Shown one piece after another: positions 1-64,000 of a DNA stretch of 64,000 nt; positions within the stretch are counted from its first letter, which is position 1, and every line of letters begins with the position of its first letter. The position numbers were made by a program, and so were the translations under genes. Origin of the DNA: Synergistetes bacterium HGW-Synergistetes-1 (GTDB taxonomy: Bacteria; Synergistota; Synergistia; Synergistales; Synergistaceae); contig PGXO01000006.1 in assembly GCA_002839185.1 (NCBI GenBank), positions 4,764 through 68,763 of the forward strand, written 5' to 3'. Below the pieces are notes generated by a model. The model was not told the DNA's origin. It made no database searches and worked only from the letters and a program-made list of their open reading frames with translations.

Positions 1-7
1 ACAAAAA

Positions 8-36
8 AGCTCCGTGCATAAGCACGGGGTTTTTTT
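8..36. terminator. Rho-independent terminator
   Basis: A 6-bp GC-rich stem (CCGTGC, loop ATAA, GCACGG) at 12-27 is followed by two more G and seven T. An A-run also precedes it, so it could work in both directions. The gene it serves lies upstream of the window. Confidence 0.75.
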
Positions 37-40
37 GTTG

Positions 41-232
41 GGAAGCTGCCGTAAGAACACCGGCGCGAAGTGCGACATAAACATGTCGCGGAAAGCGGTT
101 GGGAAGCAATTGTTTAGGACCGTGGGGAATTACGGCATTGAGCCTGCCGCGGTGAATTTGCCGGGTGGTGCGTCCGGCGGAGAATTTGCGACATAAAGCG
201 TCGCGGTGAATGAGACATTGGTGTTTGACCGT
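41..232. repeat. Array of small hairpin modules (array A)
   Basis: Consecutive short palindromes separated by GAAG or GAAT: for example GAAG-TGCGACATAAACATGTCGCGG at 91-94 onward, then GAAGC, then GAATT modules ending near 215. The same building blocks recur at 47.9-48.6, 51.4-51.7, 54.85, 57.4, 59.8-60.0, 60.9 and 62.1 kb. No credible coding potential; the short open frame here has no ribosome site and no family resemblance. Confidence 0.6.
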
Positions 233-244
233 AAGCCTCTATCC

Positions 245-292
245 TCGTCGTCCCCGAGTGCCTGTATCGGGGATCCAGTGTCTCTAGATTTA
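245..292. repeat. TCCCCGA...TCGGGGATCCAG dispersed repeat
   Basis: A stem-loop (TCCCCGA / TCGGGGA) followed by ATCCAGTGTCTCTAGATTT. Near-identical units occur at 48246-48291 and, weaker, at 57566-57607 and 61036-61140. It resembles the widespread ATTCCCGC...GCGGGAAT type of dispersed bacterial repeat. 293-449 holds no gene that can be supported. Confidence 0.55.
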
Positions 293-449
293 TGCTGTTA
301 CTGACTTTTAGAACCTAACCCAAAGCCGCAGGATTTCCGATTTAAGCATTCGGGAACGACCGGGAATTGGCCCAACGGCTGCTACGACAGTGCTTTTGGT
401 TCTTACGACTGTTCAGCAACCGTTGCCTGATCTTTTCCGACAGTGCAAC

Positions 450-577
450 GCAATTGGGGTTTAGAGCGAGTGATAACGACGCAACAAGCAGCGGAGCCTT
501 CCGAAGGCGTATACTAATACGTCGAAGGAAGGCTCCGCAAGTGTTGCTAAGTCAGCGCCGCTATAAACCCCAATTGC
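450..577. repeat. MITE-like palindromic element, copy 1 (intact)
   Basis: A 128-bp element bounded by perfect 14-bp inverted repeats GCAATTGGGGTTTA / TAAACCCCAATTGC, with an inner 12-bp inverted repeat GCGGAGCCTTCC / GGAAGGCTCCGC and more partial pairing between. The right end abuts the fetB stop codon. A second, interrupted copy is at 51339-51591. Too short to encode a transposase, so it would be non-autonomous or act as a folded RNA/terminator. Confidence 0.7.
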
Positions 578-578
578 A

Positions 579-1355
579 CTAGAGGTAGAACAGTTGATTG
601 CGACTGTTATACAAAGTCTTATATCCGAAATAGAGGGAGCCGAATACTGATAGGCATACTACCGCGCAGATCGCTATCATGATCGAGATCTGGTAGAGGA
701 TGGCGGTCGTTGGGAGCGTTCCCGACAGTATCTGGCCGGTCATCATTCCGGGCAGGGAGACTATGCCCATTCCAAGCATTGAATTTAGGGTGGGTAGAAG
801 TGCGGTCTCAAGTGCCTGGTTTACCATTGGGAGCAGGATCTTCTGCGGTGTGACTCCGAGGTTTAGCAGGCTTTCCATCTGCTGGCGCTTTTCGCTGAGT
901 GATTCGCAGAACGTCTTTGTGGCAAGATTTACACCGGTCATGGCATTGCCGATTATCATACCGCTCAGAGGGATGACATACTGCGGATTAAATATGCTTT
1001 GCCCCACGACAGCGGTCACGAAGAAAATCACTATGCCCAAACCTGAACAGGTTAGAGAAAGGGCTATCGCGATCTTGAATCCGGTGTTCATGCATTTGTT
1101 TTTCGAAAGTACCCTGTGGATCGCAAAAAGTATCATGCTTGTCAGATACATAAGTATGAATATCGGATGCGGATTATCGAAAATGTATGTGAGGACAAAG
1201 CCAGCCAGGGTCAGCTGGAGAGTCAGCCTTACGCTTGCAACGAAAAGGAGCTTGGTCTGGTTTATTTTTGCTTTTTTCATTACAGCAAGCACTACAAGGA
1301 GCAGGATATATACGAGGCTGAACTGGACAAGGCTTATTGCAGCGATTTCACGCAT
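579..1355 (-). CDS. fetB: FetB/YbbM-type iron export ABC permease
   Basis: A 258-residue polytopic membrane protein with the YbbM (UPF0014) pattern: about seven hydrophobic segments and the conserved central block GMIIGNAMTG (around residues 133-142) followed by SLPGMMTGQIL. Length matches E. coli FetB (about 259). It overlaps the ATPase gene upstream by one base, so the two are co-translated; in E. coli FetA and FetB together export iron and raise oxidative-stress tolerance. The stop codon lies directly against the MITE-like palindrome at 450-577. Family assignment is firm; metal specificity is by homology. Confidence 0.88.
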   Translation of the reverse strand: MREIAAISLVQFSLVYILLLVVLAVMKKAKINQTKLLFVASVRLTLQLTLAGFVLTYIFDNPHPIFILMYLTSMILFAIHRVLSKNKCMNTGFKIAIALSLTCSGLGIVIFFVTAVVGQSIFNPQYVIPLSGMIIGNAMTGVNLATKTFCESLSEKRQQMESLLNLGVTPQKILLPMVNQALETALLPTLNSMLGMGIVSLPGMMTGQILSGTLPTTAILYQISIMIAICAVVCLSVFGSLYFGYKTLYNSRNQLFYL

Positions 1356-1981
1356 TATGGCTTGCTCCTTTCGAGTGCGATGATATTGTCTCCGTATTTT
1401 TCGGCAAGAGGAAGATAATGGCTTACTACGATAATTGTCATCTCGTTATCATTGGAAAAATTTATAATGTTCTTCATCATTGCATCCGAAGAGATGTTGT
1501 CCAGTGCTGATGTTGGTTCGTCAAGCATCAGGATTTTGGGCATGAACGAAAGGAATATCGCTATGTAGACCCTCTGCCGTTCTCCGCCAGACATAGTCTC
1601 GCATCTGGTCTCAAGAGGAAAATCTGCGCTGCATAGCTTGAGGAATTTCTCCATGTCTTCTTTTGGAAGAAGGTCGTGATCCCTGTATTCGTAATATTTT
1701 ATAAAATTTTCTTCTATAGTGCCTGTGAATAGGTAGACTGACTGGCTTACGAGGAGAATTTCTCTTCTTAGTTTGATCGTGTCGATATTTTCAATATTAT
1801 TATCGTTGTAGAGGATCTCTCCGCTGTCAGGGGAAATCGTGCCGTTAATAAGCTTGAGCAGCGTGCTTTTGCCGCAGCCGCTCGGACCATGTATGAATGT
1901 GGTTTCCTCCTTAGCGATTTTTATATCCGGGTATCTGATCATCGACTGAAAAACAACTTGATTGGCAGAAATGATATCCAC
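1355..1981 (-). CDS. fetA: FetA/YbbL-type ABC transporter ATPase
   Basis: A compact 208-residue ABC ATPase. Walker A GPSGCGKST at residues 32-40, Q-loop near 80, ABC signature SGGERQR at 131-137, Walker B ILMLDEP at 150-156, H-loop VVSHY near 190. The short length and pairing with a UPF0014 permease identify the FetAB iron exporter. It lies 27 bases downstream of the DUF188 gene, suggesting a three-gene minus-strand operon. Confidence 0.87.
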   Translation of the reverse strand: MDIISANQVVFQSMIRYPDIKIAKEETTFIHGPSGCGKSTLLKLINGTISPDSGEILYNDNNIENIDTIKLRREILLVSQSVYLFTGTIEENFIKYYEYRDHDLLPKEDMEKFLKLCSADFPLETRCETMSGGERQRVYIAIFLSFMPKILMLDEPTSALDNISSDAMMKNIINFSNDNEMTIIVVSHYLPLAEKYGDNIIALERSKP

Positions 1982-2008
1982 GCGCTCACTCCTCAGTAAA
2001 AAAGGAAG

Positions 2009-2518
2009 TTAAGTATCTTTACTTTGTATTTCTCTTAAAACTATTTTCTCCAGAGTCCTGAGAAAACGGATATCGTCCTCCGCGGCTCTTTTCTTTGGGC
2101 CCTTTGTCCTTCCGCCGTTTCTGCGGAATTTGGCCTTGATTTCCCTCTCTTCGAGCATGAAGGTCATTCTTTCAGCTTCGTATTCTATACCCGCTGGGCT
2201 CAACGCGGAGGCTTTTTTTGAGAGCACGATGGCAGCAAGTCCCCAGTCCTGGGTAACTATAATGTCGCCGCATCCGGTGATGTTTATGATCTTGAGATCT
2301 GCTTCCTGGGATCCGCTTTCAACGGTAATATGTTGGGAAGAAATAATGTTGTGGTTGAAGCTGGCAACAGTTATTATAGGTATGCCGTATTTTGCCCCGG
2401 TATCTACCGTATGCTGCAGGACTGACTTTGGACATGCGTCTGCATCCACTATTATCCTCAGTTTATATTCCCCCGAATAAAGCAAAATAAACAATATTGC
2501 CAGATCATTATTTAGCAT
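2009..2518 (-). CDS. YaiI/YqxD family protein (DUF188, UPF0178)
   Basis: Contains the family hallmark [12 protein letters not shown] near the N-terminus, the central TQDWGLA block and the basic C-terminus [10 protein letters not shown]. The fold is PIN-like; no activity is established. The ATG at 2518 has no ribosome site and gives an extension not seen in the family (usual length about 150). A CTG at 2461 (minus strand), preceded by GGGGGA at 8-base spacing, would give 150 residues starting [11 protein letters not shown], which matches the family start much better, so a CTG start is possible. First gene of the likely operon with fetAB. Confidence 0.82.
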
Positions 2519-2624
2519 ATTTGTGCTGTCATTACTAGTATAATGATTATAATTTATGGCTGCTTAAAATCATAATAGAATGTACGTTTCGGTTGTTGAT
2601 TTTTAATTATCCAGGGGGATACCG

Positions 2625-4970
2625 ATGGACCGATCTCTATGGACCCAAAAACGAAGTTGTTTTGCATGGTTTTTTTTCATCCTCTATTTCTGTGTTCAAA
2701 TACTGTTTTTTTCAGGAGTCGGCACATGTACAGCGCAGACGCTCCCGCCTCTGCATGAAGCAGAATCGATGATCGGAGAAGGGCCGGAAGTTCTTGCTGC
2801 GGTTGCTGCAATGGGCCGCGACGAACAGATGATGGAGCTTGAGCGTCAGCGCATGGGAGCTAAATATTTTTTCAGCGCTACTTTTGGATACAGCGATGAA
2901 CCCCTTTTTGAAACAAGCGAAGAATCCGCCTCCTACCGAAAATTAGGGATAGGAGCAGGTCTGGTTTTTCCCATTTTTGGAACATGGAACAAGCAGAAAA
3001 TAAATGCTCTGGAATCACAGATAAGATCGATAGAATCTGAGTACAGACCAAGGATATTAAAACTCCACAACCTCGCAGCACTTCGAAAGGCCTATGTTAC
3101 TTTATGGTCGGAATGTGAAAAAATTGCGATTGCAGAAAGGTTCCTCAAAACTGAAGAAAACACATCGAAGATACTGATTGAAAGAGAAAAAAAAGGACTC
3201 GTGCTTCCCGCGGACAGGATAGAGTTTTTGACTGCTTATGATATGGCAAGAAGGGATATTGCTGTGTCAAACATGAGGAAGACCCAGGCCCTGCAGATAA
3301 TCAGACTTGCAACAGGGCAATTATGGGAAATGCCTCAGAAAATGGAAATACCTACTCTGCCTGCTTTTAACGGTCTGGAAGCGGACATTGAAAAACACCC
3401 AGAGATTTCGATGAGAAAAGAGACACTGAAAAAATATGAAGATCTCATGCGTGAAAAAAGAAGCGTTGACAGGGAAGGATCATTTACTGTCGGTGCGACT
3501 GCGGCTAAGGATTTTCCCGGAGAGATAGGAAGCGGGGTCTATGCTTCCGTAACGATAAACGAACCTCTTGGAACTGCGTTCTCCAAAGAAGATAAAATAA
3601 AAAAAGCTGCAGAGCATGACCTGAAAAGAGCAAAGCGTGAAGAACTTTTCATGAGGATCAAAGTACAGGGAGAAGCTGAAGAGGCAGCATCCCTCGCGTC
3701 TTATGCAGTTGCTAATATAAGGGCACAGGAATCCAGGCTGGCTGCACTTACAGAGGCTGTGAGGGAGAGGATCATGAGACATGCTTCTCTTTCCGGTGAT
3801 ACATTTGAGCAGCTGCAAAAGAGCAGGTACCAGTATTACCGTGGAGTAATGGATCTCCTTGATTCCGAGATGATATTTATGCAGACAGGTGCAGACCTCC
3901 TTGGTTATGCATATCCCGACGGGCCATTATCTGAGCCGTCAGAGCGCATACGGCCGATAGCAGATAACCCTCTCAGGTCAAGAATGCTTGATCCTGACTG
4001 GCTTGCATCCAAAATAAATGTCCCCGGTGGCAATACCCGAATCCTGGAACTGGAAAAGCCTGTCCCGAAGGACTATCCTGCAGCGGGTTCTTCGGCATCA
4101 ACTGGCGTTCCTCACACAGCGACCGCTGTCGAGCCCACTAAGGTTGTTTCAACAGTCAGTCAGCCAAAAGAAGCAAAAGAGGGATCGATAAAAACCGATG
4201 TCTTAATGCCGAAATCCGTATATGTGTGGGATGCTTCGTCTTTTCTTGTCCCGGAGACCAGGATCTCTTCACTTGAGGAATTGAAAGCAAAAGGTTTTGA
4301 TCATTTCCTTATCTCTTTCACAGCGGAACAGGTAAAAAAATTTGATGATTATTACAACAGGATGGAGCTTGAAGATCTTCTTTCAACTTCTAAGAGCATG
4401 GGGATAAGGGTGGATCTGCTTCTCGGAGAACCAACATGGCTGTACCCTGAAGAACGAAAAGACCTCATCAGGATTATCGAAAGGATGAAAAAGTTCAAAT
4501 TCAGTGGCATACATCTTGATATTGAGCCTGATTCACTGCCCGGGGCAGAAGGAAAAAGGAAAGATCTCCTTGCCCATTTAATAGAGACTGTCAAAGAGGT
4601 AAAAAATACAACGGATCTTAAATTGTCTGTCTCAGTACACCCAAGGTATCTTGATGGGAGTCTTGGCGCAATTTTGTCAAAAGGATTTGCGGGACTGGGG
4701 CTTGAATACCTTGCTGTAATGATATATACGACAAATCAGGATACCGCGATAAAACGAATGAGGGATATCATGCTGATGCATCCCTCTTTGAACTTCCGCC
4801 TTGCCCAGAGCATTGAGAGGGTCCTTCCTCCTGAAGAGAGCTATTTCTCATCAGGGATAGATGTTTACAAACAAAGCATGGAAAATATATCCAGTGAGCT
4901 CTCAAACATCAGTAAGTTCAATGGTGTGATAATACAGTCATGGGAAGATATCGGAGGGATGTTTAGATGA
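2625..4970 (+). CDS. TolC-like outer-membrane protein fused to a glycosidase-like domain
   Basis: A 781-residue two-domain protein. Residues about 15-40 are a signal peptide (hydrophobic core, then TCTAQ). About 45-430 is a TolC/OEP-type region: long amphipathic helices with two helical repeats, alanine- and glutamate-rich. About 430-525 is a Pro/Ser/Thr-rich linker. About 530-781 looks like a TIM-barrel hydrolase: VYVWDASSF, HFLISF, the DxE-bearing strand SGIHLDIEPDSL (about 627-638), LSVSVHPRYL, AVMIYTTNQ, and VIIQSWEDIGGM at the end, similar in layout to GH18-like and other putative glycosidase barrels. First gene of a four-gene exopolysaccharide operon; its stop overlaps the HlyD start (ATGA). 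I know of no described TolC-glycosidase fusion. ATG chosen on GGGGGATACCG spacing. Confidence 0.8.
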   Translation: MDRSLWTQKRSCFAWFFFILYFCVQILFFSGVGTCTAQTLPPLHEAESMIGEGPEVLAAVAAMGRDEQMMELERQRMGAKYFFSATFGYSDEPLFETSEESASYRKLGIGAGLVFPIFGTWNKQKINALESQIRSIESEYRPRILKLHNLAALRKAYVTLWSECEKIAIAERFLKTEENTSKILIEREKKGLVLPADRIEFLTAYDMARRDIAVSNMRKTQALQIIRLATGQLWEMPQKMEIPTLPAFNGLEADIEKHPEISMRKETLKKYEDLMREKRSVDREGSFTVGATAAKDFPGEIGSGVYASVTINEPLGTAFSKEDKIKKAAEHDLKRAKREELFMRIKVQGEAEEAASLASYAVANIRAQESRLAALTEAVRERIMRHASLSGDTFEQLQKSRYQYYRGVMDLLDSEMIFMQTGADLLGYAYPDGPLSEPSERIRPIADNPLRSRMLDPDWLASKINVPGGNTRILELEKPVPKDYPAAGSSASTGVPHTATAVEPTKVVSTVSQPKEAKEGSIKTDVLMPKSVYVWDASSFLVPETRISSLEELKAKGFDHFLISFTAEQVKKFDDYYNRMELEDLLSTSKSMGIRVDLLLGEPTWLYPEERKDLIRIIERMKKFKFSGIHLDIEPDSLPGAEGKRKDLLAHLIETVKEVKNTTDLKLSVSVHPRYLDGSLGAILSKGFAGLGLEYLAVMIYTTNQDTAIKRMRDIMLMHPSLNFRLAQSIERVLPPEESYFSSGIDVYKQSMENISSELSNISKFNGVIIQSWEDIGGMFR

Positions 4971-6013
4971 GGGTGTCTTTTTCACAGACTCAAAAAAATG
5001 ATCCGGAATTGAGATCAGGAGTAAAGATCCCATATTCCCCCGGAAAAAGGAGTACTTCGAAACTTCTCTGGTGGTCGATACTGGCTCTTGTATTCACGCC
5101 GCTGATCGTTCTTTTATGGAACATTTTTATCGACTGGATCTTTGTTTCATCACCAGGGATAATAAGTATGGACAGCTTTGCAATAACAGCACCTGAGAAT
5201 GGTTTTATCAAAGAAGTCTATGCAAAAAAAGGGTTAGACGCAGATCCCGGCTTCGTGGCAATGAAGCTGGTAAGGGAACCTTCTCCGGAGCTTATTGATC
5301 AGATCGCGCTGATGAAAGCCGAAAGGGATTCACTCAGTTCGGCTTTGAATTCCCCAGCCAAGTTTCCGCTTATTTCTACCAGACTTGTTGATCAAAATAT
5401 CGAGTTCTACAGGAAAGAAGCAGTTACTGTCAGGCGTCTGATGGAACAGGGAGCTGCGACAAGGGCTGAACTTAACCTTGCAGAATCGAACCTCAGGTCC
5501 GCAATGGCAGAACGTGAATCGATATTATCAGTAAGAGCGGATGACACAGCGGAAAAAAACACCAGATCGAGGCTGGATTACTACAACAGGAGTATTGAAT
5601 ACCTTGAAAGCCTTAAAGGTTCTTCTTTTGAGGTGGTAATAAAAAGAGCAGGCAGGATCCAGTCTATAGAGGCCTTTCCGGGCCAGTCAGTAAATGCCGG
5701 AGACGATTTGCTTTGGATAGCTGATCCCAGGACTGCCAAGGTAATAGTCTATGTCGCTCCCGAGAATTTCGAAAAGATAAAGATTGATTCGGAAGTGAAA
5801 GTTGTTTTACCCGGCAAGTCAAAAGGTATCAAAGCGGTAGTTGAAGAAATGCCGACGACATCACAAAGCACTCCGGGCGGTTTAGGAAGCAGGATGCTTG
5901 TTTCCCCCCGAAGCATAAGGGTATATTTGACACTTAAACAACCTTTGCCGGAAGAGCGGATAGTTGACGGGCTTCCCGTGAAAGTCGAGTGGGGACTCAG
6001 GTCCTTTTTTTAG
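4967..6013 (+). CDS. HlyD/Alg44-like periplasmic adaptor
   Basis: A 348-residue membrane-fusion protein. One N-terminal membrane segment (about 33-56), first lipoyl half-motif ITAPENGFIKEVYAKKG (about 68-84), an alpha-helical hairpin (about 105-215), then the second lipoyl half GRIQSIEAFPGQSVNAGDDL and a beta-barrel region. No ATPase or drug permease lies next to it; its partners are a TolC-type protein upstream (4-base overlap) and a processive glycosyltransferase two genes downstream, which suggests it bridges the synthase to the outer-membrane channel, as Alg44 does for alginate. Role is inference; family is clear. Confidence 0.83.
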   Translation: MRVSFSQTQKNDPELRSGVKIPYSPGKRSTSKLLWWSILALVFTPLIVLLWNIFIDWIFVSSPGIISMDSFAITAPENGFIKEVYAKKGLDADPGFVAMKLVREPSPELIDQIALMKAERDSLSSALNSPAKFPLISTRLVDQNIEFYRKEAVTVRRLMEQGAATRAELNLAESNLRSAMAERESILSVRADDTAEKNTRSRLDYYNRSIEYLESLKGSSFEVVIKRAGRIQSIEAFPGQSVNAGDDLLWIADPRTAKVIVYVAPENFEKIKIDSEVKVVLPGKSKGIKAVVEEMPTTSQSTPGGLGSRMLVSPRSIRVYLTLKQPLPEERIVDGLPVKVEWGLRSFF

Positions 6014-6021
6014 GAGGATGA

Positions 6022-7506
6022 ATGATGAAAGAGTATAAAATTTACAGGATCCTTCTTGGTGAAGAGACTGCACATTCTCCCGACGGTAAAATCAGCGATT
6101 TCCAGAGTGCAAGGGAATTATTGGAAAAAAAGCCCGAGAGTGGAATAGTCCTGATCGATGGTCTTAAAGGCAAAAAGACATCGGACAAACTTAAAGTATT
6201 CTGGGAACTGGTTGAACTTAGAGAATCAGTGGAGTTTTGCTGTGCACCTATTTACTTGTCACGCACTATGCAGCAGGTAGACATTTTAGTAGACGGTATT
6301 TCAAGCAATATTGAAGAGAGGCTTCCTGAGGCAGCTTCCATACTTGAAAGAGGCAAAAGGATCAGCAGGGAAAAGCTGCTGGATAACCACAACCTGAGAA
6401 TGCTTTCCTATATGTATGTCAGGGGCGAAGAATATTCCCTTTCTCCAGTCTGCTCTCCTTTTTCACAATGGATATACTCCTACCCAGAAATGGCTCTCCT
6501 GCTTGACAGCTCTACAAAAGCATCGAAGATACTCAGGCCTGAAGATCTCAGTGGACTTGAGAGGCTGAGGTCTTTTCGGTTCGATACAGAGATGATAATG
6601 GCCCTGAGGGCAGTTACATTTCTTGAAGACCATGGATACATAACTCGAAATTTACTGGTGGACAGGGTGAGGAAATGTCCCAAATGTAAAACAGGCCACC
6701 TGAACTATGTCGATGTCTGCCCTAACTGCGGAAGCATCGATTTTAATAAAAAACTAATGATACACTGTTTTATCTGCGGACATGTTGCGCCGGACAGCGA
6801 TTTTAGAAAAAACATGTCATTCGTATGCCCGAAATGCAATACTGTATTAAGACATCTGGGAAGCGATTACGATCACCCTCTCGAGTCTCATGAGTGCAAC
6901 AACTGCGGATCAAAATTTATAGAGCCTGATGTTAAGGCTGACTGCCTCTTCTGTAGGACAAGGACAGATCCTTCTGATCTGACAGTTGTAAATGTTTACA
7001 GCTATAAGCTTTCAGAAAAGGGATCTGCTGCAGTACGGACAGGCAGTATGCAGATGGAGATCCAGCTGTTTGACGGGCAGAATAATCTAAAATTCAGCTA
7101 TTTCTGCAATATCATTGAATGGATGAGGGAATACCGGAAACGCTACGCTGATGAAGTTTTCACCTTGATAGGGCTTAAATTTTCCAACCTGTACGAAGTT
7201 GAAGATTTATTGGGAGAAGATCTATACAAAAAGATAATGGATGAGCTGATATTCCGTATAAGGGCTATGGTAAGGACCACTGACATAACCACTTCTTCAG
7301 CGCCTGATACTTTCTGGATACTGCTGCCAAGGACATTGTTTGACAACTCAACGATATTGGCAGAACGTATAGAGCTGCTGAATGACAAGCTTGAGATCAA
7401 GTCAGATAAGAAAATTGAGATCACTGCAAAATGTTTCCAGATACCGACTGAAGATAATGAGATTTCTGCGGAGAAATATCTGGAATTGTTTGCTGAAGAA
7501 CTTTGA
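6022..7506 (+). CDS. TackOD1-like zinc-ribbon protein with degenerate GGDEF-type C-terminus
   Basis: A 494-residue soluble protein. Residues 1-115 look receiver-like (alternating beta/alpha, VLIDGLK). About 200-320 carry six Cys pairs (CPKC, CPNC, CFIC, CPKC, CNNC, CLFC) within HGYI...CPKC...CPNCGS...CGHV...SDYDHP, the pattern of the TackOD1 metal-binding output domain. About 350-494 resembles a GGDEF fold (LIGLKF, RAMVRTTDI) but the GGDEF motif is absent (SAPDTFWILLP in its place), so no diguanylate cyclase activity is expected. It starts 8 bases after the adaptor with AGGAGG. Position between exporter and synthase suggests a regulator of polysaccharide output. Domain naming is from memory of the pattern, not a search. 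Confidence 0.72.
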   Translation: MMKEYKIYRILLGEETAHSPDGKISDFQSARELLEKKPESGIVLIDGLKGKKTSDKLKVFWELVELRESVEFCCAPIYLSRTMQQVDILVDGISSNIEERLPEAASILERGKRISREKLLDNHNLRMLSYMYVRGEEYSLSPVCSPFSQWIYSYPEMALLLDSSTKASKILRPEDLSGLERLRSFRFDTEMIMALRAVTFLEDHGYITRNLLVDRVRKCPKCKTGHLNYVDVCPNCGSIDFNKKLMIHCFICGHVAPDSDFRKNMSFVCPKCNTVLRHLGSDYDHPLESHECNNCGSKFIEPDVKADCLFCRTRTDPSDLTVVNVYSYKLSEKGSAAVRTGSMQMEIQLFDGQNNLKFSYFCNIIEWMREYRKRYADEVFTLIGLKFSNLYEVEDLLGEDLYKKIMDELIFRIRAMVRTTDITTSSAPDTFWILLPRTLFDNSTILAERIELLNDKLEIKSDKKIEITAKCFQIPTEDNEISAEKYLELFAEEL

Positions 7507-7525
7507 TCGAAAAACAGGAACTGAC

Positions 7526-8854
7526 ATGGAAGTATTCGAAGAGCTTTTGAGTTCAGAATATTTACCCCTTCTTTTTGAAGAAGGGGCAGGTACTCTTTTA
7601 CTCAAATTCATGCCCTTTGTCCTCTTTTTTGAATTGCCGCTCGCGATCCTGGTCATAATAGGTGTTATCAAATATACAGTCGACAGGAGATATGAAGGGG
7701 AACGAAGACCGTATTTCCCCTCTGTTTCCTGCATAATCACATGTTACAGCGAAGGCCGCGATGTACAGAAAACTATAATGTCTCTCACCGAACAGATATA
7801 TCCGGGCAAAATTGAGATGCTGGCAATGATCGACGGTGCAGCAAAAAACAAATTTACCTACGATTCAGCCCATGAAATGTCCCACTATGTATCGGGCTTT
7901 GAAAACAGAAAGCTTCTTGTTGTCCCCAAATGGCAAAGAGGCGGCAGGGTCTCCAGCCTGAACACAGGGCTCAATTTTGCGAGCGGAGAAATAGTAATGG
8001 CACTGGATGGAGATACTTCGTTTGACAACAACATGGTAGAGAGGGCCACCAGGCATTTTGAAGATCCAACAGTGGCAGCAGTATCAGGATGCCTCAGGGT
8101 AAGAAATGCCGATGAATCTTTGACAGCGTCTCTTCAGGCCATTGAGTATTTTATATCGATCCAGGCATCGAAGACCGGATTGAGTTCCTTTAACATGGTT
8201 AACAATATATCTGGAGCATTTGGCGTTTTCAGGAAAAGCGTACTTGACCTTGTAGAAGGGTGGGACGCAGGCACAGCGGAAGATCTTGATTTAACACTTC
8301 GGATAAAAAATTATTTTGGAAGATACAAAAAGAAATTCCGAATAATTTTTGATCCGGAAGCTATTGGACATACGGATGCCCCGGCGACATTCAAGGGGTT
8401 TCTGAAACAGAGGATAAGATGGGACGGTGATCTTTCCTACCTCTATTTTCGCAAGCACAAGCGCTCATTTAAACCTAAAATTCTCGGCTGGCCGAATTTT
8501 CTGATGATAATTTTAACGGGGCTCTTTTCACAGATAGTTATGCCTTTTGTCATCTTTGTATATACCGTATGGCTTTTTATCAGGTATCCGATTGAATATG
8601 CTTCTACTTTACTTTTTCTGGTCTATCTCTTTTATTTCTTTTTGCTTCTTGTAATGTATCTCATTTTTACAGCGTGTCTCTCAGAAAGACCTGAAGAGGA
8701 CCTGTCAAGGCTGTGCTTCCTGCCTCTGATGCCGCTGTTTGCCTTTGCTGCAAGGATGAACAGTCTGGTCGCAACAGTATGGGAGCTGACAGCAAGCGGT
8801 CATAAGGATACATCAATGGCTCCGTGGTGGGTAACTCGGAAAAATAAATTCTGA
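7526..8854 (+). CDS. Processive family 2 glycosyltransferase (exopolysaccharide synthase)
   Basis: A 442-residue membrane synthase. One N-terminal membrane segment (about 22-48), cytosolic GT2 domain with D103 (IDG), DGD 161-163, TAED 250-253 and QRIRW 295-299, then C-terminal membrane segments (about 325-345, 352-372, 395-440). These are the D, DxD, TED, QxxRW residues of BcsA/PgaC/HasA-type beta-glycan synthases. No PilZ domain is present, so c-di-GMP control, if any, is not through the enzyme itself. The frame is open upstream into the previous gene, but ATG 7526 (AGGA at 7515) is the first plausible start. The sugar polymerised cannot be told from sequence. The gene ends 2 bases from the convergent TauE-family gene. 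Confidence 0.85.
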   Translation: MEVFEELLSSEYLPLLFEEGAGTLLLKFMPFVLFFELPLAILVIIGVIKYTVDRRYEGERRPYFPSVSCIITCYSEGRDVQKTIMSLTEQIYPGKIEMLAMIDGAAKNKFTYDSAHEMSHYVSGFENRKLLVVPKWQRGGRVSSLNTGLNFASGEIVMALDGDTSFDNNMVERATRHFEDPTVAAVSGCLRVRNADESLTASLQAIEYFISIQASKTGLSSFNMVNNISGAFGVFRKSVLDLVEGWDAGTAEDLDLTLRIKNYFGRYKKKFRIIFDPEAIGHTDAPATFKGFLKQRIRWDGDLSYLYFRKHKRSFKPKILGWPNFLMIILTGLFSQIVMPFVIFVYTVWLFIRYPIEYASTLLFLVYLFYFFLLLVMYLIFTACLSERPEEDLSRLCFLPLMPLFAFAARMNSLVATVWELTASGHKDTSMAPWWVTRKNKF

Positions 8855-8856
8855 TC

Positions 8857-9639
8857 TCAGCGAGTGAAAAGGTCAAAAGCTATCTTGGCTAGCAGGAATA
8901 TAAGAACAACGACCATCATGGGGCGGATAAATTTTCCGCCCTTTTTCAGTGCGTAGGCAGAACCGATATAGTTTCCGATAATGTTGCATATCCCGGCAGG
9001 GATAGCTATCTGGTAATAGACTGTTCCGGCCAGTGCAAACGTCAGCAGTGACGCGTAATTTGAGGCCAGGTTGACTATTTTTGCGTTGCCGGATGCTGTC
9101 TTAAGGTCATACTTCATAATTGAAGAGAAAGCGAATATGGCAAATGTGCCTGCGCCGGGACCAAACATTCCGTCATATCCTCCGACAAGGAATCCTATCA
9201 GAAGGGATAAAAAGAAAACAGCTTTCCTGGACAAAGAGTTAGAATGGTCTTCTTCACCCATATCCTTTTTCAGGAAGATGACGACCGCAGCAATCGGGAG
9301 GATCAGTAAAAGCATAGTTTTGAGGACATGGTCGGGGATCATCAGAACAATTGATGCGGCTATCCCTGATCCAATGAAAGAGCTGAATGCGGCCAGAAGT
9401 GAAGATCTTAGATTGACCGCACCGGCAGACCAGAATTTAAAAACCGACAGAGTAGTGCCGCATGCGCTTGAGAATTTATTGCACCCGTATGCGAAATGTG
9501 CAGGCATCCCCGTAAAGACATAAGCAGGAAGGGCGATGATCCCCCCTCCTCCCGCTGATGCATCGACAAAACCCGCAAGCCCCACCAAAAGGCAGACAAA
9601 AGAAAATACTGGCAGAGTAACGGTAAAATCAGTCCCCAA
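8857..9639 (-). CDS. TauE/SafE family membrane permease
   Basis: A 260-residue protein with about eight membrane segments and the two family blocks GLAGFVDASAGGGGIIALP (residues about 20-38) and GFLVGGYDGMFGPGAG (about 154-169). The family exports sulfite, sulfoacetate or related organic anions; substrate is not predictable here. Convergent with the glycosyltransferase gene with only 2 bases between stops. Confidence 0.85.
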   Translation of the reverse strand: MGTDFTVTLPVFSFVCLLVGLAGFVDASAGGGGIIALPAYVFTGMPAHFAYGCNKFSSACGTTLSVFKFWSAGAVNLRSSLLAAFSSFIGSGIAASIVLMIPDHVLKTMLLLILPIAAVVIFLKKDMGEEDHSNSLSRKAVFFLSLLIGFLVGGYDGMFGPGAGTFAIFAFSSIMKYDLKTASGNAKIVNLASNYASLLTFALAGTVYYQIAIPAGICNIIGNYIGSAYALKKGGKFIRPMMVVVLIFLLAKIAFDLFTR

Positions 9640-9696
9640 AATTATAACCGTTATGGATCATCTCAGATAATTTACTGGCGTTCTGTGCCTATGCTT

Positions 9697-10062
9697 CTAC
9701 TTAAGGCAGTCGCATATCTCAGTGTTCATTTTGTCTCCCGGTTCCACCATAAAGCTTTTGATCCTGATCTTACCCTGCCTGTGCAGGGCCAGAGCAAGGG
9801 AGATTATGGTTGAACTGCTGACGCCGATCCTCTTAGATATCTCTTCAGGGTCGAGCTCTCCGTTTTCCTCTGCTGCACTGACAACTTCTTCACCCAGGAA
9901 TGATACCCACTGGTTGAAAAGAGCGTGCATCTCAGGCGTATTTGAACTAGCCATCTGATTAAGTGTTATTACTGATTCGAAAATACGGGCGGAAACCAAT
10001 TCAAGCGAATGTACCAGCATCTTCATGTCCTGTTGTTCCAGTGTTTTGGAATCTATATTCAT
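9697..10062 (-). CDS. Small HTH-like protein, probable regulator
   Basis: 121 residues from ATG 10062, which sits 8 bases from AGGAG; a GTG three codons earlier overlaps that site and is rejected. The N-terminal half is helical; residues about 70-105 (DPEEISKRIGVSSSTIISLALALHRQGKI) read as a winged-helix HTH. The end (EICDCLK) has two Cys. Not recognised as a named family. A near-consensus promoter precedes it, divergent from yfcE. Confidence 0.6.
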   Translation of the reverse strand: MNIDSKTLEQQDMKMLVHSLELVSARIFESVITLNQMASSNTPEMHALFNQWVSFLGEEVVSAAEENGELDPEEISKRIGVSSSTIISLALALHRQGKIRIKSFMVEPGDKMNTEICDCLK

Positions 10063-10101
10063 AAAAATCACTCCTGTTTCTATGTTTTTCCAAGCCCACT
10101 G

Positions 10102-10129
10102 ATTATATAATAGCTGGGAATAATATCAA
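10102..10129 (-). promoter_or_regulatory. Sigma-70-type promoter for the HTH gene
   Basis: On the minus strand TTGATA (10124-10129), 16-base spacer, TATAAT (10102-10107), about 40 bases upstream of the ATG at 10062. Confidence 0.65.
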
Positions 10130-10160
10130 CCAGGATTTTCCCCGTAAAGGATGTGATGAC

Positions 10161-10721
10161 ATGTCTGTCTATAATATCCACAGCAAAGTGCTTGGAGTGC
10201 TTTCTGATACCCATGGAAGTTACCCTGCATGGGTATCAGCGCTCTCCCTATTTAAAAACGCAGATGCGATACTGCATGCCGGAGATGTCCTTTATCACGG
10301 GCCTCGAAACGCCATACCGGGAGGATACACCCCGTCAGATCTGGCCGAGGCTATCAACAGCTATAAAGGAACGATACTTATCGCAAGGGGAAATTGTGAT
10401 GCTGAGGTTGATCAGATGGTACTGCATCCTCTGCTTGCCCCTTATGTCTCGATATGGTGGAACGGAAAAAAAATATTAATGATGCACGGCGACAATTTCC
10501 CGCTTTTCAGGCAGATGGCTCTTGATTCCAAAGCAGATCTTGCCATTTCAGGACATACTCACATAGCATCTGTTGTGAGGGAGAAAGATACGATCTTCCT
10601 GAACCCCGGATCGACAACTATGCCCAAGGGCAAAGATCCGGCCAGTGCCGCTGGTGTTGATGAAAAAGAAATAAGGATCATGACACTGGAAGGGAGAATT
10701 TTGCATAGTGAAAAATGGTGA
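10161..10721 (+). CDS. yfcE: YfcE-type metallophosphodiesterase
   Basis: A 186-residue calcineurin-like phosphoesterase with the full metal motif set: GVLSDTHGS, ILHAGDVL, ARGNCD, MMHGD and SGHTH with a final LNPGS. The insert YHGPRNAIPGGYTP is typical of YfcE, which hydrolyses phosphodiesters in vitro with Mn2+. ATG 10161 follows AAAGGATG. First gene of a plus-strand run; overlaps the GAF gene by 14 bases. Confidence 0.88.
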   Translation: MSVYNIHSKVLGVLSDTHGSYPAWVSALSLFKNADAILHAGDVLYHGPRNAIPGGYTPSDLAEAINSYKGTILIARGNCDAEVDQMVLHPLLAPYVSIWWNGKKILMMHGDNFPLFRQMALDSKADLAISGHTHIASVVREKDTIFLNPGSTTMPKGKDPASAAGVDEKEIRIMTLEGRILHSEKW

Positions 10722-11523
10722 AGCATACTATGGCCGGGTATTCAGGAAGAGAAGGTTTTGGCCTCAGATATTCTGGCTCATGGTTTTGTCTGCAGGATGC
10801 GGTTTTAGCTGCATATTTAATTCCACTCCGCTTTTCATTGCCTCGATATTGGCTGCTTTTCTAGGTCTTACTGAGAGCAGCAGATGGTCTCATAAAACCA
10901 ACCTTCTGATATGTGCTTCGACGGCTGTCATAGGATCTGTGTGCGGAGTTTTCTCCTGGTTCGATACAGCTTCGATTTTCTTTCTTCTGGTGTCGGTCGG
11001 TGGATTCATGCTCTATTACAGGGACACCGGCAAAAAATTCATGGCTGCCTTGGGGAAATTTTCATCGGAAATTTCGAAAGAAAAGGACATGGCAGCCCTG
11101 TTGTCTGCAGCTGCTGATAGAATCAGGGAAATGACTTCAGGAGACGAGGTTTTTATAACAGTCGCAGACAGGTCAGGCGCTATGTATATGCCCGGCAGAA
11201 CAGGAAAGCCGGATTCCTCGATACCGAGGAACGGAGGCGCAGCATGGAAGGTGTTCGCATCAGGGAGAGCATATCTTACCCAAAAGATTGAGAGTGCAAA
11301 GGACCTTCCTTTCTACAGGGATGCCAGGTCACTGATGTCAGCTCCGCTTTTTGCTGAAGGAGAAAAAATTGGTGTGCTGCAAATAGAATCCCACGTTGCC
11401 GACGCATTTTCGGAGGAGGATCTCCAAAAACTTGAATTGATCGCTTTTGTTCTTTCACATCCTTTGTATGTAAAATTGTCTGCTGAGGGTGGGGAAAAAG
11501 AGGAGGCTCAAAGCGACCGATGA
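10708..11523 (+). CDS. Membrane-anchored GAF-domain protein
   Basis: A 271-residue protein starting at GTG 10708. Residues about 15-110 contain four hydrophobic segments; about 115-255 form a GAF domain (MAALLSAAADRIREM, DEVFITVAD, SAPLFAEGEKIGVLQIES). No output domain follows. GAF domains bind small ligands or cyclic nucleotides; ligand unknown. Overlaps yfcE upstream and shares ATGA with the PHP gene downstream, so likely one operon. Confidence 0.75.
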   Translation: MKNGEAYYGRVFRKRRFWPQIFWLMVLSAGCGFSCIFNSTPLFIASILAAFLGLTESSRWSHKTNLLICASTAVIGSVCGVFSWFDTASIFFLLVSVGGFMLYYRDTGKKFMAALGKFSSEISKEKDMAALLSAAADRIREMTSGDEVFITVADRSGAMYMPGRTGKPDSSIPRNGGAAWKVFASGRAYLTQKIESAKDLPFYRDARSLMSAPLFAEGEKIGVLQIESHVADAFSEEDLQKLELIAFVLSHPLYVKLSAEGGEKEEAQSDR

Positions 11524-12347
11524 TCTTGATAGATATGCACGTCCACAGCAACTATTCTGACGGGACGCTAAGCGTAGAGTCAATAGCCAAAGCTGCGAAG
11601 AAACGGCACATGGCCTTTGTGAGTCTCACTGACCACGACACAACAGAGGGCCTCGCCCCTTTCATGTCTGCGTGTAAAGAATATGGGGTGGAAGGTCTTA
11701 CGGGCATAGAACTTTCCGCGGATTCAGATTATACGCTTCACATCCTGGGCTTTCGGATAGACCCATCTAATGGGGCTCTCCAGAAGAGACTTAATGAAAT
11801 AAGAGACCACAGGAATGCCAGAAACCACAGGATATGTAAAAAATTGCAGGAACTGGGTTTTGATGTACAAATAGAAGATGTTTCCCTCCTCTCAAGGGGG
11901 CAGGTCGTTGCAAGGCCTCACATAGCGAGGTTGATGTTGCAGAAGGGATATGTTTCAAGCATAGGGGAAGCTTTTACAAAATATATAGGCTTTGGAGGAA
12001 GCGCACATGTGTCAAGGGCAAGACTCGCCGCAGAGGAATGCATTTCTCTCATCACCGATGCAGGCGGGCTCGCAGTACTTGCACATCCGGCCCAGAGTTA
12101 TCTTGAAGATGAAAAAATGGATCGGCTTCTGCGGCATCTTAAAGACAATGGCCTTTGGGGTATCGAAGCGCTTTATTCCGGACACAGCCCTGAACAGACA
12201 TACAATTATCTTAAACTGGCCGATAAATTCGATCTTTATGCGACTGCAGGATCAGATTTCCATGGTTCAAACAGTCATGGTGTTGATCTTGGCGTTGCAG
12301 TCAGCGAAGATTTTCTTCCCTGGGCCAGGCTAGGGGTTAAAATATAG
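11520..12347 (+). CDS. PHP-domain phosphoesterase (YciV/TrpH-like)
   Basis: 275 residues. N-terminal DMHVHSNYSDGTLSVE, SLTDHDTTEG, TGIELSAD, AVLAHPAQ and TAGSDFHG supply the trinuclear metal ligands of PHP phosphatases. Characterised relatives (E. coli RNase AM/YciV, Chromobacterium CV1693) remove phosphate from 3',5'-nucleoside bisphosphates or trim RNA 5' ends. Start overlaps the preceding stop by four bases. Confidence 0.85.
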   Translation: MILIDMHVHSNYSDGTLSVESIAKAAKKRHMAFVSLTDHDTTEGLAPFMSACKEYGVEGLTGIELSADSDYTLHILGFRIDPSNGALQKRLNEIRDHRNARNHRICKKLQELGFDVQIEDVSLLSRGQVVARPHIARLMLQKGYVSSIGEAFTKYIGFGGSAHVSRARLAAEECISLITDAGGLAVLAHPAQSYLEDEKMDRLLRHLKDNGLWGIEALYSGHSPEQTYNYLKLADKFDLYATAGSDFHGSNSHGVDLGVAVSEDFLPWARLGVKI

Positions 12348-12437
12348 AGGCTGAAAATGGTTTTAATAAAAGCGATATTGAAGTATGGCTATAGAATATT
12401 AAAATAACAGAAAATCGACCAATGGAGGTATTTCAAT

Positions 12438-13472
12438 ATGAAAATTATGGATTTTCGCAGTGACACAGTAACGAAGCCCTCGGAAGAAATGCGCACGATC
12501 ATGGCAAACGCGGAGGTAGGGGACGATATATACGGAGATGATCCATCGTCAAACGCTTTGTCAAAATATGCCGCTGAGCTGACAGGCAAAGAGGCGGCAA
12601 TCTATACATGTTCAGGAACTATGGGAAACCTTCTTGCTTTTCTCTCCGCCGGACGCCACGGAGAAAGTCTCCTTGCAGGCAAGCGCTCCCATATCTGGAA
12701 TGCCGAGGTCGGAGGTTTTTCAGCAGTTGCAGGACTTTGTCCATATCCCCTGAATGACGATGAAGGAATTCCAAAAGTCGAAGACATTGCTCCTGCAAAC
12801 AGGGCGGACAACAACATCCATCACCCGGACACGACCATCCTCTGTCTGGAAAATACTCATAACTATACCGGAGGCATAGCTGTTTCCCCGAAACGATTTG
12901 CAGAAGTTGCCAGAGAAGGACACAGGCTAGGGTTCCATGTACATCTTGACGGAGCCAGGATATTCAACGCTTCCGTATGTTACGGAGTTGACGTGACCGA
13001 GTTTACAAAAGAAGTGGATTCAGTCCAGTTCTGCCTTTCAAAAGGTCTTGGCGCCCCAATGGGTTCCATGCTCTGCGGATCACATGAATTCATAGAAAGG
13101 GCAATGAAAGCCAGAAAGCGCATCGGCGGTGCTCAGCGCCAGGTAGGAATAGCAGCTGCAGCAGGACTTTATGCGCTCAAAAACAACATCCCCAGGCTTT
13201 CTGAAGACCATGACAACGCAAAACTTCTGTGTGAGCTCCTGATAAAGGGAGGAGTACATGTAGAGGAAGTGCCTAATATGACTAACATGGTATTTTTCCC
13301 GATGCTGCAGAGCTATCCCACAGATGAATATTTCGTAAGCGCCTGTAAAGAACGCGGACTGCTTCTAAACGCTCTTTCTCCGAGAAGGATACGCCTTGTT
13401 ACACACCTCGATGTCAACAGGGAAGATGTTGAAAGGGCGGCAGGCATAATACTTGAGGTTATCTCTCAGTGA
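12438..13472 (+). CDS. ltaE: Low-specificity L-threonine aldolase
   Basis: 344 residues, PLP-dependent fold type I. DFRSDTVTKPSEEMR at the start, GKEAAIYTCSGTMGN, LENTHNYTGG, HLDGARIFNA, and the PLP lysine in CLSKGLGAPMGS. Cleaves threonine or allo-threonine to glycine and acetaldehyde, consistent with an amino-acid fermenter. ATG 12438 follows GGAGG. 90 bases separate it from the PHP gene; its stop overlaps the tldE start. Confidence 0.92.
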   Translation: MKIMDFRSDTVTKPSEEMRTIMANAEVGDDIYGDDPSSNALSKYAAELTGKEAAIYTCSGTMGNLLAFLSAGRHGESLLAGKRSHIWNAEVGGFSAVAGLCPYPLNDDEGIPKVEDIAPANRADNNIHHPDTTILCLENTHNYTGGIAVSPKRFAEVAREGHRLGFHVHLDGARIFNASVCYGVDVTEFTKEVDSVQFCLSKGLGAPMGSMLCGSHEFIERAMKARKRIGGAQRQVGIAAAAGLYALKNNIPRLSEDHDNAKLLCELLIKGGVHVEEVPNMTNMVFFPMLQSYPTDEYFVSACKERGLLLNALSPRRIRLVTHLDVNREDVERAAGIILEVISQ

Positions 13473-14830
13473 CCGAATTCCTTTCCCGCGAAGAAGTTGA
13501 ATCCATCTCTAATTGGATGCTGGATGAGGCTCTGCGCGGAGGGGTATCCGGAGCCGACGTGCTCTATTCGGAGGGTGCAGGCTCCGGCCTCTCCCTCAAG
13601 GATGGGGAGATCGAAGAGTGTGTGACAGGTTTTACGGCAGGCATTGGCGTCAGGACGATCATGTCTGACGGCAGGCAGGGCATATCCTATGGAAACAGGC
13701 TTGACAAGCTTTCCCTCCGGGAATTGGTGGAGTGGAGCCTTTTCAACTGCAGGAATTCTGAACCGGAAGAAGGCATTATGCTTTACGAGGGAAAGCTGGT
13801 CTCTGATCCCTCGCTTGATCTGGAAGATCCGGAGATCACAGCCGTTACACCTCAGAAGAGGATGGAATTCTGCCGCGTCATGACAGAGAGCGCAATGTCT
13901 GCCGACAGCAATATAATCTCTGTGAGGAGCGCATCCTGGAATGACGGATGGGGATCTTCCTTTTACTGTACAAGCACCGGACTTGAAGGCTGGGAGCGTG
14001 GAAGCAGCGCAAGCTGCGGAGTTACAGTCATTGCAGGTGATGGAAGAAATACCGAGATGGGCGGTCATGGTGAAGAGTCAAGAAGACTTGATGAACTCGA
14101 CATAAGGAAGATCGCCCTTAAAGCTGTGGAGAAGACAGTCTCGGCTCTAGGCGGTACCCCTATGAAGACCGGCCCTTACACTATAGTGATCGAACCTGAG
14201 ACCGCTGCATCGCTGGTTGATGTCATAGGTGATCTGTTCTGCGCCCCGGAGATACATAAGGGGAGGTCCCTGATGGCGGAACGGCTGAATTTAAAGGTGG
14301 CATCACCCTGCGTGACTCTTGTCGATGACGGAAGGATCCCCTGGAAAGCAGGCACAGGTTCATGGGATGCGGAAGGAGTTCCGACAGGCAGGACATTGCT
14401 CATCAAAGATGGCATTGCCCGCTCTTACCTGTATAATCTTCAGTACGCATGGAAAGACGGGGTCACATCAACCGGAAATGCATGCAGGGGAATGTCTTCT
14501 CTGCCTGATGTCGGTACGTCCAACCTCCTGCTTGAGGCCGGAAGCGAAACGCCGGGATCTCTGATCTCAGGAGTAAGCTCGGGCCTTTTCCTGACAGAAT
14601 TGATGGGACTTCATACAATAGACCCGATCAGCGGTGATTTCTCGGTAGGAGCAAAGGGACATCTGATCGAGAACGGAATGATCACGAGACCTGTGAGCGG
14701 CGTCACGATAGCGTCGAACTTGATGGACTTTTTAAATAATATAGTTGCAGTCGGTTCCGACCTTACCTTCTTCGGATCAACTGCGGCCCCGACATTGGTG
14801 GTGGAAAACATTGTTGTTGCAGGTGAATAA
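13469..14830 (+). CDS. pmbA: TldE/PmbA family protein (TldD-TldE protease subunit)
   Basis: 453 residues from GTG 13469 (GTGA overlap with the aldolase stop). It has the family pattern ([58 protein letters not shown]). No HExxxH zinc motif is seen, which fits TldE rather than the catalytic TldD. No TldD gene is in the window. In E. coli the TldD/E pair matures microcin B17 and degrades CcdA. Confidence 0.87.
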
Positions 14831-16130
14831 AAAAATATCAAAGATACTCTGCTCTGCCTTGCTTCTAATGGTTATTATGGCTGTATCTGCTTCAGCAGAG
14901 ACCCTCTCCCTTTGGCACAATGATATCAAAAAAGGAGACATATCCGCCAGGACAAACTCCCTTAAGGGCAAAGACATTGCAATTGAAGAGGTAATATCTG
15001 CACTGGGACTAGCAAGGTCAGGCAACCTTCAGGGTATAGTAGTTGTCATCGACGGTAAAAAAATGGAGTTTTGGAATAATTCAAGCGTGGTTAGGGTTGA
15101 CGGAGCGATCATAAGCCTTCCTGATCCCATTGCAGTTGAAGATGGTCATTGGTGGGCGGACTCAAAAGCCATGATAACCGTACTGGACCAGTTTTATACC
15201 AAGATAGGCAAAAACCCCGGTATGAAATGGACTGAATCGGGGCAGGAACCTCCTCAGGCTGGACAGATAAAGAAAGAAGAACCTAAAAAAGAACCTCAGA
15301 AAGAAATCGCTGCTGAGCTGAAAAAACCTGAAAAAGAGGTAACGGCTGAACCAAATATTCCTATGCTCGAAGAAGAGAAAAAAGAAAGCGAAACATCGGC
15401 TGTTCCTCTAAAGGTGACTTACGGCAGCAAAAGACCTGTCGTAGTGCTTGACGCAGGGCATGGCGGTCATGACCCGGGCGCCGTTGCAAACGGCATGAGG
15501 GAAAAGGACATAAATCTCAGGGCTGTCCTCCAGCTTGGAGAGATGCTCCAGGCTTACGGCATAGACGTTCGCTATACAAGAAAGACGGATGTATATCTGA
15601 AGCTTGCAGAGAGAACTGCCTTTGCAAACGACAACAAAGCCAACGTTTTTGTCAGCATACACTGCAATGCGATGCCTAAAGGGAAGACTGCCGCAGGGCT
15701 TGAGTTTTACATAATGGCTCCCCCGTCAGACAAAGACGCAATGCAGCTGGCAATATATGAAAACAAGGAAATAAGCGGAGGGGCAGAGACACCGCAGGAC
15801 GTCCAGCGCGCAGACCAGAAAACGAGGCTGCTGCTCAAAATACTTGGAGACATGCAGCAAAATGACAAGATAAACGAGAGCACAAGCCTTACAGAGGTGC
15901 TCCACAGCTCTGCCAATTCATCAGGGCTTCCTATGCGTAAGGTGAGACAGGCACCTTTCTATGTTCTACGAGGTGCGGGAATGCCATCCGTATTGATCGA
16001 AATGGGCTACCTCACAGACAGAGCTGAGGCGCGAAAACTAAACACCGCAGACTACAGAGAAGCCCTTTGCAGAAGCTTTGCGAAGGGGATCTTGACTTAT
16101 ATCAACGAACATCCGGTGACGGTACAGTGA
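14823..16130 (+). CDS. Secreted N-acetylmuramoyl-L-alanine amidase
   Basis: 435 residues from GTG 14823, which overlaps the tldE stop and gives a clean signal peptide ([25 protein letters not shown]). About 25-130 is a copper-amine-oxidase-N-like domain; 140-200 is a Lys/Glu/Pro linker; about 205-430 is an Amidase_3 domain with zinc ligands in [18 protein letters not shown] and SIHCNA and catalytic Glu in IEMGYLTD. Cleaves the stem peptide from peptidoglycan in the periplasm, as in cell separation. The longer upstream frame lies inside tldE and is rejected. Confidence 0.9.
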
Positions 16131-16153
16131 TCGTATTACAGGAGGAATAATGC

Positions 16154-17029
16154 ATGAGGGATCCTGAGGAAAGAACCCGCCATTTTATTATCAGAAAGAA
16201 AAAAGAAGAAGAAAATTTCGACGAACCCTCAGTAAAGCGTACTTCTGCTCAGCAAAGGGATAACGCTTCGCATGAGGGGAAGAGGGTCAGGGAAGAGGAA
16301 AGAGAGAATCTGCGCGAAGGTTTTTTCGCCAGGTACTCAGGAAAAGGCAAGGCAGATGATGATAGATCTGATGATCGTTCGCGGGAGAACCGTGATGATG
16401 ATTACGAAGATGATGATGAATTCGAAGAAGAAGAGGATGACAGCAAGAAAGCACCTCTGCTTGTAAGAATATTTGCCTGGATAGCTCTTCTTGCCATATT
16501 TTTTGTGTGCGGATACCTGGGTGCTAATTATTTCTTTAACTGGGCGGATAAAAAGGGCGGTCCAAGAATTGGAAATGTTGTAGGGAACGGTACCGAAGCA
16601 GCAAGAGTAAGCGTAGGAGCAAATTCTTCGAACGGGTCGGGCAACGTGAAGTACAACCTCTACATACCTGATGGAACGACTTTTACTGAGAGAGAGATCG
16701 AAATCAAAAAAGGAATGATAGAAGAAGATATCGAAAAGGTAGCCTCTGTTTATATTGATGGGCTCAAAGAAATGAAAATGCTGGACAACAATGTTGGCGT
16801 CATCAATGTTTTCAGGAGTGGGGACTGGCTCTATCTTGATATGACCGGCGCTTTCAGCTCGTCTTTGAAGACATTGGGCAAGGACAAAGCTGCGATAGTT
16901 ATTACCGGACTTGTTCGGACAATGAAAGACAATTTTCCGCCTATTAAGAAGGTCAAATTCTACATAGACGGAAAAGAATCAGGAGAGAAGACACCTGCTG
17001 ACCTTACAAGACCATGGGAAATCAACTGA
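16154..17029 (+). CDS. GerMN-domain membrane protein
   Basis: 291 residues. Residues 1-100 are highly charged and low-complexity (runs of Asp/Glu/Arg), followed by one membrane segment (about 103-125), then a GerMN (sporulation/germination-like) domain about 165-285 (NLYIPDG, SGDWLYLDMTGAFSS, TMKDNFPPIKKVKFYIDG). In Synergistota this domain is likely a cell-envelope module beside the amidase upstream rather than a spore protein. AGGAGG lies 9 bases before the ATG. Confidence 0.75.
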   Translation: MRDPEERTRHFIIRKKKEEENFDEPSVKRTSAQQRDNASHEGKRVREEERENLREGFFARYSGKGKADDDRSDDRSRENRDDDYEDDDEFEEEEDDSKKAPLLVRIFAWIALLAIFFVCGYLGANYFFNWADKKGGPRIGNVVGNGTEAARVSVGANSSNGSGNVKYNLYIPDGTTFTEREIEIKKGMIEEDIEKVASVYIDGLKEMKMLDNNVGVINVFRSGDWLYLDMTGAFSSSLKTLGKDKAAIVITGLVRTMKDNFPPIKKVKFYIDGKESGEKTPADLTRPWEIN

Positions 17030-17043
17030 CGGGATATGAAATA

Positions 17044-17790
17044 ATGAGAATTGATGGAAGAGAACTATTTGAACTCAGACCGATAAAGTTCCAAAGGAAT
17101 TTCAGCAGATACGCGGAAGGGTCGGTTCTTGTTGAATGGGGCAATACCAAGGTTCTCTGCACTGCTTCTGTAGAAGACAAGGTCCCCCCGTTTATGAGGG
17201 GAACCGGCAAAGGCTGGATAAGCGCTGAATATTCAATGCTGCCCAGGTCCACCCACCAGAGGACTCAGAGGGATATAAGCAAAGGGAAACTCAACGGCAG
17301 GGGGACTGAGATACAGAGACTGATCGGTCGGTCGCTTCGTGCAGCTGTCGATATGACCAAACTTGGAGAAAAAACCATCTGGATCGACTGCGATGTGCTG
17401 CAGGCTGATGGCGGGACAAGGACGGCTTCTATCTCGGCTGGTTTTGTTGCGCTTTTTGATGCGTTAAGATGGATGGTATCCTGCTCGCAGATAGATGAGA
17501 TACCTGTCAAGACACAGATAGGAGCTGTCAGTGCCGGCAAGGTCAGCGGGGTGTCGATGCTGGATTTGTGCTACGAAGAAGATTCCGCCGCAGATGTGGA
17601 TGCCAACATCATAATGACCTCAAAGGGAGAATTCGTAGAACTGCAGGGCACCGGTGAGGGAGGAGTATTCTCGAGGGCTGAACTGGATGAGATATTGTTC
17701 CTGGGATGGAAAGGAATCAGCGAGATCCATCGGATACAGGCCGAAGCCCTTGAACTTACAGAAGAGGAAAAGGCGATTTTTTTAAGATGA
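17044..17790 (+). CDS. rph: Ribonuclease PH
   Basis: 248 residues from ATG 17044 (MRIDGRELFELRPIKF), the usual start; a frame 10 codons longer overlaps the GerMN gene. Contains GSVLVEWGNTKVLCTASVE, GWISAEYSMLPRSTHQR, and GTGEGGVFSRAEL. A 3'-5' phosphorolytic exonuclease trimming tRNA 3' ends. Overlaps rdgB by ATGA, the common rph-rdgB pairing. Confidence 0.93.
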   Translation: MRIDGRELFELRPIKFQRNFSRYAEGSVLVEWGNTKVLCTASVEDKVPPFMRGTGKGWISAEYSMLPRSTHQRTQRDISKGKLNGRGTEIQRLIGRSLRAAVDMTKLGEKTIWIDCDVLQADGGTRTASISAGFVALFDALRWMVSCSQIDEIPVKTQIGAVSAGKVSGVSMLDLCYEEDSAADVDANIIMTSKGEFVELQGTGEGGVFSRAELDEILFLGWKGISEIHRIQAEALELTEEEKAIFLR

Positions 17791-18416
17791 AGATAATTCT
17801 TGCAAGCGGCAACAGAAATAAGTACCGTGAAATGAAAGATGCATTTGCGCCGATAGGAATAGAACTTCTTTACGGCGGAGATTTTGATACTAAGACAGAT
17901 GTAGAGGAAACAGGAAGCAGCTACGAAGAAAATGCTCTGCTGAAAGCGAAGGCCTGGTCGAAGGCGCTTGGTCTGCCTGCAATGGCTGATGACAGTGGTC
18001 TGGAAGTATTCGCTCTCGGAGGAGCTCCCGGGATACGTTCAGCCCGTGCCGTTCCGGGTACTGACAAGGATAGAACGAACTGGCTGCTTTCGAGAATGAA
18101 AGACATTAAGGATAGAAGGGCACGCTTTGTTTCGTGCATCGCAGTTGTCTTTCCTCACAGAGAAGAACCTCTTGTTTATGAAGGCAGCTGCAGCGGGGCG
18201 ATAGCATTAAAGTCATCCGGAATGAGCGGCTTCGGTTATGACCCGATATTTATACCTGACGGCTATGACCAAACTTTTTCTGAACTTGGAGACCAGGTAA
18301 AAACCAAAATTTCTCATAGAGCCCTTGCAATAAAAGGTATAGCGGAAATGCTAATACCTGTGTTACAATACTATGCTGTACGTACTATGGAAAATTCCCG
18401 GTCTGTCCAGGAGTAA
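17787..18416 (+). CDS. rdgB: RdgB/HAM1 non-canonical purine NTP pyrophosphatase
   Basis: 209 residues. N-terminal ILASGNRNKYREMK, then EETGSSYEENALLKA, MADDSGLEVFALGGAPGIRSAR and GFGYDPIFIPDG, SHRALA. Hydrolyses dITP/XTP to keep inosine and xanthine out of nucleic acids. A slightly longer C-terminal tail (VLQYYAVRTMENSRSVQE) follows the conserved end. Confidence 0.93.
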   Translation: MKIILASGNRNKYREMKDAFAPIGIELLYGGDFDTKTDVEETGSSYEENALLKAKAWSKALGLPAMADDSGLEVFALGGAPGIRSARAVPGTDKDRTNWLLSRMKDIKDRRARFVSCIAVVFPHREEPLVYEGSCSGAIALKSSGMSGFGYDPIFIPDGYDQTFSELGDQVKTKISHRALAIKGIAEMLIPVLQYYAVRTMENSRSVQE

Positions 18417-18459
18417 TGGCCTGACCGCCGGAATATAGAAAACTCTGGAGGTGTGGTTT

Positions 18460-18687
18460 GTGAAAATCCTTCTTGGAATCCTTCACATCCTTGTTTGTGT
18501 AGCTCTTATTGGAGTTATAATGATGCAGCACAGAAAAAGCGGTGGATTCACCGGAGCTTTTGGCGGAGGCGGAACTCAGGCAGATACGGGAGGAACATGG
18601 CAGCGCATGTCATCTCTGACCAAAATCACTGCAGGACTAATGCTCGCATTTATGGTCCTATCCATCCTGCAGGTTGTCGTAAGATAG
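18460..18687 (+). CDS. secG: Preprotein translocase subunit SecG
   Basis: 75 residues from GTG 18460, 8 bases after GGAGG; an earlier GTG overlaps the ribosome site. Two membrane segments with the SecG turn MMQHRKSGGFTGAFGGGG between them. Forms the SecYEG channel in the inner membrane. An imperfect hairpin (CCGG...CCGG, 18400-18432) lies just upstream. Confidence 0.92.
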   Translation: MKILLGILHILVCVALIGVIMMQHRKSGGFTGAFGGGGTQADTGGTWQRMSSLTKITAGLMLAFMVLSILQVVVR

Positions 18688-18696
18688 GCTGTTGCC

Positions 18697-19740
18697 ATGC
18701 CGCTCAAGAGGCTTGACAGCCAAAAAGACATTGCTTCCTACGAGGAGACAGAGGGTCGTCTTTTTTCTGCAACACACGAAGAACTGCTGACAGGCTGGAC
18801 AACAGATATTTATTTTTTAAAAACCAGAGACGTGCTCCGTTCAGCAGGATTGCTGGAGACACCTGTCGTAGCTGAGGTATTTACCCGTAAGAGCGGTATT
18901 TTCGCCGGACTTGAAGAAGTTCTGCGGCTCTTCAGGACATTCCCGAACCAGCCGGAAGTTGAAGCCATCCCTGAGGGATCTGCTTTTGAGGGTAAAGAGG
19001 TTCTGGTGAGGATCAAGGGAACATACGAATCATTTGGCCTTTATGAAACAGTTTTACTCGGCATGCTTGCCTCATCTACAGGATGGGCCACAGCAGCTAA
19101 GGAATGTGTGGAAGCAGCTGAGGGCCGCAATGTGCTTTGTTTTGGAGCAAGACATGTTCATCCCGCTGTCGCTCCGGTAATGGAAAGAGCGGCGAAGATA
19201 GCCGGGTGCAGTGCGATGAGCTGCATTCTGGCCGCAAAGCTGTGCAATGAAGAACCAAAGGGAACCATCCCCCATGCTGCCATATTGATAGTAGGGGACA
19301 CGGTTAAGCTTGCTAAGCTTTATGATGCTCAGATCCCTGCAGAAGAACCTCGTATAGTCCTTGTTGATACTTTCAAGGATGAAGCAGAAGAGACTATGCG
19401 CGTCGCAGAATGCCTGGGCGATAAGCTTGCCGGTGTAAGACTTGACACACCGGGTGAGCGCGGCGGCGTTACCCCGGATCTGGTTCGTGAGATCAGATGG
19501 CGCCTTGATATTGCCGGTTACAGCGATGTACAGGTGATAGCTACAGGCGGACTTACCCCCGAACGCATAAAGATGATGAACGATGCCGGAGCAAGCGTTT
19601 ACGGAGTCGGCAGTTATATAACCCATGGAAAGTCAAGGGATATGACCATGGACCTGAAAATGATCGACGGAAGGCCTATCGCCAAGCGCGGACGTCTTCC
19701 CGGAATAATTGATAATCCGAGGCTTGAACGCGTACTCTAG
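18697..19740 (+). CDS. Nicotinate phosphoribosyltransferase
   Basis: 347 residues, type II phosphoribosyltransferase fold. FSATHEELLTGWTTDIYFLKT at the start, CFGARHVHPAVAPVMERAA, VLVDTFKDEAEETMR, GVRLDTPGERGGVTPDLVREIRW split over about 20 residues, and IATGGLTPERI. Makes nicotinate mononucleotide in NAD salvage. Shorter than E. coli PncB (400) and closer to the archaeal/thermophile form. Confidence 0.85.
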   Translation: MPLKRLDSQKDIASYEETEGRLFSATHEELLTGWTTDIYFLKTRDVLRSAGLLETPVVAEVFTRKSGIFAGLEEVLRLFRTFPNQPEVEAIPEGSAFEGKEVLVRIKGTYESFGLYETVLLGMLASSTGWATAAKECVEAAEGRNVLCFGARHVHPAVAPVMERAAKIAGCSAMSCILAAKLCNEEPKGTIPHAAILIVGDTVKLAKLYDAQIPAEEPRIVLVDTFKDEAEETMRVAECLGDKLAGVRLDTPGERGGVTPDLVREIRWRLDIAGYSDVQVIATGGLTPERIKMMNDAGASVYGVGSYITHGKSRDMTMDLKMIDGRPIAKRGRLPGIIDNPRLERVL

Positions 19741-19747
19741 CCCCGCA

Positions 19748-19831
19748 GTCTGTTTTCCCCCACGTTAACAGACAGTGTCCCTGAAGAGCGGTGCGTTAGC
19801 GCACGTATGCCACGGCTTCAGTGAACCGGAC
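19748..19831 (+). promoter_or_regulatory. Structured leader upstream of rplM
   Basis: Three nested or adjacent stems: GTCTGTT (19748-19754) with AACAGAC (19767-19773); GTCC CTGAAG (19777-19786) with CTTCAG (19816-19821) and GGAC (19828-19831); inner GTGCG/CGCAC around loop TTAG. It lies 65 bases before the rplM start with no terminator T-run. An L13 autoregulatory leader is known in low-GC Gram-positives; this could be an analogue, or the processed end of the upstream message. Confidence 0.45.
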
Positions 19832-19896
19832 GAGTAGCTTTAAGAAATATAAAATATAAAAAATTAGTGATCCACTTTTTTTGAGGAGGAAGATCC

Positions 19897-20331
19897 ATGA
19901 TAGGCACACGTTCTTTCATGGCTAAGGGTGCGGAAGTTGAGCGCAAATGGTATGTGATCGACGCATCAGATAAACACCTTGGCCGTCTTGCAGTACAGGT
20001 AGCCCGTATACTTATTGGGAAACACAAGCCAACATACACGCCGCACGTTGATACCGGCGATTTTGTTGTTGTTGTAAACGCGGAGAAGATCGGGCTTACA
20101 GGCAAAAAACTCCTGCAGTCCACGATCATCACACACAGCCTTTACCCGGGCGGACTAAAGACTCTCACGTACCAGCAGGTACTTGAACGCCGTCCCGAAC
20201 GTCTGATCGAGAGGGTCGTATGGGGTATGCTTCCCAAGACCAAACTTGGACGTGATATGTATCGTAAACTTAAAGTATATGCCGGTCCGAGCCATCCACA
20301 CGAGGCTCAGAAACCAGAGCAGATAGACTAG
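19897..20331 (+). CDS. rplM: 50S ribosomal protein L13
   Basis: 144 residues with [43 protein letters not shown] and [21 protein letters not shown]. The ATG follows GAGGAGG. Co-transcribed with rpsI 18 bases downstream. Confidence 0.97.
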
Positions 20332-20349
20332 GAGATAGGGGTGTAAAAA

Positions 20350-20769
20350 ATGGCAGTTAAGAAAAAAGAAACAGCGGCCCCCGTATCCTTTATTTGGGGT
20401 ACAGGCAGAAGAAAGAACGCTATCGCCCGAGTACGCATCTGCGAAGGCGACGGTAAGTTCCTTATCAACAACAGAGAAGTTAACGACTATCTCCCGCGTT
20501 TTTACTGGTCTACACAAGCTGTTGAAGCGCTGAAAGTAGCCGGCATCGAGGGCAAGATCGATGTATTCGTCAATGCCCACGGCGGCGGACTTACAGGTCA
20601 GGCAGGTGCAGTGCGCCTTGGTGTCGCAAGAGCGATCCTGAAGATGTACCCCGCAGCACGCCCCTCCCTTAAGAAGGCCGGACTTCTTACCCGCGACTCA
20701 CGCATGGTTGAACGTAAGAAGGTCGGACTCAAAGGAGCAAGAGCAGCCAAGCAGTTCTCAAAGCGTTAG
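20350..20769 (+). CDS. rpsI: 30S ribosomal protein S9
   Basis: 139 residues with the conserved GTGRRKNAIARVRI, GGGLTGQAGAVRLGVARAI and the basic C-terminus RMVERKKVGLKGARAAKQFSKR in which the last Arg reaches the P-site tRNA. Confidence 0.97.
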   Translation: MAVKKKETAAPVSFIWGTGRRKNAIARVRICEGDGKFLINNREVNDYLPRFYWSTQAVEALKVAGIEGKIDVFVNAHGGGLTGQAGAVRLGVARAILKMYPAARPSLKKAGLLTRDSRMVERKKVGLKGARAAKQFSKR

Positions 20770-20814
20770 TTTTTCGAGATTCAAATCGAACACTTTTCAC
20801 ACGGTTTTTGCGGG

Positions 20815-20857
20815 GGTATTCCGGGCGTTGCTTTTTGCCTGAAATACCTCTTTTTTT
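20815..20857 (+). terminator. Rho-independent terminator of rplM-rpsI
   Basis: Twelve-position stem with one mismatch and one GU (GGTATTCCGGGC / GCCTGAAATACC) followed by TCTTTTTTT. Confidence 0.85.
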
Positions 20858-20987
20858 GCTCTTTTGAAGCTGATCATTTTCGTATACTTCAGATCAGTGA
20901 TTTTTAGGAGCAATTAAGCACTTGTACGGAGTTCTGTGGAATATTGCCTCTGTAGACCGGAATACTCAGATATGATTAATTTTCCTC

Positions 20988-21170
20988 TTGACCTTGCAGT
21001 TGTTGCGCACTAAACTTTACTGCGTAGATAACAATGCATCGGGCAACACCCGAAGAAGGGAGCAGTCCATGGATAGTCCCAGTCCCAGTCCTGAACCTCA
21101 AGGACGCTTAGCGAATATTTTCTAGCCCGGGCTGCACTTTCAACAAGCACCCGGCGCTGCCGGGTGTGGA
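20988..21170 (+). ncRNA. Candidate structured small RNA with its own promoter
   Basis: TTGACC (20988-20993), 18-base spacer, TAAACT (21012-21017) would start an RNA near 21024. It runs through several potential stems, including ACCCGAAGAAGGGAGCAG, a triplicated AGTCCC block at 21077-21093, and ends at a strong 8-bp hairpin CACCCGGC-GCT-GCCGGGTG (21148-21166) followed by a weak T-rich stretch. No open frame of note. Resembles SRP RNA helix 8 only loosely. It sits alone between rpsI and corA. Confidence 0.35.
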
Positions 21171-21227
21171 GTATTTAATTAATTTACTTCTTTTCATCCC
21201 TTCACTCCCGTAGATTTAACAGTTTTT

Positions 21228-21250
21228 TTGACATAACGGCATACTATGCC
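21228..21250 (+). promoter_or_regulatory. Possible corA control site
   Basis: TTGACA at 21228-21233 is followed within 5 bases by the palindrome GGCAT-ACT-ATGCC (21238-21250). No convincing -10 is seen at the usual distance. An Mg2+ riboswitch consensus was looked for and not seen. Confidence 0.25.
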
Positions 21251-21344
21251 GATGGCATCTTTTTGATGACACCTCCTGACTTGTGCATCAGTGCATGTTT
21301 CAGATCACGGGATAATTCAGAAAAACAGCGGGGAGGAAAAAACA

Positions 21345-22301
21345 ATGCTCAAAATTTCAAAGACATTTGACGACAGGCTCCTTGAACTTGATCAGGACAA
21401 TATCGAATCAGGATCATGGATAAGCCTGATAAAACCAACAGCAGAGGAACTTATATTAACTGAGAGATTAACAAAAGCTCCTCAGGACTTCGTAAGATCT
21501 GCACTTGACCCGGAAGAATCCTCCCGTATTGAAATAGAAGACAATCACATCCTTGTCCTTATAAACGTTCCTGTCAACCACGAAGACAGACCCGGAGAGT
21601 ACGATACCATACCTCTCGGAATAATCGTCACGCCTGATTTTTTTGTGACGATCTGCCAGGAGTACAACGATATCCTCCAAAGCTTCACAGAGAGCAGATA
21701 CAGGTATTTCAGTACCTATAAAAGAACCAGGTTCCTGTTCCAGCTTTTGTATCATTCCGCACTGCTGTTCCTGAAAGACCTGAGACAGATGGCCAGGAAA
21801 TCGGACAGGATAGAGCAGGATCTGCGCCTGTCAATGAAGAACGAAGAGCTATTTCAGCTCCTGGACCTTCAGAAGGGGCTTACATACTACTCAATGTCAC
21901 TGCGTTCCAACAGAGTAGTCGTTGAACGCCTGCTTCGCCTTTGTTCCAATCCCCAGGTCAACCATCTGATCAAGTTCAGGGAAGAGGATGAGGAACTGCT
22001 CGATGACGTGAGGGTCGAATACGATCAGTCTATTGAAATGGCTCAGATCCAGACAGATGTTCTTGCCGGCATGATGGATGCTTTTGCCTCCGTTATCTCC
22101 AACAACCTGAACATGGTCATGAAATTCCTTGCCTCAGTAACGATAGTGATGGCGATCCCTACAATGATCGCAAGCTTCTTCGGAATGAATGTTCCTGTCC
22201 CTTGGGCATCCCATCCAATGGGGTTCTTTATTGTCGGGATGGTAACGATGGCGCTGACTATAGTTACCATAGTCCTGCTCTGGAAGAAAAAGTTTTTCTA
22301 G
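21345..22301 (+). CDS. corA: CorA-family divalent cation transporter
   Basis: 318 residues from ATG 21345, 8 bases after GGGGAGG; an upstream in-frame ATG lacks a ribosome site. Large soluble N-terminal funnel domain, long helix, then two C-terminal membrane segments with the signature FGMNV (GMN) and the basic tail LLWKKKFF. Mediates Mg2+ (or Co2+/Ni2+) uptake as a pentamer. Confidence 0.92.
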   Translation: MLKISKTFDDRLLELDQDNIESGSWISLIKPTAEELILTERLTKAPQDFVRSALDPEESSRIEIEDNHILVLINVPVNHEDRPGEYDTIPLGIIVTPDFFVTICQEYNDILQSFTESRYRYFSTYKRTRFLFQLLYHSALLFLKDLRQMARKSDRIEQDLRLSMKNEELFQLLDLQKGLTYYSMSLRSNRVVVERLLRLCSNPQVNHLIKFREEDEELLDDVRVEYDQSIEMAQIQTDVLAGMMDAFASVISNNLNMVMKFLASVTIVMAIPTMIASFFGMNVPVPWASHPMGFFIVGMVTMALTIVTIVLLWKKKFF

Positions 22302-22400
22302 GTAGACCATGGTCAAAATCTATATTTGTGATAAGGTTTGCATATGTTTCCCAATTAAGCATCAATAACATACAGTTTCCTTGAAGGGGGAGACTTCCGA

Positions 22401-23396
22401 TTGAAAATATCAGAAGTTATAAAAAATAAAAAAGTGTGGATCATTGCGACAATTTTGATTGCAGCGGTCACTGTGTCAATTTTTTATTTTGAGGAACGAG
22501 CCAAGGATGAACGTGTAAGGGCTTCAGGTACAGTTGAAGTGACGGAGCTGAATCTCTCGCCTCTGGCTGGGGGAAGGATCCTGGAGCTAAATATTAATGA
22601 ATCTGACCATGTAAATAAGGGACAGCTGATAGCTCGCATGTCCCTGGACGGAGCGGACCACGATGTTGAGATGGCAGAGGCATCACTGGCTGCTTCCAAA
22701 GAACAGCTCCTTGAGCTCCAGAACGGATTCAGAAAAGAGGATATTTCCAGGGCAGAGGCTGAATATGCACTCAGGAAGACGCAGTATGAGCAGGCTGTGA
22801 AGGATCATGAACGTTTCAAAGAACTCGCTGCTGATGGAGTGGTCCCTGTGAGGGAAGCCGAGTTGTACGAAGAAAGCGCAAAATTAAAAAGGAATAGTAT
22901 GAAAATGGCTGCAGAGACACTCTCAATGCTGAGAACAGGTATGAGGCCCGAGCAGATAGAGGCAGCAAAGGCAAACGTAAAAAGAGCCGAGGCCGCATTA
23001 CTCAAAACAAAGATACTGGTCAGCTACAAAGATTTTTATTCGCCTGCTGCAGGAGTGATCCTTACCAAGAACTACGAGGTCGGAGATGTAGTAAGTCCGG
23101 GTGCACCTATAGCAACTCTTGGAATAATGACAGACTGCTGGGTCAAGCTATATATCCCTTCCACACAGTTAGGACTTATTAAGCTTGGCGGAGAGGCCGA
23201 AATATCGGTAGATTCGTATCCAGACAAAAAGTTTAAAGCCTCTGTGACGGAGATAAACCAACAGGCTGAATATAACCCCAGGCTCTCACTCACCCAGAGC
23301 GAACGTTCAAACATGGTTTTCTGGATAAAGTTATCCGTGGATGATCCCGAAGGTATCCTAAAGCCAGGGATGCCGGCGGATGCTGTTATTTTATGA
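22401..23396 (+). CDS. HlyD/YbhG-type periplasmic adaptor
   Basis: 331 residues from TTG 22401 (GGGGGA 9 bases upstream). N-terminal membrane anchor (about 11-28), lipoyl halves VTELNLSPLAGGRILEL and DFYSPAAGVILTKNYEVGDVVSPGAPI, coiled coil about 90-200. First of five tightly linked genes (adaptor, two ATPases, permease, TolC) forming a tripartite exporter. Overlaps the first ATPase by ATGA. Confidence 0.87.
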   Translation: MKISEVIKNKKVWIIATILIAAVTVSIFYFEERAKDERVRASGTVEVTELNLSPLAGGRILELNINESDHVNKGQLIARMSLDGADHDVEMAEASLAASKEQLLELQNGFRKEDISRAEAEYALRKTQYEQAVKDHERFKELAADGVVPVREAELYEESAKLKRNSMKMAAETLSMLRTGMRPEQIEAAKANVKRAEAALLKTKILVSYKDFYSPAAGVILTKNYEVGDVVSPGAPIATLGIMTDCWVKLYIPSTQLGLIKLGGEAEISVDSYPDKKFKASVTEINQQAEYNPRLSLTQSERSNMVFWIKLSVDDPEGILKPGMPADAVIL

Positions 23397-24331
23397 AAGA
23401 CGCGGAACAGGAAATTTGTCTGAGCTACAAAGAGGTAGGGAAGAAATTTAAAAACATCTCCGCTCTTGATGATATATATCTGGAAGTGCACAGGGGGGAG
23501 ATATTTGGATTCATCGGTCCTGACGGAGCAGGCAAGACTACGCTGATAAGGATGGCGATGGGGATAACCAATCCTGACAGAGGGGAATGTACCCTTCTGG
23601 GCAGCACCGACAGACGTAAGGCTAGAAAGAATGCCGGATACGTACCCCAGCTTTTTAGTCTATATACAGATATGACAGTAAATGAAAACATTGCCCTTTT
23701 TGGTTCGTTATACGGTACTTCCAGAGAAATTGTCCTTAAAAGAGCAGAAGCGATACTCAAACGTACCGGCCTGTGGCCTTTCAGGGAGAGGATGGTCGGA
23801 AAGCTTTCAGGAGGCATGAAGCAGAAACTGGCGCTTGCCTCGGGACTGATGCATACTCCTGAAATACTCTTTCTGGATGAGCCAACGACAGGAGTAGACC
23901 CGGTCGCACGAAGGGAATTTTGGGCGATGCTTTATGAGCTTAACAGAGAGGGACTGACAATAATAGTTTCAACTCCATATATGGACGAGGCGGAACTATG
24001 CACCCGCAAAATGTTCATCAACAATGGGAAAATACTTGATGTGGGTACTTCTGAAGAACTTCTTAGCCGTTTTGACAATAAAATACTTAAGCTGGAACTT
24101 GACGAAAGGCGTGCCAAGGAGTGGATTTTGAAGTGCGTGCATGTTCATGACGCTAATTTGTTTGGCAGCAGCTACCACATAGTTGTAGATGATGTTGTGG
24201 CGGCGGCCCGGGAGATAAAAGAAGAACTTGTTCTGAGATATACCGAAGCCCCTCAGCTTTACGAGATAACGCCAAGTCTTGAAGACCTTTTTGTCGCCTT
24301 TTCGGGAGGTACTCCCTCTTGCCCCAGATAG
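23393..24331 (+). CDS. ABC exporter ATPase, first copy
   Basis: 312 residues. Walker A GPDGAGKTT, Q-loop in YVPQLFSLY, signature LSGGMKQKL, Walker B ILFLDEPTTGVDP, and a C-terminal regulatory tail. It corresponds to the N-terminal half of the fused YbhF ATPase. The H-loop reads IVSTPYMDEAE: the usual switch His is replaced by Pro-Tyr context (normally TTHYMDEAE), so this subunit may be catalytically weak. Overlaps the second ATPase by 13 bases. Confidence 0.88.
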   Translation: MKDAEQEICLSYKEVGKKFKNISALDDIYLEVHRGEIFGFIGPDGAGKTTLIRMAMGITNPDRGECTLLGSTDRRKARKNAGYVPQLFSLYTDMTVNENIALFGSLYGTSREIVLKRAEAILKRTGLWPFRERMVGKLSGGMKQKLALASGLMHTPEILFLDEPTTGVDPVARREFWAMLYELNREGLTIIVSTPYMDEAELCTRKMFINNGKILDVGTSEELLSRFDNKILKLELDERRAKEWILKCVHVHDANLFGSSYHIVVDDVVAAAREIKEELVLRYTEAPQLYEITPSLEDLFVAFSGGTPSCPR

Positions 24332-25311
24332 CCGTCGAAACAAGGGAACTTACAAAAAAATTCGGTGACTTTACAGCCGTGGATAACATAACTATGTCGA
24401 TTGAAGAGGGTGCGGTGTATGGTTTCCTTGGACCTAACGGTTCCGGGAAATCCACAACCATCAGAATGCTCTGCGGTCTGCTTGCACCAACATCTGGAGT
24501 TGGGCTTGTCCTTGGGATGGATCTTGCCAAAGAGGGGAGAAAGATAAAAAACCAGGTTGGCTATATGTCTCAGAAGTTCAGTTTATATCCTGAAATGACA
24601 GTTATAGAAAATCTGGATCTCTACTCCGGCCTATATGGTTTAAAGGGAGCAGAAAAAAAGGAAAGAATAGAGCAGATGCTTGCGCTTGCTGGCCTTCAGG
24701 GAAGGGAAGACGAACAGACAAGACTGCTCTCGGGAGGCTGGAGACAAAGGCTGGCACTTGGGTGCGCGATTCTGCACAGGCCCAAAATACTTTTTCTGGA
24801 TGAACCGACAAGCGGAGTTGACCCTAAGGCAAGGCGCCTTTTCTGGGACATCATATACGATCTTGCTGCGGACGGAACCACGATAATGGTAACTACCCAC
24901 TTTATGGATGAGGCCGAACACTGTGATAAAGTGGCGTTCATATACTTTGGCGGCCTTATCGCTGACGATACGCCTGCGGATCTGAAAAAGCTTATTCCAG
25001 GAAAGTTATTCGAAGTGGATTCAGAGAACGGATTTGAACTCCTTGGCAGGGTACAGCGGGGTGAAGCGGGATCTGTAATCGATTCATACTTTTTCGGGAA
25101 AAAGCTCCATCTGCTTGTCAGCCAAGACAGCAGTATAAAAAACGAGGCAATATTCGAAGGATCTTTCGTTAAAGAAATAACACCATCCATGGAGGATGTC
25201 TTTGCATACCTTGTAAAGAAAGAATCAGCTAAGGAACTGGATGGCGGAAGGATCTCCGGCACAGGGGAGATCAGGCTGAATATTGACGTAAGCACGGCAA
25301 AAGAGGGATAG
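24319..25311 (+). CDS. ABC exporter ATPase, second copy
   Basis: 330 residues from TTG 24319 (GGAGG 9 bases upstream, inside the previous gene). Walker A GPNGSGKST, signature LSGGWRQRL, Walker B ILFLDEPTSGVDP, and an intact H-loop MVTTHFMDEAEHC. Corresponds to the C-terminal half of YbhF. With the preceding gene it probably forms an asymmetric ATPase pair. Confidence 0.88.
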   Translation: MPQIAVETRELTKKFGDFTAVDNITMSIEEGAVYGFLGPNGSGKSTTIRMLCGLLAPTSGVGLVLGMDLAKEGRKIKNQVGYMSQKFSLYPEMTVIENLDLYSGLYGLKGAEKKERIEQMLALAGLQGREDEQTRLLSGGWRQRLALGCAILHRPKILFLDEPTSGVDPKARRLFWDIIYDLAADGTTIMVTTHFMDEAEHCDKVAFIYFGGLIADDTPADLKKLIPGKLFEVDSENGFELLGRVQRGEAGSVIDSYFFGKKLHLLVSQDSSIKNEAIFEGSFVKEITPSMEDVFAYLVKKESAKELDGGRISGTGEIRLNIDVSTAKEG

Positions 25312-25313
25312 GC

Positions 25314-26447
25314 ATGGGATTTGGAAGACTTCGGGCACTTATAGTCAAAGAATTTATTCAGGTGATGAGGGACAGGCTTACCCTTGCCATGCTGATATTC
25401 ATGCCTGTGGCGCAGCTGCTGATATTTGGTTTTGCAATAAACACAGATGTCAAACATCTTCAGACCGCGATCTTCGATCAGTCAAGGACCCAGGAAAGCC
25501 GTGAAATGATACAGAGTTTCACTGCCAGCAATTACTTCGACATAAAATTATATGCCGATAACATCAAACAGATAAACAGGGCAGTAGAATCCGGAACTGC
25601 CAAGGTCGGGATAATAATCCCGACCGATTACGCACAGCGTTTGAAGAGCGGAAGGCAGACAAGCATACAGGTGATAATAGATGCTACGGACAACATGTCA
25701 GCATCTTCAGCAATGGCGGCAGCACAGACACTTGGAATGCTGAAATCACAGGAGATATCCGAAGTTAGATTCAGGAGAATGGGATTTGAGATACCCCCGC
25801 AGGCTGTTGATATGAGAATACGTCCCTGGTACAATCCGGATTTTATAACGTCGTGGTATCTTGTGCCCGGAATAATGGGTCTGCTTCTGACAATAACTCT
25901 GATCGCCATGATGGCGATGGCCATCGTACGAGAGAGTGAACAGGGAACGCTGGAACAGCTTCTTGTAACCCCTATGCATGCGTGGGAACTGCTCCTGAGC
26001 AAAATACTTCCATATATCATAGTCGGCTATATTCAGGTCATAGTCTCAATTATTGTTGGTATGGCCATATTCAGGATGCCCTTTTTAGGAAGCAAGATAC
26101 TTTTCTTTGTTCTGACTTTCTTCTATGTAGTTGCGAATCTCTCACTTGGGATAATGATCTCGACCTTTTCGCAAAACCAGATGCAGGCTTTGCAGCTTTC
26201 GATATTTCTGATCCTGCCAAGCGTACTGCTTTCGGGGTTTGTTTTCCCCATCGAGGCGATGCCAATAGGGTTTCGTTATCTCGGGGAGTGCATACCAATA
26301 ACATATTACATAAGGCTCTCACGGCAGATAATACTCAAGGGCGGCGGATTTGAATATGTGTGGAAAGATACCCTCGCATTGTGCGTATATATTGCTGTGA
26401 TGTTCTCTTCAAGCATAGTCATGTTCAAAAAACGTTTTGTGCCATGA
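25314..26447 (+). CDS. ABC-2 type permease (YbhS/YbhR-like)
   Basis: 377 residues: one membrane segment near 20-40, a periplasmic loop of about 140 residues, then five segments from about 175, with VRESEQGTLEQLLVTPMHAWELLLSKILPY and LLSGFVFPIEAMP, both typical of the family. Only one permease gene is present, where the E. coli ybhFSR system has two; it may act as a homodimer. Confidence 0.87.
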   Translation: MGFGRLRALIVKEFIQVMRDRLTLAMLIFMPVAQLLIFGFAINTDVKHLQTAIFDQSRTQESREMIQSFTASNYFDIKLYADNIKQINRAVESGTAKVGIIIPTDYAQRLKSGRQTSIQVIIDATDNMSASSAMAAAQTLGMLKSQEISEVRFRRMGFEIPPQAVDMRIRPWYNPDFITSWYLVPGIMGLLLTITLIAMMAMAIVRESEQGTLEQLLVTPMHAWELLLSKILPYIIVGYIQVIVSIIVGMAIFRMPFLGSKILFFVLTFFYVVANLSLGIMISTFSQNQMQALQLSIFLILPSVLLSGFVFPIEAMPIGFRYLGECIPITYYIRLSRQIILKGGGFEYVWKDTLALCVYIAVMFSSSIVMFKKRFVP

Positions 26448-26466
26448 TCCTCAGGAGGCTAAGAAA

Positions 26467-27765
26467 ATGAAAAAAATGTCTCTCTTATTAAAAATTGTAT
26501 CGTCATTTATCATACTTATCTCATTTGCTGAGGTTTCATTCTGTGCAGACTCCCATAGTCTCGAAAAACTGATCCTGAAAGCCTGTGAGGGAAACCCGTT
26601 AATATCTGCTGCAGAGGAAAGAGTCTTGCAGGCGGAAGGGGCGCTGCAGGAAGCGGGGGCAAAAATGGGTCCCAAATTTGGTGTGGGTGTTGCCGCTATC
26701 TGGCCGAGAGACAGATTCGTACCCATTGAAGGTCTGCCGTTGGGTTTTGGGAATGTGTACATAGCAGCTGCTGGTTTTGTGCAAACGATTTACGCGGGAG
26801 GATCGCTCTGCTCTTCAAAAGAGGCAGCAAAGCTTGCAAGGGATGCAGCTGAAGCAGAGAAGGAAAGGATAACCCAGACGGTCACTAACTCTGTCAGAGT
26901 TGCCTATTACAATTGGAAACGAGCATTTGAAAAAGAAAAAGTATCCAAAGAAGCTCTGGTACTTGCCAACGATCATCTGTCGAGGGCAGAGAAGCTTTTC
27001 AAATCGGGACTCATTGCAAAAGGAGACGTTCTGAGGAACAAAGTTGCAGTTGCTGACGCTGAGCTTAACCGTATAAGGGCAGATAACGCAGTTGAGATAT
27101 CCGTCAGCGTACTTGAAAGGGCAGTTGGCTCTCCGCTGGATCTGAAGGAGATAGAAGGAGTAAAAACTGATTTGGATATTGTCCCGTCCATTGAACCGAC
27201 ATCAAATATGGAAGAGCATATTAAGGCGGCTTATGAAAACAGGATGGAGATAAAGATGTACGATCTAATGAGCAGGCGAGCCCTTAAGGTAGCCAGGGCT
27301 GCGGAAGGTCAGCTCCTGCCCCAAATAATAGCTGCCGGAGCTGTAATGAATTCCGGGAACGAGTTTTTCCCGAGCGGTAATGAGGAAGTGGTTTTTTCAA
27401 TGATAGCCCGTTGGACTATTTTTGACAGCGGAGAGACCGTCGCAAAAACAAAACAGGCGAAAGCTCAAGCGAGGGAGCTTATCCATCTTATTGATGACAT
27501 GAAGAACACGATCAAAATGGAAGTAACTCAGGCAGAGCTGAATCTTAAATCATCACACAGCAGACTCGAGGTTGCGGAACGCCAGGTTGCTGAGTCAGAA
27601 GAGGACTATAGGATCGCGGTCAGAAAATACCAGGAACAGGTGGGAACAAACCTGGACATGCTGGACGCCAGATTGGCTCTTACCAACAGCCGGACAGAGA
27701 AAGTGGAAGCTTTGTACGATATCTATATTGCAGAGGCGGACCTCCTGTATTCACTGGGTAAATAG
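26467..27765 (+). CDS. TolC-family outer-membrane channel
   Basis: 432 residues from ATG 26467 (AGGAGG upstream). Signal peptide to about residue 25 (AEVSFCAD), then two OEP repeats of long helices and beta segments (SLEKLILKACEGNPLISAAEERVLQAEGALQEAGA; VEALYDIYIAEADLLYSLGK at the end). Completes the exporter. Not fused to any other domain, unlike the TolC-like protein at 2625-4970. Confidence 0.87.
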   Translation: MKKMSLLLKIVSSFIILISFAEVSFCADSHSLEKLILKACEGNPLISAAEERVLQAEGALQEAGAKMGPKFGVGVAAIWPRDRFVPIEGLPLGFGNVYIAAAGFVQTIYAGGSLCSSKEAAKLARDAAEAEKERITQTVTNSVRVAYYNWKRAFEKEKVSKEALVLANDHLSRAEKLFKSGLIAKGDVLRNKVAVADAELNRIRADNAVEISVSVLERAVGSPLDLKEIEGVKTDLDIVPSIEPTSNMEEHIKAAYENRMEIKMYDLMSRRALKVARAAEGQLLPQIIAAGAVMNSGNEFFPSGNEEVVFSMIARWTIFDSGETVAKTKQAKAQARELIHLIDDMKNTIKMEVTQAELNLKSSHSRLEVAERQVAESEEDYRIAVRKYQEQVGTNLDMLDARLALTNSRTEKVEALYDIYIAEADLLYSLGK

Positions 27766-28063
27766 GATTAGCAAAGATAAGCATTTATGTTTGATAAATG
27801 AATGAAGGCAAGAATAAAGTTTATTTTCACGGGAGTTTTTCACATAAAAAGACATTGCGCCTTTTTTCTCTAAGTCAGAAGCGTAAATTGTTTTGTTTTG
27901 ACGTTTTATTCATTCAATTCAGGCATGAGTAGTCTTTTCCCCCCTTTACTCAAATCAGGAAGAGGAATACAATTGATAGTGTGTGTGAGAATTGTCCCGA
28001 TACTGGGACAGATATCTTAAAGTAAATGCCCGTTTGGGCGAAAAATCCAAGGAGGTTTTTTGT
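27766..28063 (+). promoter_or_regulatory. gdhA upstream region
   Basis: No gene. Contains the inverted repeat TGTCCC-N6-GGGACA (27993-28010) and a small GCCC-GTTT-GGGC hairpin (28027-28038) shortly before AAGGAGG. TTGACG (27898-27903) is a possible -35 without a clear -10. Confidence 0.35.
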
Positions 28064-29341
28064 ATGGCCGTACAGAAACGTACTTCCAAGAATGTTCTTC
28101 TTGCAACAGCTTTGGAGAACTTCTATGCAGCAGCTGAAGAAATGAATCTTGATGAGGGGCTGGTAGAAGTTCTCAGCCGTCCCGAAAGAGCTGTCTGTGT
28201 CTCCGTCCCCGTAGTTATGGACGACGGTTCAGTAAGAGTATTTGAAGGTTACCGCGTACAGCATTCCACAGTCTGCGGACCGGCAAAGGGCGGACTCCGT
28301 TTCCACCCCGATGTCAACCTCGAAGAGTGCGAAGCTCTCGGAAGCCTTATGACATGGAAATGTTCACTTGCAGGTATTCCATACGGCGGAGGCAAGGGCG
28401 GGATCGCTGTAGATCCTTTCGAACTTTCACCGCGTGAACGTGAAATGATGACCCGTACATTCGCAGCACGTATCGCCCCCTTCATCGGCGACTGGACAGA
28501 CGTTCCTGCACCTGATGTCAACACCGGCGGTCCTGAAATGGTCTGGATAATGGATACCATTTCAAAACTTCGCGGCAAACTTGAGCCCGGCGTAGTAACA
28601 GGCAAACCCATCGCCTACTGGGGATCAAAGGGCCGCACGGCAGCAACAGGCCTCGGAGTTTCAACATGTGTCCTTGAACTTCTTAAAACACAGAAGGTAG
28701 ACCCCAAAACAGCAACAGTCATCGTACAGGGCTTCGGTAACGTCGGAACATACAACGCACTCTTCCTCCAGGAAGCAGGAGCAAAAGTTGTAGGTATCAG
28801 CGACATCACCGGCGGTTACTACTGCAAGGACGGAATTGACATCAAGGCAGCGAAGGCATTTGTTGAAGCACATCCGAAGCGTATCCTTGACGGCTACACA
28901 CAGCCCGGACTCGTAAGGATGAGCGGAGAAGAGATCCTTGAGCAGGAGTGCCTTGTTCTTTCACCCTGCGCCCTCGAAGGTGTCATCAGTGAGAAGAATG
29001 CCGACAAACTTAAGTGCACATATATCGTCGAAGGCGCAAACGGACCTATCAGGCCCGACGGTGACGTTATCCTTGACAGGCGCGGTATCCTTGTCGTTCC
29101 TGACTTCCTTGCCAACAGCGGCGGAGTCATCGGTTCATACTTTGAATGGGTACAGGACCTCGCCGGATTCTTCTGGACAGAGGAAGAGTACAACAACCGC
29201 CTCGTACCGATCATGAAGGACAACTTCAAGAGAGTATGGGATTATTCACAGGAACACAGCGTAAAGATGCGCCGCGCAGCATTCCTTGTTGCGATCAAGC
29301 GCGTTGCAGACGGCCTTAAGCTGAAAGGTTTCTTCCTCTAA
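28064..29341 (+). CDS. gdhA: Glutamate dehydrogenase
   Basis: 425 residues from ATG 28064 (AAGGAGG 8 bases upstream). GPAKGGLRFHP, MTWKCSLAGIPYGGGKGG (substrate Lys), PAPDVNTG, TGLGV, VQGFGNVG (dinucleotide fold) and SGGVIGSYFEWVQD. Oxidative deamination of glutamate to 2-oxoglutarate, a central step in amino-acid fermentation. Codon use is strongly biased (GGC, CTT/CTC, CGT), suggesting high expression. Confidence 0.95.
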   Translation: MAVQKRTSKNVLLATALENFYAAAEEMNLDEGLVEVLSRPERAVCVSVPVVMDDGSVRVFEGYRVQHSTVCGPAKGGLRFHPDVNLEECEALGSLMTWKCSLAGIPYGGGKGGIAVDPFELSPREREMMTRTFAARIAPFIGDWTDVPAPDVNTGGPEMVWIMDTISKLRGKLEPGVVTGKPIAYWGSKGRTAATGLGVSTCVLELLKTQKVDPKTATVIVQGFGNVGTYNALFLQEAGAKVVGISDITGGYYCKDGIDIKAAKAFVEAHPKRILDGYTQPGLVRMSGEEILEQECLVLSPCALEGVISEKNADKLKCTYIVEGANGPIRPDGDVILDRRGILVVPDFLANSGGVIGSYFEWVQDLAGFFWTEEEYNNRLVPIMKDNFKRVWDYSQEHSVKMRRAAFLVAIKRVADGLKLKGFFL

Positions 29342-29371
29342 GCTTTAGCTGACCAATACAGTCAAAATAAT

Positions 29372-29405
29372 AAAAGCCGCTCCTCAACAGGGGCGGCTTT
29401 TTCGA
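29372..29405. terminator. Bidirectional terminator between gdhA and panE
   Basis: Stem AAAAGCCGCTCC / GGGGCGGCTTTT with a 5-base loop and flanking A- and T-runs; the two genes converge here. Confidence 0.9.
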
Positions 29406-29453
29406 TTGTGCGTCGGGTCGGATCTTCTCAAAACCCTGATATTAATATTTTTA

Positions 29454-30389
29454 TTAACAGATATCAAAAGTTTCTTCCAGAGCCTTTATAAATTTTACCA
29501 GTGCTTCGTTTATGGGGACCTCAATGCCGTGCTTTTTTGCAAGACTGCAAACAGTTCCTCCAAAGGCCTCGACCTCAGTTTTTCTTCTTGCTTCGACATC
29601 CTGCAGCATCGAGGTCTTTCCGGTAGGGTTGAGCGAGCTGAGTATATCGATGCATTTTGTGATATCACCATCACTCAGGTCGATCTTTTCAGCCTTCGCA
29701 ACCGCGACCGCCTCCAGCATGGCCTCAGTCAGCAGACCTCTTACCGCTATTGAATCCCTGATCGCGCCGTAGGTGCATCTGAGTACGGCAGTGACCTGGT
29801 TGGCTCCGACGTTGAGCATGAACTTAAGCCACAGGTCGCGTATCATGTTTTCGGGAATGCTATATTTTATGCCTGTCTTTTTGAAAAATTCTTCGACGGC
29901 CAATACCCTTTCTGTATACTTTCCAGGAATATTTTGGGCTTCGCCAAATGGTACAAAACCCAGATTTACGTAATTAGTATAATCTCCGATCCGCGTTGAA
30001 TCCGTCCGCATCACGTATGAATATAGGACCTTATCAATTCCATATGTTTTGCCTATCTCTTCCTCGCTTGATATGCCATTGAGGAATGAGATTATTATCG
30101 TATTTTCTCCAACATGGTTCGCGGCCTCTTCGATTGCCTTGGGGAGGTGGTGGTTCTTGACAGCGAAGATAAGGAGATCCGCAGGCGGAACTTTGTCTTC
30201 GGGTCCGAATATCGGGAACATGTAAGTCTTGCCGTTTACACATACACCATTTTTGCGATATCTATCTGCCCTGTCACCCGAAGCTACCGCCCTGATATTT
30301 CCCATTGGTACAGACTCTGAGATCTTTGCAAGATTTGCGCTTCCAAGTGCGCCAAGTCCAATGATCGATACTGTTTCAATGCTTTTCAT
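29454..30389 (-). CDS. panE: 2-dehydropantoate 2-reductase family protein
   Basis: 311 residues from ATG 30389 (GGAG 8 bases upstream). N-terminal Rossmann VSIIGLGALGSANLA, DLLIFAVKNHHL, NGISSEEEIG, the catalytic-region KFMLNVGANQVTAVL, and EVEAFGGTV near the C-terminus. Reduces ketopantoate to pantoate in CoA synthesis, though the family also contains other ketoreductases. Confidence 0.85.
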   Translation of the reverse strand: MKSIETVSIIGLGALGSANLAKISESVPMGNIRAVASGDRADRYRKNGVCVNGKTYMFPIFGPEDKVPPADLLIFAVKNHHLPKAIEEAANHVGENTIIISFLNGISSEEEIGKTYGIDKVLYSYVMRTDSTRIGDYTNYVNLGFVPFGEAQNIPGKYTERVLAVEEFFKKTGIKYSIPENMIRDLWLKFMLNVGANQVTAVLRCTYGAIRDSIAVRGLLTEAMLEAVAVAKAEKIDLSDGDITKCIDILSSLNPTGKTSMLQDVEARRKTEVEAFGGTVCSLAKKHGIEVPINEALVKFIKALEETFDIC

Positions 30390-30472
30390 TCCCAAAACTC
30401 CATTTCCACTTTTATAAAATAATTGAACTGTTAAGTGCATTGTATACTATTTGAGCCTTTGTTACATTCTAT

Positions 30473-30507
30473 AAAAATACCGGCGCACTAAAAATGTGCG
30501 CCGGTAT
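30473..30507 (-). terminator. Terminator of the symporter gene
   Basis: Perfect 12-bp stem ATACCGGCGCAC / GTGCGCCGGTAT followed on the minus strand by TTTTT. Confidence 0.9.
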
Positions 30508-30533
30508 CGATCGTAGATGTTAACGGAGATCGG

Positions 30534-31787
30534 TTAGATTATTTCCTTTGCAGTCACTGCCTTGTCAAACCAGTCTTTGCCTTCTACCAGTCTTGAGACC
30601 AGCATTGCTGAGCAGGTGTCTCCAGTGGCGTTGACCATTGTAGCTGCCGGGTCGACCAGGAAGCCTATAGTTGCAATAATAGGGAACGCTTCAGGCGGGA
30701 ATCCGTAAAGACTCACTATCAGCATTTCTCCGACCAGGCCTCCGCCTGGTATACCGGAGAGGACAACTCCTGAAAGAACTGCGACTGCGACAGCAGTAGT
30801 GATAGTTCCTATTCCGGTGAAGGGGATGTTGAAGATGCCGAAAAGGAATGCGATCTTAAGGATACCGCTTAGGCAGGAACCTTCCATGTGAGCTGTTGCT
30901 CCGATAGGCAGCACTATTTCAGCAATATCTTTTGGGATACCAATATTTTGCGCGGCTACAAGGTTGACCGGCAGGGTAGCATTGCTGCTCTGTGTTCCAA
31001 GCGCAGTTATTGATGGTGTTATTATATTCTTCCAGAATACCCCAACTCCCTTGCCCTGCGTTGCTATCCATGAATAAATAGTAAAGGCGACAAAGAAATA
31101 GCCGAAAGTAGCAATATGGTAAATAATCATTGAGCGGAGATATGCTCCGAGAAGGTTTGGACCATAGTCTCCTACGAGAGTTGCAAAGTAGGCACCCAGA
31201 CCTATCGGGGCATAGTACATCAGGTATTTGACCATCTGGAGCATAGCATCAGCAAATACCGCGATCCCGCGTCCGACAGACCTTCCCCTCTCTCCAAGCG
31301 TCTGGAGGCAGAAGCCGAAGAATATGGTGAAAATGATCAGCGGCAGCATTGCCCTTCTTGAGAGCAGCAACGCGAAATCTTCTACCGTAAATGCCTTTAC
31401 TATCTGGTCTGCTGTACTTAATGCCTGGAAATCACCCGGGGCCTGAAGCTGAATGTTTGTCCCTGCTGCAGGCGGGAAGAGTGTGACGGTTAGAAGCATA
31501 AGGATCGCAGCTATTGCTCCTGTTACTAAAAAGACGAGTACCAGGGATCTCATGACCTTGCCGAGTCTCTCCATTGATGACATGTTGGCGACAGCGCTGC
31601 AGATAGTTGAGAAGACCAGGGGAACGACTACCATAAACATTGCATTGATAAAGACATCTCCAAGAGGCTTAAAGACCAGCGCGTCTTTGCCCATCACGGC
31701 CCCCACTATACAGCCGATCACAATTCCTGTGAGAAGTATGATAGGGAACCGGTAGGCTTTCCAGAGACTGTTTGATTCTGATGCCAT
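30534..31787 (-). CDS. Sodium:dicarboxylate/amino acid symporter (DAACS family)
   Basis: 417 residues from ATG 31787 (AGGAGAGG upstream); a longer open frame starts 53 codons earlier without a ribosome site. Shows the family re-entrant loops: SSNATLPVNLVAAQNIGIP (serine-rich hairpin) and MVNATGDTCSAMLVSRLVEG. About eight membrane segments. Substrate could be glutamate, aspartate, serine or a dicarboxylate. Confidence 0.9.
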   Translation of the reverse strand: MASESNSLWKAYRFPIILLTGIVIGCIVGAVMGKDALVFKPLGDVFINAMFMVVVPLVFSTICSAVANMSSMERLGKVMRSLVLVFLVTGAIAAILMLLTVTLFPPAAGTNIQLQAPGDFQALSTADQIVKAFTVEDFALLLSRRAMLPLIIFTIFFGFCLQTLGERGRSVGRGIAVFADAMLQMVKYLMYYAPIGLGAYFATLVGDYGPNLLGAYLRSMIIYHIATFGYFFVAFTIYSWIATQGKGVGVFWKNIITPSITALGTQSSNATLPVNLVAAQNIGIPKDIAEIVLPIGATAHMEGSCLSGILKIAFLFGIFNIPFTGIGTITTAVAVAVLSGVVLSGIPGGGLVGEMLIVSLYGFPPEAFPIIATIGFLVDPAATMVNATGDTCSAMLVSRLVEGKDWFDKAVTAKEII

Positions 31788-32084
31788 GATAACCTCTCCT
31801 TTCGTTTCTGCTTTTATTGGGTATGCTGAAAGTATAGAACAAAGATACTTATGTTGAAAGAGGATGATGGATATTAAATCATTTTTAGCACAAATTGACC
31901 ATACCAATATAAACAATAACAGGTAAAAAGAAAAAAAGTTATCCATGCAAATTTATACGAACGTATAAAAACGATGTTCAGACGTGCCTGCAACCAGTTG
32001 CGCAATATTATACACTTTTCTTTTTTATTTACTACTCTTCTTTTTTACTGTAAGCGTCAAATATTATGATCTGGGCTGCGTACA
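31788..32084. other. AT-rich non-coding gap
   Basis: Leader and promoter region of the symporter, rich in A and T runs. I see no gene and no clear -35/-10 pair. Confidence 0.4.
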
Positions 32085-32118
32085 AACAAAAAGTGTCCCA
32101 GGATATCCTGGAACACTT
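32085..32118 (-). terminator. Terminator of tRNA-Leu
   Basis: Stem AAGTGT.CCAGGAT / ATCCTGG.ACACTT with one mismatch, then TTTTTGTTTG on the minus strand. Confidence 0.8.
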
Positions 32119-32149
32119 ATGCTAGTGAGGGTCTAGTAAAACTTTTTAA

Positions 32150-32234
32150 TGGTGCCGGAGACGAGAATCGAACTCGTACGGGTTGCCCCACACGCCCCTC
32201 AAACGTGCGTGTCTACCATTTCCACCACCCCGGC
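32150..32234 (-). tRNA. tRNA-Leu (anticodon GAG)
   Basis: 85 bases with encoded CCA. Acceptor GCCGGGG / CUCCGGC with discriminator A, D arm with GGUAGAC, anticodon loop UUGAGGG on a CACGU/GCGUG stem, a long class II variable arm (GUGGGGCAACCCGU region) and T arm GAGUUCGAUUC. The variable arm and GAG anticodon assign leucine. Confidence 0.93.
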
Positions 32235-32366
32235 ACTCGAGACTTAGAAATTATACGTAGCATATCCTCTTTCGTCAAGTCTCTATTTGAAAAAAACGGA
32301 CCTCACTTGCGTGCTGCTTTTGTGCAGTATCCAAAAGCTGATCAGACCCCATGTGAGATAAGGCAT

Positions 32367-32399
32367 AAAAAAATCGGAGACGCTCAATTGCGTCTCCGA
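32367..32399 (-). terminator. Terminator of the rpsP-trmD-rplS operon
   Basis: Perfect 10-bp stem TCGGAGACGC / GCGTCTCCGA followed by seven T on the minus strand, 17 bases past the rplS stop. Confidence 0.92.
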
Positions 32400-32415
32400 A
32401 AAATGATCCATGAAC

Positions 32416-32781
32416 TTATTTGCTGTATTCGCGACGTTCCTTGATACGAGCTGCTTTGCCGCTGAGTTCGCGGAGATAGTAAAGCTTCGCTCTGCGGACC
32501 TTACCTTTGCGTACGATCTCTACCTTTTCGACGCTCGGGCAATGGACCGGGAATATTCTTTCTACTCCTATCCCGGCCGACATCTTTCTGACGATAAAGT
32601 TCTCGCGAATTCCGCCGTGCTGACGTCCGATAACTACTCCTTCAAATATCTGGATGCGTTCGCGGTTGCCTTCTTTAACTTTAACGTGGACTTTTACTGT
32701 ATCCCCGGGGCGGAACTCTGAAAGGCTTTCATCAGTCTTTAAGAATCTCTTCTCAATAAGTGCTATTCTTGGATCTATCAT
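32416..32781 (-). CDS. rplS: 50S ribosomal protein L19
   Basis: 121 residues with [29 protein letters not shown] split over the N-terminal half, [35 protein letters not shown]. Last gene of the ylxM-to-rplS operon. Confidence 0.97.
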
Positions 32782-32882
32782 GAGGTTTTTCCCTCCTTAT
32801 CTTGGTATGTGTATTTTTGTCATTATTTTAACTTTTTATGGCCGCTGAGGGCCTGTGCTGATCGACGGACGGAAACCCTGTT

Positions 32883-34136
32883 TCATCTCCAGCCGAAAAA
32901 TCTGTCAAGAGTGATGCTGACCGCACTTCTTACTGAAAGATGGTTCCAGCTGTCAAGCCCTCCGGCGATCGGTGTCATTACAGAGTCTGCCTCTTTTAAA
33001 ATATCTTCGTGCAGTCCCCAGCCCGTCCCGAATATGAAGACAGGAGAGAGATCCTCTTCAAGTATCCTGCGTTTGAGTGACAGCCAATGAACAGCGCCTT
33101 CAACGGACTTTGCTGTTGTCGCTATCTTGAAAGGTTCTGTTTTTTCTCTTTCTCCGATCCATTTCAGCGCTCTGTTGACTGAAGCGAAGATCTTTAGTGT
33201 ACTGAATGCTTCGCTCCTGTCCTGGTTATAAGAGGCTCCCCAACCTTCAGTCCAGTGAGAGGCTATCCTCTTGACCATTTCACGCTGCTGGGCCAATGGC
33301 GTTACCAGAAGATACTTTTTGATCCCGTATGTGCGGCATGCCCTCGCGATGTCATGAAGATCCATTCCTGTGATCGCTGTGGAGGACTTTTCGCCTCTTT
33401 TGTCGAGTACAGGGTAATGGACTTCCATCACGTAAGCGCCTTTGGAGAGCCAGGGCATTATCCCGGCCCGCCCTACTATGTCAGGCCTTCTTTTAAGCGT
33501 TCTCTCGACGGCCTGCCTTCTGCGCCACTTATTGATGGCCTTCTCATCACCGCTCAGGAGGATATCCGGTACTTTGTGCCCGTTCCATTCAGAGGGTCTG
33601 GTGTAGTGAGGCGTATCAAGCATCCCGCCAAAGAAAGAATCTTCCCTGACAGCTTCTGACTTGCCTACTACTCCGGGGATGAGCCTTGAAACGGCATCTA
33701 CGATCGCCATTGCAGGCATTTCCCCGCCGGTGAGCACAAAATCGCCTATTGAAATTTCAAGGTCCACATTTTTTTCGACGAATCTTTCATCGACACCTTC
33801 GTAATGACCGCACAGTATGACAAGATGCTCTTTCCTTGATAGGTCTTCGACCAGTTCCTGATGCAGCCTCGTCCCCTGTGGAGAAGGATATACAAAGAAC
33901 GGTTTTCCGTTTCCCTTCAGGCTGTCGAGTGCCTTTTGGAGAGGCTCGGCCATAAGCACCATTCCGCCGCTTCCGTAGGAATAATCATCGATCTGCCTGT
34001 AACTGCCTTCTGCAAAGTCCCTTATGTCGAGGACATCGACCTCCAGCCTGCCCTTCGCTATCCCTCGTCCAAGCACGCTTGCTCCAAGATAGCTCTTTAT
34101 GAGATCAGGGAAGGCTGTAATAATGGATATTTTCAT
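32883..34136 (-). CDS. trmD: TrmD tRNA (guanine37-N1)-methyltransferase fused to a second SPOUT methyltransferase
   Basis: 417 residues, against about 240 for TrmD alone. Residues 1-240 are TrmD: ISIITAFPDLIKSYL, DDYSYGSGGMVLMAEPL, LCGHYEGVDERF, IGDFVLTGGEMPAMAIVDAVSRLIPGV (split), then the linker and C-terminal helical domain. Residues about 245-417 are a TM1570-like SAM-dependent RNA methyltransferase (VMEVHYPVLDKRG, TAITGMDLHDIARACRTYGIKKY, PVFIFGTGWGLHEDIL), also SPOUT. A TrmD-TM1570 fusion is known in a few phyla. The second enzyme's target is unknown. Confidence 0.9.
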   Translation of the reverse strand: MKISIITAFPDLIKSYLGASVLGRGIAKGRLEVDVLDIRDFAEGSYRQIDDYSYGSGGMVLMAEPLQKALDSLKGNGKPFFVYPSPQGTRLHQELVEDLSRKEHLVILCGHYEGVDERFVEKNVDLEISIGDFVLTGGEMPAMAIVDAVSRLIPGVVGKSEAVREDSFFGGMLDTPHYTRPSEWNGHKVPDILLSGDEKAINKWRRRQAVERTLKRRPDIVGRAGIMPWLSKGAYVMEVHYPVLDKRGEKSSTAITGMDLHDIARACRTYGIKKYLLVTPLAQQREMVKRIASHWTEGWGASYNQDRSEAFSTLKIFASVNRALKWIGEREKTEPFKIATTAKSVEGAVHWLSLKRRILEEDLSPVFIFGTGWGLHEDILKEADSVMTPIAGGLDSWNHLSVRSAVSITLDRFFGWR

Positions 34137-34137
34137 A

Positions 34138-34683
34138 TCAGTCCCAGAGTCCCTCCGGTACAGTTACAAGCATTACGCCTTTTTGTGTGTCGACTTTGTT
34201 GATGACCTCCGCAAGCGCAGGAATAGGTCTGATCTGGCCCTCTTCTGTCTTTATCAGGTAGACATCGTTGCTTCCTGTCTGAAGTACTTCCTGAATTAGT
34301 CCAAGCTTAGTTCCTGTGGCATTGTCGATCACCTTAAGGCCTACAATATCGTCGATCCAGTATTCATCATCGGAAAGTTCAACGCGTTCCTCTTTTGGTA
34401 CTGTGACAAAGCTTCCCTTAAAAGATTCCGCGAGAGTTCTGTCTGATACGTTTGCGATCTGGAGAAAAAATGTATCTTTTCCCTCGTAGGGCACTAATTT
34501 TGTAACATTGACAGTCTGGCTCGGAACGCCGGGTTTTTCCAGGGTAAGTTTTTTCATTTTGAAAAAACGCTCAGGAAAATCAGTAAGAGGGAAAAGGAGC
34601 ATTGTTCCTGTAACTCCATGCACACCCACTATTTTCCCGATGACTACCCTTTCTTCCGACGAAACCTCACTCTTCTTCGACAT
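34138..34683 (-). CDS. rimM: 16S rRNA processing protein RimM
   Basis: 181 residues. IGKIVGVHGVTGTMLLFPLTDFPERF at the N-terminal barrel; the PRC-barrel half starts near residue 100 with EYWIDDIVGLKV and ends VTVPEGLWD. Helps 30S head assembly around S19. Its start overlaps khpA by 17 bases. Confidence 0.93.
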   Translation of the reverse strand: MSKKSEVSSEERVVIGKIVGVHGVTGTMLLFPLTDFPERFFKMKKLTLEKPGVPSQTVNVTKLVPYEGKDTFFLQIANVSDRTLAESFKGSFVTVPKEERVELSDDEYWIDDIVGLKVIDNATGTKLGLIQEVLQTGSNDVYLIKTEEGQIRPIPALAEVINKVDTQKGVMLVTVPEGLWD

Positions 34684-34912
34684 CTACATCGACCTTTTCA
34701 CCGGATTTGACCGACGCGGCTTTGGCTACGTGGCGTATGGCATTGATAGTGGAGCCCTTTTTGCCTATGACCCTGCCTATATCTTCCCCGGCCACCTTTA
34801 TTGTCAAGAGGATAGCTCCGGAGTCGCTTCGATCTTCTGAGATCTTGACTTCATCAGGTTTTGTAACAAGCCTGCGAACTATCAGATCTACCAGTTCAAT
34901 GTAATCAGGCAT
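34667..34912 (-). CDS. khpA: KH-domain RNA-binding protein KhpA
   Basis: 81 residues with IELVDLIVRRLV, DIGRVIGKKGSTINAIRHV (the GxxG loop is GKKG) and the acidic tail. Located between rpsP and rimM as is usual. KhpA pairs with KhpB/Jag in other bacteria; no partner is in the window. Confidence 0.92.
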   Translation of the reverse strand: MPDYIELVDLIVRRLVTKPDEVKISEDRSDSGAILLTIKVAGEDIGRVIGKKGSTINAIRHVAKAASVKSGEKVDVDVEEE

Positions 34913-34926
34913 AACTATCGACCGCC

Positions 34927-35187
34927 TTATTCTGCTGCCGGAGCATCAAAAACTCCAGCCTTTTTGAGCAGGATCTTAGCTGTATCTGAAGGGGAAGCCC
35001 CATTCTTCAGCCAAAATGCTGCACGTTCAACGTCCACTTTGACCTCTGCAGGATCTGTGAGAGGGTTGTAGGTTCCGAGTATCTCTATGAAGCGGCCGTC
35101 TCTTGGAGAATGAGAATCGGCAACCACAAGACGATAGAAAGGAGCCTTCTTTTTCCCGTGACGGGAAAGACGGATACGAACTGCCAT
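34927..35187 (-). CDS. rpsP: 30S ribosomal protein S16
   Basis: 86 residues from ATG 35187 ([19 protein letters not shown]), after AGGAGG. Conserved [20 protein letters not shown] long imperfect hairpin lies in the leader. Confidence 0.96.
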
Positions 35188-35211
35188 TTGCGTAAACACC
35201 TCCTGTTTTTA

Positions 35212-35280
35212 GGGTTCCTCGGTGATTTGATTTTCACTGCTTGTAGATATACGGGCGAAAATCAAATTACGGAGAAACCC
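35212..35280 (-). promoter_or_regulatory. Long inverted repeat in the rpsP leader
   Basis: An imperfect inverted repeat of about 22 positions (GGGTTCCTC..TTTGATTTTC with GAAAATCAAA..GGAGAAACCC) whose transcript folds directly upstream of the rpsP ribosome site. It lies in the unusually long ffh-rpsP gap and could control S16 synthesis or stabilise the message. Confidence 0.4.
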
Positions 35281-35336
35281 GATGTTATCTTTTTGAAATC
35301 GGAAACCGATAAAAAAGCCTGTTAGTCGATTGGTAA

Positions 35337-35495
35337 TCGATAGGGAGTCGATTGCAAATCAGTTGTTAGGACCTGAGAACCTCAAACCTATACCCTGACT
35401 ATGAAAAAGGATGGTTTAAATCAGGCAAGGTTACTTGTTTTGATCTATTGATCCCCAACCGATTTGCAATCGATTCCCAACTGATTTCCGGCGGG
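35337..35495. repeat. Paired copies of a CTGATTTGCAATCGATTCCC module
   Basis: One copy in inverted orientation (35337-35375) and one direct (35455-35492), flanking about 80 bases of unique sequence. A third copy lies inside the interrupted MITE-like element at 51502-51535. Together with the leader hairpin they fill the 339-base rpsP-ffh gap. A GCGCCC-GTAA-GGGCGC hairpin (35507-35523) without T-run precedes the ffh stop. Confidence 0.5.
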
Positions 35496-35526
35496 TGTAC
35501 CCCCCGCGCGCCCTTACGGGCGCCTG

Positions 35527-36906
35527 TTACTTAAACAAACCTCTACGGCCTGCGCCGAAATTCTTCATTCCGCCCATGCCGGGAGGCATCTTGAAGCCTT
35601 TTCCTCCGGCGGACATTTTGCCGATGCCCTTCATCATTGTCTTCATCTGTTCATACTGTGCCAGGATCTGGTTCACCATCTGCACAGATGTGCCCGAACC
35701 TTCGGCTATCCTCCTGCGGCGGCTGCCCTTAATTATCTCCGGGTTGCGTCTCTCTTTGAGAGTCATTGAGAGGATTATGGCCTCTGTCTGTTTCATCCTT
35801 TTCGGGTCGACATTTGCGTCTTTGAGGGCTTTGCTGCCTCCGGGGATCGGGAGCATCTCCAGCACTTTTTCAAGCGGACCCATCTTCTGTATCTGCTGAA
35901 GCTGGAGGAGCATGTCTTCCAGGGTGAACCTGTTCTTCTTGAGGCTCTCCGTCATTCTGTTTATATCGGCTTCGGTCGTGGCAGACTGGACTTTCTCAAG
36001 AAGCCCTTCCATATCGCCCATTCCGATGATGCGCTGAGCCATGCGTTTGGCATCAAAGACTTCAAGATCTTCCGTCTTCTCTCCGCAGCCGGCAAGTTTT
36101 ATCGGAACTCCTGTGCTTGCCCGAACCGCGAGCGACGGGCCGCCTCTGGCGTCTCCGTCAAGCTTTGTGAGGACCACTCCTGTCAGGCCAAGGCGCTTGT
36201 GGAAGGTTTCGGCTACGTTGACTGCTTCCTGACCTGTCATGGAATCCACTACAAGCAGAATTTCAGTCGGAGGCACTGCGGCTTTCATTGTTTCAAGTTC
36301 AGCCATCAGTTCGTCGTCCATCTGGAGACGTCCTGCAGTGTCGAGGATTATCATGTCACAGAGGTGGTCTTCTGCGTATTTGCGGGATTTTGATGCTACC
36401 TTTACAGGATCTGTCTCTCCGGGTTCAGGTCCCCAAAAATGAATATTTGATTTTTCAGCAAGTACCCTGAGCTGTTCGACCGCCGCTGGTCTCCGAAGGT
36501 CGCAGGCTACTACAAGCGGCTTATGGCTTTTCGCCATTTTTTTTGCGATCTTGACTGTGGTAGTTGTTTTTCCTGACCCCTGAAGGCCTACCATCATGTA
36601 AACAGTAGGAGGTTTAGGCGATATTGTGAGCGGGACAGGTGCTTCGCCCATTATCTTGACGAGCTCTTCGTATACTATGGTAAATATCAGCTGTGCAGGG
36701 GTTACAGAGTCGAGAACTGTTCTTCCTGTCGCGCGCACTTTGATAGCTTCAACTACGTCCTTGACGACCTTGTAATTGACGTCAGCCTCAAGGAGGGCAC
36801 GGCGTACTTCACGCAGCGCTTCGTTTATGTCTTCAGGAGTAAGTTTTCCTTTTCCTCTCAGACCGGCAAAGATATTTTCAAACCGTTCTTTTAATGAGTC
36901 GAACAT
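35527..36906 (-). CDS. ffh: Signal recognition particle GTPase Ffh
   Basis: 459 residues. N domain, then G domain with GLQGSGKTTT, DLRRPAAVEQL, DTAGRLQ, TKLDGDARGG; M domain with methionine-rich MLLQLQQIQKMGPLEKVLEMLP region, SMTLKERRNPEIIKGSRRRRIAEGSG for RNA binding and a Gly/Met-rich tail. Targets membrane proteins with SRP RNA. Confidence 0.97.
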   Translation of the reverse strand: MFDSLKERFENIFAGLRGKGKLTPEDINEALREVRRALLEADVNYKVVKDVVEAIKVRATGRTVLDSVTPAQLIFTIVYEELVKIMGEAPVPLTISPKPPTVYMMVGLQGSGKTTTTVKIAKKMAKSHKPLVVACDLRRPAAVEQLRVLAEKSNIHFWGPEPGETDPVKVASKSRKYAEDHLCDMIILDTAGRLQMDDELMAELETMKAAVPPTEILLVVDSMTGQEAVNVAETFHKRLGLTGVVLTKLDGDARGGPSLAVRASTGVPIKLAGCGEKTEDLEVFDAKRMAQRIIGMGDMEGLLEKVQSATTEADINRMTESLKKNRFTLEDMLLQLQQIQKMGPLEKVLEMLPIPGGSKALKDANVDPKRMKQTEAIILSMTLKERRNPEIIKGSRRRRIAEGSGTSVQMVNQILAQYEQMKTMMKGIGKMSAGGKGFKMPPGMGGMKNFGAGRRGLFK

Positions 36907-36917
36907 TTCTTTTCCCC

Positions 36918-37253
36918 TTATGCTTCCAACAATTTTTTAATGTTTTTGTAAAAGTCTTCCGGCAACTGTTTTTTATGTTCCTCAAGAAGCCTCAGGATCT
37001 CTTCGTATTTGCTTTCTTTTTCTAAAAGTCCCAGAGCTTTCTCCGCGTTCTCCATATGTTCCCTTGCTCTTGTAATAAGGTCGTGGACGCCCTGTCTGGA
37101 GACCTTCAGCGATTCAGCCGCTTCGGAGAGAGAGAAATCCTGCAGAAGGACCATCTCACAGGCGAGTCTCTGTTTCTCAGTTATCAGAGTTCCGTAGACA
37201 TCAAGCAGAAGTCCGTCCCTGATACGTTGGTCAAGCGAATCCGTATCCTGCAA
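36918..37253 (-). CDS. ylxM: YlxM/p13-like HTH protein
   Basis: 111 residues from TTG 37253, which sits 6 bases after AGGAG and matches the usual family start (LLLDVYGTLITEKQR). The open frame extends 31 codons upstream but through the promoter. Sigma-70 region 4-like HTH (LSEAAESLKVSRQGVHDLI). Always found upstream of ffh; proposed SRP accessory factor. Confidence 0.88.
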   Translation of the reverse strand: MQDTDSLDQRIRDGLLLDVYGTLITEKQRLACEMVLLQDFSLSEAAESLKVSRQGVHDLITRAREHMENAEKALGLLEKESKYEEILRLLEEHKKQLPEDFYKNIKKLLEA

Positions 37254-37283
37254 AATATCACTCCTGTCCTTATGAACCAATGA

Positions 37284-37339
37284 ATTATACTCAGCACGTG
37301 CGTCTCTGTCAAGTAATTTTACTTGACAGAGACGCACGT
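37284..37339 (-). promoter_or_regulatory. Consensus promoter overlapped by a 21-bp perfect palindrome
   Basis: Minus strand TTGACA (37307-37312), 17-base spacer, TATAAT (37284-37289): a full consensus promoter for ylxM-ffh and the ribosomal genes downstream. A perfect palindrome spans 37296-37339 (two arms of 21 bases, loop TT), covering the -35, part of the spacer and the region upstream. Confidence 0.88.
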
Positions 37340-37351
37340 ATGGCATCGCAC

Positions 37352-37379
37352 AAAAAAAGAGCCCCGAAGGGCTCTTTTT
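37352..37379. terminator. Terminator downstream of the minus-strand DUF3798 gene
   Basis: Stem AGAGCCC-CGAA-GGGCTCT flanked by T-runs on both strands; it separates the DUF3798 gene from the ylxM promoter. Confidence 0.9.
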
Positions 37380-37394
37380 ATCAGTTCAGCTTGG

Positions 37395-38648
37395 TTATTT
37401 TGTCATCTTTATCTTCGAGTACTTCTCAGGAACCTCAACAGATGCGGCGTTCATGAATCCCTTACCAAACATGTATGTATCCTGATAGACAAGCAGGTGG
37501 TTTTTGCTTGTCACTCCTGTACCGAGGTCGGTGTAGTAGTTGCCGTTCCACGCTGCACCCGGTGTGTACTCGCCGTAGCAGGCCATCAGGTCATCTTTGC
37601 TCTCAAGCTTGGCTTTTCCTTCAACTATCCTCTTGCCGAACTCAGCAAGGGCAACGCTGTTGGTGTAGCCATAGGAGAAGGCCCATGTTCCCATGCGGCC
37701 GGCTGCGCCTGCGTCAGCAACTGCCTTTTCAACCTTTTTGAGGATGACTGGCCAGTTGCCTGCTTCTGCTGCAAGGTCGATACCGAATGCTCCGGGATAT
37801 CCCATGAGCGGTGACGGAAGGTCAGCTTCGATAAAGAATCCACCGTTTGCAGCAAGCTGTTTGAGAAGCGGTTCGGTGTGTGCGTCGTTTGTGCAGAAGA
37901 ACGCAGTGTTTTTACCATATTTGCTTACCCATGCAGGTGTTTTTTCAAGTATGAACTGCTGTGCGCCTGCAACGCCTACGTCGCTGGTCGGGTCGGGAGC
38001 GGTTTCAAATACAAATTTCATGCCGAGGTCTTTGCATGCCTGCTCCATGATGAGACGACGCCTTCCGAGTGTTTCGTAGCTCATGTGACGGGGGAAGGAA
38101 ATATGCACAAAAGTGTCGCATCCGAGTTCTTTTGCGGTGTGAATGATAAGATAGCCGCGGGAAACGAAGTCCGCGTTTATCGTAAGGTCTGCGACCGATG
38201 CGATAACGTTCGGGTCTTCGTGTGCTTCACCGGCGAAGCAGAGGATGTCAGGGCGTTTTTCCTTGATGCGGCGGAAACCTTCAGCGGTTCCCGGGATCGC
38301 CTGGTTAACTACGACTACCTTCATGTCCGGGTCATCAGCAAGTCCTGCTATCTGTGCAATGGTCGTTTCCATCTCAGACATAAAGTTGTCGGGATAGGTA
38401 AGATGCTTGATCATTCCGCCTGTTGAAACGTCGCCATACTTCTGGATCGCAAGTTCAGCTCCGCGAAGGTCATCTTCGCTCTGAGAGACTGTACCTGTTA
38501 CGATACCGATGTGGAAGGCTGCCTTTTCAGGGGCTTTAGCCTCTTCCTGTGCTGCCTGTTCTGCCGGTTTGTTGGCAGACTGGACCAAAAAGAAGCCCAG
38601 GACCAGTACAGCTATCGCGCCGATGATCATCATAGTTTTCTTTGACAT
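37395..38648 (-). CDS. DUF3798 periplasmic substrate-binding-like protein, paralogue 1
   Basis: 417 residues. N-terminal signal segment (KKTMMIIGAIAVLVLGFFLV) and an Ala/Glu linker, then a two-lobe binding-protein fold: AFHIGIVTGTVSQSEDDLRGAE, VVVVNQAIPGTAEGF, FVHISFPRHMSYE, FCTNDAHTEPLLKQL, SPLMGYPGAFGIDL. About 65 percent identical by eye to the copy at 41211-42404. No Cys lipobox seen, so membrane-anchored or cleaved rather than lipidated. Monocistronic: own consensus promoter and terminator. Substrate unknown. Confidence 0.85.
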   Translation of the reverse strand: MSKKTMMIIGAIAVLVLGFFLVQSANKPAEQAAQEEAKAPEKAAFHIGIVTGTVSQSEDDLRGAELAIQKYGDVSTGGMIKHLTYPDNFMSEMETTIAQIAGLADDPDMKVVVVNQAIPGTAEGFRRIKEKRPDILCFAGEAHEDPNVIASVADLTINADFVSRGYLIIHTAKELGCDTFVHISFPRHMSYETLGRRRLIMEQACKDLGMKFVFETAPDPTSDVGVAGAQQFILEKTPAWVSKYGKNTAFFCTNDAHTEPLLKQLAANGGFFIEADLPSPLMGYPGAFGIDLAAEAGNWPVILKKVEKAVADAGAAGRMGTWAFSYGYTNSVALAEFGKRIVEGKAKLESKDDLMACYGEYTPGAAWNGNYYTDLGTGVTSKNHLLVYQDTYMFGKGFMNAASVEVPEKYSKIKMTK

Positions 38649-38754
38649 GAACTCATCCTCCTTAAAATTAGTTGAATATAAAAAGTATTTCTTGTTGCCG
38701 TGCTAAAAATGTTAAGCGTTTTTGCCTCAGAGCTTGCTGAACTCTATAAACTAA

Positions 38755-38783
38755 ATTCTATAAGCAGTTCACGTCTATGTCAA
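38755..38783 (-). promoter_or_regulatory. Promoter of the DUF3798 gene
   Basis: Minus strand TTGACA (38778-38783), 17-base spacer, TAGAAT (38755-38760), about 107 bases before the ATG at 38648. Confidence 0.8.
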
Positions 38784-38803
38784 TTGATTACCTCTTCACC
38801 TTA

Positions 38804-39685
38804 TTATTCTTCCTCAGGATCATAGAGACAATATAATGATTGAGTTCCGGCCTCACCCAGTCCCCCTTCCGATATTTCCTCATAAAGTTCCCTTGTCAGA
38901 GAGAGAGCCGGCAGATCAAGCCCGATCTCATCCGCTGATTCCTCCGCCAGTTTCATGTCTTTGATGTAGTGTTTTACAAAAAAGCCGGGATCAAAATCTC
39001 CGTTCAGTATCCTGGGGCCGTAATTTGAAAGGCTCCAGCTGCCTGCGGCTCCTCCCGATATCGCTTCAAGCACTTCTTTCTGGTCAAGACCGCATCCCTT
39101 TGCGAAAGCCAGCCCCTCGCACATTCCTGTCATAGTTCCCGCCAGTGTTATCTGGTTTACCAGTTTTGTGTACTGTCCGCACCCTGCCTTGCCCATGTGC
39201 CTTATGTTTGTTCCCATCAGCCTGAAGTAGGGGAGGGCGCGTTCGAAGTCATCCTTCTCTCCGCCGACAAGGATCGTCAGCTTTGCTTCCCTTGCTCCCC
39301 TGTCGCCTCCTGTTACAGGCGCATCAAGGACGGATATTCCTTTAGACCCGGCGGCCTCCCAGATCCTTCCTGCCAGTTTGGGGCTTGATGTTGTCATGTC
39401 AACAAGGAGGGAGCCTTTTGCTGCCGACTCGATAAGTCCGTTTTTGCCCAGGTAGATATCCTCTACATCTTTAGGATAGCCAACAATTGTGAAAACAATG
39501 CTGCATTTGGAGGCCAGTCCTGACGGTGAATCTTCCCAGACGGCTCCCATTTGGATTAGTTTTTCGGCTTTGCTTTTTGTTCTGTTGTATACGTGGACTT
39601 CATTTCCGCCGGATAGAAGATGTCCTGCCATACTGGAGCCCATTACCCCGGTACCGATAAAACCCAGAATGTTCCTGCCGCTCAT
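38804..39685 (-). CDS. 3-hydroxyisobutyrate dehydrogenase-like oxidoreductase
   Basis: 293 residues. Rossmann GFIGTGVMGSSMAGHLLSGG, DAPVTGGDRGAREAKLTILVGG split over 25 residues, and the catalytic Lys in GCGQYTKLVNQ. Members include GarR, GlxR, MmsB and HIBADH; the exact acid oxidised is not predictable. Starts 4 bases after the M24 peptidase stop, so co-translated. Confidence 0.85.
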   Translation of the reverse strand: MSGRNILGFIGTGVMGSSMAGHLLSGGNEVHVYNRTKSKAEKLIQMGAVWEDSPSGLASKCSIVFTIVGYPKDVEDIYLGKNGLIESAAKGSLLVDMTTSSPKLAGRIWEAAGSKGISVLDAPVTGGDRGAREAKLTILVGGEKDDFERALPYFRLMGTNIRHMGKAGCGQYTKLVNQITLAGTMTGMCEGLAFAKGCGLDQKEVLEAISGGAAGSWSLSNYGPRILNGDFDPGFFVKHYIKDMKLAEESADEIGLDLPALSLTRELYEEISEGGLGEAGTQSLYCLYDPEEE

Positions 39686-39689
39686 TTGA

Positions 39690-40811
39690 TCATCCTTTCT
39701 CTAAGCTGTTCTTTACTACGGTAAGTTCTCTCGGTGAATGGTTAAGTGCCTCTCCTGTGCCGTCCGGTCTTACTGCGACCAGATTCTCGATCCTTACCCC
39801 AAATTTGCCGGGCAGGTAAATGCCGGGCTCAACACTGAAAACATTTCCAGGCTCAAGGGGTCTGTCATTCCCCTCAATGATAAAGGGCGACTCGTGAACA
39901 GCCAGTCCTATGCCATGCCCGACCCTGTTGAAGAAAAAGTCTCCATATCCTGCATCGACTATGACCTTTCTTGCCGCCCTGTCTACATCCTGTCCTGTAG
40001 CTCCGGGTCTCACCGCTGCTTCTCCTGCCGCCTGCGCCATTCTGACAGTTTCGTAAACTTTTTTCTGTTCATCAGTCGGAGTACCTACGAAAAGTGTCCT
40101 GGTAGTATCTGAGCAATAGCCGTTGTGCCTTCCCCCGAGGTCAAGGATGATGACGTCATTTTTTTCGATCACCCTTTTATCTCCGGAGTAGTGGGGCATT
40201 GAGCCGTTTGGTCCGCTGGCGACTATCGGGCCGAAAGACATCTGGTAACATCCGGCCTCTTCAAAAAATTCAGGTATCTTCTTTATGATGTCCCTCTCTG
40301 TCATACCGGGCCTTATGAAGTCGATGAGCTTGTAAACGACCTGATCGACCATCCCGGATGCTTCTCTCATAAGATCAAGCTCTTCTTCATCTTTGTGTGA
40401 GCGAAGCGGGTCCAGCACTTTTAAACCGTTGCAAAGCTGGATATCCATTGAATCTCTTATTGCCAGCATATCAACGGCCCGCACTCCGTCGTTGAATGCT
40501 ATCTTTTTGCCGACAAGCTCCAGTTTTTCGCAGCCCAGCCTGAACGCGTCTGTAAATCCTTCATGGTCGTTCCATTCTGCGTAGAAGGGAAAATCTCCGA
40601 AAGCATTTTGGATCTCTTCTTTGTAAAGCAGCGGAGTCATCGCAAAGCATGCGGCATCCTTCGAGACCATCAGTCCCCGGACCCTTTCGTCCGGATGGGT
40701 ATCAAGGCCGCTTATATACTCCAGGTCAGTCGAAGGACCAAGGTATATGCCGTCGAAACCCCAGGATCTCAATTCATCCGCCAGTTTTTTCAACCTGTTT
40801 TCTCTGATCAA
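39690..40811 (-). CDS. M24 family Xaa-Pro aminopeptidase/dipeptidase
   Basis: 373 residues from TTG 40811 (GGAGGG upstream). N-terminal creatinase-like domain (about 1-135), then the pita-bread domain with metal ligands in ILDLGGRHNGYCSDTTRT, GHGIGLAVHESP, FSVEPGIYLPGKFGVRIENL. Releases N-terminal residues next to proline or splits Xaa-Pro dipeptides in the cytosol, fitting peptide fermentation. Confidence 0.88.
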   Translation of the reverse strand: MIRENRLKKLADELRSWGFDGIYLGPSTDLEYISGLDTHPDERVRGLMVSKDAACFAMTPLLYKEEIQNAFGDFPFYAEWNDHEGFTDAFRLGCEKLELVGKKIAFNDGVRAVDMLAIRDSMDIQLCNGLKVLDPLRSHKDEEELDLMREASGMVDQVVYKLIDFIRPGMTERDIIKKIPEFFEEAGCYQMSFGPIVASGPNGSMPHYSGDKRVIEKNDVIILDLGGRHNGYCSDTTRTLFVGTPTDEQKKVYETVRMAQAAGEAAVRPGATGQDVDRAARKVIVDAGYGDFFFNRVGHGIGLAVHESPFIIEGNDRPLEPGNVFSVEPGIYLPGKFGVRIENLVAVRPDGTGEALNHSPRELTVVKNSLEKG

Positions 40812-41210
40812 ATTTATCCCTCCGAAATCTCATAAAATGGTTTGCTTTCCGGATCATTGAAAATCATTCAGAGCCTGACGAAGCTACTATCAGGGTCCGC
40901 TATTATCATACTACTTAGAGATACTATTATCTATAAGGTAAAGACCGGCCTGGCAGCAGGGACTTCCGGGCAAACAAGCAAAAAACGGCTGAACGGTAGA
41001 AAACCGGGAAAAGGGCTCCATGAGAGCCCTTGCGGCACAGAGGTGTGTTAGACACGGATCAGCCCGTATTGACTTATGGGCCTTGCGGGAATACCATTTA
41101 TACTGTGCAGTATATCCGGTTCAGTTTTTTTGCAGGGGAACTGCAGCTGTTCTACCGGAGCTTTCTGATCAGAAAACTCCCATTCCCAAATATTACAGGA
41201 GGAGTACTTT
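40812..41210. promoter_or_regulatory. Divergent control region
   Basis: 399 bases between the M24 gene (minus) and the second DUF3798 gene (plus). It holds a hairpin AAGGGCT-N7-AGCCCTT (41011-41031), TATACT at 41099-41104 as a possible -10, TTGACT at 41070-41075 (spacing too long to pair with it), and GGAGGAG before the ATG at 41211. No further gene seen. Confidence 0.4.
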
Positions 41211-42404
41211 ATGAAGAAACATGCGGTCTGTTTTGCAGTTGCGCTGGTCCTGGCCCTTGTCTTCTGCGGTTCTGCCCTTGCTGCCGCGCCCTTCCACATC
41301 GGTGTAGCGACACTGACGGTCTCACAGGCAGAGGACACTTACCGGGGGGCTGAAAGGCTCATCAAAGAGTACGGTGACGCAGCCTCAGGCGGAATGATCC
41401 GCCACGTCACAATGCCTGACAATTTTATGTCTGAAATGGAGACCACCATCTCCCAGATAGTGGGACTTTCAGATGACCCGAAGGTCAAGGTCATAGTAGT
41501 CGATGACGCGATCCCGGGAACAACAGAAGCATTCCGCAGGGTCAAGGAAAAACGCCCTGACGTTCTCTGCTTCGCAGGTGAACCGCAGGAAGACCCGGCA
41601 GTAATTTCAAGCACAGCAGACTTTGCAATTGGCGTAGACAACATAATGCGTGGATACCTCATAATAAACACAGCAAAAAAAATGGGAGCAAAAACATTTG
41701 TACATATCTCATTCCCACGTCACATGAGCTATGAACTCCTTTCAAGACGGCGCGCAATAATGGAACAGGCCTGCAAAGACCTGGGTATGAAATTTGCATT
41801 TGAGAGCGCTCCGGACCCGACCAGCGATGTAGGTGTAGCGGGAGCCCAGCAGTTCATTCTTGAAAAGACACCGGCATGGGTGAACAAATACGGCAAAGAC
41901 ACGGCTTTTTTCTGCACAAACGATGCTCAGACGGAACCCCTGCTCAAGCAGGTCGCAAAGTACGGAGCGATATTTGTCGAGCCTGACCTTCCGTCACCGC
42001 TCATGGGCTATCCGGGAGCTTTCGGGATAGACCTTTCAAAAGAAGCAGGCAACTGGCCTGCAATAGTTAAAAAGGTCGAGGCCGCAGTCATCAAGGCAGG
42101 GGGCAAGGCCAGAATGGGAACATGGGCCTACTCTTACGGATGGAGCACCACCTGTGCGCTTGCCGAATACGGCAAGAGGATAGTTGAAGGCAAAGCGAAG
42201 CTTTACAACCTCAAAGACCTGTGGAAGTGCTATGACAAGTTCACCCCGGGTGCCGCGTGGAACGGGGCGCAGTACTTTGATGTAGCAAAGGGAGTTAAGA
42301 ATAAGAAATTCACTCTTGTTTACCAGGATACTTATGTCTTTGGCAAGGGATACATGAAAGTTACAGGGGTAAAGGTCCCGGAGAAATATCTCACGATCAA
42401 GTAG
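41211..42404 (+). CDS. DUF3798 periplasmic substrate-binding protein, paralogue 2
   Basis: 397 residues. Cleavable signal peptide (KKHAVCFAVALVLALVFCGSALAAA), then the same fold as the 37395-38648 copy (APFHIGVATLTVSQAEDTYRGAE, FVHISFPRHMSYELLSRR, DPTSDVGVAGAQQFILEKTPAW). Followed by a strong terminator and then the ATPase and two permeases of a BMP/ribose-type importer, so it is likely the binding subunit, made in excess through partial termination. Substrate unknown; nucleosides or peptides-derived compounds are possible by analogy with the importer class. Confidence 0.87.
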   Translation: MKKHAVCFAVALVLALVFCGSALAAAPFHIGVATLTVSQAEDTYRGAERLIKEYGDAASGGMIRHVTMPDNFMSEMETTISQIVGLSDDPKVKVIVVDDAIPGTTEAFRRVKEKRPDVLCFAGEPQEDPAVISSTADFAIGVDNIMRGYLIINTAKKMGAKTFVHISFPRHMSYELLSRRRAIMEQACKDLGMKFAFESAPDPTSDVGVAGAQQFILEKTPAWVNKYGKDTAFFCTNDAQTEPLLKQVAKYGAIFVEPDLPSPLMGYPGAFGIDLSKEAGNWPAIVKKVEAAVIKAGGKARMGTWAYSYGWSTTCALAEYGKRIVEGKAKLYNLKDLWKCYDKFTPGAAWNGAQYFDVAKGVKNKKFTLVYQDTYVFGKGYMKVTGVKVPEKYLTIK

Positions 42405-42436
42405 GACGGAAATCAGGGATAATGGAATAGCAAAGA

Positions 42437-42488
42437 CAAACAAGCCGGATATCGCCTTTTATGACAAAAGGCTTATCCGGTTTGTTTT
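42437..42488 (+). terminator. Terminator between binding protein and transporter genes
   Basis: Long stem (ACAA.CCGGAT..GCCTTTT with AAAAGGC..ATCCGG.TTGT) and TTTT. The AT-rich stretch 42489-42650 follows, with a TATAAT at 42529 that may start the transporter message. Confidence 0.8.
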
Positions 42489-42659
42489 ATCGGTCCGAAT
42501 ACTTTGATAATATATGGAATTATAAGTGTATAATATTATTGTGTTGATGATGTGAGGTATTTATTGTCGGTTTTCTTTTGTATTGTTGTTGGAATTTAAT
42601 TTTTCTGTTATATATATAAGCAAATGTTTATTTAGTATTAAGAAAAAGAGGTGAAGCGG

Positions 42660-44288
42660 ATGTCCGAAGGAGTGCCTCTCCTAAAAATGGAGAATATCGG
42701 CAAGGAGTACTTCGGAAACAGAGTTCTCGCTGACGTCAGTTTTTCGCTGATGCCGGGCGAAATACTCGGACTTGTAGGTGAAAACGGTGCAGGAAAGTCC
42801 ACACTGATGAATATTCTCTTCGGAATGTCTGTCATTGAGGAGACAGGCGGGTACGAAGGCAGAATAATCATCGACGGGGAAGAAAAAATATTCAAAGACC
42901 CATTCGACGCACTTGAAGCGGGTATAGGAATGGTCCACCAGGAATTCTCGCTGATTCCGGGCTTTACTGCCACGGAGAATATCCTTCTCAACAGAGAATC
43001 CATGAAATACAACCCGCTGGTCGAGGTGTTCGGGGACAGGTTCAAGACCCTTGACAGAACCGACATGAACAACAGGGCAGTCAAGGCAATTGATACCTTG
43101 GGGGTCACTTTGGCTCCCGATACGCTGATAAGCGAAATGCCTGTCGGCCACAAACAGTTTACAGAGATAGCCCGTGAGATCGACAGAAAGAAAACAAAAC
43201 TTCTGGTTTTGGACGAACCTACGGCTGTACTTGCGGAATCCGAGGCCCAGGTGCTCATTGAGGCATTAAAAAAACTGGCCTGCCAGGGCATAGCGATCAT
43301 ATTCATATCCCACAGGCTCCAGGAGATCATTGACCTGTGTGACAAACTTGTAGTCCTCAGGGACGGCAGGGTCATCCAGGAGGCAAAAACAGGAGAGACA
43401 AACGTAAGACAGATAGCCAGCTGGATGGTAGGAAGACAGATCTCAGGAGTAGCAGATGCGGCTGAAGAAAAAGAGAGAAAGTTTGGAGAAGTAATCCTGA
43501 AAACCCAAAACCTCTGGGTAGACATGCCGGGAGAGACAGTAAGGGATGTTTCCATAGAAGTTCGCCAAGGTGAGATATTTGGTCTTGGGGGACTTGCCGG
43601 ACAGGGCAAGGTTGGCATTTCCAACGGAATAATGGGTCTTTATGTTTCCGGGGGAAAGGTCTTTGTAAAGGGTAAAGAAATAAAGCTCAACGATCCAAAC
43701 TCCTCCCTGATGGAGGGAATGGCATTCGTCTCTGAAGACAGGCGCGGAGTGGGACTACTCCTTGAAGAGGGAATAGACTGGAACATCACCTTCACAGCCA
43801 TGCAGGTGCAGGAGAAGTATATCTCACATCTGCTCGGCGGGCTGGTCAAGTGGCGCGATGACAAAGCTGTCACAAAGTGTACTGAAGACTACATCAAAGC
43901 CCTCGAGATCCGCTGCACAGGGCCCAAACAGAGAGCTGTTGAGCTTTCCGGAGGCAACCAACAAAAGGTATGCCTTGCAAAAGCTTTTGCCGTGGCACCT
44001 GAGATACTCTTTGTCTCAGAACCGACGAGGGGAATAGATGTAGGAGCAAAAAAACTGGTTCTCGACACTCTTCGCAGAGTCAACGAAGAGACGGGAACGA
44101 CAATAATAATGACATCTTCTGAACTGGAAGAACTCAGGTCGATATGCGACAGGGTCGCGATAATCAACGAAGGAAGGCTTTCGGGCATATTGCCGGCGAA
44201 GTCCCCGGCGGAAGAGTTCGGACTTCTCATGCTCGGGCATGTTGTCGAAAGAAGCCCTGACGAAATATCGGCAGAGAGGTGCAGGTGA
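42660..44288 (+). CDS. Sugar/nucleoside-type ABC importer ATPase (two ABC domains)
   Basis: 542 residues from ATG 42660 (GAGG 8 bases upstream). Two ABC modules. First: Walker A GENGAGKST, EMPVGHKQFTEIARE in place of the usual signature, LLVLDEPTAVL. Second: GLAGQGKVGISNGIM replaces Walker A (degenerate), signature LSGGNQQKV, ILFVSEPTRGIDVGA. This asymmetric pattern is that of RbsA/YufO-type ATPases. Followed by two permeases. Confidence 0.9.
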   Translation: MSEGVPLLKMENIGKEYFGNRVLADVSFSLMPGEILGLVGENGAGKSTLMNILFGMSVIEETGGYEGRIIIDGEEKIFKDPFDALEAGIGMVHQEFSLIPGFTATENILLNRESMKYNPLVEVFGDRFKTLDRTDMNNRAVKAIDTLGVTLAPDTLISEMPVGHKQFTEIAREIDRKKTKLLVLDEPTAVLAESEAQVLIEALKKLACQGIAIIFISHRLQEIIDLCDKLVVLRDGRVIQEAKTGETNVRQIASWMVGRQISGVADAAEEKERKFGEVILKTQNLWVDMPGETVRDVSIEVRQGEIFGLGGLAGQGKVGISNGIMGLYVSGGKVFVKGKEIKLNDPNSSLMEGMAFVSEDRRGVGLLLEEGIDWNITFTAMQVQEKYISHLLGGLVKWRDDKAVTKCTEDYIKALEIRCTGPKQRAVELSGGNQQKVCLAKAFAVAPEILFVSEPTRGIDVGAKKLVLDTLRRVNEETGTTIIMTSSELEELRSICDRVAIINEGRLSGILPAKSPAEEFGLLMLGHVVERSPDEISAERCR

Positions 44289-44293
44289 TAAGG

Positions 44294-45340
44294 ATGAAAG
44301 AAAAACTTCAGGCTTTTATTGAAAATGCTGGGTGGCCCCGAATAATAATCGGGCTCTTCCTCCTCTCACTCTTTATCGCGGCTCCCATGGTAGGAGTTCG
44401 TCTGGACGCTTCGCTTTCTGATACTCTTGTTCGCGTTGGAATGAACGGAGTGCTTGTACTTGCGATGGTCCCAATGGTCCAGTCAGGGTGCGGGCTCAAC
44501 TTCGGCCTCCCACTCGGGATAATAGCCGGGCTCCTCGGAGCTGTAACATCTATCCAGATCGGGATAGAAGGAAGTATCGGATTTCTGCTGGCAATGGCGA
44601 TAGCAGTTCCGCTGGCAGTAGTTTTTGGATGGATGTACGGCCAGCTTCTAAACAGGGTCAAGGGTGATGAGATGATGATCGCTACATACGTGGGATTCTC
44701 ATCTGTTGCTTTGATGTGCATGGCCTGGCTTCTCCTCCCTTACACCAGCCCGACGATGATCTGGGGCTACGGCGGTTCGGGGCTCAGAACTACGATAAGC
44801 GTTGAAGGCTTCTGGTTCAACGCGCTCAGCAAACACCTCAACATAAGGATAGGGGAATTCTTCTATCTGCCCATAGGGATGTATATTTTCTTTGCGCTCA
44901 TGATATTCCTCGTATGGGGATTTTTCCGTACAAAGACTGGGACTGCGGTGACAGCAGTAGGTTCAAACCCTGAGTTTGCAAGGGCTTCCGGCATTGACGT
45001 AGACAAAATGCGCACCATCTCAGTAATACTCTCAACAGTACTGGGTGCCGTCGGAATACTTGTATACGAACAGAGCTTCGGATTCGTCCAGCTCTACATG
45101 GGTCCCTTTTATATGGCCTTCCCTGCTGTAGCAGCGATATTGCTCGGTGGCGCATCGGTAAACAAGGCCTCCATGGTCAACGTGGTCGTAGGCACTTTCC
45201 TCTTCCAGGGAATACTTACAATGACACCCTCCGTAATAAACAGTGTAATGCAGACTGACATGTCTGAAGTTATCAGGATCATAGTCAGTAACGGAATGAT
45301 CCTCTACGCCCTTACCAGGAAAGTGATGGTGAAGAGATAA
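44294..45340 (+). CDS. ABC importer permease 1 (BMP/ribose type)
   Basis: 348 residues from ATG 44294 (AGGTG 6 bases upstream); a GTG at 44279 is an alternative. About nine membrane segments, with the cytoplasmic coupling segment FFRTKTGTAVTAVGSNPEFARASGIDVDKMR and ILLGGASVNKASMVNVVVG. Overlaps the next gene by one base. Confidence 0.87.
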   Translation: MKEKLQAFIENAGWPRIIIGLFLLSLFIAAPMVGVRLDASLSDTLVRVGMNGVLVLAMVPMVQSGCGLNFGLPLGIIAGLLGAVTSIQIGIEGSIGFLLAMAIAVPLAVVFGWMYGQLLNRVKGDEMMIATYVGFSSVALMCMAWLLLPYTSPTMIWGYGGSGLRTTISVEGFWFNALSKHLNIRIGEFFYLPIGMYIFFALMIFLVWGFFRTKTGTAVTAVGSNPEFARASGIDVDKMRTISVILSTVLGAVGILVYEQSFGFVQLYMGPFYMAFPAVAAILLGGASVNKASMVNVVVGTFLFQGILTMTPSVINSVMQTDMSEVIRIIVSNGMILYALTRKVMVKR

Positions 45341-46443
45341 TGGCGGACAAAAATAAAGGCTCATTCAACATCAAAAATATCCTGGCCAATAATGCCGTCC
45401 CCATAATCTTTATCGGCCTTTCCGTCATAGCGATACCGATCTCAGGCTTCTCTGCCAACTATCTCATACAGGAGATGCTTACAAGGCTGGCAAGAAACTC
45501 ATTCCTTGTTCTTTCTCTTCTGATCCCGATACTTGCGGGGATGGGACTCAACTTTGGTATGGTCCTGGGAGCGATGGCAGGGCAGATAGGGCTCATCTTC
45601 GTAACAGACTGGGCAGTGACAGGTGTTTACGGAATGATGCTTGCCGGGCTGATAGGAACCCCCATTGCAATAATCCTGGGCTATATATGCGGAGCGGTCC
45701 TCAACAGGGCCAAAGGCAGGGAAATGGTCACATCATACATCCTGGGATTCTTCATCAACGGCGTCTATCAGCTGATAGTGCTCTACACTATGGGACGTCT
45801 CATCCCGATCAGCAACCCGCAGCTGGTCCTTTCCAGAGGATACGGCATCAGGAACGCGATAAACCTCACAGGAGTAAGGCATGTTCTCGACAACCTCATC
45901 CCTGTAAGCATCTCAGGCATAGACATCCCCCTTGCGACATTCATACTCATAGGCCTTTTCTGTATCCTGATAATCTGGTTCAGAAAGACAAAGCTGGGGC
46001 AGGACATGAGGGCTCTCGGACAGGATATGAAAGTTGCCGAGGAAGCAGGTATCCCCGTTGAACGGACAAGGATAATAGCGATACTCATATCTACGATCCT
46101 TGCATGTTACGGACAGATAATATTCCTTCAGAATATCGGTACCATGAACACATACAACAGCCATGAACAGGCGGGGATGTTCGCCATAGCTGCGATCCTC
46201 ATCGGGGGAGCCTCTGTAAGCAGAGCGACTATAACGAACGTATTCGTCGGAGTTGTCCTTTTCCACCTGATGTTTGTCGTCTCCCCCATGGCAGGCAAGG
46301 AGCTTATCGGACAGGCACAGCTTGGTGAATACTTCAGGGTTTTCGTCTCCTACGGCATAATAGCCCTTGCACTTGTCCTCCACGCCTGGAGAAGGATGAG
46401 AGCCAAGGCAGAGGCACGCAGAAGCCTGAGGGGGGAGGATTAG
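45340..46443 (+). CDS. ABC importer permease 2 (BMP/ribose type)
   Basis: 367 residues, paralogous to permease 1: GMGLNFGMVLGAMAGQIGL, the coupling segment FRKTKLGQDMRALGQDMKVAEEAGIPVERTR, ILIGGASVSRATITNVFVG. The pair likely forms a heterodimer. Confidence 0.87.
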   Translation: MADKNKGSFNIKNILANNAVPIIFIGLSVIAIPISGFSANYLIQEMLTRLARNSFLVLSLLIPILAGMGLNFGMVLGAMAGQIGLIFVTDWAVTGVYGMMLAGLIGTPIAIILGYICGAVLNRAKGREMVTSYILGFFINGVYQLIVLYTMGRLIPISNPQLVLSRGYGIRNAINLTGVRHVLDNLIPVSISGIDIPLATFILIGLFCILIIWFRKTKLGQDMRALGQDMKVAEEAGIPVERTRIIAILISTILACYGQIIFLQNIGTMNTYNSHEQAGMFAIAAILIGGASVSRATITNVFVGVVLFHLMFVVSPMAGKELIGQAQLGEYFRVFVSYGIIALALVLHAWRRMRAKAEARRSLRGED

Positions 46444-46446
46444 ACC

Positions 46447-46944
46447 ATGAACAACGGATCTGTCAATAAAAAGAGACTGGTGATAAGGCTGGTCCTTTTA
46501 TCTCTCCTGATCGTTATTGGTTTTTTCCTCTATTATTACGGCAAGGAACACGAGATCCTTCTGGACAACAAAACAGTTGAGATCAACGGAAAAAGTTACG
46601 AAGCTGCGGAGTTTGTCAGGATAACCATAAACGGGGATGCCGGGAAAGCAATAGAGCTCTATGCTAAAGAGCGAGACGTGGTGAAGGTCACCGGCCCCAA
46701 CCATACGATCAAAGTAGAAATAGTTGATGAGGATTCAGACAAAGTCATCAAAACGGAGGAAAGAGACTTCAATTTCGGAAAGACTTCCTCCTTGATGATA
46801 TCCATCCCCGCAGTTGCAGAAAAAGCGCCGGATGTCTATCTGCCCCTGCCCGGATCAATGGTTCAGGCTCCTGCTCCTGAAACGGAACCGGAAGCTGCGA
46901 CAGAGACGACAGGAGAAATTGAGCCGCCCGCTCTATCTGACTGA
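46447..46944 (+). CDS. Uncharacterised membrane-anchored protein of the importer operon
   Basis: 165 residues, not recognised as a named family. One N-terminal membrane segment (about 13-31), then a beta-rich extracytoplasmic domain (VEINGKSYEAAEFVRITINGDA) and a Pro/Glu/Ala-rich tail. Starts 3 bases after permease 2, so it is probably a periplasmic accessory of the transporter. Confidence 0.7.
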   Translation: MNNGSVNKKRLVIRLVLLSLLIVIGFFLYYYGKEHEILLDNKTVEINGKSYEAAEFVRITINGDAGKAIELYAKERDVVKVTGPNHTIKVEIVDEDSDKVIKTEERDFNFGKTSSLMISIPAVAEKAPDVYLPLPGSMVQAPAPETEPEAATETTGEIEPPALSD

Positions 46945-46972
46945 TATCCTATCGGACAAGAGATAATTAGAC

Positions 46973-47010
46973 ATAAAAATACCGCCCCTATCACTGGGCG
47001 GTATTATTAT
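46973..47010. terminator. Bidirectional terminator
   Basis: Stem AATACCGCCC / GGGCGGTATT with A-run before and T-rich stretch after, between convergent genes. The mscS stop codon lies inside the hairpin. Confidence 0.85.
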
Positions 47011-47830
47011 TATCTTCCAAAGATTTATTATTGATGTGAACGTTTAGATGGGGATAGGTCATTACGAGGCCGTTCTTCTTGAACAATGCATCCATGCCAT
47101 TGTGAATATCCCAGTATGCGTCCCAGTATACACTGTTGTCCGCCCACGCCCTGACCACGTATTCGATGGAACTCTCCTTGTATTTGCTTACCGCGACGAA
47201 AGGCGCAGGTTCATTGTCAATGTTGGGGTTAGAGGATACATATTCCAACAGTACTTCACGCACCTTATCGGGTGGACAGTCGTAGGAGACTGTAAAATTA
47301 AGGTTGAATCTCCGTTTTTCTTCCGTGCTGTAATTTGTTATCTTTCCGTTTGACACTTCACTGTTGGGCATATATATCAGGATATTTTCGAAAGAGAGTA
47401 TTTTTGTATGGACAAAACCGATCTCTTTGATAAAACCTCCCACTCCGCCCACTTCGACGTAATCCCCAACCTTGAAGGGTTTTATGAAAAGCAGCATGAG
47501 CCCTGACAGGACATTGGACAGCAGTCCCTGTACAGACAGGGAGACAGCCAATCCTGCAACGCTCAGTACCGCCACCAGCGATGTGACCTGGATCCCCAGC
47601 GCACTTGCAACCATCATAAAGAGGATAAAATAGAGCACAAGCTTGACAGAGCCTGAGAGGAACCTATGGAGCGTTACATCAATATTTGATTTTCCCAGCC
47701 TGTTATTTAAAAAAGAAAGCAGCATCCTTATGACAAAAAGCCCGACCAACAGGTAAAGTATCGCGGGAAGTATAGAAGTCAGAGTGAATTTTTCAAGAAG
47801 CAGTTTAAAAGAATCAAAATCAACAGGCAT
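46991..47830 (-). CDS. mscS: Small-conductance mechanosensitive channel (MscS family)
   Basis: 279 residues from ATG 47830; an ATG four codons earlier abuts the GGAAGG site. Three membrane segments, pore helix LSVAGLAVSLSVQGLLSNVLSGLMLLFIKPF (split), then the beta domain GDYVEVGGVGGFIKEIGFVHT and IYMPNSEVSNGKITNYS. Opens on membrane tension to release osmolytes. Confidence 0.92.
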   Translation of the reverse strand: MPVDFDSFKLLLEKFTLTSILPAILYLLVGLFVIRMLLSFLNNRLGKSNIDVTLHRFLSGSVKLVLYFILFMMVASALGIQVTSLVAVLSVAGLAVSLSVQGLLSNVLSGLMLLFIKPFKVGDYVEVGGVGGFIKEIGFVHTKILSFENILIYMPNSEVSNGKITNYSTEEKRRFNLNFTVSYDCPPDKVREVLLEYVSSNPNIDNEPAPFVAVSKYKESSIEYVVRAWADNSVYWDAYWDIHNGMDALFKKNGLVMTYPHLNVHINNKSLEDNNNTAQ

Positions 47831-47884
47831 GAAGTAAATCATCCTTCCAGAAAATAGTTATTTTAATTAATTTTACCATAACAC

Positions 47885-48330
47885 TGAAGAGCAAAGCGCT
47901 TTTCCTGCCACAAGAAGCGTCCGGAGGGCTGGCGGGGTAACGTCCGCCGGGAAGTGCGGCTTGAAGATACCGCCCTGGCAAGCGATAGGCAAGCAGCTTT
48001 TACATTGTGAAGCTGCGACAAAAATATGTCGCGTGAAACAATGGTGAAGCGGTAGTGAAGCAGTTGTAAGGGCGGTCAAACGATCGTTGGGGCAGGGCCA
48101 GGATCGGAGAATTTGCAGCCTCTGGCTGCGGAGAATTCGCGAAGTTCATCGCTGGAGAATTTACTCGCTTCGCATCGCGGAGAATTGCGACCAAAGGCCG
48201 CGGAGGTTCAAAATCACTTTCTTTTCCAGAACTGGGCTCACTCTCCGTCGTTCCCGAATGGGTCCATCGGGAATCCAGTGTCTCTAGATTTTGTCTATGA
48301 CTGGCTTTATGGGGCCTAAACAAAAGCCTC
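47885..48330. repeat. Hairpin-module array B1 with 70-bp repeat unit
   Basis: About 14 short palindromic modules in a row, separated by GAAG, GAATT or GGAGAAT. Includes the 70-base unit (48003-48069) holding GCGAC-N-GTCGC and a series of TGAAGC steps; copies at 57430-57499, 59931-59999 and 62101-62166. Ends with the TTCCCGA...TCGGGAATCCAG repeat (48246-48291). No gene seen. Confidence 0.65.
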
Positions 48331-48423
48331 TATTCCGGTATCTCAAAGCGCATTTGAAATGGTTCGAGCACTATGGTTAATTTAAAAAAATTTTCCTGAC
48401 GGAAAACGGTGCTTTCCCGACAA

Positions 48424-48620
48424 CCGCATACCGGAATGACGATGGTGAATGAGTCCGCGACCGCTTAGCCATTGCTCAGCTATATTTTTAAAACCATTGC
48501 TTCCCAACTGCTTCCCGGCGATGGAATCGCCACTTCTCGCGGCATTATCACGCCGCACTTCTCCGTCCCCTATGTCGGCATTCTGCCGGTTGTTGAGGGG
48601 CACGATTGACCCTACAATGA
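48424..48620. repeat. Hairpin-module array B2, inverted orientation
   Basis: Read on the minus strand: GAAG-TGCGGC..GCCGCG-AGAAG-TGGCGAT..ATCGCC-GGGAAGCAGT-GGGAAGC, matching the array inside the MITE-like element at 51411-51487 almost base for base. It ends about 50 bases before the P-type ATPase start. The gap as a whole (47843-48673) contains no supported gene. Confidence 0.6.
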
Positions 48621-48673
48621 CATCATTTAAAGACCCATTGCTACTTACAGGTTTTTCGACAGGGGCGGTAAAT

Positions 48674-51355
48674 ATGAACAAAGATAATTATGATGACCGT
48701 TGGCATTCTATAGATACGGAGGAAGCCCTTAAGCTTCAGGGGGTCTCTGAGAAGGGGCTTACTTCGGCTCAGGCAAAAGAACGCCTTGCCGAGAAAGGTC
48801 CGAACTCGCTGGATGTCGAGGAGGGGGCGGGGCCTTTTATGATGCTGATCAGTCAGGTCAACAACCCGCTGATCTACCTGCTGGCCGGTGCCGCTGCCCT
48901 CTCTCTCTTTGTAGGCCATGCCATAGATGCGGCTGTCATTGCCGGTGTCATAGTCCTCAACACATTGCTTGGATTTTTCCAGGAGTGGAGGGCGGAAGGG
49001 GCGATTGACGCGCTTCGCCGAATGACATCTCCACATGCAAGGGTGATCAGAGACGGAAACACTAAGGAGATCGATGCTTCTGATGTGGTGCCCGGAGACA
49101 TCCTGATCCTTGAGACAGGCAACAGGGTAGCCGCAACTGCAAGGGTCACATGGTCTGAGGAGCTCGAGGTCGATGAATCCGCTCTCACGGGCGAATCCCT
49201 GCCGGTCGGCAAGTCCACGGATACTCTGGAACAGGATATCCCTCTGGCTGATCAGAAAAATATCGTACACATGTCCACCAGCGTGACCGGCGGCCGAGGG
49301 CGGGCCCTGGTAGTGGCAACCGGAATGAATACCCAGATAGGCAGGATAGCGGCTGAGGTCAGGACCACAGGCAGGGAAGACACACCTCTGCAAAAGAAAA
49401 TGAACAGGCTCAGCATGGTCCTTGGCATCGGCAGCATCGCATTTGCTGCGGTCGTCTTTGGGCTGGGGCTGCTTCGCGGATATGAGATCCTGGATATGCT
49501 GATGTTCTCCGTGGCACTCGCTGTCTCTGCCATCCCTGAGGGACTTCCCGCCGTTATCAGCGTTACACTGGCCCTGGGTGTACAGCGCATGGCCGGCAAG
49601 AACGCCATCATCCGCCGCATGGCTGCCGTAGAGACCCTTGGTTCCACCACCGTAATATGCACGGACAAGACCGGGACAATTACAAAGAATCAAATGACGG
49701 TCCGGAATATCTGGGCCGGAGGCGTTACATACAAAGTAAGCGGCGAGGGCTATGCCCCTGAGGGTGAGATCAGGTCCGCAGATGGCGAAAAAGATATGTC
49801 GGGTGATCTTACCAGGCTGTTGGAAATCGGACTTTACTGCAACAATGCCGCACTGAAGGAAAAAGACGGACAATGGTACGTAGAAGGAAATCCAAGCGAC
49901 GGTGCTCTGGTTGTGGCAGCAAAAAAGGCTGGACTGGAAAGACTCCCGGAGAGGGCTGAACGACTCTCCGAAATACCTCTCTCCAGCAGCACCAAATACA
50001 TGGCTACACTCAATAGGACTGATAACGGCAATGCGCACGCGGTTCTCGTTAAAGGCGCCCCTGAACGTATCATGGAATTCTGTTCCCATGTTTTTATAAA
50101 CGGAGAAGCTGCAGAACTGGATGACAAACGCCGCAGCGAGATAGTAGAACGCAGCGAGCAGATGGCATCTGAGGCTCTCCGTGTACTCGCCGGAGCCTAT
50201 CGGGAAATCTCAGGTATCGAAGGAAAGCTGGAACGGTCTGAAGCCGAAGGAAGCCTGATACTGGCAGGATTGTGGGGAATGATGGACCCGCCCCGGGAAG
50301 AAAGCATTGAGGCCGTGAAAAAAGCAAAGGGCGCGGGGATCCGGCCTGTGATGATAACAGGTGATCACGCCGTAACAGCCCTTGCCATAGCAAAGGCGGT
50401 CGGCATTTCCGACAGCGATGAGGCAGTAACAGGCAGGGAAATTGATGGTATGGAAAAACATGAGCTTGCACGGGCAGCGCTCGAACGAGGCGTCTTTGCC
50501 CGGGTAACACCGGCTCACAAACTGAAGATCATGGAATCACTAAAGGAAGCGGGACACATAGTTGCAATGACAGGCGACGGAGTTAACGATGCCCCTGCCC
50601 TGAAGGGTGCCGACATCGGCGTTGCCATGGGAATAACGGGAACCGAAGTGGCCAAAGAGGCTGCAGACATGATCCTGGTGGATGACAACTTCGCCACGAT
50701 CGTGCAAGCTGTGGAAGAGGGCCGGGTCATCTACAACAACCTGCAGCGTGTGGTCTACTTTCTCCTGGCAACTAACCTCGGAGAGATCCTCACCCTGGTG
50801 GCGGCCCTGGTCATAGGACTCGACCTGCCGCTTACGGCGGTAATGGTGCTGTGGGTCAATCTGGTGACAGACGGGACCTGTACAGTACCTTTGGGTATGG
50901 AACCGGGACATGCCGACATCCTGAAACAGCCTCCGAGGGACCCAAAAGAGTTCATCATCGACCGTGTCGCTGTTATGAGAATAGTCATTCTGACACCCAT
51001 CATGGCCGTGGGCACGATAGGCCTCTTCTGGTATTCAAATGAGACCGGAGGCCTCAGCTACGCACGGACCATAGCCTTTACGACCCTGGCTGCGTTTCAG
51101 TGGTTCCAGGCTTTCAATGCCCGTTCCTCCACGAAGTCGATCTTTTCCGTGGGTCCCTTCTCCAACCACTGGGTCCTTCTCGGAGTCGGCAGCGCAATAA
51201 TTATGCAGATAGCAGCAGTCCAGAGTCCTCTGGGACATATGCTTTTCAAAACTGTAAGCCTTTCACTGAGAGACTGGATGATGATCTTTCTGGTTGCCTC
51301 CACGATATGGATTGCCGATGAGCTCCTAAAAATTGCAAGGAATTGGGATTTATAG
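48674..51355 (+). CDS. P-type cation (Ca2+-type, P2A) ATPase
   Basis: 893 residues from ATG 48674; the longer upstream frame lies in repeats and lacks homology. N-terminal cation ATPase domain, TGES actuator loop (DESALTGESLPV), PEGLP in transmembrane helix 4 (SAIPEGLPAV), phosphorylated Asp in CTDKTGTIT, TGDHAVTA and TGDGVNDAPAL, ten membrane helices. PEGL and the helix 5-6 residues fit Ca2+ or Mn2+ export. Its last four codons and stop lie inside the MITE-like element at 51339-51591. Confidence 0.9.
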   Translation: MNKDNYDDRWHSIDTEEALKLQGVSEKGLTSAQAKERLAEKGPNSLDVEEGAGPFMMLISQVNNPLIYLLAGAAALSLFVGHAIDAAVIAGVIVLNTLLGFFQEWRAEGAIDALRRMTSPHARVIRDGNTKEIDASDVVPGDILILETGNRVAATARVTWSEELEVDESALTGESLPVGKSTDTLEQDIPLADQKNIVHMSTSVTGGRGRALVVATGMNTQIGRIAAEVRTTGREDTPLQKKMNRLSMVLGIGSIAFAAVVFGLGLLRGYEILDMLMFSVALAVSAIPEGLPAVISVTLALGVQRMAGKNAIIRRMAAVETLGSTTVICTDKTGTITKNQMTVRNIWAGGVTYKVSGEGYAPEGEIRSADGEKDMSGDLTRLLEIGLYCNNAALKEKDGQWYVEGNPSDGALVVAAKKAGLERLPERAERLSEIPLSSSTKYMATLNRTDNGNAHAVLVKGAPERIMEFCSHVFINGEAAELDDKRRSEIVERSEQMASEALRVLAGAYREISGIEGKLERSEAEGSLILAGLWGMMDPPREESIEAVKKAKGAGIRPVMITGDHAVTALAIAKAVGISDSDEAVTGREIDGMEKHELARAALERGVFARVTPAHKLKIMESLKEAGHIVAMTGDGVNDAPALKGADIGVAMGITGTEVAKEAADMILVDDNFATIVQAVEEGRVIYNNLQRVVYFLLATNLGEILTLVAALVIGLDLPLTAVMVLWVNLVTDGTCTVPLGMEPGHADILKQPPRDPKEFIIDRVAVMRIVILTPIMAVGTIGLFWYSNETGGLSYARTIAFTTLAAFQWFQAFNARSSTKSIFSVGPFSNHWVLLGVGSAIIMQIAAVQSPLGHMLFKTVSLSLRDWMMIFLVASTIWIADELLKIARNWDL

Positions 51356-51591
51356 CAGCGCTAACTTAGCAAAGCTTGCGGAGCCTTCCTTCGACGTATG
51401 TTTAATACTTTGGCGAAGTGCGGCATGATGATGCCGCGGGAAGTGGCGATTTCATCGCCGCGAAGCAGTGGGGAAGCTGTTGTTAAGATCTCTAAGGACC
51501 AACTGATTTGCAATCGATTCCCTACTGACTCCCGTCGGATGTTTTTCCGGCAGATCCTGCGTCGTTATCACTTGCTCTAAATCCCAATTCC
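51339..51591. repeat. MITE-like palindromic element, copy 2 (interrupted)
   Basis: Terminal inverted repeats GGAATTGGGATTTA / TAAATCCCAATTCC, and left and right flanks matching copy 1 at 450-577 (GCGGAGCCTTCCTTCGACGTAT; TGCGTCGTTATCACT). The centre and one inner arm are replaced by about 140 bases of hairpin modules (51411-51487) and a CTGATTTGCAATCGATTCCC module (51502-51535). The left end encodes NWDL-stop of the P-type ATPase. Confidence 0.7.
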
Positions 51592-51716
51592 ATACAATGT
51601 ATTAAAACAACAAAAGCACGCCATCTGCCCCAATTCCCAGGTATTTATGGTATGGCAGGAAGTGCGGCATCTTGATGCTGCACTTCCCGGCGGATGCACT
51701 CTCCGCCTGCCCTTAT
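51592..51716. repeat. Short hairpin modules before the GH81 stop
   Basis: Contains GGAAGTGCGGCATCTTGATGCTGCACTTCC (as a hairpin, 51660-51689) and CGGCGGATGCACTCTCCGCC (51688-51707); the latter motif recurs at 59907-59925 and 62079-62098. May terminate the GH81 message. Confidence 0.5.
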
Positions 51717-54695
51717 TTACTTGCGGCGCCTGGATAGCAGCATCAGCGCCGGCAATGCCAGGAGCATGGCCATCACGGGGAAGCCTGCGGAACATCCTCC
51801 GCTTCCTGCAGACGGGACCACCTCATGTGCATATCCGAGTGCCGGGACGGCAAGGGTCTTGCCGTCGTCGAACGTCACAGTAAGGGAAGTCGTTCCAGGA
51901 TTGTGGGCTACGTAGACCTTGTCTCCGTTGCTGTTGATAAAGCTTGCCGCTGAGGTGTGGTCTGCGTCGTTGTCCGCATGGATCGCCGTACCGTGCGAAA
52001 GGTGGGAGTCTATCCACCAGAAGACGGCAGCGCGTGACGAATCCTGTAGGATGAGCGTATCGTAGTTCGGAGCAGGGATCTCCCACTGCATCTTCCATTT
52101 GTCGAGAGGAATGCCTCCCGCTGCATCCGGCGTGATAAGAGCCTTTGCATCCGCCGTGTAAGACTTCGTGAGGGACTTCATCATAAGCAGTTTGTCCTTA
52201 TCCGACGGAGACGGGGGATCCTGTCCCGCTCCCAGCTTTGGCCAGTCAGTCTCGATGTACCCCTTAACGTCCTGTTCAGCGAGCGCGCCTTCGTTCACGC
52301 CGAGATAGAGCGACGATCCGGTCAGCGGCAGCCACTGTATGCCGTGCTTAAGTAGAGGCGGATTTCCAAAGTCCGTCTGGAAGGTCATTTCGTTCTGGTT
52401 TATCTGCGAGACCATAGAAGGGACATAGGTCATAGGGACATTGTCGCTTTTTGCCGCGAATTGACGGAAACTCAGGAAGGGGCGGAAGGCATCGTTTGTA
52501 GTGTAGCCGAACCAGTAGAGCTCGGCCGAGCGGACTTCCGATGCGAACATGTATGCGGCCCATTTTTCAAGTTCTGCGTTGGAGGAGTCGGCAGGATAGT
52601 TCAGCTGCGCCCACAGAAGAAGCGCCGCCCAGGCCTGGATGGCTTCGGATGTAGATTCCTGCTGGCCGCCCTGGTTGCCGCGCGATGTGCCGCTTGCCCA
52701 GGAATGCCCCGCGTAGGGGCTGAAATGCCGCAGGAAGGGGAAGTCGGGATCCGAGCCTTTTCCGGTACGGTCCGTGTTTGCGATATCTTTGATCAGAAGC
52801 TTTATCATCGGCGCATAGTCTGCAGCCCATCCCAGATTATCCGGATCCGACTGATGGGTCTTCTCCCAGCGCGCGATTTCTGCAGCTGTCTTGACGAAGT
52901 ATCCGAAGTGGAAGTGGTGGTCGTTGAGCAGGCTGTCTGCAGCGAAGCCGTCTTCGCATGAGGGGATCATTGATCCCCAGCGAGTATCGTAATAGAACGC
53001 ATGCTGCGCCGCGTTTTTCAGGGATGTTTTGCCGTCCTGAATGGCTCGCAGGCGATATCCCATCGTTTCAGCTGCCCTTTTGTATATGGACTTCGTTGTG
53101 CTGTCCACCGATGAAACGCCGGCAGAAGTCTGTCCCACCATCTCCGCGACCGGAAGGAGCATAGCAAGCCTGTGCATCTCCTGCGCTCCGAAGTAGCTTC
53201 CCTGCGAAAGGAAGTTGGGGTCCTGAGTATCAAGAGCCTGCTGCAGCAGCGATGCCATACGGTCTGCCTTAGCTTTGTCAGGTTTGTCTATCACGGCAGG
53301 AAGGCAGGGCGGGACATCGTATGTGTTGGTGAACGAATTCCCTGCCGCAAGAAGCATACGTCCTTTCAGTGAGGGCCAGTACCAGCCTTTCGTCCACGAG
53401 GACGAAGCTGTAGGGGACATGGAGCTATCGAGTATTTTTACGGACTGATCCAGATACTGGTGGGGATACATGGCGAAGAGCGTTCCGTCGCCGGAAGGGG
53501 ACTCTCCTGCCAGAGGGCTTGTTGTGTAATTAAACTGAACGGTCACAGAACTTCCCGATAATACCGGAGCGACCCGTGTGTCCGTAACTTCAAGGAAGGC
53601 CCGGGAGGCGAACTCAGCCAACAGTTTACGCACGTCTTCTTCAGTGGGTTCATCGTATATCGTCTTGCCCCAAGGGCAGGGAAGAACGGCAACAGCATAG
53701 TGCTTTCCTGCCGAGCAGACGGCCGTGTTGAGTACCCTTGAGTCATCCTTCTGGGCCTTGTCGAGCGTCCATGTTGAACCGGCGGGACCGAACACAGCGT
53801 AGACGGTGTAGGTGCTGTAATCTTTGCTTTCAGAGCTGTCCGGTATCTTTGCCTTTCCAAACGGGACCTGATTGACAACGGCGAATGCAGCAGACGGAAT
53901 TTGCTGGCCGTTTGCCATGCCTGAGTTGACCTGGAATGAGCTTCCGACAAGAGGAACCACCTTGCCGATGTTCCATGACTGGAACGTGACCTGAGGTGCT
54001 CCGTTTGCTAGCTTAACAAGAAGGAAGGGCCATCCGTTCCCAGCCGTTACTTTCATCGTCTCTGCAGGGGAAGTCATTGAAAAGTTTACGAACCAGTCGC
54101 TCCATCCAGTCACACTTACAGCAGTGTAGGCAGCCTGGTTCCATCCTGAAAGCGTTGAGCCCAGGTACATATCCTGGTCGAAGAAGGTGTTGAAGTAGGG
54201 AGATATCCCCTTGCTGTCAGTTCCCACAACTTCCTGCATGAATCCGGCGCCGGCAGTAAGAACGTTGTTCTTCATCCCTGCGCGCTGGCTGTCTGGAACA
54301 TTGAGTGATACGGCAAGTCCGCCCTTCTGCGGCTGAAAGACAAGCGGTTCGCTGAAGAGCTCCCATGACAGGCCGTGCCGCTGTGTTTTCATTTCCGCGG
54401 GCCTGTCCGGCAGATCGTTCGGGTCGACCCACGCAAGCGGTGTCCACCAGTCAGAGGTCGGGACCTTGCGTTTCTCGGCCGCTGATGCGTCGACGTTCGG
54501 CCCGACTGCCGGCAGAGTCATTTTTACCGGACCTCCATCGGGTCTGGTCCCATCGGCAGGTTTTGTTACGGCGTAGCTTCCCGCACCTCCGGGAGAAACC
54601 CAGTCAGCGGAGTAAGCCGGAAGTGTTAAAAGGAAAAGCATAACAAAGAACATCGGGATCAAATTGTTGCGGAATCGGAACTTCACTTGATTCAA
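51717..54695 (-). CDS. Secreted GH81 endo-beta-1,3-glucanase with Synergist-CTERM tail
   Basis: 992 residues from TTG 54695 (GGGAGG upstream). Signal peptide (about 10-30, ending AYSAD). The GH81 catalytic region has DHHFHFGYF (about 650), ASGTSRGNQGGQQESTSEA with the catalytic acidic pair (about 735-755) and ELYWFGYTTNDA. The C-terminus GSGGCSAG then a hydrophobic stretch then SRRRK is the Synergist-CTERM sorting type, a phylum-restricted signal thought to be processed and anchored at the surface. Hydrolyses laminarin/callose-like glucans. Codon GC content is visibly higher than in the neighbouring accessory genes. Confidence 0.88.
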   Translation of the reverse strand: MNQVKFRFRNNLIPMFFVMLFLLTLPAYSADWVSPGGAGSYAVTKPADGTRPDGGPVKMTLPAVGPNVDASAAEKRKVPTSDWWTPLAWVDPNDLPDRPAEMKTQRHGLSWELFSEPLVFQPQKGGLAVSLNVPDSQRAGMKNNVLTAGAGFMQEVVGTDSKGISPYFNTFFDQDMYLGSTLSGWNQAAYTAVSVTGWSDWFVNFSMTSPAETMKVTAGNGWPFLLVKLANGAPQVTFQSWNIGKVVPLVGSSFQVNSGMANGQQIPSAAFAVVNQVPFGKAKIPDSSESKDYSTYTVYAVFGPAGSTWTLDKAQKDDSRVLNTAVCSAGKHYAVAVLPCPWGKTIYDEPTEEDVRKLLAEFASRAFLEVTDTRVAPVLSGSSVTVQFNYTTSPLAGESPSGDGTLFAMYPHQYLDQSVKILDSSMSPTASSSWTKGWYWPSLKGRMLLAAGNSFTNTYDVPPCLPAVIDKPDKAKADRMASLLQQALDTQDPNFLSQGSYFGAQEMHRLAMLLPVAEMVGQTSAGVSSVDSTTKSIYKRAAETMGYRLRAIQDGKTSLKNAAQHAFYYDTRWGSMIPSCEDGFAADSLLNDHHFHFGYFVKTAAEIARWEKTHQSDPDNLGWAADYAPMIKLLIKDIANTDRTGKGSDPDFPFLRHFSPYAGHSWASGTSRGNQGGQQESTSEAIQAWAALLLWAQLNYPADSSNAELEKWAAYMFASEVRSAELYWFGYTTNDAFRPFLSFRQFAAKSDNVPMTYVPSMVSQINQNEMTFQTDFGNPPLLKHGIQWLPLTGSSLYLGVNEGALAEQDVKGYIETDWPKLGAGQDPPSPSDKDKLLMMKSLTKSYTADAKALITPDAAGGIPLDKWKMQWEIPAPNYDTLILQDSSRAAVFWWIDSHLSHGTAIHADNDADHTSAASFINSNGDKVYVAHNPGTTSLTVTFDDGKTLAVPALGYAHEVVPSAGSGGCSAGFPVMAMLLALPALMLLSRRRK

Positions 54696-54898
54696 GGAAT
54701 TTCCCTCCCCTATTTGGGATTATCTGATAATAATTTGATGTAATAAACTGATAATAGATCATTGTAAGTCTATTTTGGATCAGCGTCTAGATGTTGGAGA
54801 AGAGGTTGATAGATGATGGCGACCGCTTGGTAAACGATAGTTAGGAACGGGGGAAGTGCGGCATGAGGATGCCGCGCTATGAATAATGTGAACATGAT
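54696..54898. other. Non-coding gap with one hairpin module
   Basis: AT-rich leader of the GH81 gene, then a single GGAAGTGCGGCATGAGGATGCCGC module at 54852-54876 of the dispersed family. No gene seen. Confidence 0.5.
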
Positions 54899-54926
54899 TT
54901 GACATTTGCAAAAAACTGATGATACT
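54899..54926 (+). promoter_or_regulatory. Promoter of the alpha/beta hydrolase gene
   Basis: TTGACA (54899-54904), 16-base spacer, GATACT (54921-54926), followed by a leader of about 155 bases. Confidence 0.6.
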
Positions 54927-55088
54927 TTAAAGCCTGAAATACATCCTAATATCGTTGTTGATTTTTTAATTTTATAAATGTTCAGTCATGATGGACGGTG
55001 GATCTGCATCACGTCAGGCTTGAAGCAGTTGTGTGAAAGAACGGATCTGAAGTGTCATATTTCGGGAACAGAAAAGGGGGATACGACG

Positions 55089-56393
55089 ATGAGAAATGAC
55101 GGTGAGGAGATCGCCGCGCTGACAAAGGCGCAAGGGGACCGGGCCGGGACAGAGGTGCCGAAATGGTACAAGGGATTCATATTCAAAGACGAAAGCCTCG
55201 TGTTCGAGCTGATCAGGGTGATGGCCAAGACTGTTGAACATGGTGCTGACATCGGGGAATCGCTCGCTGCCGCAGTCCGTATCAAGCAAAAGGAAGGTGA
55301 CAGGCAGCAGCTTCTGGACGCATGGTATCATGAATGGAAGGCGTTGGCGGAGCGTATTGAGAAGACGGCTGAAGAATGCCTGTCCAAGGGACACAAAGTC
55401 AGTGCCGGGGAGGCCTATCTTCGGGCCTCTGAATACTATCGATCCGCCGATTTCTATCTCCATGACCGGCCGGACGATCCCGCTGTCCTTTATCTGTGGA
55501 ACAAAATGGAGTACTGCTTTGAAGAGGCACGAAAGCTCACACACCCTTTCCTGGAAGCAGTCCGGATCCCTTATGAAGGCACGGTTCTTCCCGGTTATTT
55601 TTGTCCGGCTGTTTCAAAGAGAGGGCGCGCTCCCACCATCATAATGCACCAGGGGTTCGACGGTACGATACAAGAGCTCTATCTCGGCTATTGTAAGGAT
55701 GCTGCCCGCAGAGGGTATAACTGCCTTATGTTCGAGGGACCGGGTCAGGGCAGCGTGATAAGAAAACAAGGGCTTCCCTTCAGGCATGACTGGGAAAAGG
55801 CAGTTACGCCGGTCGTTGATTATCTGCTTAAGAGAGAGGATGTCGATCCGAAGAGGATAGCTCTTTATGGCATGAGCATGGGCGGCTATCTCGCGCCGAG
55901 GGCGGCGGCCTATGAACACAGGATCGCGGCCCTGATCGCCAATTCCGGGATCTTTGACAATTGGGCCAACACTTATGAGAGGCTGGGCATGAAGCGTGAT
56001 GAGCTGATCAGATACGTGCAGGATAAACCCGACGAGGTCAACGCAAAATCCTGGCAAGTCGCTGAAACTGACATTACGACCTTCTGGGGGCTGACAAACG
56101 GACTATGGACCTTCGGGGCAAAAACGCCGGCGGAGCTCCACCTGAAGCAGTCCAGGTACACTCTGGCTGAATGTGGCCATCTGATCTCCTGCCATACACT
56201 CATCGTTGATTCCGATGCCGAACAATTCTTCGGCGGACAGCCAAGAAAGCTCTATGACGCACTCACCTGTCCGAAAAGCTACCTCGTGTTCAAAAGCGGT
56301 GAAGGCAGCGAGCTCCACTGTCAGGCCGGAGGGAACTTAATGGGGAATCAGCGGATCTATGACTGGCTTGATGAGGTTTTTGAGGACATCTGA
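55089..56393 (+). CDS. Alpha/beta hydrolase (FrsA/pseudooxynicotine-hydrolase-like)
   Basis: 434 residues from ATG 55089 (GGGGG 9 bases upstream); the longer frame has no ribosome site. A helical N-terminal cap of about 170 residues, then the hydrolase core: IIMHQGFDGT (oxyanion region), nucleophile Ser in GMSMGGYLAP, Asp in LIVDSDAEQFFGG, His in GSELHCQAGG. The cap plus core order resembles 2,6-dihydroxypseudooxynicotine hydrolase, a C-C bond hydrolase, and EstB/FrsA-like proteins. True substrate unknown. Confidence 0.82.
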   Translation: MRNDGEEIAALTKAQGDRAGTEVPKWYKGFIFKDESLVFELIRVMAKTVEHGADIGESLAAAVRIKQKEGDRQQLLDAWYHEWKALAERIEKTAEECLSKGHKVSAGEAYLRASEYYRSADFYLHDRPDDPAVLYLWNKMEYCFEEARKLTHPFLEAVRIPYEGTVLPGYFCPAVSKRGRAPTIIMHQGFDGTIQELYLGYCKDAARRGYNCLMFEGPGQGSVIRKQGLPFRHDWEKAVTPVVDYLLKREDVDPKRIALYGMSMGGYLAPRAAAYEHRIAALIANSGIFDNWANTYERLGMKRDELIRYVQDKPDEVNAKSWQVAETDITTFWGLTNGLWTFGAKTPAELHLKQSRYTLAECGHLISCHTLIVDSDAEQFFGGQPRKLYDALTCPKSYLVFKSGEGSELHCQAGGNLMGNQRIYDWLDEVFEDI

Positions 56394-56441
56394 TAATAAG
56401 AAGCAGGTACGGCCTGCCACAGCCCGGAATTGTCAAATTAA

Positions 56442-56720
56442 TTATTTGGCAGGAAGATCCTTTTTCTTGCGGGATTCCAGCTGTTTTGTGCTTTCTGGCG
56501 GAGTTGGCAAGTTTTCTGGCATTTCATTTCCAAATTCGGCAATAGTCTTACGAATTTTTTTGCCAATTTCAAAATGCGTTTTATTGGCATCAGTTTTATT
56601 CTCTATATTGTCACGTCTGAGTCGCTCTGAAGAGATTTTCGGCAAGCTCTTTGCTTACCATGTGGTCAAGAATATCCTTGCCAGGCGGAGGCAGTTTCCG
56701 CATGCGTTTATCATAAGTTC
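56442..56720 (-). pseudogene. dinD: dinD (DNA-damage-inducible protein D) remnant, frameshifted
   Basis: Only the C-terminal part survives, in two frames. Upstream frame: RKLPPPGKDILDHMVSKEL then AENLFRATQT and a stop (about 56606-56700). Downstream frame: ERLRRDNIENK, DANKTHFEIGKKIRKTIAE, MPENLPTPPESTKQLE, ending 56442. The joined reading matches the DinD C-terminus as I know it. The N-terminal two thirds are missing; the remnant begins against the MFS gene end. Confidence 0.72.
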
Positions 56721-57344
56721 TTATCCTGCTTTCTTTAAAACAGGCTTAATTTTGATGGCCATTGCAACAGCGACAATTATAAACAGCAAAGCGTAAACAG
56801 TAAGAGAGATAGTATACCCGCTGTAACTGGAAATCACTGACAAAGCAGGCGGTCCAAAGAACATGCCTATGCCCCAGAACAGATAGTAGGCTCCCGAAAT
56901 TGTCCCCTTGAAGGATTCGTCAACGGTTTCGTTCAGAAAGATCATGGAAGCAAGATAAAAAACACCCAGCCCCAGACTGGCGATCGTAAGCATAAAAAGT
57001 ATTCCGATAAAATCAAGAAAAGGAGTAATGGCTAATCCAAGAGAAGCAAGCATCAATCCGAAAACCATGAAGATATTCGGTCCGAACCGGTCAGATAATT
57101 TACCTGTAATAACTTGTGAAATGCTGATTGCTACATAAAACAGCGAAAAAAATACGCCTATATATGTAGCATCGAATCCCTTTTCCTGAAGCAGATAAGC
57201 AGGCATGGTTGTGAGAAAGATGCCATACCCGGTTCCATACAGTGTAATTCCCAAAAGAGCAAGAAAAACATTGCTGTCTTTAGTCAGATTCAAAATACCG
57301 GAGATATTAAACGAACCAGCAAGCTTCTTTGCATCGCTTTGCAT
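56721..57344 (-). pseudogene. MFS transporter, C-terminal half only
   Basis: 207 residues with six membrane segments and the mid-protein MFS block ITGKLSDRFGPNIFMVFG; a complete transporter has about 400 residues and twelve segments. The first seven residues (MQSDAKK) come from the repeat sequence GCATCGCTTTGCATCGCGG, which recurs in inverted form at 59853-59871, so a repeat has replaced the 5' half and supplied a new ATG. No ribosome site precedes it. Probably non-functional. Confidence 0.75.
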
Positions 57345-57722
57345 CGCGGAGAATGTGGTCTTAAATCATTAATTCTCCGCCGGGGGTATTCCGGTAAGCC
57401 GTTTCTTCCGTCGTCCTCGAATGCCCATACAATTGTGAAACTGCGACAAAAACCTGTCGCGTTAAGCCGTTGTGAAGCAATAGTGAAACGGTTGTTAAAA
57501 CTTGAGACCCATTCTCTATCTGGAGTGCTTTCCGACATCGGGAATTCAGTTCCACCGCCCCTTATCGTCGTCCCCGAATGCTTCAATCGGGAACCAGCGT
57601 CTCTGAACCTTCTCTATTACTAGCTTTTCGAACCAAACCAACCGCTCGCTTGCCCGGGTGGACTCCCCGACCGCATTCCCGACCCAGTTGGGATAGGATC
57701 AGTATCTATGCTCATAACAGGA
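57345..57722. repeat. Hairpin-module array E
   Basis: Modules with ATTCTCCGCC and TATTCCGG stems, the 70-base unit at 57430-57499 (forward orientation), and a CGTCGTCCCCGAATGCTTCAATCGGGAACCAG copy of the dispersed repeat (57566-57597). Fills the whole gap between rloB and the MFS fragment. No gene seen. Confidence 0.6.
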
Positions 57723-58367
57723 TCATTCTTTTTCGATTTTATCTTTGATCTCTTTGACAAGCCTATACACTGTTGTACACGGACACATCTCTGATGGTTT
57801 ACTGTTGCATTTTTCATTTTGTTCCTTGTACTTGCTGCCCGCATATTTAATTGCTTCTTTTTCATCTCCGTATTGACAGAGCTTTGAATATATCCTTGCA
57901 TCGGATTTATCGTATTCTTTGCCTGTTACCCGATGATACTTTTGTGCAAAACCATTGCAGCAAGCCACTGAATTATCATATCCCGGCATTTTCCCCAAAT
58001 ACGTACTGAACCATATTTCAATGCATGGGTTTGACCAACCGGCTTTTATACCATTTTGTTCTGCATCTTTAATTATCTGATCAAAATTCTTGACCCTGTC
58101 TCTGTCGAAAATGATCCACGGTTCTCTGTACTGAGGCTGCAGTGAAGCAGTTTCTATTGCTTCGCTGACAAGTTTTTCTGTTTTCGTCTCGCTTACTTTA
58201 ATAACAAGTTTTCCCCGTAATCCTTCAGGGATAGATTCTCTTAAACCATTCATATAGTTTTTCTCTGTTTCTTTAGTGTCTGTTACTACAAGGTAATAAC
58301 CTAACTCGGGGACTCGGCGTTTTGATAACTGCTCTCGTGTCTTTCGTTTTCCATTTCTTTCAGCCAT
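57723..58367 (-). CDS. rloB: RloB-like protein (TOPRIM-type effector of a defence pair)
   Basis: 214 residues from ATG 58367; an ATG two codons earlier overlaps AAGGGA too closely. RloB pattern: basic N-terminus, then YYLVVTDTKETEKNY (24-38), FDRDRVKNFD (87-96), NPCIEIWF and a Cys-containing C-terminus (SEMCPCTTVY). RloB/AbiLii proteins carry a TOPRIM-like acidic set (usually EGxxTE ... DxD). Here the first position is Asp 30 and the Gly is Thr 31, while DRD 88-90 is intact. Overlaps the rloA stop by a few bases. Likely nuclease effector released or activated by RloA on phage infection. Confidence 0.82.
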   Translation of the reverse strand: MAERNGKRKTREQLSKRRVPELGYYLVVTDTKETEKNYMNGLRESIPEGLRGKLVIKVSETKTEKLVSEAIETASLQPQYREPWIIFDRDRVKNFDQIIKDAEQNGIKAGWSNPCIEIWFSTYLGKMPGYDNSVACCNGFAQKYHRVTGKEYDKSDARIYSKLCQYGDEKEAIKYAGSKYKEQNEKCNSKPSEMCPCTTVYRLVKEIKDKIEKE

Positions 58368-58372
58368 GGTCA

Positions 58373-59641
58373 TTATCCCTTAAACATATCGAAATGCTGC
58401 ATGGTGGGAATAGCCCCGTATTTTCCCAGAAGGTAGTTCTTCTCGTAGTTTTCGTCTTTCCTTATTTTTGTGCCGTCTTCATCGATAAAATCTGCTAAGG
58501 AGTAAAGTGTAGAAATGCCCGTATCCGCCTTTTCAGTGAACCAGACCTCATCACGTCTCAGCATTTTGCTGCCCAGCTGCCATGGTTCATGAGATGTAAA
58601 AATCAGCTGGGCATGTTTTGGGTTGATTTCCTGATCGAGAAAAGCTATGACAAAAGTACGAACAAGCAACGGATGAAGTCTTGCATTCAGTTCATCAACC
58701 AAGAGAACTCCACCGCTTTTGAGCACTTTTTGCAGTAAAGGATACAGCGCAAACATTTTAAGCGTGCCTGCTGATTCCAGTTTCAATGGGATCCTGGCGG
58801 TCTCGTCAGTACCTATCATTCTGTGAACGGCATCAATTTTAACCTTCATGGATTTATTTTCCTCATCTTTTTCAATCGTTTCGATCTCAAATGCAATGAT
58901 CGAAGGATCGAATTTTGAGAAATACTTTACAACGTTTTGCTGGACATCCTTGTTTTCAACAAAATCTCCGGGAAGCTTTTCTGATAAAAAAAAGTTTTCT
59001 GAAGGTTTTCCAAAGTCAGCAAAGTCATTATTTAGAAACCAGTCACGAATAAATTTAAGTTTGTCGATCTTTAATTTTGCTCCGAGTGAAACTATAAGCG
59101 TTTCCTTTTCAAGAGCAATTTCGAGGTTTTCCTTACTTTTAGCAGGAATGCCGGGCAGATCCAGTTTTTTCCCTTTTCTGTAAAATATTCTTTTGTATTC
59201 GCCGCGCGATGACTTAGATTTCCAATTGAGCCATTCTTCATTTACTCCGTTTTGGTCCACGGTAAAGCCGTAATTATATGATTTTTCCCCGGTTTCTTCT
59301 GAAGAAATAAAATATACTTCAAAAGATGATCCAGCATCTTTGGTTTTTTGATCAAGCAGAAATGGTGAGGGCTTGAAGAATTCAGGCGCACCCTCTTTGT
59401 CGGATCTTTCTCCCCCGAAGCGGAAGGAGGTAACAACATATCTCGACATGTACCTGAATGCTTCCAATACATTTGATTTGCCACTCGCATTAGCACCAAA
59501 AATGACAGCAACAGGCAGGACTTTTTCCTTTCCAACTTTTATTACGTGGTTATTATATTCAGAAATTTTAGTGGCGGTCATATCTAATGACGTATTTTCT
59601 TTGAAGGACTTGAAGTTCTTAAAATTGAATTGTAAAAGCAT
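58373..59641 (-). CDS. rloA: RloA-like AAA15/OLD-type ATPase
   Basis: 422 residues. N-terminal LQFNFKNFKSFKENTSLDM typical of AAA15 ATPases, Walker A FGANASGKSN (48-57), Walker B VLLVDELNARLHPLL, and QLIFTSHEPWQL. Sensor ATPase of the RloAB/AbiL pair, paired with rloB. AT-rich compared with housekeeping genes in the window, in keeping with transfer. Confidence 0.87.
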   Translation of the reverse strand: MLLQFNFKNFKSFKENTSLDMTATKISEYNNHVIKVGKEKVLPVAVIFGANASGKSNVLEAFRYMSRYVVTSFRFGGERSDKEGAPEFFKPSPFLLDQKTKDAGSSFEVYFISSEETGEKSYNYGFTVDQNGVNEEWLNWKSKSSRGEYKRIFYRKGKKLDLPGIPAKSKENLEIALEKETLIVSLGAKLKIDKLKFIRDWFLNNDFADFGKPSENFFLSEKLPGDFVENKDVQQNVVKYFSKFDPSIIAFEIETIEKDEENKSMKVKIDAVHRMIGTDETARIPLKLESAGTLKMFALYPLLQKVLKSGGVLLVDELNARLHPLLVRTFVIAFLDQEINPKHAQLIFTSHEPWQLGSKMLRRDEVWFTEKADTGISTLYSLADFIDEDGTKIRKDENYEKNYLLGKYGAIPTMQHFDMFKG

Positions 59642-59674
59642 TTATGACCCCTCCCTCATACTGCCTAGAACTCA

Positions 59675-59742
59675 ATTATACTCATTATGTAACAAATAGC
59701 AACACTCAAATGAGAAAAAGTCTCATTTGAGTGTTGCTATTT
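59675..59742 (-). promoter_or_regulatory. rloAB promoter with 22-bp perfect palindrome
   Basis: Minus strand TTGCTA (59697-59702), 16-base spacer, TATAAT (59675-59680). The -35 is inside a perfect inverted repeat with 22-base arms (59694-59715 and 59721-59742) and loop AAAAG. It could be an operator, or a terminator guarding the defence operon from upstream readthrough. Confidence 0.7.
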
Positions 59743-59764
59743 TCGAAAATTATCGTAGTTAAAT

Positions 59765-60066
59765 GAGATTGCCACTTCTCGCATCGAGTATGGAGACGCA
59801 CTTTTCCATGTCATTCAAGCTCTCATTATCCATGGCGGGAACGCCATAATTCTCCGCGATGCGAAGCGATGCAAATTCCCCGTCGCACGCAGACGCGAAA
59901 ATTCCCAGCGGATGCACTCTCCGCCAGCATTTACAACTGCTTCACTATCGCTTCACCACTGCTTCACGCGACATGTTTTGTCGCAGTTTCACAATTGTGT
60001 AAAGCCGCTTGCCTATTCTTGCCAATTGCCAGGCCGGATGAACCTCCCGGCCCGCCTTTATCCTCG
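59765..60066. repeat. Hairpin-module array F, inverted orientation
   Basis: From GCCACTTCTCGC at 59772 to GGCCCGCCTTTA at 60060: stems such as CCATGGCGGGAACGCCAT, CTCCGCGATGCGAAGCGATG, CGTCGCACGCAGACGCG and GCGGATGCACTCTCCGC, then the 70-base unit on the minus strand (59931-59999). No gene. Confidence 0.65.
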
Positions 60067-60067
60067 A

Positions 60068-60835
60068 TCAATATCCCCTTGCGCCTTTGCCTTTGTATTC
60101 TCTCAACAGGAGGCTGAGGGATTTTTCTGTTGGATCGTATCTGCATTCATAAGATTCCCTGTAAACCCGGATGAGTTTTTTCAGGCGGAAATTCATGTCG
60201 TCGATATCGAATGCTTCCAGATCAAGACTGTCAGAGTCAAGCCACTCGCAAGCCTCTTCGTACTCTTTGCCCTTGCCTTTCTTGAGGACCTTCGCAAGAT
60301 TTTCAAGTCCTCCGACTCCGCCGACATCTTCTACAATGCCAAAGCCTTCACCTTTGAGCACGCGGGGCAGTATTGCCAGAGAGATCTCCTGTTTTTCACA
60401 TTTTTCAAGGGTCAGATCAATTTCCCAGCCGTCACCGTAGTCATATTCGAATGAGGCCTTCCAACCGGGGCAATGAGTCACATTGCCCAGCTTTATCTTA
60501 TCGGCCTCAAACAAGCGCTCATCATCCGGAGTAAACATATCTTCGCTCGGCAGTTCGTAACGGACGTTATTCAAGAATTCATCCATCGAAATTTTTTCTA
60601 CATATGAGTTAAATTTTTCTTCATCAGGGTAAACCGCCCGGAGATAAGTAAGGAAATTTTCTTTTGCATTTTCTCTGAAGCAAAATAAATGGCTTGCCTG
60701 CATTTCAAACATCAACATGATGGCGTATCCAAGTTCCGCCATTGTCTTTTCACCGTTGATCTCAAAGCGCCGCCAAATCTTTGGCTTGAAATCCCTGAGT
60801 TCTGCATAGAAGCTATAAACATAGTGTTGTGACAT
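60068..60835 (-). CDS. Plasmid pRiA4b ORF-3-like protein
   Basis: 255 residues from ATG 60835 (GGAGG 9 bases upstream); an upstream frame runs into repeats. Pattern of the family: VYSFYAELRDFKPKIWRRFEI near the start and FEYDYGDGWEIDLTLE in the middle, ending with an acidic helical region (LEAFDIDDMNFRLKKL). The family is common on plasmids and mobile islands and has no proven function. Confidence 0.8.
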   Translation of the reverse strand: MSQHYVYSFYAELRDFKPKIWRRFEINGEKTMAELGYAIMLMFEMQASHLFCFRENAKENFLTYLRAVYPDEEKFNSYVEKISMDEFLNNVRYELPSEDMFTPDDERLFEADKIKLGNVTHCPGWKASFEYDYGDGWEIDLTLEKCEKQEISLAILPRVLKGEGFGIVEDVGGVGGLENLAKVLKKGKGKEYEEACEWLDSDSLDLEAFDIDDMNFRLKKLIRVYRESYECRYDPTEKSLSLLLREYKGKGARGY

Positions 60836-60936
60836 GACATCAAACCTCCAATCAGAGTTCAGCTGCCCAAATATATATCCGATAGAGCAATTATTGTTGT
60901 AATTGACGAAACCGTCAAACGGTTCGAGCTCAATTG

Positions 60937-61206
60937 AGAAGTGCGGTTTGAAGATACCGCGAGAAATGGCGATCATATCGCCGAGAAGAGCCGCTACAGC
61001 CGGCGAAAAGCAGAACCTGAGGATTTCGCCTCTCTCCGTCATTCCCGTGTGCAGTTGGTGTAACTACCAGCCGATTTGCGCAACGCGTCACTCGTTGCTT
61101 CTCTGTCCGTGAGCCGGGATCCATGGGTTTGGATTTTTGCATTAGAATCGCTATGATCTCAATTTTAACATTATACCTATTTTTCATGCGTACTCATTAT
61201 TTATGT
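60937..61206. repeat. Hairpin-module array G
   Basis: GAAG-TGCGGTTTGAAGATACCGC-GAGAAATGGCGATCATATCGCC-GAGAAG (60937-60987), a degraded ATTCCCG...CGGGATCCATGG repeat (61038-61126) with an 80-base insertion in its loop, then AT-rich sequence to the hicA promoter. No gene. Confidence 0.5.
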
Positions 61207-61235
61207 TTGACATACTCCAAAAAGGAGTATAAAAT
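61207..61235 (+). promoter_or_regulatory. hicAB promoter with embedded operator
   Basis: TTGACA (61207-61212), 17-base spacer, TAAAAT (61230-61235). The spacer is almost entirely an inverted repeat ATACTCC-N5-GGAGTAT (61212-61230), a likely HicB (or HicAB) operator. Confidence 0.85.
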
Positions 61236-61267
61236 ATACTTATCCCGACAGAGCGGAGGGGGACACC

Positions 61268-61465
61268 ATTAATAAAAAGGAAATCGTCAAAATTTTAAAA
61301 AAGGCCGGTTGGATAGAAACTGATCTGGGTAACGGAAGCCACATAGTTTTTATCCATCCTGTAACTAAAGGAAGAACTGTAGTCCCCAGCAACAAAGGCA
61401 AAGACATTCCTAAAGGAACATTGGCGGCAATAAGACGCCAGACCGGAATAGACGAGATCCGCTAA
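61268..61465 (+). CDS. hicA: HicA-family mRNA interferase toxin with ATT start
   Basis: 65 residues: NKKEIVKILKKAGW, then LGNGSHIVFIHP with the catalytic His 25, TVVPSNKGKDIPKGTLAAI and IRRQTGI. This is a complete HicA dsRBD-like toxin. No ATG, GTG or TTG lies in frame between the upstream stop (61208) and the conserved start; ATT at 61268, preceded by GGAGGGGG, is the only fitting initiator. AUU is a rare start codon (known from infC), which would keep toxin synthesis low. 17 bases before hicB. Confidence 0.88.
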   Translation: MNKKEIVKILKKAGWIETDLGNGSHIVFIHPVTKGRTVVPSNKGKDIPKGTLAAIRRQTGIDEIR

Positions 61466-61482
61466 GAAAGGAGTGTTTTCAC

Positions 61483-61893
61483 ATGAATAAAAAAGACCTT
61501 GCTATTTACCCTGCAATTTTTGAATATGCTGAAGACGGTATAACGATCACTTTTCCGGACCTTCCGGGATGTATCTCATGCGCAGGATCTCAGGAGGAAG
61601 CCATTTATATGGCGAAAGACGTTCTCGGTGTTTTCATCACGGCCTGCGAATCTCTCGGAGACACCATCCCTGTTCCGTCAAAAGGGACCGATATCAAAAC
61701 GGAGCCCGGTCAGTCAGTTTTTATGATCGACGTCTGGCTTCCCATTTACAGGGAAGAAAAACGGTCAGGCAGCGTCAAGAAAAATGTAACAATACCGGTA
61801 TGGCTGAATTCACTGGCTGAAAAACAAAAACTCAATTTTTCACAGATCCTTCAGGCAGGTATAAAAGCTTCGCTGGGCATCCAGGACAGATAA
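61483..61893 (+). CDS. hicB: HicB-family antitoxin
   Basis: 136 residues. N-terminal partial RNase H fold (YPAIFEYAEDGITITFPDLPG, CAGSQEEAIYMAKDVL), C-terminal ribbon-helix-helix DNA-binding part (VTIPVWLNSLAEKQKLNFSQILQAGIKASLG). Neutralises HicA and represses the promoter at 61207. AAGGAG upstream of the ATG gives it a stronger start than hicA. Confidence 0.92.
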   Translation: MNKKDLAIYPAIFEYAEDGITITFPDLPGCISCAGSQEEAIYMAKDVLGVFITACESLGDTIPVPSKGTDIKTEPGQSVFMIDVWLPIYREEKRSGSVKKNVTIPVWLNSLAEKQKLNFSQILQAGIKASLGIQDR

Positions 61894-62200
61894 AGCAGAT
61901 TTAAACGACAGAGCAAAGACAAAAGCAGGCGAGGAGCATATCCGCCTGCCTTTGTTGTCGATCAATATCTCAGATACCTAATGGCAAAACCGGTAATATT
62001 TATTACCGGATAAAGGTGAAACCGGAAATAATTATGACCGGGGAATTGACCCATAAGTCTTGAAGACTGAATTCTCCGGCGGATGCACTCTCCGCCAGCA
62101 TTTACAACTGCACTATCGCTTCACCACAGCTTCACGCGACATGTTTTGTCGCAGTTTCACAATTGTCAATGCCGCTCGCCCATGCTTGACATTCCCATTA
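61894..62200. repeat. Hairpin-module array H
   Basis: After hicB: a short GCAGGCG...CGCCTGC hairpin (61926-61952) that may terminate hicAB, an AACCGGTAATAATTATTACCGG region (61988-62040), ATTCTCCGGCGGATGCACTCTCCGCC (62072-62098) and the 70-base unit on the minus strand (62101-62166) with a 3-base deletion. No gene seen. Confidence 0.6.
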
Positions 62201-62257
62201 ATATTTATAGTTTGATGTCAATTCGTGTAATAACCAAATAATATTATTGAGTTATTG

Positions 62258-62285
62258 TTGACTCAACATAATTATGGGCTATACT
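62258..62285 (+). promoter_or_regulatory. Promoter of the NYN leader RNA
   Basis: TTGACT (62258-62263), 16-base spacer, TATACT (62280-62285); start expected near 62292. Confidence 0.8.
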
Positions 62286-62291
62286 AGTATT

Positions 62292-62367
62292 AAATAAGCC
62301 CTGTGGTTTTCCACAGCCCCCCGGTCGGTCACGGCTCTGAAAAGAGTGCGGACGCGGGGTTTTTTTT
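62292..62367 (+). ncRNA. Compact structured RNA ending in a terminator, upstream of the NYN gene
   Basis: About 76 bases. First hairpin CTGTGG-TTTT-CCACAG (62301-62316). Second, larger fold opened by CCCC (62317-62320) and closed by GGGG (62356-62359), with GTC/GAC (62324-62326 / 62351-62353) and CTC-TGAAAA-GAG (62335-62346) inside, followed by eight T (62360-62367). The T-run ends 4 bases before the ribosome site of the NYN gene, so it is either a separate small RNA or a transcription attenuator. Confidence 0.6.
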
Positions 62368-62380
62368 AGGGGTGATCATT

Positions 62381-63040
62381 TTGAGAAAGTCTGCATTCTT
62401 TATTGATGGCTTCAATCTTTATCATTCTCTGGATAACACAAGACTTTATCATAAGTACAAATGGCTTAACCTCTGGAAGCTCTCAGAATTACTGCTTCTG
62501 TCCAACGAAGAATTACAGGATGTTTATTACTTCAGCGCCTACACTGATTGGAATGACAGCAGGAAACTGCGCCATCAAAATTATGTTTTGCTCAATAAAA
62601 ATTGTGGATGTAAAGTGATACTTGGAAAGTTCATGAAAAAAGATCGAACGAGTATGGTTGAATGTAATACCCCCTGTAAAACAGAAGTCCAGCGATATTG
62701 CCGTAAAAAATATATTGCTCATGAGGAAAAAATGACCGATGTTAATATTGCAGTAAATATTGTAAAAGCTGCAGCGCTTAAAACTTATGAAGCCATTTAT
62801 CTACTTTCCGGCGACAACGATCTTATACCATCTTTGAAAACAGCTCTTGAAATATCCCCTGATATTAAGATAAGAGTGGTGTTGCCGATCAATGCAAAGG
62901 CAAAAAGTTTAATGTCTTTTTGTTCTGATCACTCATTGAGATATATACGAATTAAAGAAAGCCTTCTTTCTTCATCCCAGTTTCCGGATCCAGTCTTCAT
63001 AAAGGATTTAAGATACGATAAACCCGAACACTGGAACTAG
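62381..63040 (+). CDS. NYN-domain (LabA/DUF88-like) ribonuclease
   Basis: 219 residues from TTG 62381 (AGGGGTG 6 bases upstream); a GTG at 62372 overlaps that site. PIN-like nuclease residues: FFIDGFNLYHSL (metal-binding Asp), EKMTDVNIAVNIV and LLSGDNDLIPSL. Four Cys around 90-110 (CGCK, CNTPC, YCRKK) suggest a small metal site in the insert. Family members cut RNA and often sit in defence islands. The gene lies directly downstream of a terminator-like RNA, so its expression probably depends on readthrough. Confidence 0.82.
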   Translation: MRKSAFFIDGFNLYHSLDNTRLYHKYKWLNLWKLSELLLLSNEELQDVYYFSAYTDWNDSRKLRHQNYVLLNKNCGCKVILGKFMKKDRTSMVECNTPCKTEVQRYCRKKYIAHEEKMTDVNIAVNIVKAAALKTYEAIYLLSGDNDLIPSLKTALEISPDIKIRVVLPINAKAKSLMSFCSDHSLRYIRIKESLLSSSQFPDPVFIKDLRYDKPEHWN

Positions 63041-63159
63041 CCTTAATGTTATGGCTGTATTAGAAGTAGAATTATATTGAAGTATTACCTTATATCATGC
63101 CAAATGGTAAAAAATATCATTTAGTGCCTTTAAGACAAAATTAAGAAGAGGATAATATA
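63041..63159. other. Short non-coding gap
   Basis: AT-rich, no terminator or clear promoter seen; GAGGATAATATA precedes the GTG of the next gene. Confidence 0.4.
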
Positions 63160-64000
63160 GTGACCCAAAAATATATGAATCCCACATATGATGATCTGCT
63201 TCGTGAAAATGCTCTACTAAGAGCAGAAATAGATAAACTAAAAAGAAAATTAGGCATGACTTCTAAAGCGCTTTCATCTGATTTTTCAATATCTTCAACG
63301 ATAGATACGGATCGCATTTCAATGGATATTCAGTCCCATCCACATATACACAAGCACAGCAGTCCCGATGAAAAAATTGAATTGTTTATGGAATTATTTT
63401 CAGGGCGCACTGATGTTTATGCTAAGAGATATGAAAACAAGCGTACCGGAAAATCCGGATATGTTCCTGCTTGTAACAACGAGTGGGTTAGAGGTATCTG
63501 TGAAAAACCCAAAATCAAATGTTCTAAATGTCCAAAACGTGACTTGCTCCCATTAACAAAAGCAGTCATTGACTGCCACTTAAGGGGAAAAGACCCACAT
63601 GGCGAAGATGTTGTAGGTGTATATCCGATGCTTTCCGATGAGACGTGCCGATTCCTTGTCGCTGATTTTGATAATGATAACTGGCAGGACGATGTGACTG
63701 TTTTTGGGGATGTTTGCAACCAGCACGGTCTAAACGTTTATGTGGAGCGGTCCCGCTCCGGTAATGGTGCTCACATTTGGTTTTTCTTTGATAAACCAAT
63801 ATCCTGCACCTTGGCACGTCAGTTGGGCAGCGGATTGCTGACAGTTGCGATGGAGCAGCGGCATAACCTTAGCTTTGCGTCTTATGACCGTTTTCTGCCA
63901 AACCAGGACACGATGCCTAATGGTGGGTTTGGTAATCTTATTGCGTTACCGTTGCAGGGATTGGTTCGCAAAAAAGGATATAGTGAATTTGTTGATGAAC
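63160..64000 (+). CDS. TOTE conflict system archaeo-eukaryotic primase, N-terminal part (runs off the window)
   Basis: 280 codons from GTG 63160, open to the window end. Residues about 10-35 form a coiled coil (LLRENALLRAEIDKLKRKL). About 70-280 is the TOTE-type AEP domain: ELFSGRTDVYAKRYENKRTGKSGYVPACNNEW (split), a Cys cluster CEKPKIKCSKCPKR, VGVYPMLSDETCRFLVADFDND with the catalytic D-x-D, ERSRSGNGAHIWFFF (S-x-H motif), SYDRFLPNQDTMPNGGFGNLIALPLQ. In known TOTE loci such proteins continue into or are followed by helicase and nuclease domains; those would lie beyond 64000. Confidence 0.88.
   Translation, partial: MTQKYMNPTYDDLLRENALLRAEIDKLKRKLGMTSKALSSDFSISSTIDTDRISMDIQSHPHIHKHSSPDEKIELFMELFSGRTDVYAKRYENKRTGKSGYVPACNNEWVRGICEKPKIKCSKCPKRDLLPLTKAVIDCHLRGKDPHGEDVVGVYPMLSDETCRFLVADFDNDNWQDDVTVFGDVCNQHGLNVYVERSRSGNGAHIWFFFDKPISCTLARQLGSGLLTVAMEQRHNLSFASYDRFLPNQDTMPNGGFGNLIALPLQGLVRKKGYSEFVDE

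Follow-up and report, generated by a model that had tools for sequence, protein, structure and literature searches.

The mxdABCD operon of Shewanella oneidensis is needed for three-dimensional biofilm, and mxd mutants form flat biofilms (PMC3691769, PMC7666153). Deletion of either mxdA or mxdB also results in the loss of aggregation (PMC3691769, PMC7666153). MxdB is a membrane type II glycosyltransferase, MxdC is efflux-pump-like and MxdD is a hypothetical protein (PMC3691769). MxdA binds c-di-GMP and contacts both CheY3 and the cyclase PdgA (PMC7666153). The product of the Mxd system is a proposed polymer (PMC3691769, PMC7666153).

Other described systems resemble the locus analyzed here in part. 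The Pga system (PNAG; PgaA-D) likewise pairs a membrane GT2 glycosyltransferase with a hydrolase in the periplasm and a way out through the outer membrane, but this exit is the porin PgaA and the hydrolase is carried by PgaB, whereas in our locus the exit has a TolC fold with a hydrolase-like domain fused to it. A TolC route for a synthase-made polymer has been proposed, as an unproven model, for cyanobacterial cellulose (PMC12430437). This XcsAB-TolC model contains the same idea of GT2, HlyD and TolC; however, its TolC is encoded elsewhere and its synthase is BcsA-like with a PilZ domain, while the locus described here has no PilZ and little similarity to BcsA. The rhizobial mixed-linkage glucan genes bgsBA also encode a GT2 and an HlyD-like protein under c-di-GMP control, but there c-di-GMP binds the C-terminus of the GT2 itself, and neither a TackOD1 protein nor a channel-hydrolase fusion has been described (PMC9495663).

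The analyzed stretch of DNA (the window; 64 kb of a Synergistota genome) contains four genes, all on the + strand, at positions 2625-4970, 4967-6013, 6022-7506 and 7526-8854. The successive junctions are a 4-base overlap and gaps of 8 and 19 bases, in agreement with the first-pass annotation. For gene 4 the mechanical ORF caller placed the start at 7382, and homologues favor 7526. The neighboring genes on either flank lie on the opposite strand, so the operon stands alone. Promoter-like and terminator-like sites were no more frequent than in shuffled sequences. On the upstream side, a pair of genes at 579-1981 (- strand) reads as a metal-export-like ABC permease and ATPase (FetAB-like) and adjoins a YaiI/YqxD-like gene at 2009-2518. 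At 24319-27765, three consecutive genes code for an ABC ATPase, its ABC-2 permease and a TolC-family protein; they form a tripartite exporter of ordinary type, distinct from the operon.

A Pfam scan of the four proteins revealed no PilZ, TPR or porin domain, which places the operon outside the TPR-porin class of synthase systems (Bcs, Pga, Alg, Pel). The lack of PilZ had been noted in the first-pass annotation, together with that of Wza, a flippase and a TPR-barrel porin; these latter absences hold within the operon, the only place checked.

The order of the gene blocks, TackOD1-GT2-(channel-hydrolase)-HlyD, pointed to mxdABCD of S. oneidensis. Five promoter primers, whose sequences are printed in PMC3691769, gave exact matches just upstream of mxdA and thereby pinned the MR-1 locus, which corresponds to TackOD1 locus L261 (genome G954) among the 152 genomes examined. 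Its four products are a TackOD1/degenerate-GGDEF protein (462 aa), a GT2 (442 aa), an HlyD-like protein (362 aa) and an orphan (122 aa). Homologues of MxdA, MxdB and MxdC are adjacent in the window, and this homology identifies three of the four operon proteins as the Mxd core. We therefore regard it as almost certain that the operon belongs to the Mxd core. The first-pass annotation had called the operon undescribed, which is incorrect for three of its genes, since these form the core of the S. oneidensis Mxd system, for which mutant phenotypes are known. It had also proposed a self-contained version of the cyanobacterial cellulose route, but the nearest system proved to be Mxd (406 bits to MxdB vs. 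34.7 bits to BcsA).

The two systems share MxdA (TackOD1 plus degenerate GGDEF with an I-site), MxdB and the HlyD-like MxdC, and the MR-1 genes are adjacent in the A-B-C order seen in most four-gene relatives. They differ in that the MR-1 locus has the 122-aa MxdD orphan in place of the channel-hydrolase gene, and in that the channel-hydrolase and HlyD genes come first in Synergistota. No gene resembling the accessory mxdD was found at 2625-8854, and MxdD itself has no Pfam match; mxdD was likewise not found in the four-gene relatives, in which small ORFs were not searched systematically.

The strongest kinship was observed for gene 4 (7526..8854, +), whose 442-aa product is a processive-type GT2 and shares 47% identity with MR-1 MxdB over 415 aa (406 bits). 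GT2 families were matched in Pfam with up to 73 bits, and TM segments are found near residues 30-48, 327-352 and 362-380. The motifs D103, L-D161-G-D163, A-E252-D253 and QRIRW (295-299) are all conserved in Synergistota; the predicted D, DxD and QxxRW were thus recovered, and the expected TED reads AED. The similarity to E. coli PgaC was lower (110 bits, 28% identity). E. coli BcsA gave only 34.7 bits, and kinship with BcsA or with cyanobacterial cellulose synthesis was rejected; the XcsAB-TolC model, with its PilZ-containing BcsA-like synthase, does not describe this operon. A lipid GT2 such as ArnC, with 32.7 bits, was rejected as well.

Synthesis of a polysaccharide by the operon is very probable. 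The GT2 would polymerize a nucleotide-sugar and move the chain over the inner membrane, as its motifs and TM layout suggest. Alternatively, the enzyme might act once or a few times, and the product moved by HlyD and TolC would then be a short oligosaccharide or a glycolipid. Oligosaccharides are made by NodC-like GT2s, which score 73.8 bits against the window protein, and the Mxd polymer itself is only proposed. Nevertheless, the processive-type QxxRW with its TM layout, the closeness to PgaC (as opposed to the low ArnC score), and the flat biofilms and aggregation defects of mxd mutants make such a product improbable. The GH18-like and PgaC/NodC-like relatives permit a guess, by analogy, that the polymer may contain hexosamine.

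Gene 3 (6022..7506, +) encodes the 494-aa MxdA homologue, composed of a receiver-like domain, a TackOD1 zinc domain (6601..7011, +) and a degenerate GGDEF fold (7057..7503, +). It matches MR-1 MxdA with 183 bits and 31% identity and has the same Pfam architecture. TackOD1 was detected with 188 bits, and its Cys/His ligands are nearly invariant in about 123 homologues; GGDEF scored 21.4 bits, under the cut-off of 23.8. The GG[D/E]EF position reads APDTF, and the motif was present in none of the 123 readable homologues, so that an active diguanylate cyclase was ruled out; the zinc protein with a degenerate GGDEF was thus correctly recognized from the sequence in the first reading. Five residues before this position lies an I-site-like RxxD (R418-T-T-D421; 7273..7284, +), whose R and D are kept in 118 of the 123 homologues, as expected of a c-di-GMP receptor with a degenerate GGDEF. 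In the predicted structure, both the receiver part and the GGDEF part can be aligned with PleD and WspR, and a Palleronia relative (L278) has a TackOD1 protein with a recognized receiver domain.

RxxD is frequent among GGDEF domains generally, and its retention is therefore suggestive, rather than proof, of c-di-GMP binding. With the catalytic motif lost and the I-site kept, the MxdA-like protein would be a c-di-GMP receptor, not a diguanylate cyclase, and by extension from the work on MxdA it probably activates the GT2 by contact. Control by c-di-GMP in this organism is fairly likely. No active diguanylate cyclase was found within the 64 kb window. Genes for PAS-GGDEF-HD proteins adjoin the operon in a related genus of Synergistota (L058 and L067; two loci scanned), which is consistent with a c-di-GMP link.

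Gene 1 (2625..4970, +) encodes a protein of 781 aa with an N-terminal signal/TM helix, here termed OEP-GH, in which a TolC/CusC-type outer-membrane factor is fused to a GH18-like TIM barrel. Its fold was predicted with AlphaFold2 from a 34-row alignment. The OEP domain (residues 40-444; 2742..3956, +) was recognized by its Pfam profile (39.1 bits vs. a cut-off of 22), and the predicted structure matches CusC, OprM and TolC with Z up to 24.8 (VIA Z 24.8 over 389 residues to 5azs; 24.6 to CusC 3pik). Both profile and fold thus identify an outer membrane factor of the TolC/OEP type. A low-confidence linker (residues 463-526; 4011..4202, +; pLDDT < 50) connects the channel to a (beta/alpha)8 hydrolase-like domain (residues 527-781; 4203..4967, +), which in the prediction resembles GH18 chitinases and the functional region of Cwp19 with Z of 18-19 (18.6 to chitinase 6k7z; 18.9 to Cwp19 5oq3). 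These results bear out the earlier description of a TolC-like protein with a glycosidase-like domain.

The GH18 profile scored 17.3 bits, under the curated cut-off of 29.6, so that family membership is not assigned by score, and a sequence search of solved structures with the OEP-GH profile gave no match; only the predicted fold ties the barrel firmly to GH18. The full GH18 motif DxxDxDxE is not present: its first two Asp residues are not conserved and DxE is kept, within G-x-H-L-D-x-E. The conserved residues of the barrel are H630-L-D632-x-E634, Y701, E731 and Q771.

TolC chains end in the periplasm, and a barrel on the channel C-terminus should therefore be periplasmic. There, the GH18-like domain would trim or clear the polymer. 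Hydrolysis of the operon's own polymer is somewhat favored, and remains putative given the sub-cut-off GH18 score and the reduction of DxxDxDxE to DxE. These same features, the loss of the first two Asp and the low score, together with the place of Cwp19 among the top structural matches, would also fit a catalytically silent domain that guides the polymer, or one acting on peptidoglycan so that the channel can cross the wall. However, 34 divergent sequences all retain D632 and E634 and nearly all retain Y701, the HLDIEP core is retained even in the most divergent clade, and in Pseudomonas the barrel without a channel is still found between the GT2 and HlyD genes. We consider a silent or peptidoglycan-acting domain possible but rather unlikely; it would affect the hydrolase step alone and leave the remainder of the Mxd-type reading intact.

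The product of gene 2 (4967..6013, +; 348 aa, one N-terminal TM) is an HlyD-type periplasmic adaptor and MxdC homologue. HlyD_3 was matched with 41 bits, and similarity to MR-1 MxdC extends over the full length (54.7 bits, E 7e-13, 20% identity); this likeness is weak and counts against an Mxd-type machine. The adaptor had been described as HlyD/Alg44-like, of which the HlyD part stands, whereas the Alg44 part does not (no PilZ; general HlyD likeness only). It would span the periplasm to the dedicated TolC-family channel encoded by gene 1, and export through this OEP channel is likely. That the Shewanella operon works without an OEP-GH gene likewise counts against an Mxd-type machine of this form.

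To establish how widely the operon is distributed, its relatives were surveyed within Synergistota and among named species genomes. Protein 1 relatives were detected in 33 of 188 Synergistota genomes (17 of 63 genera), and the order OEP-GH, HlyD, TackOD1, GT2 recurs around them across Synergistota families; ORF picking was crude, and some operon members were missed in G+C-rich Synergistota genomes. A TackOD1 profile scan of named species genomes yielded 152 relatives, 80 of which were kept. Their hosts include Synergistota, Desulfobacterota, Pseudomonas, Marinobacter, Halomonas relatives, Thioalkalivibrio and Nitrosomonas, as well as Burkholderia, Ralstonia, Planctomycetota, Acidobacteriota and Bacillota MAGs. 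Fused OEP-GH, HlyD, the TackOD1 protein and GT2 were encoded side by side at 65 of the 80 loci, and at three more the barrel occurs with no channel; contig ends interrupt most of the remainder. Two gene orders were observed, in which the same blocks, [OEP-GH, HlyD] and [TackOD1, GT2], are swapped, with the OEP-GH and HlyD pair first in Synergistota. Conservation of the gene order outside the source genome, which the first-pass annotation had set as a test of its proposal, is thus evident, and recurrence in many phyla makes the order far beyond chance.

OEP and HlyD proteins are usual components of efflux and type 1 secretion systems, and the pair could in principle form such a pump with no tie to the adjoining GT2. 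This is most improbable in view of the two-block linkage (65/80 loci), the absence of an ABC, RND or MFS partner from the operon, and the persistence of HlyD beside TackOD1-GT2 even at loci without OEP-GH. Taken as a whole, the operon is likely to be a full-length, synthase-dependent exopolysaccharide machine of the Mxd type. Of the original proposal of an undescribed exopolysaccharide synthesis and export operon, the synthase, the HlyD/TolC pair and the hydrolase-like domain are retained, as conserved parts, and novelty of the whole and kinship with cellulose systems are not.

Several loci were noted for their genomic setting. A mobilizable Aeromonas caviae plasmid (NZ_AP024951.1; L150) carries a TackOD1-GT2 pair whose GT2 is 93% identical to a Stutzerimonas copy, which marks a recent transfer of Mxd-type genes. 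In alphaproteobacterial plasmids, TackOD1-GT2 is followed by HlyD (L152, L153) or by an unnamed protein (L277, L278). The Photobacterium megaplasmid pDA100 has two separate TackOD1-GT2-HlyD sets (L203, L149), indicating that one replicon can hold paralogous Mxd-like systems. Among the sequences attributed to the archaeon Methanomethylovorans, one contig (JAHFZE010000063.1; L069) contains a full operon with a TackOD1 protein 87% identical to that of the window; its archaeal assignment is probably a binning error.

In a GT2 tree, Shewanella and Enterobacterales sequences from loci without OEP-GH nest with those of Pseudomonas and Burkholderiaceae, most of whose loci include this gene. Another group lacking OEP-GH (Legionellales and others) likewise falls inside the larger clade. 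The most divergent GT2 clade has a distant barrel protein and the gene order of the window. The root of this tree is uncertain, with PgaC forming a very long branch. Since the Shewanella GT2 nests inside a clade having OEP-GH, Shewanella probably lost this gene. Whether Mxd was ancestrally a complete four-gene system, representing a widespread class of synthase-dependent polysaccharide secretion with a dedicated TolC-type exit that bears its own hydrolase, and the Shewanella operon is a reduced version that has to borrow another exit, is in our view evenly balanced.

As a biofilm polysaccharide operon, the locus is ordinary and its core has already been described; the channel-hydrolase gene is a real addition. 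This fourth gene, missing from Shewanella mxd and present in most other phyla, is what is new: no description of OEP-GH as a part of Mxd, or of Mxd outside Shewanella, was found in the literature searched, which lacks most subscription papers. With this analysis, an Mxd-like system is recognized in Synergistota, Desulfobacterota, Nitrosomonas, Pseudomonas and others, in which the genes have been only generically named. The four-gene form supplies a candidate exit channel for Mxd and a candidate polymer-recognizing enzyme, so that both the polymer and its route become testable. If the proposed reading is true, synthase-made polymers can use a TolC route, with all of its parts encoded in one operon.
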